Shown here piece by piece: positions 1-40,998 of a stretch of 40,998 nt of DNA. The notes beneath the pieces are model-generated. The model was not told the DNA's origin and did no database searches. It saw only the letters and a list, made by a program, of their open reading frames with translations. Each line of letters starts with the position of its first letter. Positions within the stretch are counted from its first letter, which is position 1. The position numbers and the translations under genes are program-made. Source of the stretch: an uncultured Eubacteriales bacterium. GTDB lineage: Bacteria > Bacillota > Clostridia > Oscillospirales > Acutalibacteraceae. The stretch is taken from contig OMXW01000003.1 in NCBI GenBank assembly GCA_900315085.1, forward strand, positions 1 to 40,998, in the 5' to 3' direction.

Positions 1-208
1 CTTCGGTCGCGTTTTCCTTGGCTGTCAGCAGCGCTTTGCTAATGGCGCCGCCCTGCTCTTTTTCCATATCCTCTTTGCTGATTTCGATAACCGTGACGCC
101 GGCGGTGTGACAGCTGTCGGCGGCGGCTGATACCGAAGGTATAATGAATAAGAATATGATTATACTCAAAAAAAGCGCTGTAAGCTTGTGTTGTACGGAA
201 TTAATCAT
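1..208 (-). CDS. N-terminus of a secreted protein, runs off the window
   Basis: Only the first 69 codons are inside the window. The ATG at 208 follows a GGAGAGG ribosome site at good spacing. The protein begins with a basic stretch (NSVQHK) and a hydrophobic core (LTALFLSIIIFLFIIPSV) ending in SAAA, a typical signal peptide. The following residues (VTVIEISKED, then AISKALLTAKENATE) resemble the segment just after the signal peptide of the beta-helix protein at 19835-22543, which has TQITVRSSEIKD and AIQAALDIARYSATN. I infer another exported right-handed beta-helix protein. The family assignment is tentative because the diagnostic repeats lie outside the window. Confidence 0.7.
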   Translation of the reverse strand, partial: MINSVQHKLTALFLSIIIFLFIIPSVSAAADSCHTAGVTVIEISKEDMEKEQGGAISKALLTAKENATE

Positions 209-242
209 TTTGCCCTCTCCGTTTGTGTAAAATAACGGATTT

Positions 243-271
243 ATTATACTTCAGTTTACAAAAAATGTAAA
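243..271 (-). promoter_or_regulatory. sigma-A promoter of the secreted-protein gene at 208
   Basis: On the minus strand, TTTACA (266-271), a 17-bp spacer and a perfect TATAAT (243-248) lie about 35 bp upstream of the start codon at 208. Confidence 0.7.
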
Positions 272-274
272 GAA

Positions 275-673
275 CTATATCGAAACTGATAAATAATCAT
301 CCAAAGTCAAAATATTAAAGACGTTTACTATAGGTATGTATTTCATAACATCAAAATCACCAAAAGCAACTTCTTTAAATGATGAAGCACTTTCGCAAAC
401 TAACGGGCAGTAAAACCAACCATTTTTTATACCGTTCTTATATAATATTATCTCTTTAAATGGTACATCCGCACGTGAAATCATAAACATTGCGAAGCGA
501 TACAATACAATAGTAATATCGTTGTATTCTTGGATTTCATTTGTATGTAAAGAAACTAACAACTCACCGCGTTTATCAAAATCTTCTAATAATCCTAATC
601 GAGTATCCTGACCTATACGATATTCTAATCCATACTGCCTATTATTCATAGAAATATTGTAACTATTCAGCAC
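275..673 (-). CDS. hypothetical protein, AT-rich orphan ORF
   Basis: A 132-codon ORF with no family I recognise. It is AT-rich compared with the core genes, and its GTG at 673 overlaps the end of the IS66 remnant. The reading frame is open upstream to about 715 without a convincing ribosome site; an internal ATG at 649 gives a protein starting MNNRQYGLEY. The C-terminal half is aromatic and hydrophobic (WFYCPLVCE, YIPIVNVFNIL) but has no clear membrane segment. It could be a truncated foreign gene, with the IS66 remnant having replaced its 5' end. Whether it is translated is uncertain. Confidence 0.45.
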   Translation of the reverse strand: MLNSYNISMNNRQYGLEYRIGQDTRLGLLEDFDKRGELLVSLHTNEIQEYNDITIVLYRFAMFMISRADVPFKEIILYKNGIKNGWFYCPLVCESASSFKEVAFGDFDVMKYIPIVNVFNILTLDDYLSVSI

Positions 674-1006
674 CCCACCCCAAAAACCTGATTGATCTGA
701 CCTGATAGAACCATCTTAACCGCGTGATAAGAATCGAACCCGTTTTTGCGGGCGGTGCTGATGAACGACATTAAGCCCATGTATTCTTCTGCGCCGGTTC
801 TGCTTCTGAAGCAGCCGCAAACCTTGGTCTTTGTTTTGATGTTGCGGGAGCTTTTCTAAAAACAGGCAGACTGCTCCCTTGTATTTTTTGAGCCTGTCGA
901 TGAGCGCGAGAATTTTACCGCGTTTTACTCTGCCGCGTTTTTTTCTGACTGGTTTCGCAATAGGATTCTGCGCGTATATGTAACGCTTTTGGGGTTCAAT
1001 AGGCAC
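667..1006 (-). pseudogene. IS66-family transposase C-terminal remnant, frameshifted and internally deleted
   Basis: One frame (1006 down to about 850) encodes KKRGRVKRGKILALIDRLKK, then YKGAVCLFLEK, the segment just before the third acidic residue of the IS66 DDE domain. From about 846 to the TGA at 667-669 a different frame encodes NIKTKTKVCGCFRSRTGAEE, then YMGLMSFISTARKNGF, the conserved IS66 C-terminus. Intact members carry a segment of about 12-16 residues between these two, with a DNNxAER-type motif that includes the catalytic Glu. That segment is missing and the frame is broken at the same place (about 847-856), so one out-of-frame deletion explains both. No 5' part of the transposase and no partner ORFs (tnpA/tnpB) are nearby. 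Confidence 0.75.
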
Positions 1007-1106
1007 TGTTTATGCGCCCTCTGGGGAGCGATTCTTGATAAGAAGGGTAATTTCATTATAATGCGAGTTTGAGCGTTACGGGCTAATCAAAAGCTATTAT
1101 TTCTGA

Positions 1107-1619
1107 TTATTCATTTTCAAACCAATAGCGGCAGATTTCTCTTTGCTCGCCCTGATAATTATCCATACCTCTGAACTCCAAAACAAACCCGCATTTTTCC
1201 ATTACCTTTTGCGAAGCGATATTTTCGGTAAGACAAATTCCTGCTATTTTTGAAATTCCGATTCTTGCCATAATAACAGGCATAAACGCCTTGACCGCTT
1301 CGGTGGCATAACCGTGCTTTGTGTATTTCTCTCCGATGTGGTAGCCAATTTCCCAAATACCGCCGCCGAGCGGAACTGCCTGAACGTAGCCTATGTTTGT
1401 TCCGTCATTCAGCAGCACAGGATATATCAACGGACCGTCAATTCCGCCATACTGTGCCATCAGGAAATCAATGGTCTCCGCAGCGTCCTCAACCGTTTCA
1501 AATACCTCGTCGGGTACGAAGCGGCGATTATCCTCATCAAGCGAGTTTTCGTGAACAGCCTGCGCCATATCGGGTGTAAATTCTGTAATTGTCAATCTTT
1601 CGGTTTTTAATAAAAACAT
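1107..1619 (-). CDS. GNAT family N-acetyltransferase (RimJ/RimL type)
   Basis: The 170-residue protein opens with the RimJ/RimL signature LKTERLTITEFT. It has the acetyl-CoA-binding motif A in altered form (EIGYHIGEKYTKHGYATEAV) and the motif B region CLTENIASQKVMEKCGFVLE, followed by a final strand ending in RYWFENE. Such enzymes transfer acetyl from acetyl-CoA to an amine on a protein N-terminus or small molecule; the substrate cannot be read from the sequence. Start: ATG at 1619 after AGAAAGGAC. It lies 17 bp downstream of another GNAT gene, so the two are probably cotranscribed. The surrounding IS66 and tnpV remnants suggest accessory DNA. Confidence 0.88.
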   Translation of the reverse strand: MFLLKTERLTITEFTPDMAQAVHENSLDEDNRRFVPDEVFETVEDAAETIDFLMAQYGGIDGPLIYPVLLNDGTNIGYVQAVPLGGGIWEIGYHIGEKYTKHGYATEAVKAFMPVIMARIGISKIAGICLTENIASQKVMEKCGFVLEFRGMDNYQGEQREICRYWFENE

Positions 1620-1636
1620 AGTATTGTCCTTTCTTT

Positions 1637-2086
1637 TTAATAGTGTACATACATTCTTGTCGGCTCAGGATCGCACCCCTGCACCATACACAGAAACTCC
1701 CAGCCGTATTGTTCGTAAAACCCGATATGGTCTGTCACAAGATAGATGGGTGTAATTCCTTTTGATTTCATATCTTCCACAGCCATATTTAGCAGCTTGC
1801 CCGCAATCCCTTGCTTGCGGTATGCTTCATCCGTATAGACCGCGCAGACGTTGGGGGACAAATCCTTTCTTTCGTGAAAGTCATTTTCGATAACGCCCAT
1901 ACCACCGATGATTTTATCTCCGTCCAAACACAAATACCAGCCGTATTCGGTATTTCCGTCCAGATAATTATCCATACATTCGAGATACGCTTCTTTTGGT
2001 ACGCCCCATTTTTCGTGAAACCACCGGGCAGCAGTATTCTTTAACTCGGGTCGCTCACGAAGGATGATATATTGGTATTGCTTCAT
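1637..2086 (-). CDS. GNAT family N-acetyltransferase
   Basis: The frame is open from 2194, but the ATG at 2086 has a good ribosome site (AGAAAGGAT, 8 bp) and begins the recognisable domain (MKQYQYIILRERPELKN), giving 149 residues. Motif A reads YTDEAYRKQGIAGKLLNMAV, followed by LVTDHIGFYEQYGWEFLCMV, the usual GNAT ending. The YGWYLCLDGDKIIGGMGVI strand pair is also typical. The acceptor is unknown. A terminator at 2162-2195 separates it from the upstream regulator gene, so it must have its own promoter in 2087-2160, where I see no strong consensus. Confidence 0.85.
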   Translation of the reverse strand: MKQYQYIILRERPELKNTAARWFHEKWGVPKEAYLECMDNYLDGNTEYGWYLCLDGDKIIGGMGVIENDFHERKDLSPNVCAVYTDEAYRKQGIAGKLLNMAVEDMKSKGITPIYLVTDHIGFYEQYGWEFLCMVQGCDPEPTRMYVHY

Positions 2087-2161
2087 TGTGAATATCCTTT
2101 CTGATTTTTTATCATAATCATAACACACAATATGTCGCGTTACTACCTCATAAACAATTAT

Positions 2162-2195
2162 AAAAAAGAATGAGCCTGCTTTACACAGACTCATT
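2162..2195 (-). terminator. Rho-independent terminator after the CD3324-type gene
   Basis: On the minus strand AATGAGTCTG and CAGGCTCATT (one G-U pair) form a 10-bp stem followed by CTTTTTT. The stop codon at 2181-2183 sits in the loop. Confidence 0.8.
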
Positions 2196-2462
2196 GATTC
2201 TCATTTCACGAATAATACGTTGTATCGTTTTATCCGAAAGATAATATCGGCTTGCAAGTGCAGCTACTGTTTCGCCGTTTAAATAATCCTGATAAATTAA
2301 AGAATTTCGATGATACAGCTCGATTTTCGTGCCTGTTTTTTCTCCCCAACTGACACGGGAGCCGTCTTTTTTGGGAATGTATATATTTTCCCCGTCAATA
2401 TATTGCTGAATGATTTTAATGATGTTTTGCGGCAGCACCTCGTCTGCCTTGATATAGCTCAT
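2181..2462 (-). CDS. CD3324-family small HTH regulator
   Basis: The 93-residue protein opens MSYIKADEVLPQNIIKIIQQ and continues YIDGENIYIPKK, the signature of the small CD3324/Mor-like regulators common in Clostridia and often found beside acetyltransferase or accessory genes. The C-terminal third (NGETVAALASRYYLSDKTIQ, then RIIREM) is a helix-turn-helix. Start: ATG at 2462 behind TAGGAGG, 5 bp. Its own terminator overlaps the stop codon. Regulation of the neighbouring GNAT genes is possible but is only an inference from proximity. Confidence 0.85.
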   Translation of the reverse strand: MSYIKADEVLPQNIIKIIQQYIDGENIYIPKKDGSRVSWGEKTGTKIELYHRNSLIYQDYLNGETVAALASRYYLSDKTIQRIIREMRINESV

Positions 2463-2647
2463 TGTTGCCTCCTAAACTGTAAAATGCTTTAGGGTGAGCA
2501 ATGGCTATAACAATATTCAAATGATACCGAATAGCCAATGCTTATTCGGCAATAACATATCTTTTCAAAACGCAGCCCTCCTGTCCACAATATTATAACT
2601 GAAATCTGATTGTTTGTCAATTTCAGAATACTCCAAATCAAATGTAT

Positions 2648-2681
2648 AGCCGCCAAGCAGAAACTATCCCACTTGACGGCT
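2648..2681. repeat. hairpin downstream of the tnpV remnant
   Basis: AGCCGCCAAG (2648-2657) and CTTGACGGCT (2672-2681) form a 10-bp stem with one G-U pair just past the tnpV stop codon. There is no T-run, so it is not a canonical terminator. Confidence 0.5.
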
Positions 2682-2688
2682 GTGCTTA

Positions 2689-2985
2689 TCAGGTATAAAT
2701 CAACTCTGTATTTACAATCTCCGTTGCACGGTTACGGATATTATTCAGTCTCGCAACCCACAACATTTGATTGTCCGCTTTTAGCTGTTCGGTTACGCCT
2801 TCATTTTCGGCAAGTTGTTTTACTAACCGAAAGAACATATCCTCTGCCTGCTCGTTAACATCAGCGAGATAGGCGGTCAGCTTGCAACTCGTCAGCAGAT
2901 TGGTATAACGGATTTTGTGGTGCTGCTCGATATACCGTAAATACCGTTTGCCCCAAATGCCGATTTCTATGAATACTAAAAACAC
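2689..2985 (-). pseudogene. tnpV: tnpV-like gene, 5' truncated
   Basis: From residue 8 on, the protein (IGIWGKRYLRYIEQHHKI..., NEQAEDMFFRLVKQLAENEG, TEQLKADNQMLWVARLNNIR, EIVNTELIY) matches TnpV, the small accessory protein of clostridial Tn4451-type and related mobilisable elements. The usual 25-30 N-terminal residues are missing; the ORF begins instead with MFLVFIE in AT-rich sequence without a ribosome site. I call it a mobile-element remnant cut at the conserved IGIWG position. No resolvase or relaxase accompanies it. Confidence 0.7.
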
Positions 2986-3349
2986 AATAAATATAATTAT
3001 TCATATTTTACTATAACCGCGCTTTGCATTCAACCGATTTTGTTAAAATAGTTTGTTTTTCTTTTGCGCACAGTTAATTTGCATCAGAGGTATTATGGTA
3101 AACCAAATGATAACGAAACGACAAAGTGGACACAAGTATCCTCCTTACCGTATCCTTTTTGTGTGGACAAATTGTCCACTTAATCCTCGGCAGAATAAAA
3201 AAAGGCGGTGGACAATTTGTCCACTCACCCATATTTCCGTATATTATCTTTCCCTGTTGGATTTGTAATCGGGTTGAAATTTGATTCGACAAAATCCGAT
3301 TGACATTTTTCTGCAATTAATATATAATTTGATTCGGTATAGTTTTTCC
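2986..3349. other. gene-free AT-rich stretch with a pair of palindromes
   Basis: No credible gene is visible between the tnpV remnant and the tRNA-Tyr terminator. The ORFs here have no ribosome site and low-complexity translations. The only structure is the pair of 17-bp palindromes described separately and an isolated related half-site AGTGGACA at 3125-3132. Confidence 0.6.
3163..3224. repeat. two copies of a 17-bp palindrome, 45 bp apart
   Basis: GTGGACAAATTGTCCAC at 3163-3179 is a perfect 8+1+8 palindrome. GTGGACAATTTGTCCAC at 3208-3224 is its reverse complement. The similarity extends by one or two bases outside each copy. The arrangement looks like a pair of protein-binding or recombination sites left from a mobile element. 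No gene starts here. Confidence 0.7.
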
Positions 3350-3385
3350 AAAAAAATAAGGAACATCAAAACGATGTTCCTTATT
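3350..3385 (-). terminator. terminator of the tRNA operon
   Basis: Perfect 13-bp stem (3355-3367 with 3373-3385) on a 5-nt loop, followed on the minus strand by a run of T. It abuts the CCA end of tRNA-Tyr. Confidence 0.9.
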
Positions 3386-3470
3386 TGGTGGGAGAAGGTG
3401 GATTCGAACCACCGAAGCATGACGCAACAGATTTACAGTCTGCCCCCTTTGGCCACTCGGGAATTCTCCC
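3386..3470 (-). tRNA. tRNA-Tyr (anticodon GTA)
   Basis: Type II tRNA with a long variable arm. The acceptor strands GGGAGAA and TTCTCCC pair, the discriminator is A and the CCA end is encoded. The anticodon loop CTGTAAA gives anticodon GTA, and the T-arm has GGTTCGAATCC. It is the distal gene of a two-tRNA operon. Confidence 0.95.
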
Positions 3471-3507
3471 AAATATATAGCCTACTGCCTTAAGCAATAG
3501 GCATTTT

Positions 3508-3583
3508 TGGAGCTGGTGGACGGACTTGAACCCCCGACCTGCTGATTACAAATCAGCTGCTCTACCAACTGAGCTACACCAGC
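3508..3583 (-). tRNA. tRNA-Thr (anticodon TGT)
   Basis: Acceptor strands GCTGGTG and CACCAGC pair, the D-arm has GCTCAGTTGGTAGAGC, the anticodon loop TTTGTAA gives TGT, the T-arm has GGTTCAAGTCC, the discriminator is T and CCA is encoded. It is the promoter-proximal gene of the operon. Confidence 0.96.
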
Positions 3584-3612
3584 GTATTTCGTGCACACTC
3601 AAGTGCTTATAT

Positions 3613-3641
3613 AATATAACATAAAACAAACCGTTTGTCAA
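3613..3641 (-). promoter_or_regulatory. sigma-A promoter of the tRNA-Thr/tRNA-Tyr operon
   Basis: On the minus strand: perfect TTGACA (3636-3641), 17-bp spacer, TATATT (3613-3618), about 30 bp upstream of tRNA-Thr. Confidence 0.88.
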
Positions 3642-3724
3642 CACCTATCTCAAAATTTTTTGGTAATAAATCTAAATTCGCCGAACATAATAATTCTATA
3701 ACTATTTGATAAGGTGATGACTTT

Positions 3725-4117
3725 ATGGAAGCGACAACCGCAAAAGCAGTTAAACCCGCAGAAAACGCCGCAAATACGCCAGCAGCAACCACTAAATATT
3801 CGTTCTATCAAAAGATATTTTTCCTGTACTTTTTGAATCTGATTGACTGGGTATGCACCGAGGCTCTGCTGTACAGCGGAAAATTTTATGAGGCAAACCC
3901 CGTAATGAACCCCGTTTTAAAAGGCTTTGTACCGACGCTGCTGATCAAGGGAGTTCTTCCCCTTGCGCTGACTTTGATTTGCTGCGCAGTCTACAAGGCG
4001 GCGGGAATCAGGGAGAGCAAATTTGCCGATATCCTGCTTTACATCGGAATTATCGCCTATGCCGCCGTTAACCTGTGGCATATTTTTAATTTCCTATTGC
4101 TCTTTTTTGCGTTTTAA
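3725..4117 (+). CDS. DUF5658-like membrane protein
   Basis: The 130-residue protein has an Ala/Thr/Lys-rich cytoplasmic head of about 25 residues and then three to four hydrophobic segments (FFLYFLNLIDWVCTEALLY; LLIKGVLPLALTLICCAVY; FADILLYIGIIAYAAVNLWH with IFNFLLLFF). The motif NLIDW...EANPVMNPVL is characteristic of the DUF5658 family of small bacterial membrane proteins of unknown function. Start: ATG at 3725 after AAGGTGATG. It lies 41 bp upstream of the ABC-F gene in the same direction and may share its transcript. Confidence 0.8.
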   Translation: MEATTAKAVKPAENAANTPAATTKYSFYQKIFFLYFLNLIDWVCTEALLYSGKFYEANPVMNPVLKGFVPTLLIKGVLPLALTLICCAVYKAAGIRESKFADILLYIGIIAYAAVNLWHIFNFLLLFFAF

Positions 4118-4158
4118 GGTAGAATAAAAAGGAATATGAGCGTTAGGGAGTGTTGATT

Positions 4159-6060
4159 TTGCCTGCTTTGTCGGTTAGAAATTTGGAGATGACTTTTGTG
4201 GAACGAACGTTGTTCCGCGACGTTTCTTTTGATGTTGAAAGGAACGACAAGGTGGGCTTTATCGGCGCGAACGGCGTTGGAAAAACCACGCTTTTTAAAG
4301 TACTCAACGGAGAGCTTGAACCGAGCGGCGGCATGGTTGCCTTTGAGAAAAACACCGTTGTCGGCTATATGGAGCAGCATGCGTGCAGCAATCCAAGGAT
4401 GGACGTTTATCACGAGCTGCTGTCGGTTTTTAACTACCTCGCGGATATGGAACGAGAAATCGGTTTTATAACAGACAGGATCGACCGCGGCGCAGGAGAC
4501 TTAAACGAGCTTGTTGAGCGGCAAACTCAGCTTATTGAGCAGTTTGAAGTTCAGGGCGGTCTGACCTACAAGAGCCGCACAAGAGCCGCTCTGTTGGGGC
4601 TTGGATTCTCCGAGGCTGATTTTACAATGCCTGTCGGCTCACTTAGCGGAGGTCAGCGGTCAAAGCTGTGCCTTGCAAAGCTGTTGCTGTCGCGCAGCAC
4701 TCTGCTGCTTTTGGACGAACCTACAAACCACCTCGACATAAAATCTGTCAACTGGCTCGAAGATTTCCTCAGAGATTTTCAGGGTGCGATGATGATAATC
4801 AGCCATGACCGTTACTTTCTTGACCGCGTGACTAACAAGACAATTGAGCTTGAACACCAAAAGGTGATGTGCTACAAGGGCTCATACTCCGAATTTATTA
4901 AGAAAAAGCAGGCTTATAACGAGAGCCTTAAAAATAAATACGAAAACGACCTAAAGGAAATCAAGAGGATTGAGGGCATTGTTGAGCAGCAAAAGCGATG
5001 GGGGCGCGAGCGGAACTTTATTACCGCCGCAAGTAAACAGAAACAGGCGGACAGAATCAAAGAGCAGCTTGTTGCTCCCGAAAGCGAGCTTGAAACAATG
5101 CGCATGCGCTTTACACCGAGGTGCGAAAGCGGCAACGACGTTTTGATTTGCCGCGGCCTTGCAAAGCGTTTCGGCGACAAAAGGCTGTTTGAGAATCTCA
5201 GCCTACATATCCGCAAGGGCGAAAGGGTTTTCATTTTGGGTGAAAACGGCTGCGGAAAAACCACGCTGTTCCGAATTCTAACGGGCGGAATGGCTCAGGA
5301 CAGAGGCGAATACGATTACGGTGCAAACGTAATGGTGGGATATTTTGACCAGATGCAGCAGAACCTCGATTTGAGCAAAACCGCAATAAACGAGGTGTGG
5401 GACGCGTTCCCGAATCTCAGTCAGACCGAGGTGAGAAGCGCGCTTGCGTCCTTCCTTTTCAAGGGAGAGGATGTTTTTCAGCCGCTGAGCAAGATGAGCG
5501 GCGGCGAACGCGCGAGGATCTCTCTGCTTAAGCTGATGCTCAAGGGCAGCAACTTTTTGCTGCTTGACGAGCCGACGAACCATCTTGACGCTTCGTCACG
5601 CGAGGAGCTTGAAAACACGCTGCTCGACTACAGCGGAACAATGCTGATAATAAGCCACGACCGATATTTTATTAACAAGCTTGCCCACCGCGTGCTGGTA
5701 CTTCAAAAGGACGGCGTAAAGGAATATTTGGGCAACTACGATTACTACTCGGAGCGCGTTAAGGCGGAGGGAGAACAGCAAAAGGAGGAAGCCGCCGCAA
5801 AATCCGCAGACAAGCCGAAGAACGAATACTTTTTAAATAAACAGCGGCAGAGCGAGGAGCGCAAACGCCGCACAAAGCTGAGAAAAGCCGAGGAAGAAAT
5901 TGAGCGGCTTGACAGCGAGATAGAAAAAACTCAGGCAATGCTCTCCGACCCCGAAACGGCGAGCGACTACGAAAAGCTGATTGAGCTGACAAACAAGCTT
6001 GAGGAGCTTCAAAAGGAGCAGGAAAAACAGTACGAAATATGGGAGGAGCTGTCGGAATAA
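4159..6060 (+). CDS. ABC-F family ATPase (YdiF-like)
   Basis: Two complete ABC domains in one chain and no membrane segment. The first has Walker A GANGVGKTT near residue 37, signature LSGGQRSKL, Walker B LLLLDEPTNHLD and switch ISHDRYF. The second has GENGCGKTT, MSGGERARI, LLLDEPTNHLD and ISHDRYF. Between them is a charged helical linker (KQAYNESLKNKYENDLKEIK...), the tRNA-contacting arm of ribosome-associated ABC-F proteins. After the second domain comes a coiled coil (SEERKRRTKLRKAEEEIERL...). At about 633 residues it matches the YdiF/Uup-sized class that acts on stalled ribosomes. Start: the frame opens with GTG at 4150, but GGGAG at 4146-4150 is best spaced (8 bp) for the TTG at 4159. 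An antibiotic-resistance role cannot be inferred from this sequence. Confidence 0.93.
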   Translation: MPALSVRNLEMTFVERTLFRDVSFDVERNDKVGFIGANGVGKTTLFKVLNGELEPSGGMVAFEKNTVVGYMEQHACSNPRMDVYHELLSVFNYLADMEREIGFITDRIDRGAGDLNELVERQTQLIEQFEVQGGLTYKSRTRAALLGLGFSEADFTMPVGSLSGGQRSKLCLAKLLLSRSTLLLLDEPTNHLDIKSVNWLEDFLRDFQGAMMIISHDRYFLDRVTNKTIELEHQKVMCYKGSYSEFIKKKQAYNESLKNKYENDLKEIKRIEGIVEQQKRWGRERNFITAASKQKQADRIKEQLVAPESELETMRMRFTPRCESGNDVLICRGLAKRFGDKRLFENLSLHIRKGERVFILGENGCGKTTLFRILTGGMAQDRGEYDYGANVMVGYFDQMQQNLDLSKTAINEVWDAFPNLSQTEVRSALASFLFKGEDVFQPLSKMSGGERARISLLKLMLKGSNFLLLDEPTNHLDASSREELENTLLDYSGTMLIISHDRYFINKLAHRVLVLQKDGVKEYLGNYDYYSERVKAEGEQQKEEAAAKSADKPKNEYFLNKQRQSEERKRRTKLRKAEEEIERLDSEIEKTQAMLSDPETASDYEKLIELTNKLEELQKEQEKQYEIWEELSE

Positions 6061-6062
6061 TT

Positions 6063-6782
6063 ATGATTTTAGAGGTTAAGCAGGTTACGGCAAACGGCAA
6101 GAATAACTTTGAAATATTTGAAAACGGACAGATTATTTTCAGGGCACAAACTCCGTTTTACAAGCTGGTAACACCGATTGGCAGAAATGCTTTCCACACA
6201 CTTACGCTGACAGACGCGTCAGGGCAAGAGGTATTGAGAACAGAGTATAACGTGGCTGAAAACCTTGCGGCTTCGGTGGTCCCGCTGAGCTGGATGTTCA
6301 CGGACTCAAAAAAGATACGTCGCTACAGCGTTATCAATAACCGGGGATATTGCGTGGGTACGTTCTACTTTGAGCAGACAGGTGTTGCGGACACAAGAAC
6401 GGTAATTGAATATCAGGGCAGGACTCTTGCGTGCTACAAGCGCGGAGCCGGTAAAAAGGAAATTGTAGCGTTTTATGAGGGCGACGTTCAGGTTGGACAG
6501 CTCACAAAGCCTAACTGTGTAAAAGACCTATTAGACTGCTATCTGCTGCACTTTACCGATTACTTTCCGTTCAGGGATATTGTTTCGCTGTTCGCGGTTT
6601 ACTACGATTTCATGTACCACAGCAACAGCGGCAAAATATACAAGGGCAAGCAGATAAACCTAAATTACACCTTTGATAAAAACAGCAAGATGTGCAATAA
6701 AAAGTTCATCGCCGAGACGTTCGGCAAGGATGAGGACGAACGCGTTGAGCAATACATAAAGGACGCTTACAAGAAAAAATAA
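6063..6782 (+). CDS. conserved protein of unknown function, possibly LURP/tubby-like fold
   Basis: A soluble protein of 239 residues from the ATG at 6063, two bases after the ABC-F stop and probably translationally coupled to it. An upstream start at 6039 would overlap the ABC-F gene and lacks support. The sequence is a run of short beta strands (FEIFENGQIIFRAQTPFYKL; TLTLTDASGQEVLRTEYNV; RRYSVINNRGYCVGTFYFEQ). The pattern of an 'X-D-x-x-G-x-V-L-R' strand followed by a strand-turn-strand recalls LURP-one-related/tubby-like barrels, but that is an impression only. No catalytic motif is visible. A strong terminator follows at 6788-6822. Confidence 0.82.
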   Translation: MILEVKQVTANGKNNFEIFENGQIIFRAQTPFYKLVTPIGRNAFHTLTLTDASGQEVLRTEYNVAENLAASVVPLSWMFTDSKKIRRYSVINNRGYCVGTFYFEQTGVADTRTVIEYQGRTLACYKRGAGKKEIVAFYEGDVQVGQLTKPNCVKDLLDCYLLHFTDYFPFRDIVSLFAVYYDFMYHSNSGKIYKGKQINLNYTFDKNSKMCNKKFIAETFGKDEDERVEQYIKDAYKKK

Positions 6783-6787
6783 AACTA

Positions 6788-6822
6788 CAGCGGCGCAGAA
6801 TTAACTGTGCCGCTGATTTTTT
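6788..6822 (+). terminator. Rho-independent terminator after the gene ending at 6782
   Basis: CAGCGGCGCAG (6788-6798) pairs with CTGTGCCGCTG with one G-U pair around an AATTAA loop, followed by ATTTTTT. Confidence 0.9.
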
Positions 6823-6824
6823 AG

Positions 6825-6938
6825 ATGTCATTTCGACCGAACGAAGTGAGCGGAGAAATCCCCTTCCGATAGAAGTCGGTTTCCTATTTGTGGGATCCTT
6901 CGACTAAATCGCTTTGCGATTTAGTCGAAGGATGACAT
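6825..6938. repeat. dispersed palindromic repeat, copy 1
   Basis: Ends are ATGTCATTTCG and GAAGGATGACAT. It contains AGCGGAGAAATCCCC and the perfect hairpin CGACTAAATCGC-TTT-GCGATTTAGTCG near 6901-6927. It lies between two convergent genes. Related copies are at 9693, 22694, 25353 and 30178. Confidence 0.8.
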
Positions 6939-6951
6939 ATTATCGTATTTG

Positions 6952-8658
6952 CTACGCGTTATTTTGCCTGTTCTGCGTTATGCTGTCTTTTATCTGATTG
7001 AACGAAATGCCGTATTTGAGCGCGATATCCTTTGCGTAGCTCACGCCCTGGGGAGGCAGCAGGCTGACCTTAAAGCTGCGCTCTCCGTCGTGCATTCCCG
7101 TTACAAGGCTTGCAGCCTTGCTGCCGCCCTCAACTTCGCTGTTGAGCTGCTCAACGCTGCGCGCGAGGTCGTGCATGTGGGTGTTGAATATACAGCGCAC
7201 TCCCAAAAACCTCATTGCCTTTACAACGTCCTTTGCGATGAACAAGCCTTCGGTTACGCTTGTTGTTGCAAGGCTTTCGTTTAGAAGCATTACACTGCGC
7301 TCGGTTGCGACCTCAAAGATTTCAGAAAGGCGCTTGCTCTCCTCGCCCAGTCGTCCGAGGTCAACGGTGTCGTTTTCATCTGCGGGAAAATGGGTGAAGA
7401 TATTGTCGCACGGGCTGATTGACGCCTGAGAAGCGGGAACGTATATTCCGAGCTGCGCAAGGTGCATTGCAAGTCCGTACGCCTGAGTAAAGATCGTCTT
7501 GCCGCCTCGGTTCGGTCCTGTGAGGATATATATGCGGTAGTCGTCGTTAAATTCGATATCGTTTGTTATGATGTTGATATTGTCGCCCTGAACGTTCTTT
7601 ATTGCGAGCTTGAGGTTGTACAAATCCTTGAACGAGCAGTCGCGCTGTTCGGGAGGAAGGATCTCTGCCTTGCACACGGGCATTCCCTGAGCCTTGATTT
7701 TGTCTATCAGCTCAGCCCAGCGCACATAGAAAATGATTTCGGGCATAAGGCTTGTAAGCGAGTATCCGCTGATATTGATGTAGCGTTTCAGGGTAAACTT
7801 GATTTCATTTACCGTGGAGCGCAGTATTTCGGTTACAGGGCGTTTGATTGCCTCTGAAAGTGCATCGTCTCCCGTGATGTTTGAAGGCTCTACGCTGAAA
7901 TTATCGGAGCCTGTGCGGCGGTCTGAGCTGCCGTCGCCTTTCTTGTATTCGCGGTGATTCGCAGGGTGGAACTGCTTGAAGCCGCTCACGTCGTTGCCCT
8001 CGTGAAGTCCGCTCTTTTTGTCGGCGAAGCTCATAAAACGGCGCATTAACCCCGCGTCGGTGAACTTTGTATCATTGAGCGAGATCACACCCGCGGTACG
8101 GGGACGGAGAAGTCCGTCGAGGTTAACGCCGATCGTTACGCTCTTGAGCCTCTTTGCCTTTTCAAGAGTTTCATCGATATCCATCTTCAACTCGTCAAAG
8201 TTGCTTTCGCGGCTGATATCGGTCACCATCTGTTTCAGGGTGAGCATGCCCTCGGACTGAATGTCGAGCGATTCAAGGGTAGCTTTTATCATATTGATAC
8301 AGCTTACATAGTCGTCAATTTCGCGCAGGCGGTTGACGAGCAGCCACAGCGACGAGGACTCCTGATCCTTTTGAAAACGCTCGATGTCGCGCAGGTCGGC
8401 AAGCTTTAAAACGAGCTCGCTCATCGCCTCTCTGAGCTTAGGGAATTTTAGAAAATCGTCAAAAACATCTCGGCGGTAACGGATGACCTCGGGGTCGTCG
8501 GTTACGCTGACCATAAGCTTGCGCATGTGCTCGCGCTCATATTTTTGGTCGGTAAGCGCGGCTAAAATAAAATCAATTGATAAATCGTTTATGCTTTCTT
8601 CCGTAAGCGTATTGCTTTTTCTTTCCGCGTTTTGCGGATATAACAGACTGTACTCCAT
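6952..8658 (-). CDS. MutS-family ATPase without mismatch-recognition domains
   Basis: 568 residues. The N-terminal two thirds are helical with a lever-like region (about 1-330). The C-terminal third is a MutS ATPase domain: Walker A GPNRGGKT at 381-388, the MutS-type YVPAS/ISPCDNIFTHF segment, signature region DLGRLGEESKRLSEI, and FNTHMHDLA. There is no MutS domain I/II, no MutS2 Smr domain and no KOW. The usual Walker B Asp-Glu is Asn-Glu (LLNES at 459-462); the catalytic Glu is kept. Start: the frame opens with GTG at 8673, but ATG at 8658 sits 7 bp behind GTGAGGTG. The role is unknown; a function in canonical mismatch repair is unlikely without the recognition domain. Confidence 0.88.
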   Translation of the reverse strand: MEYSLLYPQNAERKSNTLTEESINDLSIDFILAALTDQKYEREHMRKLMVSVTDDPEVIRYRRDVFDDFLKFPKLREAMSELVLKLADLRDIERFQKDQESSSLWLLVNRLREIDDYVSCINMIKATLESLDIQSEGMLTLKQMVTDISRESNFDELKMDIDETLEKAKRLKSVTIGVNLDGLLRPRTAGVISLNDTKFTDAGLMRRFMSFADKKSGLHEGNDVSGFKQFHPANHREYKKGDGSSDRRTGSDNFSVEPSNITGDDALSEAIKRPVTEILRSTVNEIKFTLKRYINISGYSLTSLMPEIIFYVRWAELIDKIKAQGMPVCKAEILPPEQRDCSFKDLYNLKLAIKNVQGDNINIITNDIEFNDDYRIYILTGPNRGGKTIFTQAYGLAMHLAQLGIYVPASQASISPCDNIFTHFPADENDTVDLGRLGEESKRLSEIFEVATERSVMLLNESLATTSVTEGLFIAKDVVKAMRFLGVRCIFNTHMHDLARSVEQLNSEVEGGSKAASLVTGMHDGERSFKVSLLPPQGVSYAKDIALKYGISFNQIKDSITQNRQNNA

Positions 8659-8681
8659 AAAATCGCACCTCACTTGCGTTT

Positions 8682-8710
8682 ATTATACCCTTTTTAAAAT
8701 CAACCTGCAA
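8682..8710 (-). promoter_or_regulatory. promoter of the MutS-like gene
   Basis: Minus strand TTGCAG (8705-8710), 17-bp spacer, perfect TATAAT (8682-8687), about 24 bp upstream of the start codon. Confidence 0.65.
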
Positions 8711-8729
8711 GCAACTATTTGTACAAAAA

Positions 8730-8930
8730 TTAAACCATTGGTTTAAAAAGCGGGGTTTTGCGCTCAAACTGAGTAAGATAATCAATTATACCGCGCTGAC
8801 AGATTTCATCCGCAAAGCATAACAGCGGAATAAGCGAGCTTTCCTGACGGAAGGTGTAGGAATTTATTTCTCCGTTTTCGGTTGCTATTACGCTGCAGTC
8901 AGCCAAATTTACGTTACAGAGCATCTTCAT
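8730..8930 (-). CDS. C-terminal part of the XRE/winged-helix regulator, beyond an in-frame TGA
   Basis: This 66-codon ORF starts with ATG directly after the TGA (8931-8933) of the upstream gene and is in the same reading frame. No ribosome site precedes the ATG (the sequence is GCCGACGAATGAATG). The protein (MKMLCNVNLADCSVIATENG, then EINSYTFRQESSLIPLLCFA...) reads as the second half of the winged helix begun in the upstream ORF at TPVSTSLIAKNTGLSHDRAD, followed by a helical tail. I infer that one stop codon splits a single 281-codon gene. It may be made by reinitiation or readthrough, or not at all. Confidence 0.6.
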   Translation of the reverse strand: MKMLCNVNLADCSVIATENGEINSYTFRQESSLIPLLCFADEICQRGIIDYLTQFERKTPLFKPMV

Positions 8931-9575
8931 TCATTCGTCGGCGCGGTCATGCGACAAGCCCGTGTTTTTTGCTATGAGCGAGGTGGAAACGGGCGTGTTG
9001 AGCCGCGTGTACATATAAAATATGATGTCGAGAACTTCGGGGTGTGAGAGAACTTCAAAAACCTCTCTTATTTGTTCACGGTCAACGAGCTTTTCATTGA
9101 GCGGTTTTTCGGGAGAAGGCAAAAGGAAAAAGTAGCGGAAGTCGTGAGACAGGCGCGCGCATACGATTCCGCTGTCATAGAGCAGCTTTGAAAAGTATTT
9201 AATGTTGAAGCTGTTGCGGAGATTATCGGGAAAGCCCTCGGGGATGGTTTCGGCTATGCTTTTTTCGCGCACCAGACCGAGAAGCACCATACAGCACAAT
9301 CTGAACGCGTGGTTGAAAACGTCTCCTGATTCGTCTGAAACGAGCTTGCTTATTATCTCCGCTTCAAGCGTCACCTCTGCCCTGCCGAACAGCGCGTCTA
9401 CGCTGACTTCGAGAACGTCGGCGATTTCGGGCAAAAGCTCTGCGTCGGGCGTGCCGCCGCGCTCCCATTTTGACACCGCCTGGGTGGTGACTCCCACAAG
9501 ACTGCCAAGCTGCTCCTGTGTGATACCCCTGAGCCGCCTGTACTGTCTGATTTTGGCTCCTATTACACTTGACAT
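8931..9575 (-). CDS. XRE-family transcriptional regulator, N-terminal part of an interrupted gene
   Basis: Residues 1-65 are a clear XRE/Cro helix-turn-helix (IGAKIRQYRRLRGITQEQLG, VTTQAVSKWERGGTPDAELL), ending in VDALFGR. A helical middle region follows, and near residue 190 a winged helix begins (LDIIFYMYTRLNTPVSTSLI, AKNTGLSHDRADE) and is cut by TGA. The same frame continues 66 codons further. Start: ATG at 9575, preceded on the minus strand by CGGACGGAGCGGATAAT. The target is unknown. The DNA-binding domain is intact, so the truncated product could still bind DNA. Confidence 0.85.
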   Translation of the reverse strand: MSSVIGAKIRQYRRLRGITQEQLGSLVGVTTQAVSKWERGGTPDAELLPEIADVLEVSVDALFGRAEVTLEAEIISKLVSDESGDVFNHAFRLCCMVLLGLVREKSIAETIPEGFPDNLRNSFNIKYFSKLLYDSGIVCARLSHDFRYFFLLPSPEKPLNEKLVDREQIREVFEVLSHPEVLDIIFYMYTRLNTPVSTSLIAKNTGLSHDRADE

Positions 9576-9610
9576 ATTATCCGCTCCGTCCGAATAATTA
9601 CTATATTTCT

Positions 9611-9638
9611 ATTGTACATCATTGCGGATTTTTTGCAA
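9611..9638 (-). promoter_or_regulatory. candidate promoter of the XRE regulator
   Basis: Minus strand TTGCAA (9633-9638), 16-bp spacer, TACAAT (9611-9616). Confidence 0.5.
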
Positions 9639-9640
9639 GA

Positions 9641-9675
9641 GAAAACGACCTCCGAAGCAAAAATTCGGAGGTCGT
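9641..9675 (-). terminator. terminator of the sigma/propeller operon
   Basis: A perfect 12-bp stem, ACGACCTCCGAA (9645-9656) with TTCGGAGGTCGT (9664-9675), followed on the minus strand by TTTTCTCTT. The palindromic repeat at 9693-9749 lies between it and the propeller gene. Confidence 0.82.
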
Positions 9676-9692
9676 GATTTTAAAGCCTTAAT

Positions 9693-9749
9693 ATGTCATT
9701 CGACTAAATCGCTGCGCGATTTTGCCTTAGGCGCCGCTCAGGATGACAT
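9693..9749. repeat. dispersed palindromic repeat, copy 2 (short form)
   Basis: A 57-bp copy with ends ATGTCATTCG and CAGGATGACAT. It contains CGACTAAATCGCTGCGCGATTT, the degenerate counterpart of the hairpin in copy 1. Confidence 0.75.
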
Positions 9750-9771
9750 GATTTACTAAAAGTAAGATTTT

Positions 9772-11739
9772 TCATTTGTATTCTACGCTATCAAGCTGAA
9801 ATGTGCTTCTGTCAGGGTCGGGAATCAAATAGATTTTATCTCCGATGTACACGCATCGCAGGGTTGGATCGTTATTGGTGTACTGCCGAATAATTTTGAT
9901 CTTTCCGTTTTCAATCTTAAAATTGAGCATTCCTCCGTTCTGCGTTTCCTCGCCTGAGCTTTCGAGCGGTATTATATAGTCGCCGCGTTCGGGATTGTAA
10001 ACAAGTGCGCGCGGCTGGTCCATTACGTTGGAATACTTATTTATTTTCTTGGTATCGGCAACCTTTGGCTTCATTGGATCGCTGACATCAAACAACACAA
10101 GCTTTAGCTTGTTTTCCACCGTTCCGTCCCTGCTCTCGCTGTAACCGATTCCGAGCACCTTGTTTTTGCCGACAGGGACAATCATACTTGAAAATCCGCT
10201 GATTTCAACCGCGCCGAGCAGCTTTGGCTTTTTAGGATTTTTAAGGCTGACTGCAAACAGCGGGTCTGTGTTGCGGTAGGTGATTATATACGCCGTATCA
10301 TCCAGGAAACGTACAGCCTTGCACTCTTCGCCCTTGGCAATTTTCCCTACTGAGCCAACGTTTTTCATATTCTCATCCAATACCGTCAGCTTTGTATGTT
10401 CGGCTTTGACATCCAAATCCAAAGACACGACCCTAAGATAACCGTTGCGCTCGTCCATCCAATACTGATTTTCAACAGTTCCGCCAACTGTGCCTCCTGC
10501 GACAAATTCAAGATTGTCTTTCAGACTTATTTTAACGATATTTGTATACCTGTTTTCCGAATTGAGCCGGCTATAATTACAGTCTGTGAGGTAGATGTTT
10601 TTTTCGCTGCAATACACGATATTCGCTGTTCCGATTACCGCGTGAGTGTCGATATCTTTCTCCTCATATTTAGTATCAAATGCGCTGATAACCGTCATGT
10701 CACAGTTTTGAGCCTTTGAAAAAGAATAAATTTTATTCGCGGTCAGCTTTTTAAGCTCACCTTTTTTTCCGGAGCGCGGAATCAGATTATTCTCATTTGA
10801 AAAATCCGTATATTCATCATGACTGTAATTTGATACCACATACAGTTTTGAACCTATCATTCGAGACGCTGTAAAGTCGCCGCTTTGTCCCATCATATCA
10901 ACAGCAGTAATATTATTTATGTCCGACACATCATAAACCACAGCATACACCGCGCTTGTTTCAACTTCTTTGTCGTTCATCACGTCCGGTACAAAGTATA
11001 CGTCGCAAATTACAATCAGCCTGCCGTCGCCGGCATATAGCTCACTGACTGCCAGATAATTGATTGTTGTTGTATTATTAATCGATTCTTTGATGCTTTT
11101 CCTTATGTTAATTGAAATTTCTTTATTGCTGTTTGGAACAAACACTTTGATCGTTCCGTACGTTCCGCTGTTATCGGCGCAGTAGATATTTTTTCCGTCG
11201 TTTTTTACTATGTCGCCCTCGTCAACGTTTTCCTCCTGACGATATGTTTTGCTGAAAGCTTCATAGTCTGAACCGCCATTGCCTGAACCCGACGAAGAAC
11301 CCCCTGAACTGCCCGCAACTATTTCATCCGCGGAATTGCTGTCCTCACCTTCATAATATGAGTTGTAATCGTCGTTTAATTCTTTCATGGTCATGCAGAT
11401 GTCCTTGTAGCTGTTGTAATGATACAGCATTGTTTTTGCGTCGTAGGTTCTGCTTACCGTATTATCATCGGGAGCGGTTGTCTGAGCGGTTTCCTCTGTC
11501 TTTACGGCGGAGTTATTTGAATTGAACAGGATTATTGTTATGGTCAGCACCGAAACAGCAACAGCCACTGACGCCGCGACAGCGGTTATTTTTTTGAGCC
11601 TGCCGCCCGGATTTTTCATTTCGCACACAGGCTCAATGTCTTTGATCGCGTCAAGCGCAAAGCCTTCGCCGAGTGAATACGGCGCCTTTACTCCGCTGTT
11701 TTCAAATTTGTCTTTTATAAAATCAAGGTCATTTTTCAT
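9772..11739 (-). CDS. membrane-tethered beta-propeller protein, probable anti-sigma/sensor partner
   Basis: 655 residues. The cytoplasmic head (1-50) has the length of short anti-sigma domains. One membrane segment follows at 51-72 (ITAVAASVAVAVSVLTITII). Next is a Thr-rich linker and a helix (TMLYHYNSYKDICMTMKELN), a Ser/Gly-rich spacer (GSSGGSSSGSGNGGS) and, from about residue 165, the beta-propeller family that opens NVDEGDIVKNDGKNIYC and repeats strands with Y...GDGRLIV, GSKLYVVSNY and GDKIYLIPD. The ATG lies 4 bp past the sigma factor's stop, and its ribosome site AGGTGA contains that stop, so translation is coupled. Family knowledge: C-terminal beta-propeller proteins of this type sit on the outside of Gram-positive cells. 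I infer that the head holds the sigma factor; no known anti-sigma motif is obvious. Confidence 0.85.
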   Translation of the reverse strand: MKNDLDFIKDKFENSGVKAPYSLGEGFALDAIKDIEPVCEMKNPGGRLKKITAVAASVAVAVSVLTITIILFNSNNSAVKTEETAQTTAPDDNTVSRTYDAKTMLYHYNSYKDICMTMKELNDDYNSYYEGEDSNSADEIVAGSSGGSSSGSGNGGSDYEAFSKTYRQEENVDEGDIVKNDGKNIYCADNSGTYGTIKVFVPNSNKEISINIRKSIKESINNTTTINYLAVSELYAGDGRLIVICDVYFVPDVMNDKEVETSAVYAVVYDVSDINNITAVDMMGQSGDFTASRMIGSKLYVVSNYSHDEYTDFSNENNLIPRSGKKGELKKLTANKIYSFSKAQNCDMTVISAFDTKYEEKDIDTHAVIGTANIVYCSEKNIYLTDCNYSRLNSENRYTNIVKISLKDNLEFVAGGTVGGTVENQYWMDERNGYLRVVSLDLDVKAEHTKLTVLDENMKNVGSVGKIAKGEECKAVRFLDDTAYIITYRNTDPLFAVSLKNPKKPKLLGAVEISGFSSMIVPVGKNKVLGIGYSESRDGTVENKLKLVLFDVSDPMKPKVADTKKINKYSNVMDQPRALVYNPERGDYIIPLESSGEETQNGGMLNFKIENGKIKIIRQYTNNDPTLRCVYIGDKIYLIPDPDRSTFQLDSVEYK

Positions 11740-11745
11740 GCTTGA

Positions 11746-12252
11746 TCACCTCAAAAACGCTTTCATTTTTGCAAGACTGCGCGACAGCCGCGAGCGAACC
11801 GTGTTTGGGTTTTGTCCCGTGAGCCTGCCGATTTCCCTGCTGTTAAAGCCTGCAACGGCTGACAGCAAAACTATATCTCTGTCGGTTGAATCGAGCAGAC
11901 TGAGAGCCTCGCTAAGTTCGGCTGAGGCAAAGCACGGTTCATATGAAGCGGAGTTTTTGTGACTGTCAAGGCTTTCAACGCCTTTGTTTTCAATCTGACG
12001 TTTTACAAGAGCGCAGCAGCTTCGGTAGAGGATCTTAAAAATCCACGCGTCAAACGCTTTTTCGTTTTTCAGCGTTCCGATGCTCTGATAGGCGCAGACT
12101 ATACAATCAGCCACCGCGTCCTGCGCGTCACTGTCGTTTCCGAGTTTGAAATAGGCGTACCTGTACAGCCTGTCCTTATACTGCGAATACAGCTTGGCAA
12201 AAGCCTCTTTGTCGCCCTGCACCGCCCTTTTTATCAGATTGTCTCCGCTCAT
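11746..12252 (-). CDS. ECF sigma factor (sigma-70 family)
   Basis: 168 residues with the two-domain ECF layout. Region 2 spans about 10-80 (EAFAKLYSQYKDRLYRYAYF; DAQDAVADCIVCAYQSIG; AFDAWIFKILYR). Region 4 spans about 110-165 (LSEALSLLDSTDRDIVLLSA; GFNSREIGRLTGQNPNTVRS, then RLSRSLAKM). It directs RNA polymerase to alternative promoters. It is the first gene of a two-gene operon with the tethered propeller protein. Start: ATG at 12252 behind GGGAGGCAATAAA. A TGCAAC-type element upstream suggests autoregulation. The signal it answers is unknown. Confidence 0.92.
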   Translation of the reverse strand: MSGDNLIKRAVQGDKEAFAKLYSQYKDRLYRYAYFKLGNDSDAQDAVADCIVCAYQSIGTLKNEKAFDAWIFKILYRSCCALVKRQIENKGVESLDSHKNSASYEPCFASAELSEALSLLDSTDRDIVLLSAVAGFNSREIGRLTGQNPNTVRSRLSRSLAKMKAFLR

Positions 12253-12281
12253 TTTATTGCCTCCCGCGACGTCTTCAACTG

Positions 12282-12312
12282 TTATGTGTTAAAAAAACGC
12301 CGAAGTGTTGCA
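12282..12312 (-). promoter_or_regulatory. candidate autoregulated ECF promoter
   Basis: On the minus strand TGCAAC (12307-12312) is followed by ACTTCGGCG, a T7 run and AACACATAAC. An AAC-containing -35 followed by a T-rich spacer is typical of ECF promoters. No housekeeping consensus is present here. Confidence 0.35.
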
Positions 12313-12328
12313 TGATTTTTATAAATTT

Positions 12329-12362
12329 CTAAAAATTCAGGGCTTGGCGACCGCCAAACCCT
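12329..12362 (-). terminator. terminator of the rlmB-rpe operon
   Basis: Minus strand AGGGTTTGGCG and CGCCAAGCCCT form an 11-bp stem with one G-U pair and a 2-nt loop, followed by GAATTTTTAG. It starts 10 bp after the rpe stop. Confidence 0.8.
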
Positions 12363-12371
12363 AAAATCATT

Positions 12372-13022
12372 TTATTTGCAAAGGCTTTTTAATTTTTCAA
12401 TAGCCTGAGCCGCGTCGTCAGCCTTGAACACTGCCGTACCGGCTACGCAGACGTCCACTCCCGCGGCGGCTGCCTGAGCGATTGTGCCCTCGCCTATTCC
12501 GCCGTCGGCTTCAACGAGAAGGTCAAGTCCGCGCTTTTTGCACTCGTCCTTGATTTGCGTTACCTTTGGAAGCATGTCCGCCATGAAGCTTTGTCCGCCG
12601 AAGCCCGGCTCTACCGTCATTACAAGCACTAAATCGAGCTTGTCAAGATACGGGAACACCGCGCTTGCAGGGGTTTTCGGCTTGATTACCAAGCCGACCT
12701 TTATTCCGCGCGATTTGATTTTTTCAATTGTTTCATCGATCGGAGAATCACACTCAACGTGAAAAGTGATTATATCCGCGCCGGCGTTTGCAAAGTCGTC
12801 GATGTATTTTAGCGGATCGGTAATCATAAGGTGAACGTCATAGGGCTTGTCCGAATACTTGCGGACGGTTTTGTAGACGGGAGCGCCAAAGGTGATGTTG
12901 GGCACAAAGTGGCCGTCCATTACGTCGAGGTGCATCCAGTCCGCGCCTGCCTTGTCCATTCTTTCGATTTCACTGCCCATTTTTGAAAAGTCACACGATA
13001 AAAGTGACGGAGCTATTTTCAA
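12372..13022 (-). CDS. rpe: ribulose-phosphate 3-epimerase
   Basis: 216 residues, the usual length for a single TIM-barrel epimerase interconverting ribulose 5-phosphate and xylulose 5-phosphate in the cytosolic pentose phosphate pathway. Diagnostic segments are IAPSLLSCDFSKMGSEIERM, WMHLDVMDGHFVPNITFG (metal-binding His and Asp), KPYDVHLMITDP, TFHVE, LVLVMTVEPGFGGQSFM and VEADGGIGEGT. Start: TTG at 13022 behind GGGAGGAAACAAA; no better ATG is available. It is the last gene of an operon after rlmB and the pseudo-P-type ATPase, with an 18-bp gap upstream and a terminator downstream. Confidence 0.97.
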   Translation of the reverse strand: MKIAPSLLSCDFSKMGSEIERMDKAGADWMHLDVMDGHFVPNITFGAPVYKTVRKYSDKPYDVHLMITDPLKYIDDFANAGADIITFHVECDSPIDETIEKIKSRGIKVGLVIKPKTPASAVFPYLDKLDLVLVMTVEPGFGGQSFMADMLPKVTQIKDECKKRGLDLLVEADGGIGEGTIAQAAAAGVDVCVAGTAVFKADDAAQAIEKLKSLCK

Positions 13023-13040
13023 ATTTGTTTCCTCCCAAAA

Positions 13041-15731
13041 TTACGGTTTCTGAATTGACGGCGCAATCACCGTTGCCGCTGCCCAGAACATCGCATAGAT
13101 AAGCACTTCGAGCGAGCCCATTACTCCCACGCCGGCGTAGAGCGCAAGGGTTGAAGCGATAAGCAGACCGATAATTACGGCGATAAGCTGGATCATGATC
13201 GCAAGCGAAATATTCTGCTTGATTTTTACGCAGCCGGAAACCGCTCTTGACATTGCGGAAGCCTTGCCGTTTGAAATAAGATACGAACGCGAGGTTTCCT
13301 CTACCACGCTTTGAGCCTCCTTGAGCACGTTACCGAGTCCTGTGGGCAGCACCTTTATGCTGCGATAGAACAGGTTGTAAAGCTTTGCGACAAGCTCGTC
13401 GTTGATGTTGTGGTCGGTTGTTCTGATAAGGAAGCTGATTCCGTTTGCCTCGGCGCGCTGAAGCTCGCTTTTTAGCTCGGGGTCGGCATGATATTTTGTT
13501 ACAATCATCGCCACAAGTCTGCCTGCGCGCGAAAGATATGTGATTTGTCTGTCGTCCTTTGAGTACTTTTCCTCGTAGTCGGCGGCAGGGGTTTCTACAT
13601 TATATTTTTCCATGAGTTGGCGCGAACCTACAAGAATACGTTCACCGTTGATCCAGCCTACAAGTCCCAGGTCGTCCTCATAGAGCACCGACTCAACCTC
13701 GGGCAGAGTTTCCTTTGTCTCGGTAACGACCGAATCAAAGGCGTTAGCTATCGGGTTGCCTGCTTCCTTGAGGATCGCTATGCCGCAGAGCAGAGACTCG
13801 TCAACGTTGAATTCCTCAAAGGTTTTTATTCCCTCAAGCTCAATCGTATCCGCAGGGAACAACTCGTTTGCGTCAAGCATGATCGCGGTGCTGTCGCAGA
13901 ACTGCTTGATTGACGGATAACCCGCAATCATTGAGCCGTATTCGTTTACGTTCTTGCACAGCCTCTTTACGGGAAAGTTGACCGCGAGAAGCGTTGCTAC
14001 GGGAATTCCCAGCGCGGTTATGAGCGCAAAGGTATTGATTGCGTCCGAGAACGAAAGCTTGACTACTCCGTACAGCAGCGCGACTACGAGTGCAGTTACC
14101 GTTGTAATGGGAGCCATTTTTGAAGCCAAGTCCTCGCTGGGGTCGGGCGCGTACGATATTTTAAGGAAGTTGGACGGGAATTTGGTTTTGTGCTGATATG
14201 CTATAAGCGTTTCCTCCGAGGGGGTGCCGCTCAGCATTTTATTTGCCACGCTTTCGTTGTTGTAAATTTTGGCGGCGTATTTTTGTCCCTTTGCGGATAC
14301 AAAGCGGAAGTTATCCCTTACCCTGACAACCATCAGCAGCTTGCCGAGGTTATTTGCGAAGAACGCAAGCAGCACAACCGAACAGTAGTAGTTGATATTG
14401 AAGCCCGACATATCGCCGAGGCAGAAAAAGCTTACCACTGTCTGAACCGCCGCCGCCACAGCCGCCACAGCTACCGCTGTATCGGAGTTGCCCTTGAATT
14501 TGAGCATGGGCGTCAGTCCGTTTGTCATAGCCACGCGGTTGAGCGCGATCGACGAGCCGATAAACAGGAAGTTGAACACCGCGTACGCCGCAGGCGCAAC
14601 CGGGATTCCGGAGATTATTGCGTCTGGGAACAGCCTTGCCGCAACGGTGATTATTATTGCCACAGCCGCGATTATTCCCGAAATAAGGCTGCGGAAAAAC
14701 AGCTTCTTAATATTTGAACTGAGCTCGTAGCGGATGCTGGACTCGTCGTCCTCGCCTGTGTAGTCCTCTACGGGAGTTGATTTTTCTTTTGGGGTGTCGG
14801 TGTCGTCAGACTCGTCCTTTGAGAAAAAGCCTACTACCGCCGACAGGATTTTTTCCTGAGTGGTGCGGCTGTCCTCGGGAGCTTCTTCCTCCTGAGCTTC
14901 GGGCTTTGGCTCGGGCTTGATTACATGTGCCATGACCGACGGATTCTTTGAGCGTATGTATTCCTCATACTGCCCTGCCACAACGTCGGAGAAGCGCCCT
15001 GCCTTAACGTTTAATATATTTGAAGGCTCGTCAAGCTGATAAACCGGAACCTTTGACACTACCCTTTGAGCAGACTTGGTGTCGGATTCGTTTGCCGCGA
15101 AGAGCTCCTTGTACTTTTCCTTGCTCTCCTTTTCGCGCTTTTCCGCCTCCTGCTCGTACTTTTCGGTGTCGAGGTCGATATCGATTGACTCTATACTCTC
15201 GATTCTGCTCGTCTCGCGGAACTGCTCGATTTCTCCGATTACGTCTCCTGCAAACTGCGTGCCCTCGGCGTATTCGGGGGTGAGGGTGACGATTTTTGTT
15301 TCCTCGGGCTTTGGAGCTTCCTCCGCCTTCTTTTCTTCCTCTGCCGCCTTTTCGGCCTCAGCCTGCTTTTGCTCCTCGTCAAGCTGCTCGGGAGTTTTTA
15401 CGCTCTCCTGACTTCCGTCCATCATCAGCTCGGTTTGGATCGTGGTTGCGGTTTTGTCGCCGACTATGCTGTTTTCTGCCTTGTTCTTTGAACCCTTCTT
15501 ATCCTTTTTGCCGTCGCTGTCCACCACGGTGAGGGGGTCGGCATTTGTAAGACGCGGCTTTTTGTCGGCGTTGCTGAAGATATCCTGTACCTTCGGCTTT
15601 GCGCGGTATTTCTGTGCAGTCTTTTTCATCTGCTCGGATTCCGCTAATTCGTGACTCTCCTCGAGGATGCTCTGGATTTCAAGCTCTTTTAACAGATTTT
15701 CTCTTTTGTCCTGATCCGACAAAGCTGTCAC
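13041..15731 (-). CDS. degenerate P-type-ATPase-like membrane protein with long charged N-terminus
   Basis: 896 residues. Residues 1-340 are hydrophilic, rich in Glu/Lys/Asp and low in complexity (EEQKQAEAEKAAEEEKKAEE). Hydrophobic segments follow near 345-367, 373-398, 415-440, 448-468, 540-558 and 563-585, and two more near 842-865 and 870-892. The order matches heavy-metal P-type ATPases, but key motifs are changed. The membrane CPC region reads LGIPVATLL. The phosphorylation motif DKTGT reads DANEL at 620-624 (IMLDANELFP). VGWINGERILVGSRQLMEKY at 691-710 matches the nucleotide-domain V.G..V.VG segment. TGDN reads TTDHN at 771-775, and TGDGxNDxxAL reads ISNGKASAM. Only the candidate Asp survives, without its KTGT, so ion pumping is very unlikely. 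Start ATG 15731 overlaps the rlmB stop by four bases. Confidence 0.85.
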   Translation of the reverse strand: MTALSDQDKRENLLKELEIQSILEESHELAESEQMKKTAQKYRAKPKVQDIFSNADKKPRLTNADPLTVVDSDGKKDKKGSKNKAENSIVGDKTATTIQTELMMDGSQESVKTPEQLDEEQKQAEAEKAAEEEKKAEEAPKPEETKIVTLTPEYAEGTQFAGDVIGEIEQFRETSRIESIESIDIDLDTEKYEQEAEKREKESKEKYKELFAANESDTKSAQRVVSKVPVYQLDEPSNILNVKAGRFSDVVAGQYEEYIRSKNPSVMAHVIKPEPKPEAQEEEAPEDSRTTQEKILSAVVGFFSKDESDDTDTPKEKSTPVEDYTGEDDESSIRYELSSNIKKLFFRSLISGIIAAVAIIITVAARLFPDAIISGIPVAPAAYAVFNFLFIGSSIALNRVAMTNGLTPMLKFKGNSDTAVAVAAVAAAVQTVVSFFCLGDMSGFNINYYCSVVLLAFFANNLGKLLMVVRVRDNFRFVSAKGQKYAAKIYNNESVANKMLSGTPSEETLIAYQHKTKFPSNFLKISYAPDPSEDLASKMAPITTVTALVVALLYGVVKLSFSDAINTFALITALGIPVATLLAVNFPVKRLCKNVNEYGSMIAGYPSIKQFCDSTAIMLDANELFPADTIELEGIKTFEEFNVDESLLCGIAILKEAGNPIANAFDSVVTETKETLPEVESVLYEDDLGLVGWINGERILVGSRQLMEKYNVETPAADYEEKYSKDDRQITYLSRAGRLVAMIVTKYHADPELKSELQRAEANGISFLIRTTDHNINDELVAKLYNLFYRSIKVLPTGLGNVLKEAQSVVEETSRSYLISNGKASAMSRAVSGCVKIKQNISLAIMIQLIAVIIGLLIASTLALYAGVGVMGSLEVLIYAMFWAAATVIAPSIQKP

Positions 15732-16489
15732 TTCCTTTCTGTTCTGCCGTCCATTGCGCGGTACATCAGTATTCCCGCCGCAACCGAGGCATTTAATGAA
15801 TTAATGTTTCCCTTCATCGGAAGCGAAACTATTACGTCGCATTTTTCACGCACAAGTCGCGAAAGCCCTTTGCCCTCGTTTCCTACCACTATGGCGCAGG
15901 CTCCCGAAAAATCGCATTTTCTGTAATCGGTGCCGTTCATGTCGGCTCCGTATACCCATACGCCCTTTGACTTTAAGTCGTCTATCAGGGCGGCGATATT
16001 TGTTACCCTTGCAACGCGCATGTACTCAACCGCACCTGCCGAAGCCTTGCCGACGGTGTAGCTTAGTCCCGCGCTGCGCCGCTTTGGGATGATTACGCCG
16101 TGAACTCCCGCGCATTCGGCTGTTCTGATTACCGCGCCGAGATTGTGCGGATCTTCAAGCTCGTCCAAAATCACAAGAAACGGAGCTTCATCCCGGCTTT
16201 GGGCGTAGTCGAGTATTTCCTCGACCGTGCAGTAGTCCTTGACGGCGGCGAACGCGATTATTCCCTGATGAGGCGCGCCCGCGCTGATGTAGTCAAGCTT
16301 TGCGCGGTCTACCTCCTTGACTGGTATCTGCTTATCCCTCGCCTTGGCAAGAATTCCTACTACCGCTCCGCTTTTCTCGCCCCTCGCGACAAGTATTTTG
16401 TCAATTGGTCTGCTGCCGCGCAGGGCTTCGCTTACGGGATTTCTGCCCGAAATAACGTCCGATTTTCTTTCAGTGTTCTTTTCTTTCAT
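15728..16489 (-). CDS. rlmB: 23S rRNA (guanosine-2'-O-)-methyltransferase RlmB-like (TrmH/SpoU)
   Basis: 253 residues from the ATG at 16489, which follows GCGAGGATTTGGC; the frame is open to 16543 without a better site. The N-terminal substrate-binding domain is DVISGRNPVSEALRGSRPID (about 10-80). The SPOUT domain has the three TrmH motifs: LDELEDPHNLGAVIRTAE, IVVGNEGKGLSRLV and VSLPMKGNINSLNASVAAGI. It uses S-adenosylmethionine to 2'-O-methylate a guanosine, by family knowledge G2251 of 23S rRNA; other RNA targets are possible. It heads the operon with the P-type-ATPase-like gene and rpe. Confidence 0.93.
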   Translation of the reverse strand: MKEKNTERKSDVISGRNPVSEALRGSRPIDKILVARGEKSGAVVGILAKARDKQIPVKEVDRAKLDYISAGAPHQGIIAFAAVKDYCTVEEILDYAQSRDEAPFLVILDELEDPHNLGAVIRTAECAGVHGVIIPKRRSAGLSYTVGKASAGAVEYMRVARVTNIAALIDDLKSKGVWVYGADMNGTDYRKCDFSGACAIVVGNEGKGLSRLVREKCDVIVSLPMKGNINSLNASVAAGILMYRAMDGRTERK

Positions 16490-16523
16490 GCCAAATCCTC
16501 GCAAATTTATTATATTCCACTTT

Positions 16524-16532
16524 AGTATAACA
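16524..16532 (-). promoter_or_regulatory. extended -10 promoter of the rlmB operon
   Basis: Minus strand TGTTATACT (TGn plus TATACT), about 35 bp upstream of the rlmB start. No good -35 is visible, as is common with extended -10 promoters. Confidence 0.5.
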
Positions 16533-16633
16533 TATTTTTTCAAAATAAGATAGTCTTTTGAGGAAATTATAGCCGATAAAATGTATTTATACTATTTTCA
16601 ATTAATAAGCTTTACAACAGATGTTAAAGTGAT

Positions 16634-17173
16634 TTATTTGATAATAGTAAATAATGCGTCCGCTCCGAAATCATAGCCTATGGGCGGTATTCCGTACTGA
16701 CCTGATATTTTGTCGGCAAAGAGCTGATTTTTTGGCGGAAAAGGCGTAAAGCTGAAATAAAACGCCAGAAGCAAAAACAGTGTGCACAGCGCGGCAGGAA
16801 ACAAACTTTCAAGATTCAGATGGCTTTTTGAGAGGATATATGAGAAAATTTGAGCCGTCAAAACGGAAACCGAAGCAATTAACAGCTCGGAGTTTTTGCC
16901 GTTAAGTACAGTTGACAGCGACAAATACAGCCCCAGCAGCAGGCACATTGACGAGGCTTTAACTACCGCGAGCCTGTGTAGCCCTTTTCCGAGGCAGAGC
17001 AATTCAAGCATTGACCACGCAAGGTAAGGCAAAAACAGCGTTTTGGCGTATTCCCACGGACTTGAATTTACGCTGCCGAACAGCACGCCCGACAGCCCGT
17101 AGTTTGAGAGCGTGTAAAGATTTCTCATAAATATGCAGCCGACCGCGGTGAACAGACAGCCCGCTATTTCCAT
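16634..17173 (-). CDS. DUF6512-like membrane protein, 5' end in another frame (frameshift)
   Basis: The 179-residue ORF has five hydrophobic segments, a SVNSSPWEYAKTLFLPYLAW motif like the 'VNESVWEH.K..F.P' signature of DUF6512-type membrane proteins, and a final IPPIGYDFGADALF tail. Its ATG at 17173 has no ribosome site. A start with GGAGG does exist at 17201, in the other frame, and encodes MKTAQKIYFYGN. Removing one base from the A6 or T5 run at about 17174-17190 joins the two as MKTAQKIYFMEIAGCLF, restoring the expected N-terminal helix. So this is either a real frameshift, slippage at a homopolymer, or a sequence error. Function unknown. Confidence 0.7.
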   Translation of the reverse strand: MEIAGCLFTAVGCIFMRNLYTLSNYGLSGVLFGSVNSSPWEYAKTLFLPYLAWSMLELLCLGKGLHRLAVVKASSMCLLLGLYLSLSTVLNGKNSELLIASVSVLTAQIFSYILSKSHLNLESLFPAALCTLFLLLAFYFSFTPFPPKNQLFADKISGQYGIPPIGYDFGADALFTIIK

Positions 17174-17201
17174 AAAAATAAATTTTTTGTGCAGTTTTCA
17201 T

Positions 17202-17555
17202 ACACCTCCGAAAAATTACAGAATTGAATTATTTTTCTTTGGAATTATAAGCCCGAATTTATTTTCCTGAGCGGAATTTATACGTTTTGTATAGTTCTTT
17301 AATTTCAAATAAATGTTGAAAACTATGTTAAAAGTGTTAAACACACAGCTGTGTAAAATCAAAAGCAAGGTAATATTTTCCTCAGTTATCCGTTTGTACC
17401 ACGGTTTTTAATATTTTCCACATAGTTTTTAACATTCTAAATAAGAATAATGATGATTACAAATTGTATATTTTTAAAGTCAATGAGTTTTTAGAATAAT
17501 TAAAATTTCATTTTTCTCATTCACAAAAATATCACCATGATTTGTTACAAAATCA
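17202..17555. other. 354-bp AT-rich gene-free stretch with DnaA-box-like motifs
   Basis: No ORF with a ribosome site is present. It contains TTTTCCACA (17414-17422), TTTTACACA on the minus strand (17351-17359, read as TGTGTAAAA), the near-match TGTTGAAAA at about 17313-17321, and the perfect 12-bp palindrome ACACAGCTGTGT at 17344-17355. On the minus strand TTGTAA, 17 bp, TAGAAT is a possible promoter for the DUF6512-like gene. A weak hairpin (ATGATTT/AAATCAT) just past the spmB stop may be its terminator. Confidence 0.5.
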
Positions 17556-18062
17556 TTACAAAAAATTCTTGACAACGATCACGCTTACGGCAAATGCAGT
17601 TAAATCCGCCGCTATTGCAGCGACGAGTGTGTGACGCACATTTCTTATGCCTATGCTGCCGTAATACATTGCCACCGCGTAAAAGGTGGTTTCGCTTGAA
17701 CCCGCGATTACCGAGGCTACTCTGCCGGCGAAGCTGTCCGGCCCGCACTGCTCATAGACCGAAATCAGCAGCGCGCTTGAACCGCTGCCCGACACAGGGC
17801 GAAGCATTGCCATTGGCACAACCTCCTTTGGAAATCCCAAAAAATCGGCGGCAGGCTGAACGAATTTACAGATTGCGTCCACCGCTCCGCTTGACCGCAG
17901 CAGGCTGACAGCGAAAACAAGTCCGATTATGGTTGGCGCTATCTGAAAGAGCACCCCGGCGCCCTCGCGCGCCCCCTGGATGAAGCAGTCAAACACTGGC
18001 ACGCGCTTTATTAAGCCGAAGCAGACTATTGCCGCGGCAAAAAGCGGCATTGCGAACTCCAA
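17556..18062 (-). CDS. spmB: spore maturation protein B
   Basis: 168 residues from TTG 18062, which lies 7 bp behind GGGAGG and one base after the spmA stop; the longer frame to 18077 includes the ribosome site itself. It is a nucleoside-recognition/Gate-type membrane protein with segments AMPLFAAAIVCFGLIKRVPV, GAGVLFQIAPTIIGLVFAVS, LRPVSGSGSSALLISVYEQC and AGSSETTFYAVAMYYGSIGI, the last two being SpmB signatures. In Bacillus subtilis SpmA and SpmB are needed for core dehydration of the spore; homologues also occur in non-sporulating clostridia, so presence alone does not prove sporulation. Confidence 0.92.
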   Translation of the reverse strand: MEFAMPLFAAAIVCFGLIKRVPVFDCFIQGAREGAGVLFQIAPTIIGLVFAVSLLRSSGAVDAICKFVQPAADFLGFPKEVVPMAMLRPVSGSGSSALLISVYEQCGPDSFAGRVASVIAGSSETTFYAVAMYYGSIGIRNVRHTLVAAIAADLTAFAVSVIVVKNFL

Positions 18063-18063
18063 G

Positions 18064-18651
18064 TTATTTCCTCCCAACTTTGAATTTATTAAGTCCTATT
18101 GCCAGGGTGAGCGCGACCGCAAGCGCGCAAGCCGAGCTTATCCAGACGCAGGTCATTATTTCAAACGGAGCCTTGCTGCCGTAGCTCTGCCTGAGAGTGC
18201 CGAGCATTGTGGGTAGAAGCTGCAGCGAAGCGGTATTCATTACCACAAATATCACCATTTCATCGCTGGCGGTTTTGCTGCCGCCGTTTAATTTGTTCAA
18301 CCCCTGCATAGCTTTTAGCCCGAAAGGAGTTGCCGTGTTGCCCAAGCCCAAAAGATTTGCGCTGATATTCATAGTAATGCTTCCGAAGGTCTCGCCCTGA
18401 GGGTCAAGGTTCGGGAACAGAAGCCGCAGAAGCGGTGAAAAGACCTTTGCAATAAGCGCGGTAAATCCGCTTTTTTCAGCGATTTTCATTATTCCCGACC
18501 ACAGACACATTACGCCCGCCATTGTGATGAGCAGCTCAATTGCCGCCGCTCCGCTGTCAATTACCGCCGTTGAAAGCTCCTGAGTGTTTCCGCAGACAAC
18601 CGAGCAGATTATGCTTGCGACAACGATTGCGCTCCAGATGTAATTTAACAT
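18064..18651 (-). CDS. spmA: spore maturation protein A
   Basis: 195 residues from ATG 18651, 5 bp behind GGGGAGA; the frame runs on to 18711 without support. It has the SpmA membrane layout with signature segments MAGVMCLWSGIMKIAEKSGF, LFPNLDPQGETFGSITMNIS, ANLLGLGNTATPFGLKAMQG and VVMNTASLQLLPTMLGTLRQ. It precedes spmB with almost no gap, so the two are cotranslated. Its 5' region is shared with the divergent AbrB-like gene and holds repeated TTGACA/TGTCAA half-sites. Confidence 0.93.
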   Translation of the reverse strand: MLNYIWSAIVVASIICSVVCGNTQELSTAVIDSGAAAIELLITMAGVMCLWSGIMKIAEKSGFTALIAKVFSPLLRLLFPNLDPQGETFGSITMNISANLLGLGNTATPFGLKAMQGLNKLNGGSKTASDEMVIFVVMNTASLQLLPTMLGTLRQSYGSKAPFEIMTCVWISSACALAVALTLAIGLNKFKVGRK

Positions 18652-18704
18652 ATATCTCCCCGTTTCCGCAAAAAGAATAAAGATTGTCAAGTTTTTGACA
18701 TTTA

Positions 18705-18733
18705 TTGACAAACTATCCGTTAAATGGTAAAAT
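18705..18733 (+). promoter_or_regulatory. sigma-A promoter of the AbrB-like gene, with TGTCAA repeats
   Basis: Perfect TTGACA (18705-18710), 17-bp spacer, TAAAAT (18728-18733). A second TTGACA lies at 18695-18700 and an inverted copy, TGTCAA, at 18685-18690. The region lies between divergent genes. Confidence 0.82.
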
Positions 18734-18762
18734 AATTAAAAGTCCCGAAAGGAATAAGAGTT

Positions 18763-19002
18763 ATGATTTTTACTAATTTTAAAGAAATCGACAGCGCGGG
18801 AAGAATTGTTATTTCAAAGGATATTCGCAAACATCTTAACCTTAACGCGGGCGACGTCCTGCAAATCAACGCCGACGACGAGTGCATCACAATCAGAAAA
18901 GCCGAGGCAAAATGCGTGTTCTGCAATTCGCTTGAGGATCTGATTGAGTTTCAGGGCAAGCACATATGCAAAGCCTGCGCCGAAAAGCTTTCTCATCAAT
19001 AA
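18763..19002 (+). CDS. AbrB/SpoVT-like DNA-binding protein with a C-terminal four-cysteine motif
   Basis: 79 residues. Positions 5-48 are a SpoVT/AbrB swapped-hairpin domain (EIDSAGRIVISKDIRKHLNL, AGDVLQINADDECITIRKA). The tail holds CVFCNSLEDLIEFQGKHICK-AC, two CxxC pairs about 16 residues apart that look like a zinc ribbon. Start: ATG at 18763 with AAAGGAATAAGAG upstream. It has its own consensus promoter and precedes the phosphopantetheinyl transferase gene by 23 bp in the same direction. Such proteins are transition-state or autoregulatory repressors; the target here is unknown. Confidence 0.9.
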   Translation: MIFTNFKEIDSAGRIVISKDIRKHLNLNAGDVLQINADDECITIRKAEAKCVFCNSLEDLIEFQGKHICKACAEKLSHQ

Positions 19003-19025
19003 ATATATTACAGGGTGAGAAAAAT

Positions 19026-19634
19026 ATGAATTTTAGCTGCAAAACAAAAATTTACCTTGCGGACATAAACCGTGTTGACGAAAGCAGGCTGTCTGAGCTG
19101 AGCCGTGAGAGGGCTGAAAAAGCAGTGAGATACAAAATGGCTGACGACAGAAAACGGAGTATTTCCGCGGGCTTATTGCTGAGCAGATTTTTACCCGACA
19201 CAAGAATACACACCGATGAATTCGGCAAGCCGAGAGCCGAAAGCGGAGTTTGCTTTAATCTTTCACACAGCGGAGACTACGCGGTTTTGGCGGTAGCTGA
19301 CAATGAAATCGGAGTTGATATTGAGCGCGCAAGGGACATTACCGCGCTTAAAATGGGAAAAATCGTGTTCTGTGAAAACGAGATGGAGCTGCTTGAAAAA
19401 TCGGGCGGCAATACCCGGCTGTTTTTTGATTTGTGGACAAAAAAAGAAGCCCTGCTTAAATGCATGGGCAAGGGCTTTCACCGAAACGCAAAGAGCGTTG
19501 ATGTGAGCGGCGATTATTATGACGAGGACAAAACGCGTTATTATTTTAAGCTTTACCGATTTGATGATTACACGCTCGCGGCGTGCTCGACAATAGATAA
19601 TTTTCCGGACAATTTAGAGTTTGTTGAAGTATAA
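19026..19634 (+). CDS. 4'-phosphopantetheinyl transferase (Sfp type)
   Basis: 203 residues from ATG 19026, behind AGGGTGAG; the frame opens earlier inside the AbrB-like gene. Sfp-family motifs are present: FNLSHSGDYAVLAV (about 77-90), IGVDIERAR with metal-binding Asp98 and Glu100, and FDLWTKKEALLKCMGKGF with Trp137, Lys140, Glu141 and Lys145. It moves the phosphopantetheine arm of coenzyme A onto the serine of carrier proteins. acpP at 30927-31154 is the only carrier protein in the window and a plausible substrate. No AcpS-type enzyme is visible here, so whether this enzyme serves primary fatty acid synthesis is open. Confidence 0.92.
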   Translation: MNFSCKTKIYLADINRVDESRLSELSRERAEKAVRYKMADDRKRSISAGLLLSRFLPDTRIHTDEFGKPRAESGVCFNLSHSGDYAVLAVADNEIGVDIERARDITALKMGKIVFCENEMELLEKSGGNTRLFFDLWTKKEALLKCMGKGFHRNAKSVDVSGDYYDEDKTRYYFKLYRFDDYTLAACSTIDNFPDNLEFVEV

Positions 19635-19650
19635 AAGGATTATAAAATAT

Positions 19651-19771
19651 ACGTAGTGGCGCACCCATGTGTGCGCCATAAGGCGTTGAGAAACGCTTTG
19701 ATTAATTAGGTACAATCGGACGTAATTAAAACGTCGGTTCAAGGGCGAACACACAGGTTCACCCCTACGTA
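19651..19771. repeat. 121-bp inverted-repeat element with TACGTA ends
   Basis: The left end (ACGTAGTGGCGCACCCATGT) and the reverse complement of the right end (ACGTAGGGGTGAACCTGTGT) are about 75% identical over 28 bp. It lies between convergent genes and contains no ORF. The ends resemble GTAGGGG-type intergenic repeats seen widely in gut clostridia. Confidence 0.65.
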
Positions 19772-19796
19772 GTTTCTCATAAAAAAGAGTGTATAA

Positions 19797-19831
19797 AATT
19801 AAGGCTGACGTTTTATTCGTCAGCCTTAATT
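19797..19831 (-). terminator. terminator of the beta-helix/Big2 gene
   Basis: A perfect 14-bp stem, AATTAAGGCTGACG (19797-19810) with CGTCAGCCTTAATT (19818-19831), with a T-rich tail on the minus strand. It starts 3 bp past the stop codon. Confidence 0.85.
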
Positions 19832-19834
19832 ACT

Positions 19835-22543
19835 TTATTCTACATTTATTTCGCAGAACGCTATTCTTCCGTTGAAAGTTCTTGCGGAAACCGTTGCCTT
19901 GCCCTTTGACTTTGCGGTTACAATGCCGTTTTTATCGACGCGGCACACGCTCGGGTCTGAGGACATATAGGTTATGTTGCAGGCGATCGAGCTTATTGGG
20001 AATGTACATTCAAGCTGAGTTTTTTCGCCCTTGTCAAGATTTACCTCGTTAGTTGTAAAGCTTATGCTTTCGGGGGCTGACATTACCGATACCGTGCAGT
20101 GCGCCTGCATTCCGTTGAAGGCTGTCGCGGTGATTTCGGCTGTTCCCTGTCCTACCGCCGAAGCGTAACCTGTTTTTGAATCGATTTCAACCGCTTTTGG
20201 GTTGGACGACTTATACACAAGATAGTTGCTGGCGGTGTTTTCGGGCATTTTTGCTTCGAATTTATAGCCCTCGCCTATTCCGAGACCGAGCCAGTCCTCA
20301 ACAAACCATACAGCGTACGGAGCCGCCTTGACGATTACGTTGCAGTTGGCGATTTTCTTGTTGTAGGTACTTGCGACGATTGTTGCGGTGCCAACCGATT
20401 TACCTGTGATTATTCCGCCCGTATCGCTAATACCTACCGCCTTTTCATTGTTAGAGGTATAGAGCACGCGGTGTGAGCTTGAATTTTTGGGTGAAAGCGA
20501 GCTGTCAAGGTCAAACTTTTCGCCCTGTCCGATTGTCAGCATATCCGCGTTGAGCGAGATATTCTCAGGCGCTTTGCGCACCTCTACATTGCAGGTTTCG
20601 GAAATATCGTTAGCCGCCTTGACGGTGATTTTTGCCTTTCCGATTTTCTTTGCCGTAACCTTGCCGCTGCCGTCAACCGAAGCTACGCTGCTGTCCGAGC
20701 TTTTCCAGATAAACTTTGACTTTGCGTTGGAGGGTGAAAGCGTGAGTGACAGGGGATATTTTTCGCCTATGCCCATTGTGAGCGAGTCGGTGTTGAGCGA
20801 TATGCTTTTGAGCTGAGCTGCCTTGAAATAGTTGTCGCCTATTTTGCCCTTGCTGTTGTTCATTCGCTCTATTCCCGCGTCCTTGGTGCTGAAAATCGTG
20901 TTCTTCTCAATTTTACCCGCAGAGGACTTTTCCTTTACGAAAACGCCACGTCCGCCTGTGTTGGTGATGTAGTTTTCGGAGATTTTCTTGTTGCCCTTGC
21001 TCTTTTTGAAAAGAATACCGTCGGACGCGGTTTTCATGATCGTATTGTAATTGATGTGTCTTACACTTGAGTTGTCGCAGCAGATTCCGATATTTTTTGC
21101 GTTGTCGATTTCGTTGCTCTCGATAACCGGAACAGAGCTTTTGTAGACGCTTATGCCGTTGCACGCCGCGTCGCTCACGGAGTTGCCCTTGATATTGTCA
21201 ATCTGCGATTCGTAGATTTGGATTCCGTGGAAGTCGTTTCTGTACTTCCTGTTGTCCGAGCACCTCAGCGTATTGTTAAGAACGCTGCATGACTTGGCGT
21301 CTATCATTCTGATTCCGTAGCCGCTTACATCGATCGTATTGTTCTTGACGGTGACGCCCTTTGCGCTGTAGTCGCCCTTTGGGAGAGCTCCGCTTCCGTC
21401 CTCGTAGGTGCTGTAAACCTTGCCGAGAACCTTGCCTGTTACGGTGATTCCCGCGGGCTCGTATCCGGCGTATTTATCCTTTATCTTGCCGCAGCCCGTG
21501 ATCGTATTGTTGCTGATTACGATGTTGCTGTCGAACGCTCCGCTGTATTTGTCGGAGCAGTGGCTTTCGGTTCCGCCCTCCTTGGCTACGGCGCTCGATT
21601 TATACGCGCCCATTCCGTTGCCGAGAATTGAATAAACCGAGATTCCGCGCGGAGTGTTTTCAATTGTATTTCCGCTGATTTCGCAGTTCTTCCAGTTCAT
21701 TGTCTGGATTGCGGCGCTTGTAATATTCTTGAACTTGTTGTTTTTGATTTTGATTCCGTCAAACGGATTGTTCAGAATCATGGTGTGGGTGCCGATTCCG
21801 CGCGGTACGTTCTCAAAGGTACAGCCCTCGATTACGACGTTTTTCATAGCGAGATCCTCGGAACGGCAGTCAACGATATGTCCTGATTTCAGAATATCGA
21901 GCTGGATAGCCTCATAGCCTACGTCGTTGGGGTCGAGCTTTTGATCCTTGAACGTGCAGTTTTTTACATTGAAGCCGTTTACGCCCGCAATCTCCATGAT
22001 ATGACCGTTTTTGACGTTCTTGAAGGTTGTGCCGTTAAAGGTTAGCTTTGACGAATGTGCCGCCTTTATCATTGTGTTTTCGGTGCTGCTTCCGTCAAAA
22101 ACTCCGCCCGTTACCGTCATATTGCAGTATTCGTCGTAGCCTGTTGCGCCGCTGTTTTCGGTGTCGTAGTCACCGGTGCGGAGCATATTGGCTGAGCTTT
22201 CCTTGTTGCGCACAAGCTTTACGTTTTTGAGATAAAGCTCGGTGTTGCTGTAGATATGAAGGGCGCGCGTGAGGTCGTATTCTCCGGGCTCTACAACAAC
22301 CCTGTAGATGTTGTCATTTGTAGCGCTGTATCGCGCGATATCAAGAGCCGCCTGGATCGCGGAGTAGGTGCCCTTGTCCTTTATCTCGGAGGAGCGCACG
22401 GTGATTTGAGTATCGGTGATATCAAGCCCCGGGCTTTGAGCCAGTGCGGGCAGAGTTGAAAACGAGGTGACCGCGAACGCCGCTGTCAGCGATACAGACG
22501 CAGCAGCGTATTTGATTTTTCTTGATATTTTTATGTTGCGCAC
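19835..22543 (-). CDS. secreted right-handed beta-helix protein with four Big2 domains
   Basis: 902 residues. Signal peptide about 1-36 (KIKYAAASVSLTAAFAVTSF...ALAQ). Residues about 60-570 are a parallel beta-helix with recurring turns such as VIEGCTFENVPRGIG, IKNNKFKNITSAAIQ and VKNNTIDVSGYGIRMI. About 585-900 are four Ig-like Big2 repeats, each with an SL..G....L.....P, S....V..V...G.V.A...G.A.I pattern. Such proteins bind or act on polysaccharide at the cell surface. No SLH, LPXTG or dockerin motif is visible, so anchoring is unclear. The frame opens with GTG at 22543, but that codon lies inside the GGAGG site; the codon at ideal spacing (22534) is ATA. It has its own consensus promoter. 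Confidence 0.9.
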   Translation of the reverse strand: MRNIKISRKIKYAAASVSLTAAFAVTSFSTLPALAQSPGLDITDTQITVRSSEIKDKGTYSAIQAALDIARYSATNDNIYRVVVEPGEYDLTRALHIYSNTELYLKNVKLVRNKESSANMLRTGDYDTENSGATGYDEYCNMTVTGGVFDGSSTENTMIKAAHSSKLTFNGTTFKNVKNGHIMEIAGVNGFNVKNCTFKDQKLDPNDVGYEAIQLDILKSGHIVDCRSEDLAMKNVVIEGCTFENVPRGIGTHTMILNNPFDGIKIKNNKFKNITSAAIQTMNWKNCEISGNTIENTPRGISVYSILGNGMGAYKSSAVAKEGGTESHCSDKYSGAFDSNIVISNNTITGCGKIKDKYAGYEPAGITVTGKVLGKVYSTYEDGSGALPKGDYSAKGVTVKNNTIDVSGYGIRMIDAKSCSVLNNTLRCSDNRKYRNDFHGIQIYESQIDNIKGNSVSDAACNGISVYKSSVPVIESNEIDNAKNIGICCDNSSVRHINYNTIMKTASDGILFKKSKGNKKISENYITNTGGRGVFVKEKSSAGKIEKNTIFSTKDAGIERMNNSKGKIGDNYFKAAQLKSISLNTDSLTMGIGEKYPLSLTLSPSNAKSKFIWKSSDSSVASVDGSGKVTAKKIGKAKITVKAANDISETCNVEVRKAPENISLNADMLTIGQGEKFDLDSSLSPKNSSSHRVLYTSNNEKAVGISDTGGIITGKSVGTATIVASTYNKKIANCNVIVKAAPYAVWFVEDWLGLGIGEGYKFEAKMPENTASNYLVYKSSNPKAVEIDSKTGYASAVGQGTAEITATAFNGMQAHCTVSVMSAPESISFTTNEVNLDKGEKTQLECTFPISSIACNITYMSSDPSVCRVDKNGIVTAKSKGKATVSARTFNGRIAFCEINVE

Positions 22544-22572
22544 CTCCTTTTTACATTATTCGTCTATTTTCT

Positions 22573-22601
22573 ATTTTAGAATATCTGTTGAAAAATGTCA
22601 A
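22573..22601 (-). promoter_or_regulatory. sigma-A promoter of the beta-helix/Big2 gene
   Basis: Minus strand perfect TTGACA (22596-22601), 17-bp spacer, TAAAAT (22573-22578). The predicted 5' leader is only about 25 nt. Confidence 0.85.
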
Positions 22602-22662
22602 CTAAATTCACATAATTTTCATAAAAAAGATATTTATATTAGTTGAAATTAAAAAAGACTGA

Positions 22663-22819
22663 GGCTGCCGCATTAAGCGATTATTACCTAAAAGTGTCAT
22701 TTCGACCATGCGAAGCGCGTGGAGAAATCCCCTAATGCAATAACAATTTGCTTCCTATTTGGGGGATTTCTCGACTTTGCTCGGAATGACATGGTAATTT
22801 TTGGCTTAATGCGGCAGCC
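22663..22819. mobile_element. MITE-like element, copy A
   Basis: About 157 bp with perfect 16-bp terminal inverted repeats, GGCTGCCGCATTAAGC (22663-22678) and its complement (22804-22819). Inside is palindromic repeat copy 3 (22694-22792), with GTCATTTCGACC and CTCGGAATGACAT arms. It encodes nothing. It ends 6 bp from the metA stop codon. A second, inverted copy lies at 25324-25484. Confidence 0.85.
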
Positions 22820-22825
22820 CCATGT

Positions 22826-23761
22826 TTATTTATCCTGAACGTACTTTTCAAGCTCATTCAAATCGTACGGCGTTGCCTGATATACGAAGTAGTTGAGCCA
22901 GTTTGTGTAGAGCAGCGTCGCGTTGCTGCGCCATACCATGGGCGGAACGCGCGTGGGGTCGTTGTTCGGGAAGTAGTTGTACGGTACCTGCGGATTAATT
23001 CCGCGGTTGAGGTCGCGCATATATTCGTTTGCGAGGGTGTCGCGGTCGTATTCCGCGTGACCTGTTACAAACACCTGTCTGCCCGATTTTGAGCAGATTA
23101 TTGACACTCCCGCCTTTTCGCTAACGGCGAGCACATCGAGCGAGGGAGCTTTGCGAACATCGTCAAGCTTTACGCCTGTGTAGCGCGAATGGGGAATCTG
23201 AAATGTATCGTCAAAGCCGCGCATCAGCTCGTGATGCGGGTCGAGCACGTTGTGGGTATATATTCCGCTCAGCTTTTCGGGAAGCGAGTGCTTTTTTACT
23301 CCGTAGTGGTAGTATAGTCCTGCCTGAGCGCCCCAGCAGATGTGGAAGGTTGAGTAAACGTTTGTCTTTGACCACTCCATTATCTGACAAAGCTCATCCC
23401 AGTAGTCTACCTCCTCGAACTCAAGCTGTTCAACGGGCGCGCCTGTGATTATAAGTCCGTCAAAGGTGTCGTTCTTTACGTCCTCAAACGTCTTGTAGAA
23501 GGTGTTGAGGTGATTTGACGAGGTATTCTTTGAAACGTGGGAAGCTGTTTGTAACAGCTCGATGTCTACCTGAAGCGGACTGTTTCCGAGCAGGCGCAGA
23601 AGCTGGGTTTCGGTTGTGATTTTTGTCGGCATCAGGTTTAATATAAGAATTTTCAAAGGACGGATGTCCTGCTTTAACGCGACGTCGTCAGGCATGACAA
23701 AGATGTTCTCACTTTCCAGTACCTTGATCGCGGGCAAATTGCTTTGAACCTTGATGGGCAT
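22826..23761 (-). CDS. metA: homoserine O-acyltransferase MetA, predicted to use acetyl-CoA
   Basis: 311 residues, full length. The triad is in place: Cys142 ([10 protein letters not shown]), His235 and Glu237 ([10 protein letters not shown]). Residue 111 is Glu ([10 protein letters not shown]); by family knowledge Glu at this position goes with acetyl-CoA and Gly with succinyl-CoA, so the product is probably O-acetylhomoserine, the first step from homoserine to methionine. Start: ATG 23761 behind CGGAGGTGATAAT. It lies 41 bp downstream of proS on the same strand and is probably cotranscribed. I see no SAM riboswitch or T-box before it. Confidence 0.96.
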
Positions 23762-23802
23762 ATTATCACCTCCGTGTAATGTGAATCAAAACGATTTGTT
23801 GA

Positions 23803-25242
23803 TTAATACTGCTTGCCCCAGAATACCATGTGCTTTGCGGGTTTTCCGCAGCATACGCAGGTATCGGCAAGATGTTCCTCCTCAAAGGGGATACAGCGGC
23901 TTTTTACTCCGCCTGTTACGTCCTTGAGCTTATCCTCGCACTCGCTGTCGCCGCACCACATTGCCTTGATAAAGCCGGGCTTGTTCTTTGCGGTTTCGAT
24001 GAATTCTTCATAGCTTGTTGCAGTGAAGGTCTTTTCAGCGGTGTTCCTTGCGGCGCGGTCGTACATATCGCTGTGGATCGTTACCATGAGCTTCTCAATA
24101 AAGTCTGAAAGCTCGCTCAGCGCAACGAACGCCTTTTCGCGGGTGTCGCGTCTTACTACGACGCACTGGTTCTTTTCAATATCCTTGGGTCCGATTTCAA
24201 CGCGGACGGGCACGCCCTTCATCTCATATTCGGCAAACTTCCAGCCGGGAGCGTGGTCGCTGTCGTCAAGCTTTACGCGGAACTTCTTTGCAAGCTCCTC
24301 TTTGAGCTCATATGCTTTGTCCAAAACGCCCTCCTTGTGCTGGGCGATGGGAATGATGGCTACCTGAATGGGCGCGATTTTGGGCGGAAGAACAAGTCCG
24401 TCGTCGTCGCTGTGTACCATAATAAGCGCGCCGAGCATACGGGTCGAGGTGCCCCATGAGGTCTGGTGCGGATAGTGGAGCTTATTGTCCTTGCCGGCGT
24501 AGGTGATACCGAAGCTCTTTGCGAAGCCGTCGCCGAAATAGTGCGATGTACCGCCCTGCAGAGCTACGCCGTTGTGCATCATCGGCTCAATGGTATATGT
24601 AGCCTCAGCGCCCGCAAATTTTTCCTTCTCGGTTTTCTGACCGATCACTGCGGGGATTGCAAGGGTTTCCTTGTAGAAGTCACTGTATACATGAAGCATT
24701 TTGAGGGTTTCTTCCTTTGCTTCCTCAGCGGTTGCGTGCATTGTGTGACCTTCCTGCCACAAAAACTCAGAGGTGCGCAGGAACGGACGGGTCGTTTTTT
24801 CCCATCTTACAACACTGCACCACTGGTTGTACAGCTTTGGCAGGTCGCGGTATGTATTGATTACCTTTTTGTAGTGCTCGCAGAAAAGAGTTTCCGAGGT
24901 GGGACGTACGGCAAGGCGCTCGGTGAGCTTTTCCTGACCGCCGATCGTTACCCACGCACATTCGGGCGCAAAGCCCTCAACGTGGTCTTTTTCCTTTTGA
25001 AGAAGGCTTTCGGGAATGAACATGGGCATATACACGTTTTCGTGTCCTGTTTCCTTGAAGCGTCTGTCCATGTCTGCCTGCATGAGCTCCCAGATTGCGT
25101 AGCCGTAAGGACGGATAACCATACAGCCCTTTACGCCGGAGTAATCAACAAGCTCAGCCTTTTTTACAATGTCGGTATACCATTTTGCGAAGTCCTCGTC
25201 GCGGCTCGTGATTGCCTCGACCATCTTTTTATTTCCTGCCAT
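23803..25242 (-). CDS. proS: prolyl-tRNA synthetase, short archaeal/eukaryal-type
   Basis: 479 residues, the size of type-3 ProRS, which lacks the bacterial INS editing domain. Class II motifs: motif 1 near [18 protein letters not shown], motif 2 [20 protein letters not shown] with LWQEGHTMH, and motif 3 [20 protein letters not shown]. The anticodon domain follows ([14 protein letters not shown]...), then a C-terminal zinc-binding region with Cys pairs ([17 protein letters not shown]) and the typical C-terminal Tyr. It charges tRNA-Pro in the cytosol. Start: ATG 25242 behind GGAGGAGTAT. A strong promoter lies just upstream and metA follows. Confidence 0.97.
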
Positions 25243-25282
25243 ATATACTCCTCCATTTTGGAATCATTATCGTAACATTACT

Positions 25283-25310
25283 ATTATACATTAATTTATT
25301 TTTTTGTCAA
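25283..25310 (-). promoter_or_regulatory. sigma-A promoter of proS-metA
   Basis: Minus strand perfect TTGACA (25305-25310), 16-bp A/T-only-rich spacer, perfect TATAAT (25283-25288). Confidence 0.85.
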
Positions 25311-25323
25311 TGAAAACGCGAAA

Positions 25324-25484
25324 GGGGCTGTCGCATTAAGCCAAAAATTACCATGTCATTCCGAGCGTAGCCGAGAAATCCCCCTAATAGGAAGCAAATT
25401 GTTATTGCATTAGGGGATTTCTCCACGCGCTTCGCTTGGTCGAAATGACATCTTTAGGTAATAATCGCTTAATGTGTCAGTCCC
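25324..25484. mobile_element. MITE-like element, copy B (inverted relative to copy A)
   Basis: The reverse complement matches copy A nearly base for base (TTAAGCGATTATTACCTAAA, then GATGTCATTTCGACC..., CAATAACAATTTGCTTCCTA). The terminal repeats (GGGGCTGTCGCATTAAGCC and GCTTAATGTGTCAGTCCC) have three or four mismatches, so it looks older than copy A. Inside is palindromic repeat copy 4 (25353-25451). It ends about 13 bp past the stop codon of the heptad-repeat gene. Confidence 0.83.
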
Positions 25485-25497
25485 TTTTGAGAATATA

Positions 25498-27927
25498 TTA
25501 TTTGTCCTTTTCGATTCCGTCGGTTTTGAAGATGAAGTCTACCTTGCCGTCGGCGTCGTCAGCGAGTCCGCTGTAGGATTTGTAGTTCTTTGATACGTCG
25601 GAAATTGCCTTGATTCGCTCTACAAGTGATTTCAAATCGCCGTCAGCGGCTTTTTTGAGCTTGTCAACGCCTTTTTCCTTGTACTCCTTCATGCCTTTGT
25701 TGAGCGTCATTGAGCCTTCTTTGAGCTTTGTTATGCCGTCAATCAGCGCGCCCGAGCCTGACTTGAGCTTGAATATTCCCGTTACCAGCTCGCCTGTTCC
25801 GGAATCGAGAGTTTTTGCGCCCGAGCTTAGCTTTTTTGCGCCGGCTTCAAGCTGTGAGGAACCATTTTTCAGCTCGCCTGCTCCGCTTCTGAGAGTGCCT
25901 GTGCCGTTTTTGAGCTGACTTGCGCCGCTGCTTAATGTGCTTGTGCCGCTCTTGAGCTTGTCAGCGCCGCTCTTTAACTCGCTTGTGCCGCTCTTTAAGG
26001 TGCCTGTGCCGCTGAGGATATCCTTTGCGCCTCCGCTTGCCTTGTCAACGCCGTCGGTGTAGTCGATGATTCCCTTATAGAATGTATTGTAGCTGTCGAG
26101 CTGAGTTTTGAGAGCTTCGAGCGATTTTCTGCCTGCAGTCATCTTTGCAGCGCCCTCGGATATTTGCTTCTGCACTTCCTCGGACTTCATGTTTTTATCG
26201 ATAATTGAAGTAATCTGAGCCTCGGTCTGAGAATCTATTGTACCCTGCATCGCAGTCATCTGAGTGCTGACCGCCTGAGATATCTGAGCCTGGGTTTCCT
26301 CGGGGATTTGTCCCGCGGCTACAGCCGCGTCGTACTGCTCCGCTGTCATTGACAAGCCTGCCGCCGCAAGTACGCCCTCGGTTACCTGCTTTCTGACCGC
26401 GTTTTCAACGCCCTGTCTGATTACGTCCTTCTGACTGTTTACGGTTGCCGTTACCGTGTTGAGCGCTACGCCGTAGGCGTACTTCTGCGCGTTTTCGTCG
26501 CTCATTGAAGCGATAAGTCCGGAAAGCACCTTGCCGTAGTTTTCGATTGTCAGCTTGTCGGCTGTAAGTCCTGCCGCCGCGATCTGGGTATCCGCGGTTG
26601 AAAGTAAGGTATTGAAAACCTGCTTTGCGCCGGCTTTAAGACTGCTGCTGTTTGATGAAATCTTATTGAGTCCGCCGGAAAGCGAAGCGATATAGCCCTG
26701 AAGCTCGGCTACGCCGCTGTCAAGCTTTGACGCTCCGCCCGCGAGTGAGCCTGCGCCGCTGTCTACCTGAGCCGCGCCGTTTTTAAGGCTGTAGGCTCCG
26801 TCGTCAAGAGTTCCTGCTCCGCCCGAAAGCTCGCCTACGCCGCTGTTGAGCTTTGACGCGCCCGCGCTGAGAGTGTCGGTGCCGTTTGAGAGTGATTCGG
26901 TTCCGCTCTTGATTTGCTTTGCGCCCGAATAGAGCTTGTCGATTCCGTCGATCAACTCGCCGGATTTATCGAGCAGGGTGCTCAGTCCCGTATAGAGCTG
27001 AGATGTGCCGTCGAGCAGCTTTTCGGTTGCGTCGGAGAGCTCGTTGAGCTGCTTGTTGAGGTCTTTAGCCTTTTTGTCAAGCTTTGTTGTGTCGAAGTCG
27101 TTGAACATGTCGTTCGTGGCAACGGTGAGTGTGGTTGCAAGCTCAAAGTCCTTTACGTCGGCTGTGATTTCCACTGTCGATGGAATATCGAGCTCGTCGC
27201 TTTTCAGCTTCAACGTATCCTGCATACCCGGGAGAGCAAAGCCGGCAACATAGGTATGGCTGCCGTCGTTGATTATCTTTCCGTTTGAAACGGCTACATT
27301 GCTGAACTTTTCGTTGTCGAGCATCATGCCCGTGAGCATTACAAACGGAACGTAGATTTTCTCTTTTTTGGCGTTGACCGTTTTTTCCTCATATTTGCGG
27401 TTGGTGTAGGTTATCTTCATCTTTAGCTTGCCGCTTTTGCCTGCAAGCTCCTTGGGTGAAGTTTCTTTGCCGTCGAGCATATAGACGATGTTTACGCCTA
27501 CGGGAAGCTCGGCTGTGCCTGTGCCCTTATAATAGATATCCGAACCGTTGGCGTCCCATTCGTAGGAGTTCTTTTCGTTGATAGTATAGCTGTTGTCGCC
27601 CTTTACCGTTTCAACGTCTTTCAGATTTGAAATGTCCTTGATTTTCTTTGCGCCCTCGGTGTTCTTTATCCAGTCGCTTACTATTACCTTGTTAGGATTT
27701 CCGTTAGCGTCGGAGATTACATATACCGTTTCTTCTTTATTGTATTTCTTTGCTTCCTTAGCCTTTGTTTCATCCGCTTTCTTTGCTTCATCCGTCTTTG
27801 GAGCCGAAGCCTGAGTGCCTGTGCTCTCAACTCCTGCCGCGAATGACGCCATGCTGACGCCGCTGCACAGAATCATAAGGCTCATTGCCGCTGAGAGAAC
27901 CTTTGGCAAATTCTTCCTGATATTCAT
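25498..27927 (-). CDS. secreted protein with xxxLxxG heptad repeats, partner of an MMPL transporter
   Basis: 809 residues. Signal peptide 1-31 (LPKVLSAAMSLMILCSGVSM ASFAAG). A Lys/Ala-rich linker precedes a beta-rich domain of about 200 residues. Two long arrays of the heptad xxxLxxG follow, near 320-410 (LSAGASKLNSGVGELSGGAG...) and 640-770 (LKSGTSELKSGADKLKSGTS...). Between them is an Ala/Gln-rich helical segment (AAAGLSMTAEQYDAAVAAGQ). The repeats match the class found in YhgE/Pip-like and MMPL-associated proteins, which form long coiled rods outside the membrane. There is no C-terminal membrane segment. Start: ATG 27927 behind CGGAGG, 16 bp after the MMPL gene. Confidence 0.88.
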   Translation of the reverse strand: MNIRKNLPKVLSAAMSLMILCSGVSMASFAAGVESTGTQASAPKTDEAKKADETKAKEAKKYNKEETVYVISDANGNPNKVIVSDWIKNTEGAKKIKDISNLKDVETVKGDNSYTINEKNSYEWDANGSDIYYKGTGTAELPVGVNIVYMLDGKETSPKELAGKSGKLKMKITYTNRKYEEKTVNAKKEKIYVPFVMLTGMMLDNEKFSNVAVSNGKIINDGSHTYVAGFALPGMQDTLKLKSDELDIPSTVEITADVKDFELATTLTVATNDMFNDFDTTKLDKKAKDLNKQLNELSDATEKLLDGTSQLYTGLSTLLDKSGELIDGIDKLYSGAKQIKSGTESLSNGTDTLSAGASKLNSGVGELSGGAGTLDDGAYSLKNGAAQVDSGAGSLAGGASKLDSGVAELQGYIASLSGGLNKISSNSSSLKAGAKQVFNTLLSTADTQIAAAGLTADKLTIENYGKVLSGLIASMSDENAQKYAYGVALNTVTATVNSQKDVIRQGVENAVRKQVTEGVLAAAGLSMTAEQYDAAVAAGQIPEETQAQISQAVSTQMTAMQGTIDSQTEAQITSIIDKNMKSEEVQKQISEGAAKMTAGRKSLEALKTQLDSYNTFYKGIIDYTDGVDKASGGAKDILSGTGTLKSGTSELKSGADKLKSGTSTLSSGASQLKNGTGTLRSGAGELKNGSSQLEAGAKKLSSGAKTLDSGTGELVTGIFKLKSGSGALIDGITKLKEGSMTLNKGMKEYKEKGVDKLKKAADGDLKSLVERIKAISDVSKNYKSYSGLADDADGKVDFIFKTDGIEKDK

Positions 27928-27943
27928 ATACTTAACCTCCGAT

Positions 27944-30016
27944 TTACTTTTTCTTTGGGCGGAATCCCAGAGTTGTTACCCCTATTACCCTGTCAAACAG
28001 CATGAACATTGCGGGCAGGAAAAGGATAACGCTGAACATACTTATAATTGCGCCTCTTGCCATGAGCGCGCAGAGTGAACCGATCATATCCACGTCGGAA
28101 TATATTGCTACTCCGACCGTGGCGGCGAATAGTCCCATTGCGCTGACTATGATTGACGGTATTGAGGTTTCGAGCGCGGTCGCGACGGCGGTTCGCTTGT
28201 CGTTGCCCAGCGACCGTTCCTTTTTGTAGCGCGTGGTCATCAGTATCGCGTAGTCGACCGTCGCGCCGAGCTGGATCGTACTTATACAGATTGGCGCGAT
28301 AAACGGAAGCGATTCGCCCATGAAGTGCGGGATTCCGAGGTTGATGAATATTGCAAGCTCGATTACCGCAACGAGGATAATCGGCAGGGTGATGCTCTTT
28401 TCAACAAGCATGATGATTATGAAAATCGCGCCGATTGAAATTATGTTTACCGTGGCGAAGTCGACCGAGGTGATATTGATTAGGTCGTTCGTGCACGCCG
28501 CTTCACCTACAAGAAGTCCGTTTTTGTCGTATTTCTTTATTATTTCGTTAAGCTGTGAAACCTGATTGCTCATTTCATTTGTCGCGGTGCCGTATTCCGA
28601 GCTGAGGATGAGCATTTCCCAGCGGTCGCTCTTGAACACCTTTTCAACCGATTCGGGCACAAGCTCCTCGGGGATCATCGGGCCGATCACGCTTTCAAGT
28701 CCGAGTGCGAACTTGATTCCCTTTACGTCCTTCATTTCGTCGGTCATTTTGCGGACGTCCTTTGAGCTTAGCTTTGAGTCAACAAGCACCATGTGGGTGT
28801 TTGTCATTCCGAATTCTTCCTTCAGCTTTGTGTTAGCCACAACGTTTGCCATATCGCGCGGAAGGCTTCTTGAGATGTCGTAGTAGACCTCTTTGTTGGT
28901 CTGAGTATATCCGTAGTACGCCGGAACAGCCAGCGCGCCGAACAATATTAAAAATACGGGAAAAATCTTTACCAGTCCGCCCGCCAGCTTCTTTGTTGAC
29001 GGAATGAGCGAACGGTGCATTGTTTTTGTGAGCGGCTTGTCGAGCACAAGAATCATTGACGGCAGGATCGTTACGCAGCCGAGAACTCCGAGCAGCACTC
29101 CCTTTGCCATTACTATGCCCAAATCCCTGCCGAGCGTGAAGGTCATGAAGCAGAGCGCTATAAAGCCTGCTACCGTGGTGATTGAGCTTCCCACTACCGA
29201 GGTTACGGTTTCCTTGATTGCCACCGCCATTGCCTCGCGGTTATCGGAATGAAGCTGTTTTTGCTCGCCGTAGCTGTGCCACAGGAAGATTGAATAGTCC
29301 ATTGTGACCGCAAGCTGCAGCACCGCCGAAAGCGCCTTTGTGATGTACGATATCTCGCCCAAAAAGTAGTTTGAGCCGAGATTCATAAGTATAGCCATGC
29401 CGATGCTCGCCAAAAAGACAAACGGGATGATCCAGTTGTCCATGAACAGCATCATAGCGACCACCGCCAAAACTACCGCGATCGCCACATAGACCGTTTC
29501 CTGCTTTTCGCATAAATCTCTGAGGTCGGTGACCATTGCCGAAATTCCCGAAACAAGACAGCTTTCGCCCGCGATGCCGCGGATTTTTGTGATTGCGTCC
29601 ATTGTTTCGTCGGACGAGCTTGAGGTGTCAAAGAACACCGCCATAAGGCTTGCGTTGCCTGAATTAAATACGTCGTAGATTTTATCGGGCAGAAGCTCCT
29701 TTGGTATTGAAGCGTCCGCGATGTCGCTGTAGTTGAGCACTGTGGCGACATGGTCTACATTCTTTATTTTTTCCGAGGCGTCCTTCATTGTTTTATCGTC
29801 CGCGTTTTCAAAAATCAGGAACGAAAACGCGCCCTTGTTGAAGTCCTCGAGCATGTACCCCTGTCCCTTTACCGTGTCAAGACTGTCGGGCAGATAATTG
29901 AGCATGTCGTAGTTGACGCGCGTGAATATCATTCCCAGCAGCGACGGAACCAAAAGCACAAGAGATATTATCAGAATTATTACGCGGCATTTTACAACCG
30001 CTTTTCCGAATTTCAT
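27944..30016 (-). CDS. MMPL/RND-family transporter
   Basis: 690 residues with the two-fold RND/MMPL layout. One N-terminal membrane helix (VVKCRVIILIISLVLLVPSL) is followed by an extracytoplasmic domain and five helices (ETVYVAIAVVLAVVAMMLFM through TILPSMILVLDKP). Then comes a second helix (LVKIFPVFLILFGALAVPAY), a second domain and five more helices (VNIISIGAIFIIIMLVEKSI to SMFSVILFLPAMFMLFD). MMPL signatures are LQLAVTMDYSIFLWHSY and IQLGATVDYAILMTTRYKKE, each with the membrane Asp used for proton coupling. It probably exports a lipid or hydrophobic compound together with the heptad-repeat protein. Start: ATG 30016 behind GGAGAGAATCAGCGC. A TetR-type regulator is encoded just upstream. Confidence 0.9.
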   Translation of the reverse strand: MKFGKAVVKCRVIILIISLVLLVPSLLGMIFTRVNYDMLNYLPDSLDTVKGQGYMLEDFNKGAFSFLIFENADDKTMKDASEKIKNVDHVATVLNYSDIADASIPKELLPDKIYDVFNSGNASLMAVFFDTSSSSDETMDAITKIRGIAGESCLVSGISAMVTDLRDLCEKQETVYVAIAVVLAVVAMMLFMDNWIIPFVFLASIGMAILMNLGSNYFLGEISYITKALSAVLQLAVTMDYSIFLWHSYGEQKQLHSDNREAMAVAIKETVTSVVGSSITTVAGFIALCFMTFTLGRDLGIVMAKGVLLGVLGCVTILPSMILVLDKPLTKTMHRSLIPSTKKLAGGLVKIFPVFLILFGALAVPAYYGYTQTNKEVYYDISRSLPRDMANVVANTKLKEEFGMTNTHMVLVDSKLSSKDVRKMTDEMKDVKGIKFALGLESVIGPMIPEELVPESVEKVFKSDRWEMLILSSEYGTATNEMSNQVSQLNEIIKKYDKNGLLVGEAACTNDLINITSVDFATVNIISIGAIFIIIMLVEKSITLPIILVAVIELAIFINLGIPHFMGESLPFIAPICISTIQLGATVDYAILMTTRYKKERSLGNDKRTAVATALETSIPSIIVSAMGLFAATVGVAIYSDVDMIGSLCALMARGAIISMFSVILFLPAMFMLFDRVIGVTTLGFRPKKK

Positions 30017-30091
30017 GCGCTGATTCTCTCCTTTTTCCCATTGATTTTTCAGTATTTATTTTAGTTTCTTTATAGAAAAAATTAAACAGAC

Positions 30092-30115
30092 ACATAAAAT
30101 AATATGACATAAAAT
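30092..30115. promoter_or_regulatory. direct repeats ACATAAAAT upstream of the MMPL gene, candidate TetR operator
   Basis: ACATAAAAT occurs at 30092-30100 and 30107-30115, 15 bp apart, in the MMPL promoter region. ACATAAAA also lies at 30854-30861, inside the tetR promoter spacer. Shared sequence at both promoters is the only evidence. Confidence 0.3.
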
Positions 30116-30169
30116 CAGACATTTGTATGGTTTTGTCTAAGCAAAAGTTAGCTTTGAGTAACCGAGAAC

Positions 30170-30208
30170 AAAAAAAGATGTCATTCCGAGCTCCGCTCAG
30201 GATGACAC
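30170..30208 (-). terminator. terminator of the tetR gene made of dispersed repeat copy 5
   Basis: On the minus strand GGTGTCATCCTGAGC and GCTCGGAATGACATC form a long stem with one mismatch, directly followed by seven T. The same ATGTCATTCCGAGC arms occur in the MITE cores. Confidence 0.8.
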
Positions 30209-30243
30209 CTTAACTTGAATTATTTATTTTTTTGCAGAAGAAC

Positions 30244-30813
30244 TTATTCTTCCTCCAATAACCTGCAGCGCTTGTAGGCAATCTCGGTCGTGCCCTCAAA
30301 CAGCTCGCAAACGCGCTTTATTTTTGTTGTGAGGTCGTACTTCATTCCGTCCGAGAGCCACTCAACTACAAAGCCGATCAACAGGCTCTTGTAATATAAT
30401 ATGAAAGCTTCCCTGTCCTCGGGAACGATATTTTTTCCGCCGTCGGTCATTGTGTCAAAGAACTCGCTTACTGTGCGCTGAGCCACCCGCCCGAGATATC
30501 GGTCAAATAAATCGCGGCTCGCGGAGTTGTGGATGTGAAGCATCGCGGTTTTGTTTTGAAGCGCAAAATCAATTGCGGTGATTATTCCGTCGTAGATATT
30601 CTCGGACGGGCTCTGGTTGTTTACAAGCTCGTCGACCTGGTCGTTGAATATCTCCTCAATCAGCGCGGGAATATCGTCAAAATGATAGTAGAACGAGTTG
30701 CGGTTGATTCCGCAGTCCTCCACTATTTCCTTTACCGTTATTTTATTTACCTGCTTTTGGTTTAAAAGCTTCATAAATGATTTTTTGATTGCGTTTTTTG
30801 TAAGAGAAGTCAT
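30244..30813 (-). CDS. TetR/AcrR-family transcriptional regulator
   Basis: 189 residues from ATG 30813, 7 bp behind TTGAGGTG; the frame opens at 30870 without support. The helix-turn-helix spans about 5-55 (LTKNAIKKSFMKLLNQKQVN, ITVKEIVEDCGINRNSFYYH). The rest is the helical ligand domain, with a C-terminal part like the TetR_C_8 type (LYYKSLLIGFVVEWLSDGMK). It probably represses the MMPL operon downstream and itself; the ACATAAAA sequences shared by both promoter regions support this weakly. Its ligand is unknown. Confidence 0.9.
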   Translation of the reverse strand: MTSLTKNAIKKSFMKLLNQKQVNKITVKEIVEDCGINRNSFYYHFDDIPALIEEIFNDQVDELVNNQSPSENIYDGIITAIDFALQNKTAMLHIHNSASRDLFDRYLGRVAQRTVSEFFDTMTDGGKNIVPEDREAFILYYKSLLIGFVVEWLSDGMKYDLTTKIKRVCELFEGTTEIAYKRCRLLEEE

Positions 30814-30841
30814 GGCACACCTCAATTTGTTTCTCCATAAA

Positions 30842-30870
30842 AGTATACCATAAACATAAAAACTTTTCAA
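30842..30870 (-). promoter_or_regulatory. sigma-A promoter of the tetR gene
   Basis: Minus strand TTGAAA (30865-30870), 17-bp spacer, TATACT (30842-30847). The spacer contains ACATAAAA, read on the plus strand. Confidence 0.75.
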
Positions 30871-30872
30871 GC

Positions 30873-30898
30873 AAAAAAGGGGCGGATAAACCGTCCCT
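30873..30898 (-). terminator. terminator of acpP
   Basis: Minus strand GGGACGG and CCGCCCC form a stem with one mismatch and a 5-nt loop, followed by TTTTTT. Confidence 0.7.
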
Positions 30899-30926
30899 CT
30901 TACAGTAAAATTCAGTATTCAGTTAA

Positions 30927-31154
30927 TTACTGATTGTCCTCGATATAAGATACGAGAGCGCCTACTGTCTTGATGTTCTCGATTTCCTCGTCGGGAACCT
31001 CAACCTCAAACTCATCTTCGATTGACATAAGAAGGTCAACTACGTCGAGTGAATCAGCGCCGAGATCTTCCTGAAGGTCTGTATCAGCTGTAATCTTATC
31101 CTCTTCAACGTCAAACTGCTCAGCAAGGATTGCCTTTACTTTTTCTAATACCAT
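30927..31154 (-). CDS. acpP: acyl carrier protein
   Basis: 75 residues, acidic, with the phosphopantetheine site Ser35 in DLGADSLDVVDLLMSIEDEF. It carries growing acyl chains in type II fatty acid synthesis in the cytosol. Length and sequence fit AcpP rather than a polyketide carrier. Start: ATG 31154 behind GGGAGGAATTAAA. It stands alone between its own terminator and a 250-bp upstream region with a dyad (31230-31247). No fab genes are beside it. The Sfp-type transferase at 19026 could activate it. Confidence 0.96.
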   Translation of the reverse strand: MVLEKVKAILAEQFDVEEDKITADTDLQEDLGADSLDVVDLLMSIEDEFEVEVPDEEIENIKTVGALVSYIEDNQ

Positions 31155-31229
31155 TTTAATTCCTCCCTAAAAATTTGTACCCTATCTAAATATAGACAAA
31201 AGCACTTGTTTTATGCTACAATGGTTGAA

Positions 31230-31247
31230 AACAAACCTGTGTTTGTT
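31230..31247. promoter_or_regulatory. dyad upstream of acpP, operator candidate
   Basis: AACAAAC-CTGT-GTTTGTT, perfect 7-bp arms, about 76 bp upstream of the acpP start. It does not match the FapR consensus. Confidence 0.35.
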
Positions 31248-31313
31248 ACACTTCAATATTATTGTTATTTTGCGGCTTTGTCAATACGTAATTCGAAATT
31301 TTTTTAAAAAATC

Positions 31314-31353
31314 TTGATTTTGCATAAATAATTCACTTTTATGCAAAAATCAA
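31314..31353. promoter_or_regulatory. long dyad upstream of aroE, operator candidate
   Basis: TTGATTTTGCATAAA (31314-31328) and TTTATGCAAAAATCAA (31338-31353) are inverted repeats with one extra T, around a 9-bp centre. There is no T-run, so it is not a terminator. It lies 52 bp upstream of aroE. Confidence 0.5.
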
Positions 31354-31404
31354 TAGGTGAATTGCGGCACTTGAAAGCACAAAATCATTACAGGGGGTAA
31401 TTAT

Positions 31405-32247
31405 ATGAACACCAAGCATTACGCAGTTATCGGTCATCCTATCGGTCACACCATGTCTCCGTTTATTCACAAGAGGCTTTTTGAGCTTTCGGGAATCGAC
31501 GCGGACTATGGTATTATTGATATCGCGCCCGAAAATCTCGCTACGGTTTACGCCGAAAAGCTCAAAAAACTCGACGGCTACAATATCACCATTCCGCACA
31601 AGCAGAATATTATTCCGCTGCTTGACGAGATTGACGACAAGGCTAAGATGTACGGCAGCGTCAACACGGTTCTTAACCGCGACGGAATTGCAAAGGGCTT
31701 TACAACCGACCCCGACGGCTTTATAAAGGCTATTGAGGCGGCGGGAATCAAGCTTGAGGGCAGAATTATGATTTTGGGTTGCGGCGGCGTTGCCAGAACA
31801 ATGGCCTACGAGATCGCGCTCAGAGGTCTTGAGTTTGAGTTTGCGGTAAGACGCGCCGACGTTGGAGCGGCAGGACTTTTGTGCCTTGACATCACAAAAA
31901 AGATTCCCGACGCTAAGGTGAGCTTCGGTCTTATTGACCAGATTATCGGAAACGTTGACGTGCTTATCAACGCAACTCCTATTGGAATGTACCCCAACTG
32001 CGACGACCAGCCGATTCACAACTGCGCTATAGGAAGGTGCAAAAGCGTATTTGACGCGGTATACAATCCGCTTGAAACCGTGCTTGTTAAGCGCGCAAGG
32101 GCAAACGGCTCAATTGCCGAGGGCGGTATGAGCATGCTCGTATGGCAGGCGGTTGTTTCACATCAGCACTGGGACGGCTCGCAGTTTGACAAGGCGGACA
32201 TCGACAAGCTTTGCATTGACGCGGCTCAGGAGCTTGCAAACAGATAA
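31405..32247 (+). CDS. aroE: shikimate dehydrogenase
   Basis: 280 residues, normal length. N-terminal substrate domain: YAVIGHPIGHTMSPFIHKRL, YNITIPHKQNIIPLLD with the catalytic Lys, and SVNTVLN. NADP domain: ILGCGGVARTMAYEIALRGL (a GxGGxA variant with Cys) and NATPIGMYP. C-terminal EGGMSMLVWQAVVSHQHWDG carries the conserved Gln. It reduces 3-dehydroshikimate to shikimate. First gene of the aro cluster; start ATG 31405 behind CAGGGGGTAATTAT. Confidence 0.96.
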   Translation: MNTKHYAVIGHPIGHTMSPFIHKRLFELSGIDADYGIIDIAPENLATVYAEKLKKLDGYNITIPHKQNIIPLLDEIDDKAKMYGSVNTVLNRDGIAKGFTTDPDGFIKAIEAAGIKLEGRIMILGCGGVARTMAYEIALRGLEFEFAVRRADVGAAGLLCLDITKKIPDAKVSFGLIDQIIGNVDVLINATPIGMYPNCDDQPIHNCAIGRCKSVFDAVYNPLETVLVKRARANGSIAEGGMSMLVWQAVVSHQHWDGSQFDKADIDKLCIDAAQELANR

Positions 32248-32258
32248 GAGGGGTTAGT

Positions 32259-32768
32259 ATGAACAACGTTGTTTTGTGCGGATTTATGGGCTGCGGAAAA
32301 TCCACGGTGGGCAAAAATCTGGCGCGGAAAACAGGCCGCAAGTTTATTGACATGGATATGTACATAGAGAAAAAGCAGGACATGACCGTGTCGGAGATTT
32401 TTGAAAAGTACGGCGAACAGGGCTTCAGAGATATTGAGCACGAGGTTTGCAAGGAGCTTGCAGGCATGAGCAATCTTGTTGTGGCTTCGGGAGGCGGAGC
32501 GTTCACCTTTGACAGAAACGTTGAGGTATTCAAAGGCGTTGACACTATTGTTTTTATTGACGTTCCGCTCAGCGTGATCAAGCAAAGGCTTAAAAACGAT
32601 ACTCGCCGTCCGCTTTTGCAGCGTCCCGACAAGGACAAGGTTATGGCTGAGCTTTACAACAAGCGGCTGCCGATTTACCGCAAGGCCGCGGACGTTACCG
32701 TTTCCGGAAAAAGTACTCCGCTAAAAACCGCCTTTGCGATTATTGAGGCGGCAAAGCTCAAACAATAA
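32259..32768 (+). CDS. aroK: shikimate kinase
   Basis: 169 residues. P-loop GFMGCGKSTVG at about 6-16, the shikimate-binding DMDMYIEKK, an Arg in FRDIE, ASGGGAF in place of the Walker-B-like Gly triplet, and the lid segment RPLLQRPDK. It phosphorylates shikimate at the 3-hydroxyl with ATP. It follows aroE by 11 bp, with GAGGGGTT as ribosome site. An 80-bp gap with its own promoter separates it from the DAHP synthase gene. Confidence 0.96.
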   Translation: MNNVVLCGFMGCGKSTVGKNLARKTGRKFIDMDMYIEKKQDMTVSEIFEKYGEQGFRDIEHEVCKELAGMSNLVVASGGGAFTFDRNVEVFKGVDTIVFIDVPLSVIKQRLKNDTRRPLLQRPDKDKVMAELYNKRLPIYRKAADVTVSGKSTPLKTAFAIIEAAKLKQ

Positions 32769-32788
32769 TAATTACATTAATTTCAGTA

Positions 32789-32817
32789 TTGACTACAACG
32801 CTTTAAAGTGTTAAAAT
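32789..32817 (+). promoter_or_regulatory. internal promoter before DAHP synthase with an overlapping dyad
   Basis: TTGACT (32789-32794), 17-bp spacer, TAAAAT (32812-32817). The spacer contains AACGCTTTAAAGTGTT (32797-32812), a 16-bp palindrome with one mismatched pair, placed where a repressor would block RNA polymerase. Confidence 0.72.
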
Positions 32818-32848
32818 AAGAAACGATTTACATTAGGGGGTAAATTGT

Positions 32849-33853
32849 ATGATTATAGTATTAAAGCCGCAAATTGCGCCTGAGGAAATAACAAGGTTCA
32901 CCGACCACCTCAGAGACGCCTACGACGTAAAGGTCAACCGCTGGGACGGAGTTCATTCAACCGTTCTTGGACTGATTGGCGACACAACAAGAATTGATAT
33001 TGAATACATTGACGCTCAGGAAATTGTTGAAAGCGTCAAGCGCGTTCAGGAGCCTTACAAAAAGGCTAACAGGAAGTTCCATCCGGAAAACACCGTAATT
33101 AAAATCAACGACAGTGTATCAATCGGCGACGGAAGCCTGCACATCATGGCAGGACCGTGCTCGGTTGAGAGCGAGGAGCAAATCGTAGGAATCGCCAAAA
33201 GCGTTAAGGCTTCGGGAGCTACGCTTCTCAGAGGCGGCGCGTTTAAGCCGAGAACCTCACCCTACGCATTCCAGGGCTTGAAGGCTGAGGGACTTGATTT
33301 GCTAAAGGCGGCAAGAAAGGAAACAGGACTTCCGATCGTCACCGAGATTATGAGGGTTTCTCACATCGACATGTTTGAGAACGTCGATATAATTCAGGTA
33401 GGCGCGCGAAATATGCAGAACTTTGAGCTTTTAAAGGAGCTCGGAAAAATTGACAAGCCTATTCTTTTGAAGCGCGGACTTTCTGCCACGATCGAGGAAT
33501 GGCTTATGAGCGCGGAATATATCATGGCAGGCGGCAACGAAAAGGTTATGCTTTGCGAAAGAGGAATAAGAACCTACGAAACTTACACAAGAAATACTCT
33601 TGACGTAAGCGCTATTCCGATCATCAAGAAGCTCTCTCACCTGCCCGTAATTGTTGACCCGAGTCACGCTTCGGGCAAAAGCTGGCTTGTTGAGCCGCTT
33701 GCTATGGCGGCGGTAGCGGCAGGAGCCGACGGACTTATTATTGAGGTTCACAACGATCCTCCCCACGCATGGTCTGACGGCGCACAGTCGCTTACTACCA
33801 ACCAGTTTGACAAGGTTGCAAAACGCGTATTCGCGCTTAAATCATCACTGTAA
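32849..33853 (+). CDS. aroF: 3-deoxy-7-phosphoheptulonate synthase (DAHP synthase, type I-beta)
   Basis: 334 residues. Residues 1-85 are the ferredoxin-like regulatory domain (IIVLKPQIAPEEITRFTDHL...) found in Thermotoga-type DAHP synthases, which mediates inhibition by Tyr/Phe. The TIM barrel follows with MAGPCSVESEEQIVG, LRGGAFKPRTSPYAFQG, VGARNMQNFELL, LLKRG, LCERGIRT, VIVDPSHASGKSWLV and IIEVHNDPPHAWSDG. It condenses phosphoenolpyruvate and erythrose 4-phosphate, the committed step. Start: ATG 32849 behind AGGGGGTAAATTGT. It has its own promoter and dyad just upstream, which fits control at the first enzyme. Symbol choice among aroF/aroG/aroH is conventional. Confidence 0.95.
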   Translation: MIIVLKPQIAPEEITRFTDHLRDAYDVKVNRWDGVHSTVLGLIGDTTRIDIEYIDAQEIVESVKRVQEPYKKANRKFHPENTVIKINDSVSIGDGSLHIMAGPCSVESEEQIVGIAKSVKASGATLLRGGAFKPRTSPYAFQGLKAEGLDLLKAARKETGLPIVTEIMRVSHIDMFENVDIIQVGARNMQNFELLKELGKIDKPILLKRGLSATIEEWLMSAEYIMAGGNEKVMLCERGIRTYETYTRNTLDVSAIPIIKKLSHLPVIVDPSHASGKSWLVEPLAMAAVAAGADGLIIEVHNDPPHAWSDGAQSLTTNQFDKVAKRVFALKSSL

Positions 33854-33864
33854 AGGTTGAGTAT

Positions 33865-34695
33865 ATGAATATTGCGATTATCGGTCTGGGAATTATAGGC
33901 GGAAGCTTTTGCAAAGCCTTTAAAAAGCACACCGACCACCATATAATAGGTATTAACCGCACGCAGTCCGTTGCTAATCAGGCGCTGCTTGAGGGCGCGA
34001 TCGACGAAATAGGCACGGCTGACAGCTTAGGCAAAGCAGACGTTGTTTTCCTGTGCATGTACCCTCAGGCGTGCGTTGACTTTATAAAGGAAAACGGCAA
34101 AAAAATCAAAAAGGGCGCTATCGTCACCGATTCGTCGGGAATAAAGCGCGCGATTTGTCCTCAGCTAAAAGAGCTGAGCCTTGAACACGGCTTTGTTTTT
34201 GTGGGAAGCCACCCGATGGCAGGCAAGGAGAAAAACGGCTTTGAAGTAAGCGAGGCGGAGCTCTACGAGGGCGCGAGCTTTATTATTACGCCCTGCGGAG
34301 CGGAGCAGAAATATGTTGATACTTTATCGGAGCTTGCGCTTTCGATAGGCTTCGGTCAAATCAAGCTTTCAACTCCCGAGGAGCACGACAGGATGATCGC
34401 GTTCACCTCTCAGCTTCCTCACGTTCTTGCGTGCTCATACGTTATGAGCCCGAGCTGTCCAAACCACAAAGGCTTTTCGGCTGGCAGCTACCGCGACGTA
34501 TCGCGTGTTGCGAACATCAATTCAAAGCTTTGGAGTGAGCTGTTTCTTGAAAACCGCGAGCCGCTTATTGAGGAGCTTGATATTCTGCTTCAGAACATCG
34601 GCAAAATCGTGGACGCTGTAAAACAGAACGACAGGGATAAGCTTGCTAATCTGCTTGAGGAAGGCCACAAGGTCAAACAGCTTTTGGGCGAATGA
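33865..34695 (+). CDS. tyrA: prephenate dehydrogenase
   Basis: 276 residues. Rossmann motif IIGLGIIGGSFCKAFKK, SSGIKRAICPQL, the TyrA signature GSHPMAGKEKNGF with catalytic His, AFTSQLPHVLACSYV, and a helical dimerisation domain ending in LEEGHKVKQLLGE. It oxidises and decarboxylates prephenate to 4-hydroxyphenylpyruvate for tyrosine. No ACT domain is attached, so feedback by tyrosine would act on DAHP synthase or by another route. Start: ATG 33865 behind AAAGGTTGAGT, 11 bp after the previous stop. Confidence 0.94.
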   Translation: MNIAIIGLGIIGGSFCKAFKKHTDHHIIGINRTQSVANQALLEGAIDEIGTADSLGKADVVFLCMYPQACVDFIKENGKKIKKGAIVTDSSGIKRAICPQLKELSLEHGFVFVGSHPMAGKEKNGFEVSEAELYEGASFIITPCGAEQKYVDTLSELALSIGFGQIKLSTPEEHDRMIAFTSQLPHVLACSYVMSPSCPNHKGFSAGSYRDVSRVANINSKLWSELFLENREPLIEELDILLQNIGKIVDAVKQNDRDKLANLLEEGHKVKQLLGE

Positions 34696-34719
34696 TAATC
34701 GTTTAAGATAGGTATTACA

Positions 34720-35769
34720 ATGAAAAAAATACACGTTAGTACGGGCAAGCCGTACGATATTATAATAGAAAGAGGCGTGCTTGACAGCGTTGGAGAATAC
34801 GCCTCAAAGCTTTGCGCGGCCGGCAAGGCGTGCGTTATTTCAGACACAAACGTTGCGCCGCTGTATCTTGACCGCGTTGTAAAATCAATGGAGGGTGCGG
34901 GAATAAAGACCGTTTCTCACGTTTTTGAGGCGGGCGAAAAGAGCAAGCACCTCACAACGATTTCGGAAATCTACGCAACCCTCGCCGACTTCCGCATGAC
35001 GCGCAAGGACGTTATTGTTGCGCTCGGCGGCGGAGTATGCGGCGACATGGCAGGCTTTGCGGCTGCAAGCTATTTGCGCGGAATCGATTTTATTCAAATC
35101 CCTACTTCACTGCTTGCTCAGGTTGATTCATCGGTCGGCGGCAAAACAGGCGTTGACCTGCCGCAGGGCAAAAATCTTGTTGGAGCGTTCCATCAACCGC
35201 TTACGGTTTTGATTGACCCCGACACACTTGACACCCTGCCGAACGAGTTCAGAATCGACGGCATGGGCGAGGTCATCAAGTACGGCTGTATCAAGGACGC
35301 AGAGTTTTTTGAAAGGCTCCAAAGCGAAAACGCGTGGGATGACATTGAGGGCATTATTGAGGTTTGCGTTTCAATCAAACGCGACGTTGTAAGCCGCGAC
35401 GAAAAGGAAGCAGGCGAACGCATGCTGCTCAATTTCGGTCACACGCTCGGTCACGCTATTGAAAAGCTGAGCAATTTTTCGGGAATCACTCACGGAATGG
35501 CTGTAGCGGTCGGCATGGTGCTTATCAGCCGCGCCGGAGAAAAGCACGGGATCACCCCAAATGGCACGACCGAAAAAATCAAGCGGCTGTGTCAAAAATA
35601 CAGCCTTCCCGTTTCAACTGATTTCAGCTTTCACGATATTGCCGAAGCCGCAAAGGGCGACAAGAAAACCGCGGGCGGCTCGATTAATCTGGTACTTCTC
35701 AACTCAATAGGAGACAGCTTCACAAAGAAGGTTCCGCTTGACGAGCTTGAGAACTACATAACTGTTTGA
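34720..35769 (+). CDS. aroB: 3-dehydroquinate synthase
   Basis: 349 residues. NAD and metal site motifs: EAGEKSKHLTTI, ALGGGVCGDMAGFAAASYLR, IPTSLLAQVDSSVGGKTGVD, GKNLVGAFHQP, GMGEVIKYGCIKD, and NFGHTLGHAIEKL with zinc-binding His. It converts DAHP to 3-dehydroquinate. Start: ATG 34720 with ATAGGTATTACA upstream. The gene for the next step (aroD or aroQ) is not in the window. Confidence 0.97.
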   Translation: MKKIHVSTGKPYDIIIERGVLDSVGEYASKLCAAGKACVISDTNVAPLYLDRVVKSMEGAGIKTVSHVFEAGEKSKHLTTISEIYATLADFRMTRKDVIVALGGGVCGDMAGFAAASYLRGIDFIQIPTSLLAQVDSSVGGKTGVDLPQGKNLVGAFHQPLTVLIDPDTLDTLPNEFRIDGMGEVIKYGCIKDAEFFERLQSENAWDDIEGIIEVCVSIKRDVVSRDEKEAGERMLLNFGHTLGHAIEKLSNFSGITHGMAVAVGMVLISRAGEKHGITPNGTTEKIKRLCQKYSLPVSTDFSFHDIAEAAKGDKKTAGGSINLVLLNSIGDSFTKKVPLDELENYITV

Positions 35770-35776
35770 GGTAGCT

Positions 35777-37039
35777 ATGAACGTAAGTTTTAAACCGTTT
35801 GTCCCAAGCGGAACCGTTAAGGCTCCGCCGTCAAAAAGCGACGTGCACCGCGCGATCATCTGCGCGGCTCTGTCGGGAGGAAAGTGCACGATTTCCCCCG
35901 TTGCGCTGTCGGAGGACATAAAGGCGACGATCCGCTGCGTCGAATCGCTCGGCGCGGTTACAAATATTGATAAAGAAGTGCTCACCGTTGACGGAAGCCG
36001 CATGTTTGAGAACAAAGAGGCTCAGCTTGACTGCTCGGAGAGCGGAAGCACGCTTCGGTTTATGATTCCCGTAGCGGCGGCAGGCGGAGTTACCGCGACC
36101 TTTACGGGCAAGGGCAGACTTCCCGAACGCCCGATCGGAATTTACGCCGAGGCTCTGCCGAAGGCAGGCGTTGAATTCAGCTGCGACAGCGGACTGCCGC
36201 TGACAATAAGCGGACAGCTAAAAGGCGGAGTTTTCAAGATTCCCGGAGATATAAGCTCGCAGTTTATTTCGGGACTGCTTTTTGCGCTTCCTCTGCTTAA
36301 ACGCGACAGCGACATTGTGCTGACCTCACCTATTCAGAGCGTTGGCTACATAAATATGACTATCCGCACAATGGAGCAGTTTGGAATTGAGGTTGATGCA
36401 ACCGACACGGGCTGGCACGTCAGAGGTCAGCAGCACTACATTCCGTCCGACTACACCACCGACGGCGACTGGTCACAGGCGGCGTTTTACATGGTATCGG
36501 GAGCGATAGGCGGCGAGATCACCGTTGACGGAGTAAATACAAACTCGGCTCAGGGCGACCGCAAAATCGCCGAGCTTCTGCGCGAATTCGGCGCGGAGGT
36601 AATTCAGGACGCTTCAAGCGTCACGGTTAAAAAATCGGCTCTTTCGGCAATTGAGATAGACGCGAAGAATATTCCGGATTTGGTTCCCGTACTTGCGGTA
36701 TGCGCCGCATTTGCCCGGGGCACAACAAAAATAATTAACGCCGAAAGGCTTAGGATAAAGGAAAGCGACCGCCTTAAAACCACCGCCGAGCTTCTAAAAT
36801 CGCTCGGAGCAAAGGTTACCGAACAAAGCGGCGGTCTTGAAATTGAAGGGATCAGGCAGCTTGACGGAGGCAGCGTTAACGGCTACAACGACCACAGAAT
36901 CGTTATGTCCGCCGCTGTATGCGCCGCATGCTGCAAGGGTGAAATAACCTGCACCGACGCGCTCAGCATCAACAAGAGCTACCCTGATTTTTACAGGGAT
37001 TACAACAGCGTCGGAGGAAAAGCAGAGCTTAGGGAGTGA
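35777..37039 (+). CDS. aroA: 3-phosphoshikimate 1-carboxyvinyltransferase (EPSP synthase)
   Basis: 420 residues, two inverse-barrel domains. PPSKSDVHRAIICAAL (phosphoshikimate-binding Lys-Ser), ESGSTLRFMIPVAAAGG, GKGRLPERPIG, SSQFISGLLFALPLL, DWSQAAFYMVSGA, RIKESDRLKTTAELL and YNDHRIVMSAAVCA. It adds enolpyruvate to shikimate 3-phosphate. The variant S-D-V in PSKSDVHR (usual S-x-T/S-x-R) and E-S-G-S-T-L-R suggest the Gram-positive, class-II-like branch. Start: ATG 35777 behind GAGGTAGCT, 7 bp after aroB. Confidence 0.96.
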   Translation: MNVSFKPFVPSGTVKAPPSKSDVHRAIICAALSGGKCTISPVALSEDIKATIRCVESLGAVTNIDKEVLTVDGSRMFENKEAQLDCSESGSTLRFMIPVAAAGGVTATFTGKGRLPERPIGIYAEALPKAGVEFSCDSGLPLTISGQLKGGVFKIPGDISSQFISGLLFALPLLKRDSDIVLTSPIQSVGYINMTIRTMEQFGIEVDATDTGWHVRGQQHYIPSDYTTDGDWSQAAFYMVSGAIGGEITVDGVNTNSAQGDRKIAELLREFGAEVIQDASSVTVKKSALSAIEIDAKNIPDLVPVLAVCAAFARGTTKIINAERLRIKESDRLKTTAELLKSLGAKVTEQSGGLEIEGIRQLDGGSVNGYNDHRIVMSAAVCAACCKGEITCTDALSINKSYPDFYRDYNSVGGKAELRE

Positions 37040-37043
37040 CGTT

Positions 37044-38114
37044 ATGTCATCAACATATGGAGATAAATTAAAAATATCGGTGTTCGGAGAAAGCCACGGA
37101 AACGGCATAGGCGTTGTTATTGACGGTCTGCCGTCAGGCATTTCGATCGACCTTGACAGGGTGCTTGTGCAGATGGCAAGACGAGCTCCCGGAAAGGACA
37201 AGACCGCTACTCCGCGAAAGGAGAGCGACCTGCCGAAGATTCTTTCGGGAATGGTAGAAAACGAGCTGACAGGCGCGCCGCTGTGCGCGGTTATCGAGAA
37301 CACCAACACACGCTCGGGCGACTACGGCAATCTTCTTGAACGTCCGCGCCCCGGTCACAGCGACTACGCGGCGTTTGTAAAGTACGGCGGAGCAAACGAC
37401 ATCAGAGGCGGCGGTCATTTTTCGGGCAGACTTACCGCTCCGATTGTTTTTGCGGGCGCGGTATGCCGACAGATTTTGGAAAAGCAGGGTATCAAAATTG
37501 CCGCTCATATTCAGAGCATCGGAAGCGTGAGCGACAAAAAATTCAACCCTGTTGACATAGACGACACACTGATTGAGCGGCTGAACGCATCATCCTTTTC
37601 ACTGATTGACACAGGCGTTGAGGAAGCTATGCGCAGTGAGGTTGAACAGGCGCGGCTTGCGCTTGACAGCGTAGGCGGCGTGATTGAATGTGCCGTTACG
37701 GGCGTTAAACCGGGCTTTGGCGGCCCGATGTTCGACGGAGTTGAGGGCGTTATTGCTAAAGCTGTGTTCGGAATTCCCGCCGTAAAGGGCGTTGAGTTCG
37801 GCGCGGGCTTTGAGGCGGCTTCGATGAGGGGCTCTCAGAACAACGACGAGTTCAGAGTAAAAAACGGCAGAGTTGTGACCGAGACAAACAACTGCGGCGG
37901 TATTTTGGGCGGAATAACCGACGGTATGCCGATTATTTTCCGCGCCGCTGTTAAACCCACGCCGTCGATTGCGCAGAAGCAAAAAACTGTCAACCTGACC
38001 ACTATGCAAAACGACGAGCTTGAAATCAAGGGCAGACACGACCCGTGCATTGTACCGCGCGCGGTACCCGTTATTGAAGCGGCGGCGGCAATTGCCCTTA
38101 TGAATATATTGTGA
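37044..38114 (+). CDS. aroC: chorismate synthase
   Basis: 356 residues. FMN/EPSP-binding motifs: GESHGNGIGVVIDGLPSG, RRAPGKDKTATPRKESD, NTNTRSGDYG, RPGHSDYAAFVKYGG, DIRGGGHFSGRLTAPIV, GSQNNDEFR and GGILGGITDGMPI, with the C-terminal GRHDPCIVPRAVPVIEA. It needs reduced FMN to make chorismate from EPSP. Start: ATG 37044 overlapping the aroA end region, with AGGGAGTGACGTT as ribosome site (4 bp after the stop). Confidence 0.97.
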   Translation: MSSTYGDKLKISVFGESHGNGIGVVIDGLPSGISIDLDRVLVQMARRAPGKDKTATPRKESDLPKILSGMVENELTGAPLCAVIENTNTRSGDYGNLLERPRPGHSDYAAFVKYGGANDIRGGGHFSGRLTAPIVFAGAVCRQILEKQGIKIAAHIQSIGSVSDKKFNPVDIDDTLIERLNASSFSLIDTGVEEAMRSEVEQARLALDSVGGVIECAVTGVKPGFGGPMFDGVEGVIAKAVFGIPAVKGVEFGAGFEAASMRGSQNNDEFRVKNGRVVTETNNCGGILGGITDGMPIIFRAAVKPTPSIAQKQKTVNLTTMQNDELEIKGRHDPCIVPRAVPVIEAAAAIALMNIL

Positions 38115-38118
38115 GGTA

Positions 38119-39249
38119 ATGATGAGAGATTTAAGCGAAATCAGGAGCGATATTGACAGGCTCGACGACGAGCTTATCGACCTATTTAAAAAGCGTATGG
38201 ACTGCGCCAAGGAGGTAGGCTACTACAAGCTTGAAAAGAATATTCCCGTACTTAACCAAAAAAGGGAAAACGAGATTCTTGACGACGTACAGAAAAAGGG
38301 CGGCGAGTACGGTCTGTACGCGCGCCTGCTGTTTTCAAATATTATGGAGCTTAGCCGCGCGCTGCAGCACAACATTGTTTGCAGCGGCAAGGAGCTGCGC
38401 GACAAAATCAAAAACGCGCCGGAAATGCCTGACGGAAAAAGCGTTACCGTTGCGTACCAGGGTATCAAGGGAGCAAACAGCCACGAGGCTGCGCTGAAGC
38501 TGTTCCCGAACGCAGAGCTTAAAAACTACAAGAGCTTCGGCGATGTTTTTGAGGCGGTCAACAATTCGGAGGCGACATTTGGGATTCTCCCTGTTGAAAA
38601 CTCAACGGCGGGTTCGGTTTCGGCGGTTTACGACCTTATTTTGCAATACCGCTTCTACATTGTAGGCGCGCTTGAAATGCCGATTGATTACTGCCTTGCA
38701 GGACTAAAGCAATCCGAGTTTTCCGATATTGAAACCGTGCTTTCTCATCCGCAGGCGCTTTCGCAGTGCTCGGAATACTGCGGAAAGCACAACCTCACCC
38801 CCGTCCCCTGCGCAAACACCGCTGTTGCGGCAAGGGATACCATGCGTGAAAAGCGGCTTAACTACGCGGCTATCTGCTCGTACAAGGCGGCTGAGGAATA
38901 CGGTCTTAAAATTTTGGACAACCATCTCCAGGACAATCCGCACAATGCTACGCGCTTTATTGTTATTTCAAAGCAGCTATACATCGGCAGCGACGCTAAC
39001 AAAATCAGCCTGTGCTTCTCGCTTCCGCACGTTACGGGCTCTCTCTACGGTCTGCTTTGCCGCTTTAATTCGCTGGGACTTAACCTCACAAAGATTGAGT
39101 CGCGCCCCATTGCGGCAAAAGATTTTGAGTACCTGTTCTACCTTGACTTCTCCGGAAGCGCTCACAACAACCAGGTTATAGACCTGCTGAGCCAGCTCAG
39201 CGAGGAAATGCCTGAATTCAGCTTTTTAGGCAATTACAATGAAAAATAA
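38119..39249 (+). CDS. pheA: bifunctional chorismate mutase / prephenate dehydratase
   Basis: 376 residues in three domains. Chorismate mutase (AroQ type) 1-90: DLSEIRSDIDRLDDELIDLF, KKRMDCAKEVGYYK. Prephenate dehydratase about 108-285: VAYQGIKGANSHEAALKLF, GILPVENSTAGSV, and the catalytic Thr-Arg-Phe at 278-280. ACT domain about 295-372 with GSLYGLLCRFNSLGLNLTKI and ESRP at 327-330, the phenylalanine-binding signature. It takes chorismate to phenylpyruvate and is inhibited by Phe in relatives. Two ATGs are adjacent (38119 and 38122); GAGG at 38113-38116 is better spaced for 38122. Last gene of the aro cluster. Confidence 0.96.
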   Translation: MMRDLSEIRSDIDRLDDELIDLFKKRMDCAKEVGYYKLEKNIPVLNQKRENEILDDVQKKGGEYGLYARLLFSNIMELSRALQHNIVCSGKELRDKIKNAPEMPDGKSVTVAYQGIKGANSHEAALKLFPNAELKNYKSFGDVFEAVNNSEATFGILPVENSTAGSVSAVYDLILQYRFYIVGALEMPIDYCLAGLKQSEFSDIETVLSHPQALSQCSEYCGKHNLTPVPCANTAVAARDTMREKRLNYAAICSYKAAEEYGLKILDNHLQDNPHNATRFIVISKQLYIGSDANKISLCFSLPHVTGSLYGLLCRFNSLGLNLTKIESRPIAAKDFEYLFYLDFSGSAHNNQVIDLLSQLSEEMPEFSFLGNYNEK

Positions 39250-39268
39250 AAAATATTTTTATTTGCTA

Positions 39269-39297
39269 TTGACAACAAAATGATTGTGGAGTATAAT
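39269..39297 (+). promoter_or_regulatory. consensus sigma-A promoter of the T-box/trpB transcript
   Basis: Perfect TTGACA (39269-39274), 17-bp spacer, perfect TATAAT (39292-39297). Transcription should start near 39304. Confidence 0.9.
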
Positions 39298-39303
39298 TCT
39301 ACT

Positions 39304-39566
39304 AAACCGTTGAGGAAGAGTAAGTAGGTTCTGCCTCTTCTTGCAAAGAGAGCCGCGGATGGTGGGATCGCGGCGGAGAACACAGGACTGAATGGACTTC
39401 CGAGGGCAACCAGAAATGCTTTGGCAGAGTATGCGCGACGGAACTGGACTTTCCGTAATCAAAAGTCAGTGTATGAAAGTACGCGTTAAGTGGACGCGCA
39501 AGCGTCAAGCAGGGTGGCACCGCAGGATTTTATCCTGTCCCGGCAGATTGTCGGGACAGGTTTTTT
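39304..39566 (+). promoter_or_regulatory. tryptophan-specific T-box leader
   Basis: The T-box core AGGGTGGCACCGC is at 39511-39523. Upstream is Stem I with GAGAGCCGCGGATGGTGGGA and the specifier context GACTGAATGGACTT; the specifier codon is TGG (39393-39395), which pairs with tRNA-Trp. Uncharged tRNA-Trp binding would favour the antiterminator over the terminator at 39534-39566, so the gene is on when tryptophan is short. The gene below is a tryptophan synthase beta chain, in agreement. Confidence 0.93.
39534..39566 (+). terminator. T-box-controlled intrinsic terminator
   Basis: A perfect 9-bp GC-rich stem (CCTGTCCCG with CGGGACAGG), 9-nt loop, then TTTTTT. The 5' arm overlaps the region needed for the antiterminator. 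Confidence 0.9.
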
Positions 39567-39608
39567 ATTTTGGCAATTATTTAAAACATATATATGGAGG
39601 TTATAGAA

Positions 39609-40988
39609 ATGTCAGAAAACAAAATCCCTTACAAAATTTATCTTGATGAAAGCGAGATCCCGAAGCAGTGGTACAATGTTCGCGCGGATATGAAGAACAA
39701 GCCCGCTCCGCTTCTCAATCCCGGAACACTCAGACCCATGACAGCAAAAGAGCTTGCTCCCGTATTCTGCGAGGAGCTGGTTGCTCAGGAGCTCAACGAC
39801 ACCGATCCTTACATTGATATCCCCGAGGAAATCCTGAATTTCTACAAGATGTACCGTCCGTCTCCGCTTATCAGAGCTTACTTCCTTGAGAAGGCTCTTG
39901 ACACTCCCGCGAAGATTTACTACAAGTTCGAGGGCAACAACACAAGCGGAAGCCATAAGCTCAATTCAGCTATTGCTCAGGCTTACTACGCTAAGAAGCA
40001 GGGCCTCAAGGGCGTTACAACCGAAACAGGCGCAGGTCAGTGGGGCACAGCGCTTTCAATGGCTTGCTCATACTTTGACCTCGACTGCAAGGTATTCATG
40101 GTTAAGGTCAGCTACGAGCAGAAGCCCTTCCGCCGCGAGGTTATGAGAACCTACGGCGCAAGCGTTACTCCCTCTCCCTCGGAGACAACCGAAATCGGTA
40201 AGAAGATTCTTGCCGAGCACCCCGGCACAACAGGAAGCCTTGGCTGCGCAATCTCTGAGGCTGTTGAAGTTGCCGTTGGCACAGAGGGCTACCGCTATGT
40301 ACTTGGCAGCGTGCTCAATCAGGTACTTCTGCACCAGAGCGTTATCGGTCTTGAAGCTAAGGCCGCTCTTGACAAATACGGCGTAAAACCCGACATCATC
40401 ATCGGCTGCGCAGGCGGCGGCTCAAACCTCGGCGGTTTGATTGCTCCGTTCATGGGCGAAAAGCTCAGAGGCGAGGCTGACTACAGAATCATCGCAGTAG
40501 AGCCTGCTTCATGCCCGAGCTTCACCAGAGGTAAGTTTGCTTACGACTTCTGCGACACAGGTATGGTTTGTCCTCTTGCTAAGATGTACACACTTGGCAG
40601 CGGCTTTATTCCGTCGGCTAACCACGCAGGCGGTCTGCGCTACCACGGCATGAGCTCAACTCTTTCACAGCTTTATCATGACGGTCTTATGGAGGCTGTT
40701 TCTGTTGAGCAGACCTCTGTATTTAAGGCTGCAGAGCAGTTTGCCCGCGTTGAGGGTATTCTCCCCGCTCCCGAGTCAAGCCACGCAATCCGCGTTGCAA
40801 TTGACGAAGCGCTCAAGTGCAAGGAAACCGGCGAGGAAAAGACAATCGTATTTGGTCTTACAGGTACAGGTTACTTTGATATGGTCGCTTACGAGAAGTT
40901 CCACGACGGGCTTATGACAGACCAGATCCCCACCGACGAAGAGCTCGCAAAAGGCTTTGCAGGTCTTCCCGACGTTCCCGAAAACTAA
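39609..40988 (+). CDS. trpB: tryptophan synthase beta chain, TrpB2 type
   Basis: 459 residues from ATG 39609, 9 bp behind TGGAGG; the frame opens at 39594 with a start inside the ribosome site. It belongs to the longer TrpB2 (TrpB-like) class: an N-terminal extension (KIPYKIYLDESEIPKQWYNV), PLP Lys117 in NNTSGSHKLNSAIAQ, ETGAGQWGTALS, PLP phosphate loop GCAGGGSNLGG and AVEPASCPS. It joins indole and serine to give tryptophan. TrpB2 enzymes usually work without a tight TrpA partner, and no trpA is in the window, though the sequence ends 10 bp later. It could salvage indole. Control is by the Trp T-box. Confidence 0.95.
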   Translation: MSENKIPYKIYLDESEIPKQWYNVRADMKNKPAPLLNPGTLRPMTAKELAPVFCEELVAQELNDTDPYIDIPEEILNFYKMYRPSPLIRAYFLEKALDTPAKIYYKFEGNNTSGSHKLNSAIAQAYYAKKQGLKGVTTETGAGQWGTALSMACSYFDLDCKVFMVKVSYEQKPFRREVMRTYGASVTPSPSETTEIGKKILAEHPGTTGSLGCAISEAVEVAVGTEGYRYVLGSVLNQVLLHQSVIGLEAKAALDKYGVKPDIIIGCAGGGSNLGGLIAPFMGEKLRGEADYRIIAVEPASCPSFTRGKFAYDFCDTGMVCPLAKMYTLGSGFIPSANHAGGLRYHGMSSTLSQLYHDGLMEAVSVEQTSVFKAAEQFARVEGILPAPESSHAIRVAIDEALKCKETGEEKTIVFGLTGTGYFDMVAYEKFHDGLMTDQIPTDEELAKGFAGLPDVPEN

Positions 40989-40998
40989 TTAAATTAAG

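Follow-up and report, generated by a model that had tools for sequence, protein, structure and literature searches.

A P1B-type ATPase relative without catalytic motifs is linked to rlmB across one order of Clostridia

P-type ATPases are textbook pumps, and their E1–E2 cycle requires a phosphorylated Asp in its proper context together with the TGE and GDGxND motifs. What, then, is the role of a protein that resembles such a pump when these elements have gone and its gene is still intact? The question is raised by a locus in a 40,998-nt stretch of DNA, analysed as a whole and referred to here as the window, from a relative of Ruminococcus bromii. A preliminary description of the locus, made from the sequence alone, inferred a pseudo-pump that serves as a sensor, scaffold or membrane organiser. 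Our best overall explanation, to which we assign a probability of about 0.6, is a non-pumping membrane sensor or scaffold that was derived from a P1B pump and kept behind rlmB. That the pump is dead we regard as very likely, and whether it is a sensor or scaffold as evenly balanced.

The gene and its product

The minus-strand open reading frame runs from a GTG at 15731 to the stop codon at 13041 without interruption, giving the 896 codons that were originally described. The GTG overlaps the rlmB stop, but most homologues from the genus start at the position of the TTG at 15722, which lies 5 nt past the rlmB stop and has AAGGAAG ahead of it. Given these homologous starts and the good ribosome-binding site, the protein is probably 893 residues long. 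The features of the locus are collected in Table 1. Ruminococcus bromii strains are present among the 80 named loci of the genus, and uncultured Ruminococcus and Clostridia are the closest records that carry a name. The order is the one that we take to be called Oscillospirales in GTDB.

Table 1. Features of the pseudo-pump locus in the window
Feature	Coordinates	Strand	Basis or remark
rpe (ribulose-phosphate 3-epimerase), downstream neighbour in genus	12372..13022	minus	PF00834 E 2e-77
Pseudo-P1B-ATPase gene	13041..15722	minus	893 codons + stop, TTG start; alternative GTG start 15731
N-terminal Glu/Lys-rich head, residues 1-323	14754..15722	minus	pLDDT mostly <60 except about residues 1-40; composition
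First membrane block (MA, MB, M1, M2-like helices), residues 324-476	14295..14753	minus	model helices; alignment; NSD at the NMD position of copper pumps
A-domain remnant, residues 477-528, TGE gone	14139..14294	minus	segment lengths; TGE 0/68
M3/M4-like helices, residues 529-594, IPV at CPC position	13941..14138	minus	model; alignment
P + N domain remnant, residues 595-830	13233..13940	minus	DANELFP at old phosphorylation site, G686, G699, TTDHN, no GDGxND segment
Final two membrane helices (M5, M6-like), residues 831-893	13044..13232	minus	model; W880 conserved
rlmB (SpoU-family rRNA 2'-O-methyltransferase), constant upstream neighbour	15728..16489	minus	PF00588 E 7e-45, PF08032 E 3e-16

The cytoplasmic head is rich in Glu and Lys, as had been described (28% of its residues, compared with 11% in the remainder), but it is about 323 rather than about 340 residues long. 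In the genus it carries EIQSILEES, of the form IxxILEE, in the region that holds a motif resembling FSLDDILAE in other members of the order. Among 45 order members longer than 600 aa, 27 have a loose pattern, [ILVMF][DEN][DESA][IL][IL]x[DE], within their first 120 residues and 18 lack it; a shuffle control gave a mean of 0.27 and a maximum of 2 (500 shuffles). This control overstates the significance of the motif, because the motifs were taken from the same sequences before counting. The count covers neither the genus rows nor sequences no longer than 600 aa, and it omits three loci hidden by antisense ORFs (L186, L192 and L204). A second motif, ELxDIRxLL, precedes the DDILxE-like motif in 6 of the 45 (L054, L190, L191, L193, L194 and L198). 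The idea that the N-terminal motif is a genome-wide localisation tag was unsupported when one exact degenerate pattern was searched in nine genomes: it gave 11 matches in seven of them, 5 at the N terminus of the pseudo-pump and 6 inside other ORFs, and the reversed control gave 2. One family of the order (L044, L188 and L199, with proteins of 544–546 aa; open frames of 541–564 aa) lacks a head, so the head lies outside the common minimum and recruitment through it cannot be universal.

Predicted fold and lost catalytic positions

Pfam recognised no family, and no HMA domain, in the five members scanned (the window, L036, L044, L051 and L061). The NCBIfam P1B model TIGR01525 matched residues 533–798 (E 4.7e-13, 48.9 bits, far short of its curated cut-off of 346), and LpCopA (3rfu) matched with E 6e-6. 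An AlphaFold2 model built from the window protein and 54 relatives had an overall pLDDT of 73 and a pTM of 0.59. Its core, starting near residue 320, was well predicted (mean pLDDT about 87), the head poorly. When the model was compared with the PDB by Foldseek, P-type ATPases made up all of the best 50 of 387 rows (E up to 10), copper pumps first and LpCopA 4bbj at the top (E 4.3e-20). The best rows reached TM-scores by query of only 0.3–0.4, with an rmsd of about 11 Å, as may be expected when a protein has several domains and a long disordered head. The predicted structure thus has the P-type ATPase fold, including the extra N-terminal membrane helices, and bears out the likeness first proposed from sequence.

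We aligned the last 640 residues of 68 relatives (51 from the order and 17 from the genus) with 26 active P1B pumps, omitting two loci with broken frames (L035 and L048) and one that holds the same gene as L042 (L061). Two segments are shorter in 68/68, by about 65 and about 31 residues, and the two segments between them are unchanged in length. The first, the A-domain segment from residue 470 to P538, has 67–68 residues in the genus and 55–79 across the 68, compared with 133–134 in active pumps, and TGE is kept in none of the 68; this halved A domain was missing from the losses originally listed. The second, the P-domain tail segment, has 63–69 residues rather than 97–104, and GDGxND, acidic residues included, is likewise found in 0/68. 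When the protein was aligned with the motif-complete P-type ATPases of the same genome, the GERILVG segment of the nucleotide domain was confirmed, as was the assignment of DANEL to the DKTGT site, TTDH to TGDN and IPV to CPC. The preliminary description had also equated ISNGKASAM with TGDGxND, which is wrong in detail, since the roughly 31 residues that carry the motif are simply missing. In none of the 68 relatives do the C-terminal 640 residues contain a DKTG or GDGxND string, so a true phosphorylation motif elsewhere in the chain, which would have refuted the idea of a pseudo-pump, did not come to light.

The N domain has fared better: its glycines G699 and G686 are present in 100% and 97% of the 68 relatives. 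Its HP motif has lost the His in the alignment with the genome's own pumps, and position 744 is Tyr in 96% of relatives and Asp in 26/26 active pumps. Compared with the P1B-1 pump CopA (3rfu, 4bbj), the pseudo-pump shares the order of helices, including the extra N-terminal ones, the order of the P and N domains, the N-domain glycines, the Asp of TGD and, in most members, the Pro in M4. It differs in lacking TGE, DKTGT, GDGxND and CPC, in its halved A domain, in having no HMA domain detected by Pfam in the five members scanned, in the long charged head of most members and in the link to rlmB. With the P1B-2 pump ZntA (4umv, 4umw) it shares the overall fold, and the losses are the same.

The membrane part bears on one alternative, that of a passive channel or carrier through which an ion or small molecule is still moved without an ATP cycle. 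All the membrane helices are kept, and the Pro of the M4 CPC site remains in 53/68 relatives. However, the metal site itself is lost, with the first Cys in 4/68 and the second in 2/68, and the N and P domains hold many of the best-kept residues, although W880 (94% of the 68) and several Pro and Gly residues of the membrane part are kept too. We consider a channel or carrier unlikely.

Changes at the old phosphorylation site raise a further alternative. The Lys, the Gly and the last Thr of DKTGT are found in none of the 68 relatives, and the Asp in 27/68, including 13 of the 17 genus rows; the prevailing form of the site is x-x-[DE]-[LIV]-[FY]-P (D/E 60/68, F/Y 66/68, P 58/68). Of TGD, the Asp is kept in 66/68 and the Gly in 0/68. 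So non-random a site, alongside the nearly invariant Asp of TGD, could point to an altered but active enzyme with HAD-type activity or autophosphorylation at the remodelled position. Yet the Asp that would be the HAD nucleophile is kept by fewer than half of the relatives, and the acidic residues of GDGxND by none, which makes such an enzyme distinctly unlikely. Residual chemistry at the old site is not formally excluded, because most genus rows retain the Asp. Even so, a membrane sensor or scaffold derived from the pump remains the preferred reading.

Linkage to rlmB and distribution

An operon with rlmB and rpe had been proposed; the pairing with rlmB extends across the order, but rpe is a neighbour only within the genus. 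There, rlmB adjoins the pseudo-pump in 76/76 named loci with at least 900 nt upstream, and rpe lies downstream in 75/75 with at least 900 nt downstream (within 200 nt in 69). In 20 loci of other families, one locus each, the pair with rlmB was found in all and rpe beside the pseudo-pump in none. When these loci and the window were clustered, rlmB and the pseudo-pump were the only clusters present in all 21; the next commonest occurred in 5, and the remaining neighbours are scrambled across families.

A search for rlmB in the order gave a match in 184/197 genomes, for which 150 rows were listed. In 143 of these 150 the pseudo-pump lies within 4 kb behind rlmB on the same strand; three lack this arrangement and four were not examined (G218, G119, G132 and G039). 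The 143 comprise 121 of 124 order genomes scored by profile A1 (at most 4 kb downstream, same strand), all 20 genomes without a listed A1 row, in which a wider profile found the gene behind rlmB, and two others (G055 and G040). As for the exceptions, in G174 and G090 fewer than 700 nt separate rlmB from the end of the contig on the relevant side, and the rlmB match is cut short in G136. Spacing is close: among 53 fetched order loci, 52 have an open frame beginning within 143 nt of the rlmB stop, the exception being L193 (619 nt). Of the 20 loci from other families, 18 have their first possible start no more than 39 nt from rlmB, and L036 and L042 show overlaps of 4 bases.

Within the genus, 33 of 35 sampled genomes gave a strong match (E 6.9e-139 or better), one (G021) gave none and one (G031) only a weak one. 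Across the order, profile A1 matched 163/197 genomes at E 1e-3, some of which may be active pumps; the pseudo-pump is apparently kept by most of the order. Profile A2 was run on 196 genomes of the class (7 of the order) and 149 of the phylum (2 of the order). In the 189 and 147 genomes outside the order it found, at the thresholds applied, only partial matches resembling active pumps or none, with the first 5–6 candidates per genome scored. The outside matches listed reached at most 126 bits at profile positions of about 440–745 or 262–415, as active pumps do; order members reached at least 342 bits. A hidden member outside the order is not excluded. A literature search, for which PMC10654040 was available only in part, found no described family of inactive bacterial P-type ATPases, which does not prove that there is none.

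Other neighbours in the window, all on the minus strand, include a DUF6512 protein and a pair of adjoining SpmA/SpmB-like 'Gate' proteins (nucleoside recognition) upstream of rlmB (16634–18711). Downstream of rpe (9772–12252), a sigma-70-like factor of the ECF type precedes a large PF09826 beta-propeller protein. A sporulation-specific membrane protein would fit the position of the SpmA/SpmB-like genes, three and four genes upstream, and the spoIVA match in 174/197 sampled order genomes. On the other side, seven genomes that are at least 90% complete and have no spoIVA match (G063, G074, G088, G104, G118, G144 and G112, the last being L196) still have the gene following rlmB. For this reason a function restricted to sporulation is unlikely, spoIVA being the only sporulation gene checked there.

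Selection, origin and possible function

The claim that the gene is under selection was upheld by dN/dS values of 0.03–0.10 for the core in seven pairs, which indicate purifying selection; dS is near saturation in most of them. For the P/N part (residues 576–835) the same seven pairs gave 0.028–0.098, and in one pair of core dS 0.76 (L075/L114) the core and P/N values were 0.032 and 0.028. The frame is unbroken in all 75 translated named loci of the 80 fetched (L106, L118, L121, L125 and L130 had no usable match and were excluded) and in 18 of the first 20 fetched order loci. Two relatives have broken frames, L035 (4164–6557, one in-frame stop) and L048 (6521–8745), whose pieces were not joined. 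A decaying pseudogene or assembly artefact, to which the vanished catalytic motifs and these two broken frames might point, is scarcely credible against such dN/dS values and so many intact frames.

The shared deletions point to a single origin, independently of any tree. In a 43-row tree the 17 pseudo-pump rows fall on one side of a branch with SH-aLRT 100, by a quick method that warned of long branches. The nearest pump type is unresolved, a clade with zinc-type pumps having a support of 25. NSD stands at the position of the copper-pump NMD in 17/17 genus rows, with N in only 14/51 and D in only 24/51 order rows; the genus form looks closer to NMD than to the residues of zinc-type pumps such as ZntA and may hint at a CopA-like ancestor. 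In a family from another order of the same class (f43, loci L055–L059), a CopA with complete catalytic motifs and an HMA domain, unlike the pseudo-pump, likewise follows rlmB in 5 of 7 sampled genomes. This CopA looked like a possible ancestral state, but the tree does not put it in that position and the f43 genome G380 has another gene behind rlmB, with no copper gene recognisable there by eye; the AU test leaves the matter undecided. Grouping the pseudo-pumps with f43 was neither rejected nor supported (AU p 0.396), and grouping them with L001 was also not rejected (p 0.36). In L055–L059 a 90-aa ORF, ACT-domain-like by eye, follows the copper ATPase, with one ORF intervening in L058.

With the context of the phosphorylated Asp, TGE and GDGxND lost, transport by an E1–E2 cycle is not to be expected. 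The loss of the motifs for phosphorylation and dephosphorylation, the shared deletions within one clade, the purifying selection and the rlmB linkage are computational observations, as is the predicted fold; that pumping has been lost is inferred, without an experiment. The criteria for a pseudoenzyme derived from a P-type ATPase (homology in fold and sequence, family-wide catalytic loss and purifying selection) are fulfilled, by computation only, and support a pseudo-pump in which the fold is retained but transport is no longer driven by ATP.

We propose that a heavy-metal P1B ATPase would have lost its catalysis early in the history of one clostridial order, becoming an inactive membrane protein whose gene would since have been retained behind rlmB. 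This dead membrane pump probably has a new job. In active pumps, nucleotide is contacted by the glycines of the N domain and by the Asp of TGD; these rank among the best-kept parts, which is why we favour a sensor or scaffold at the membrane. Together, the retained N domain and this Asp could make up a module for binding or regulation, perhaps one that still takes a nucleotide, although the lost His of the HP motif weakens the idea of ATP binding. In members that have it, the mostly disordered cytoplasmic head may recruit a partner through its short motif. Sensor, scaffold and membrane organiser are all inferences among which the evidence does not choose, and the step to the first two rests on analogy with other pseudoenzymes. 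The tie to rlmB suggests that such a membrane-bound sensor or scaffold would be needed when ribosomes are made; a direct tie to ribosome maturation seems improbable to us. More speculative still, and in our view very improbable, is that the copper-type pump has become a core, non-transporting receptor in the membrane of these gut Clostridia. It would bind nucleotide through its N domain and the Asp of TGD without turnover and, by way of its partner gene rlmB, link the maturation of ribosomes to nucleotide or energy status at the membrane.

The gene is widely conserved, of unknown function and unrecognised by Pfam in the members scanned, and it occurs in organisms such as Ruminococcus bromii. 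Its unexpectedly rigid tie to rlmB makes the question of function testable. A family that has endured without catalytic motifs across an order of gut bacteria that are abundant would mean a second use for the P-type ATPase scaffold.
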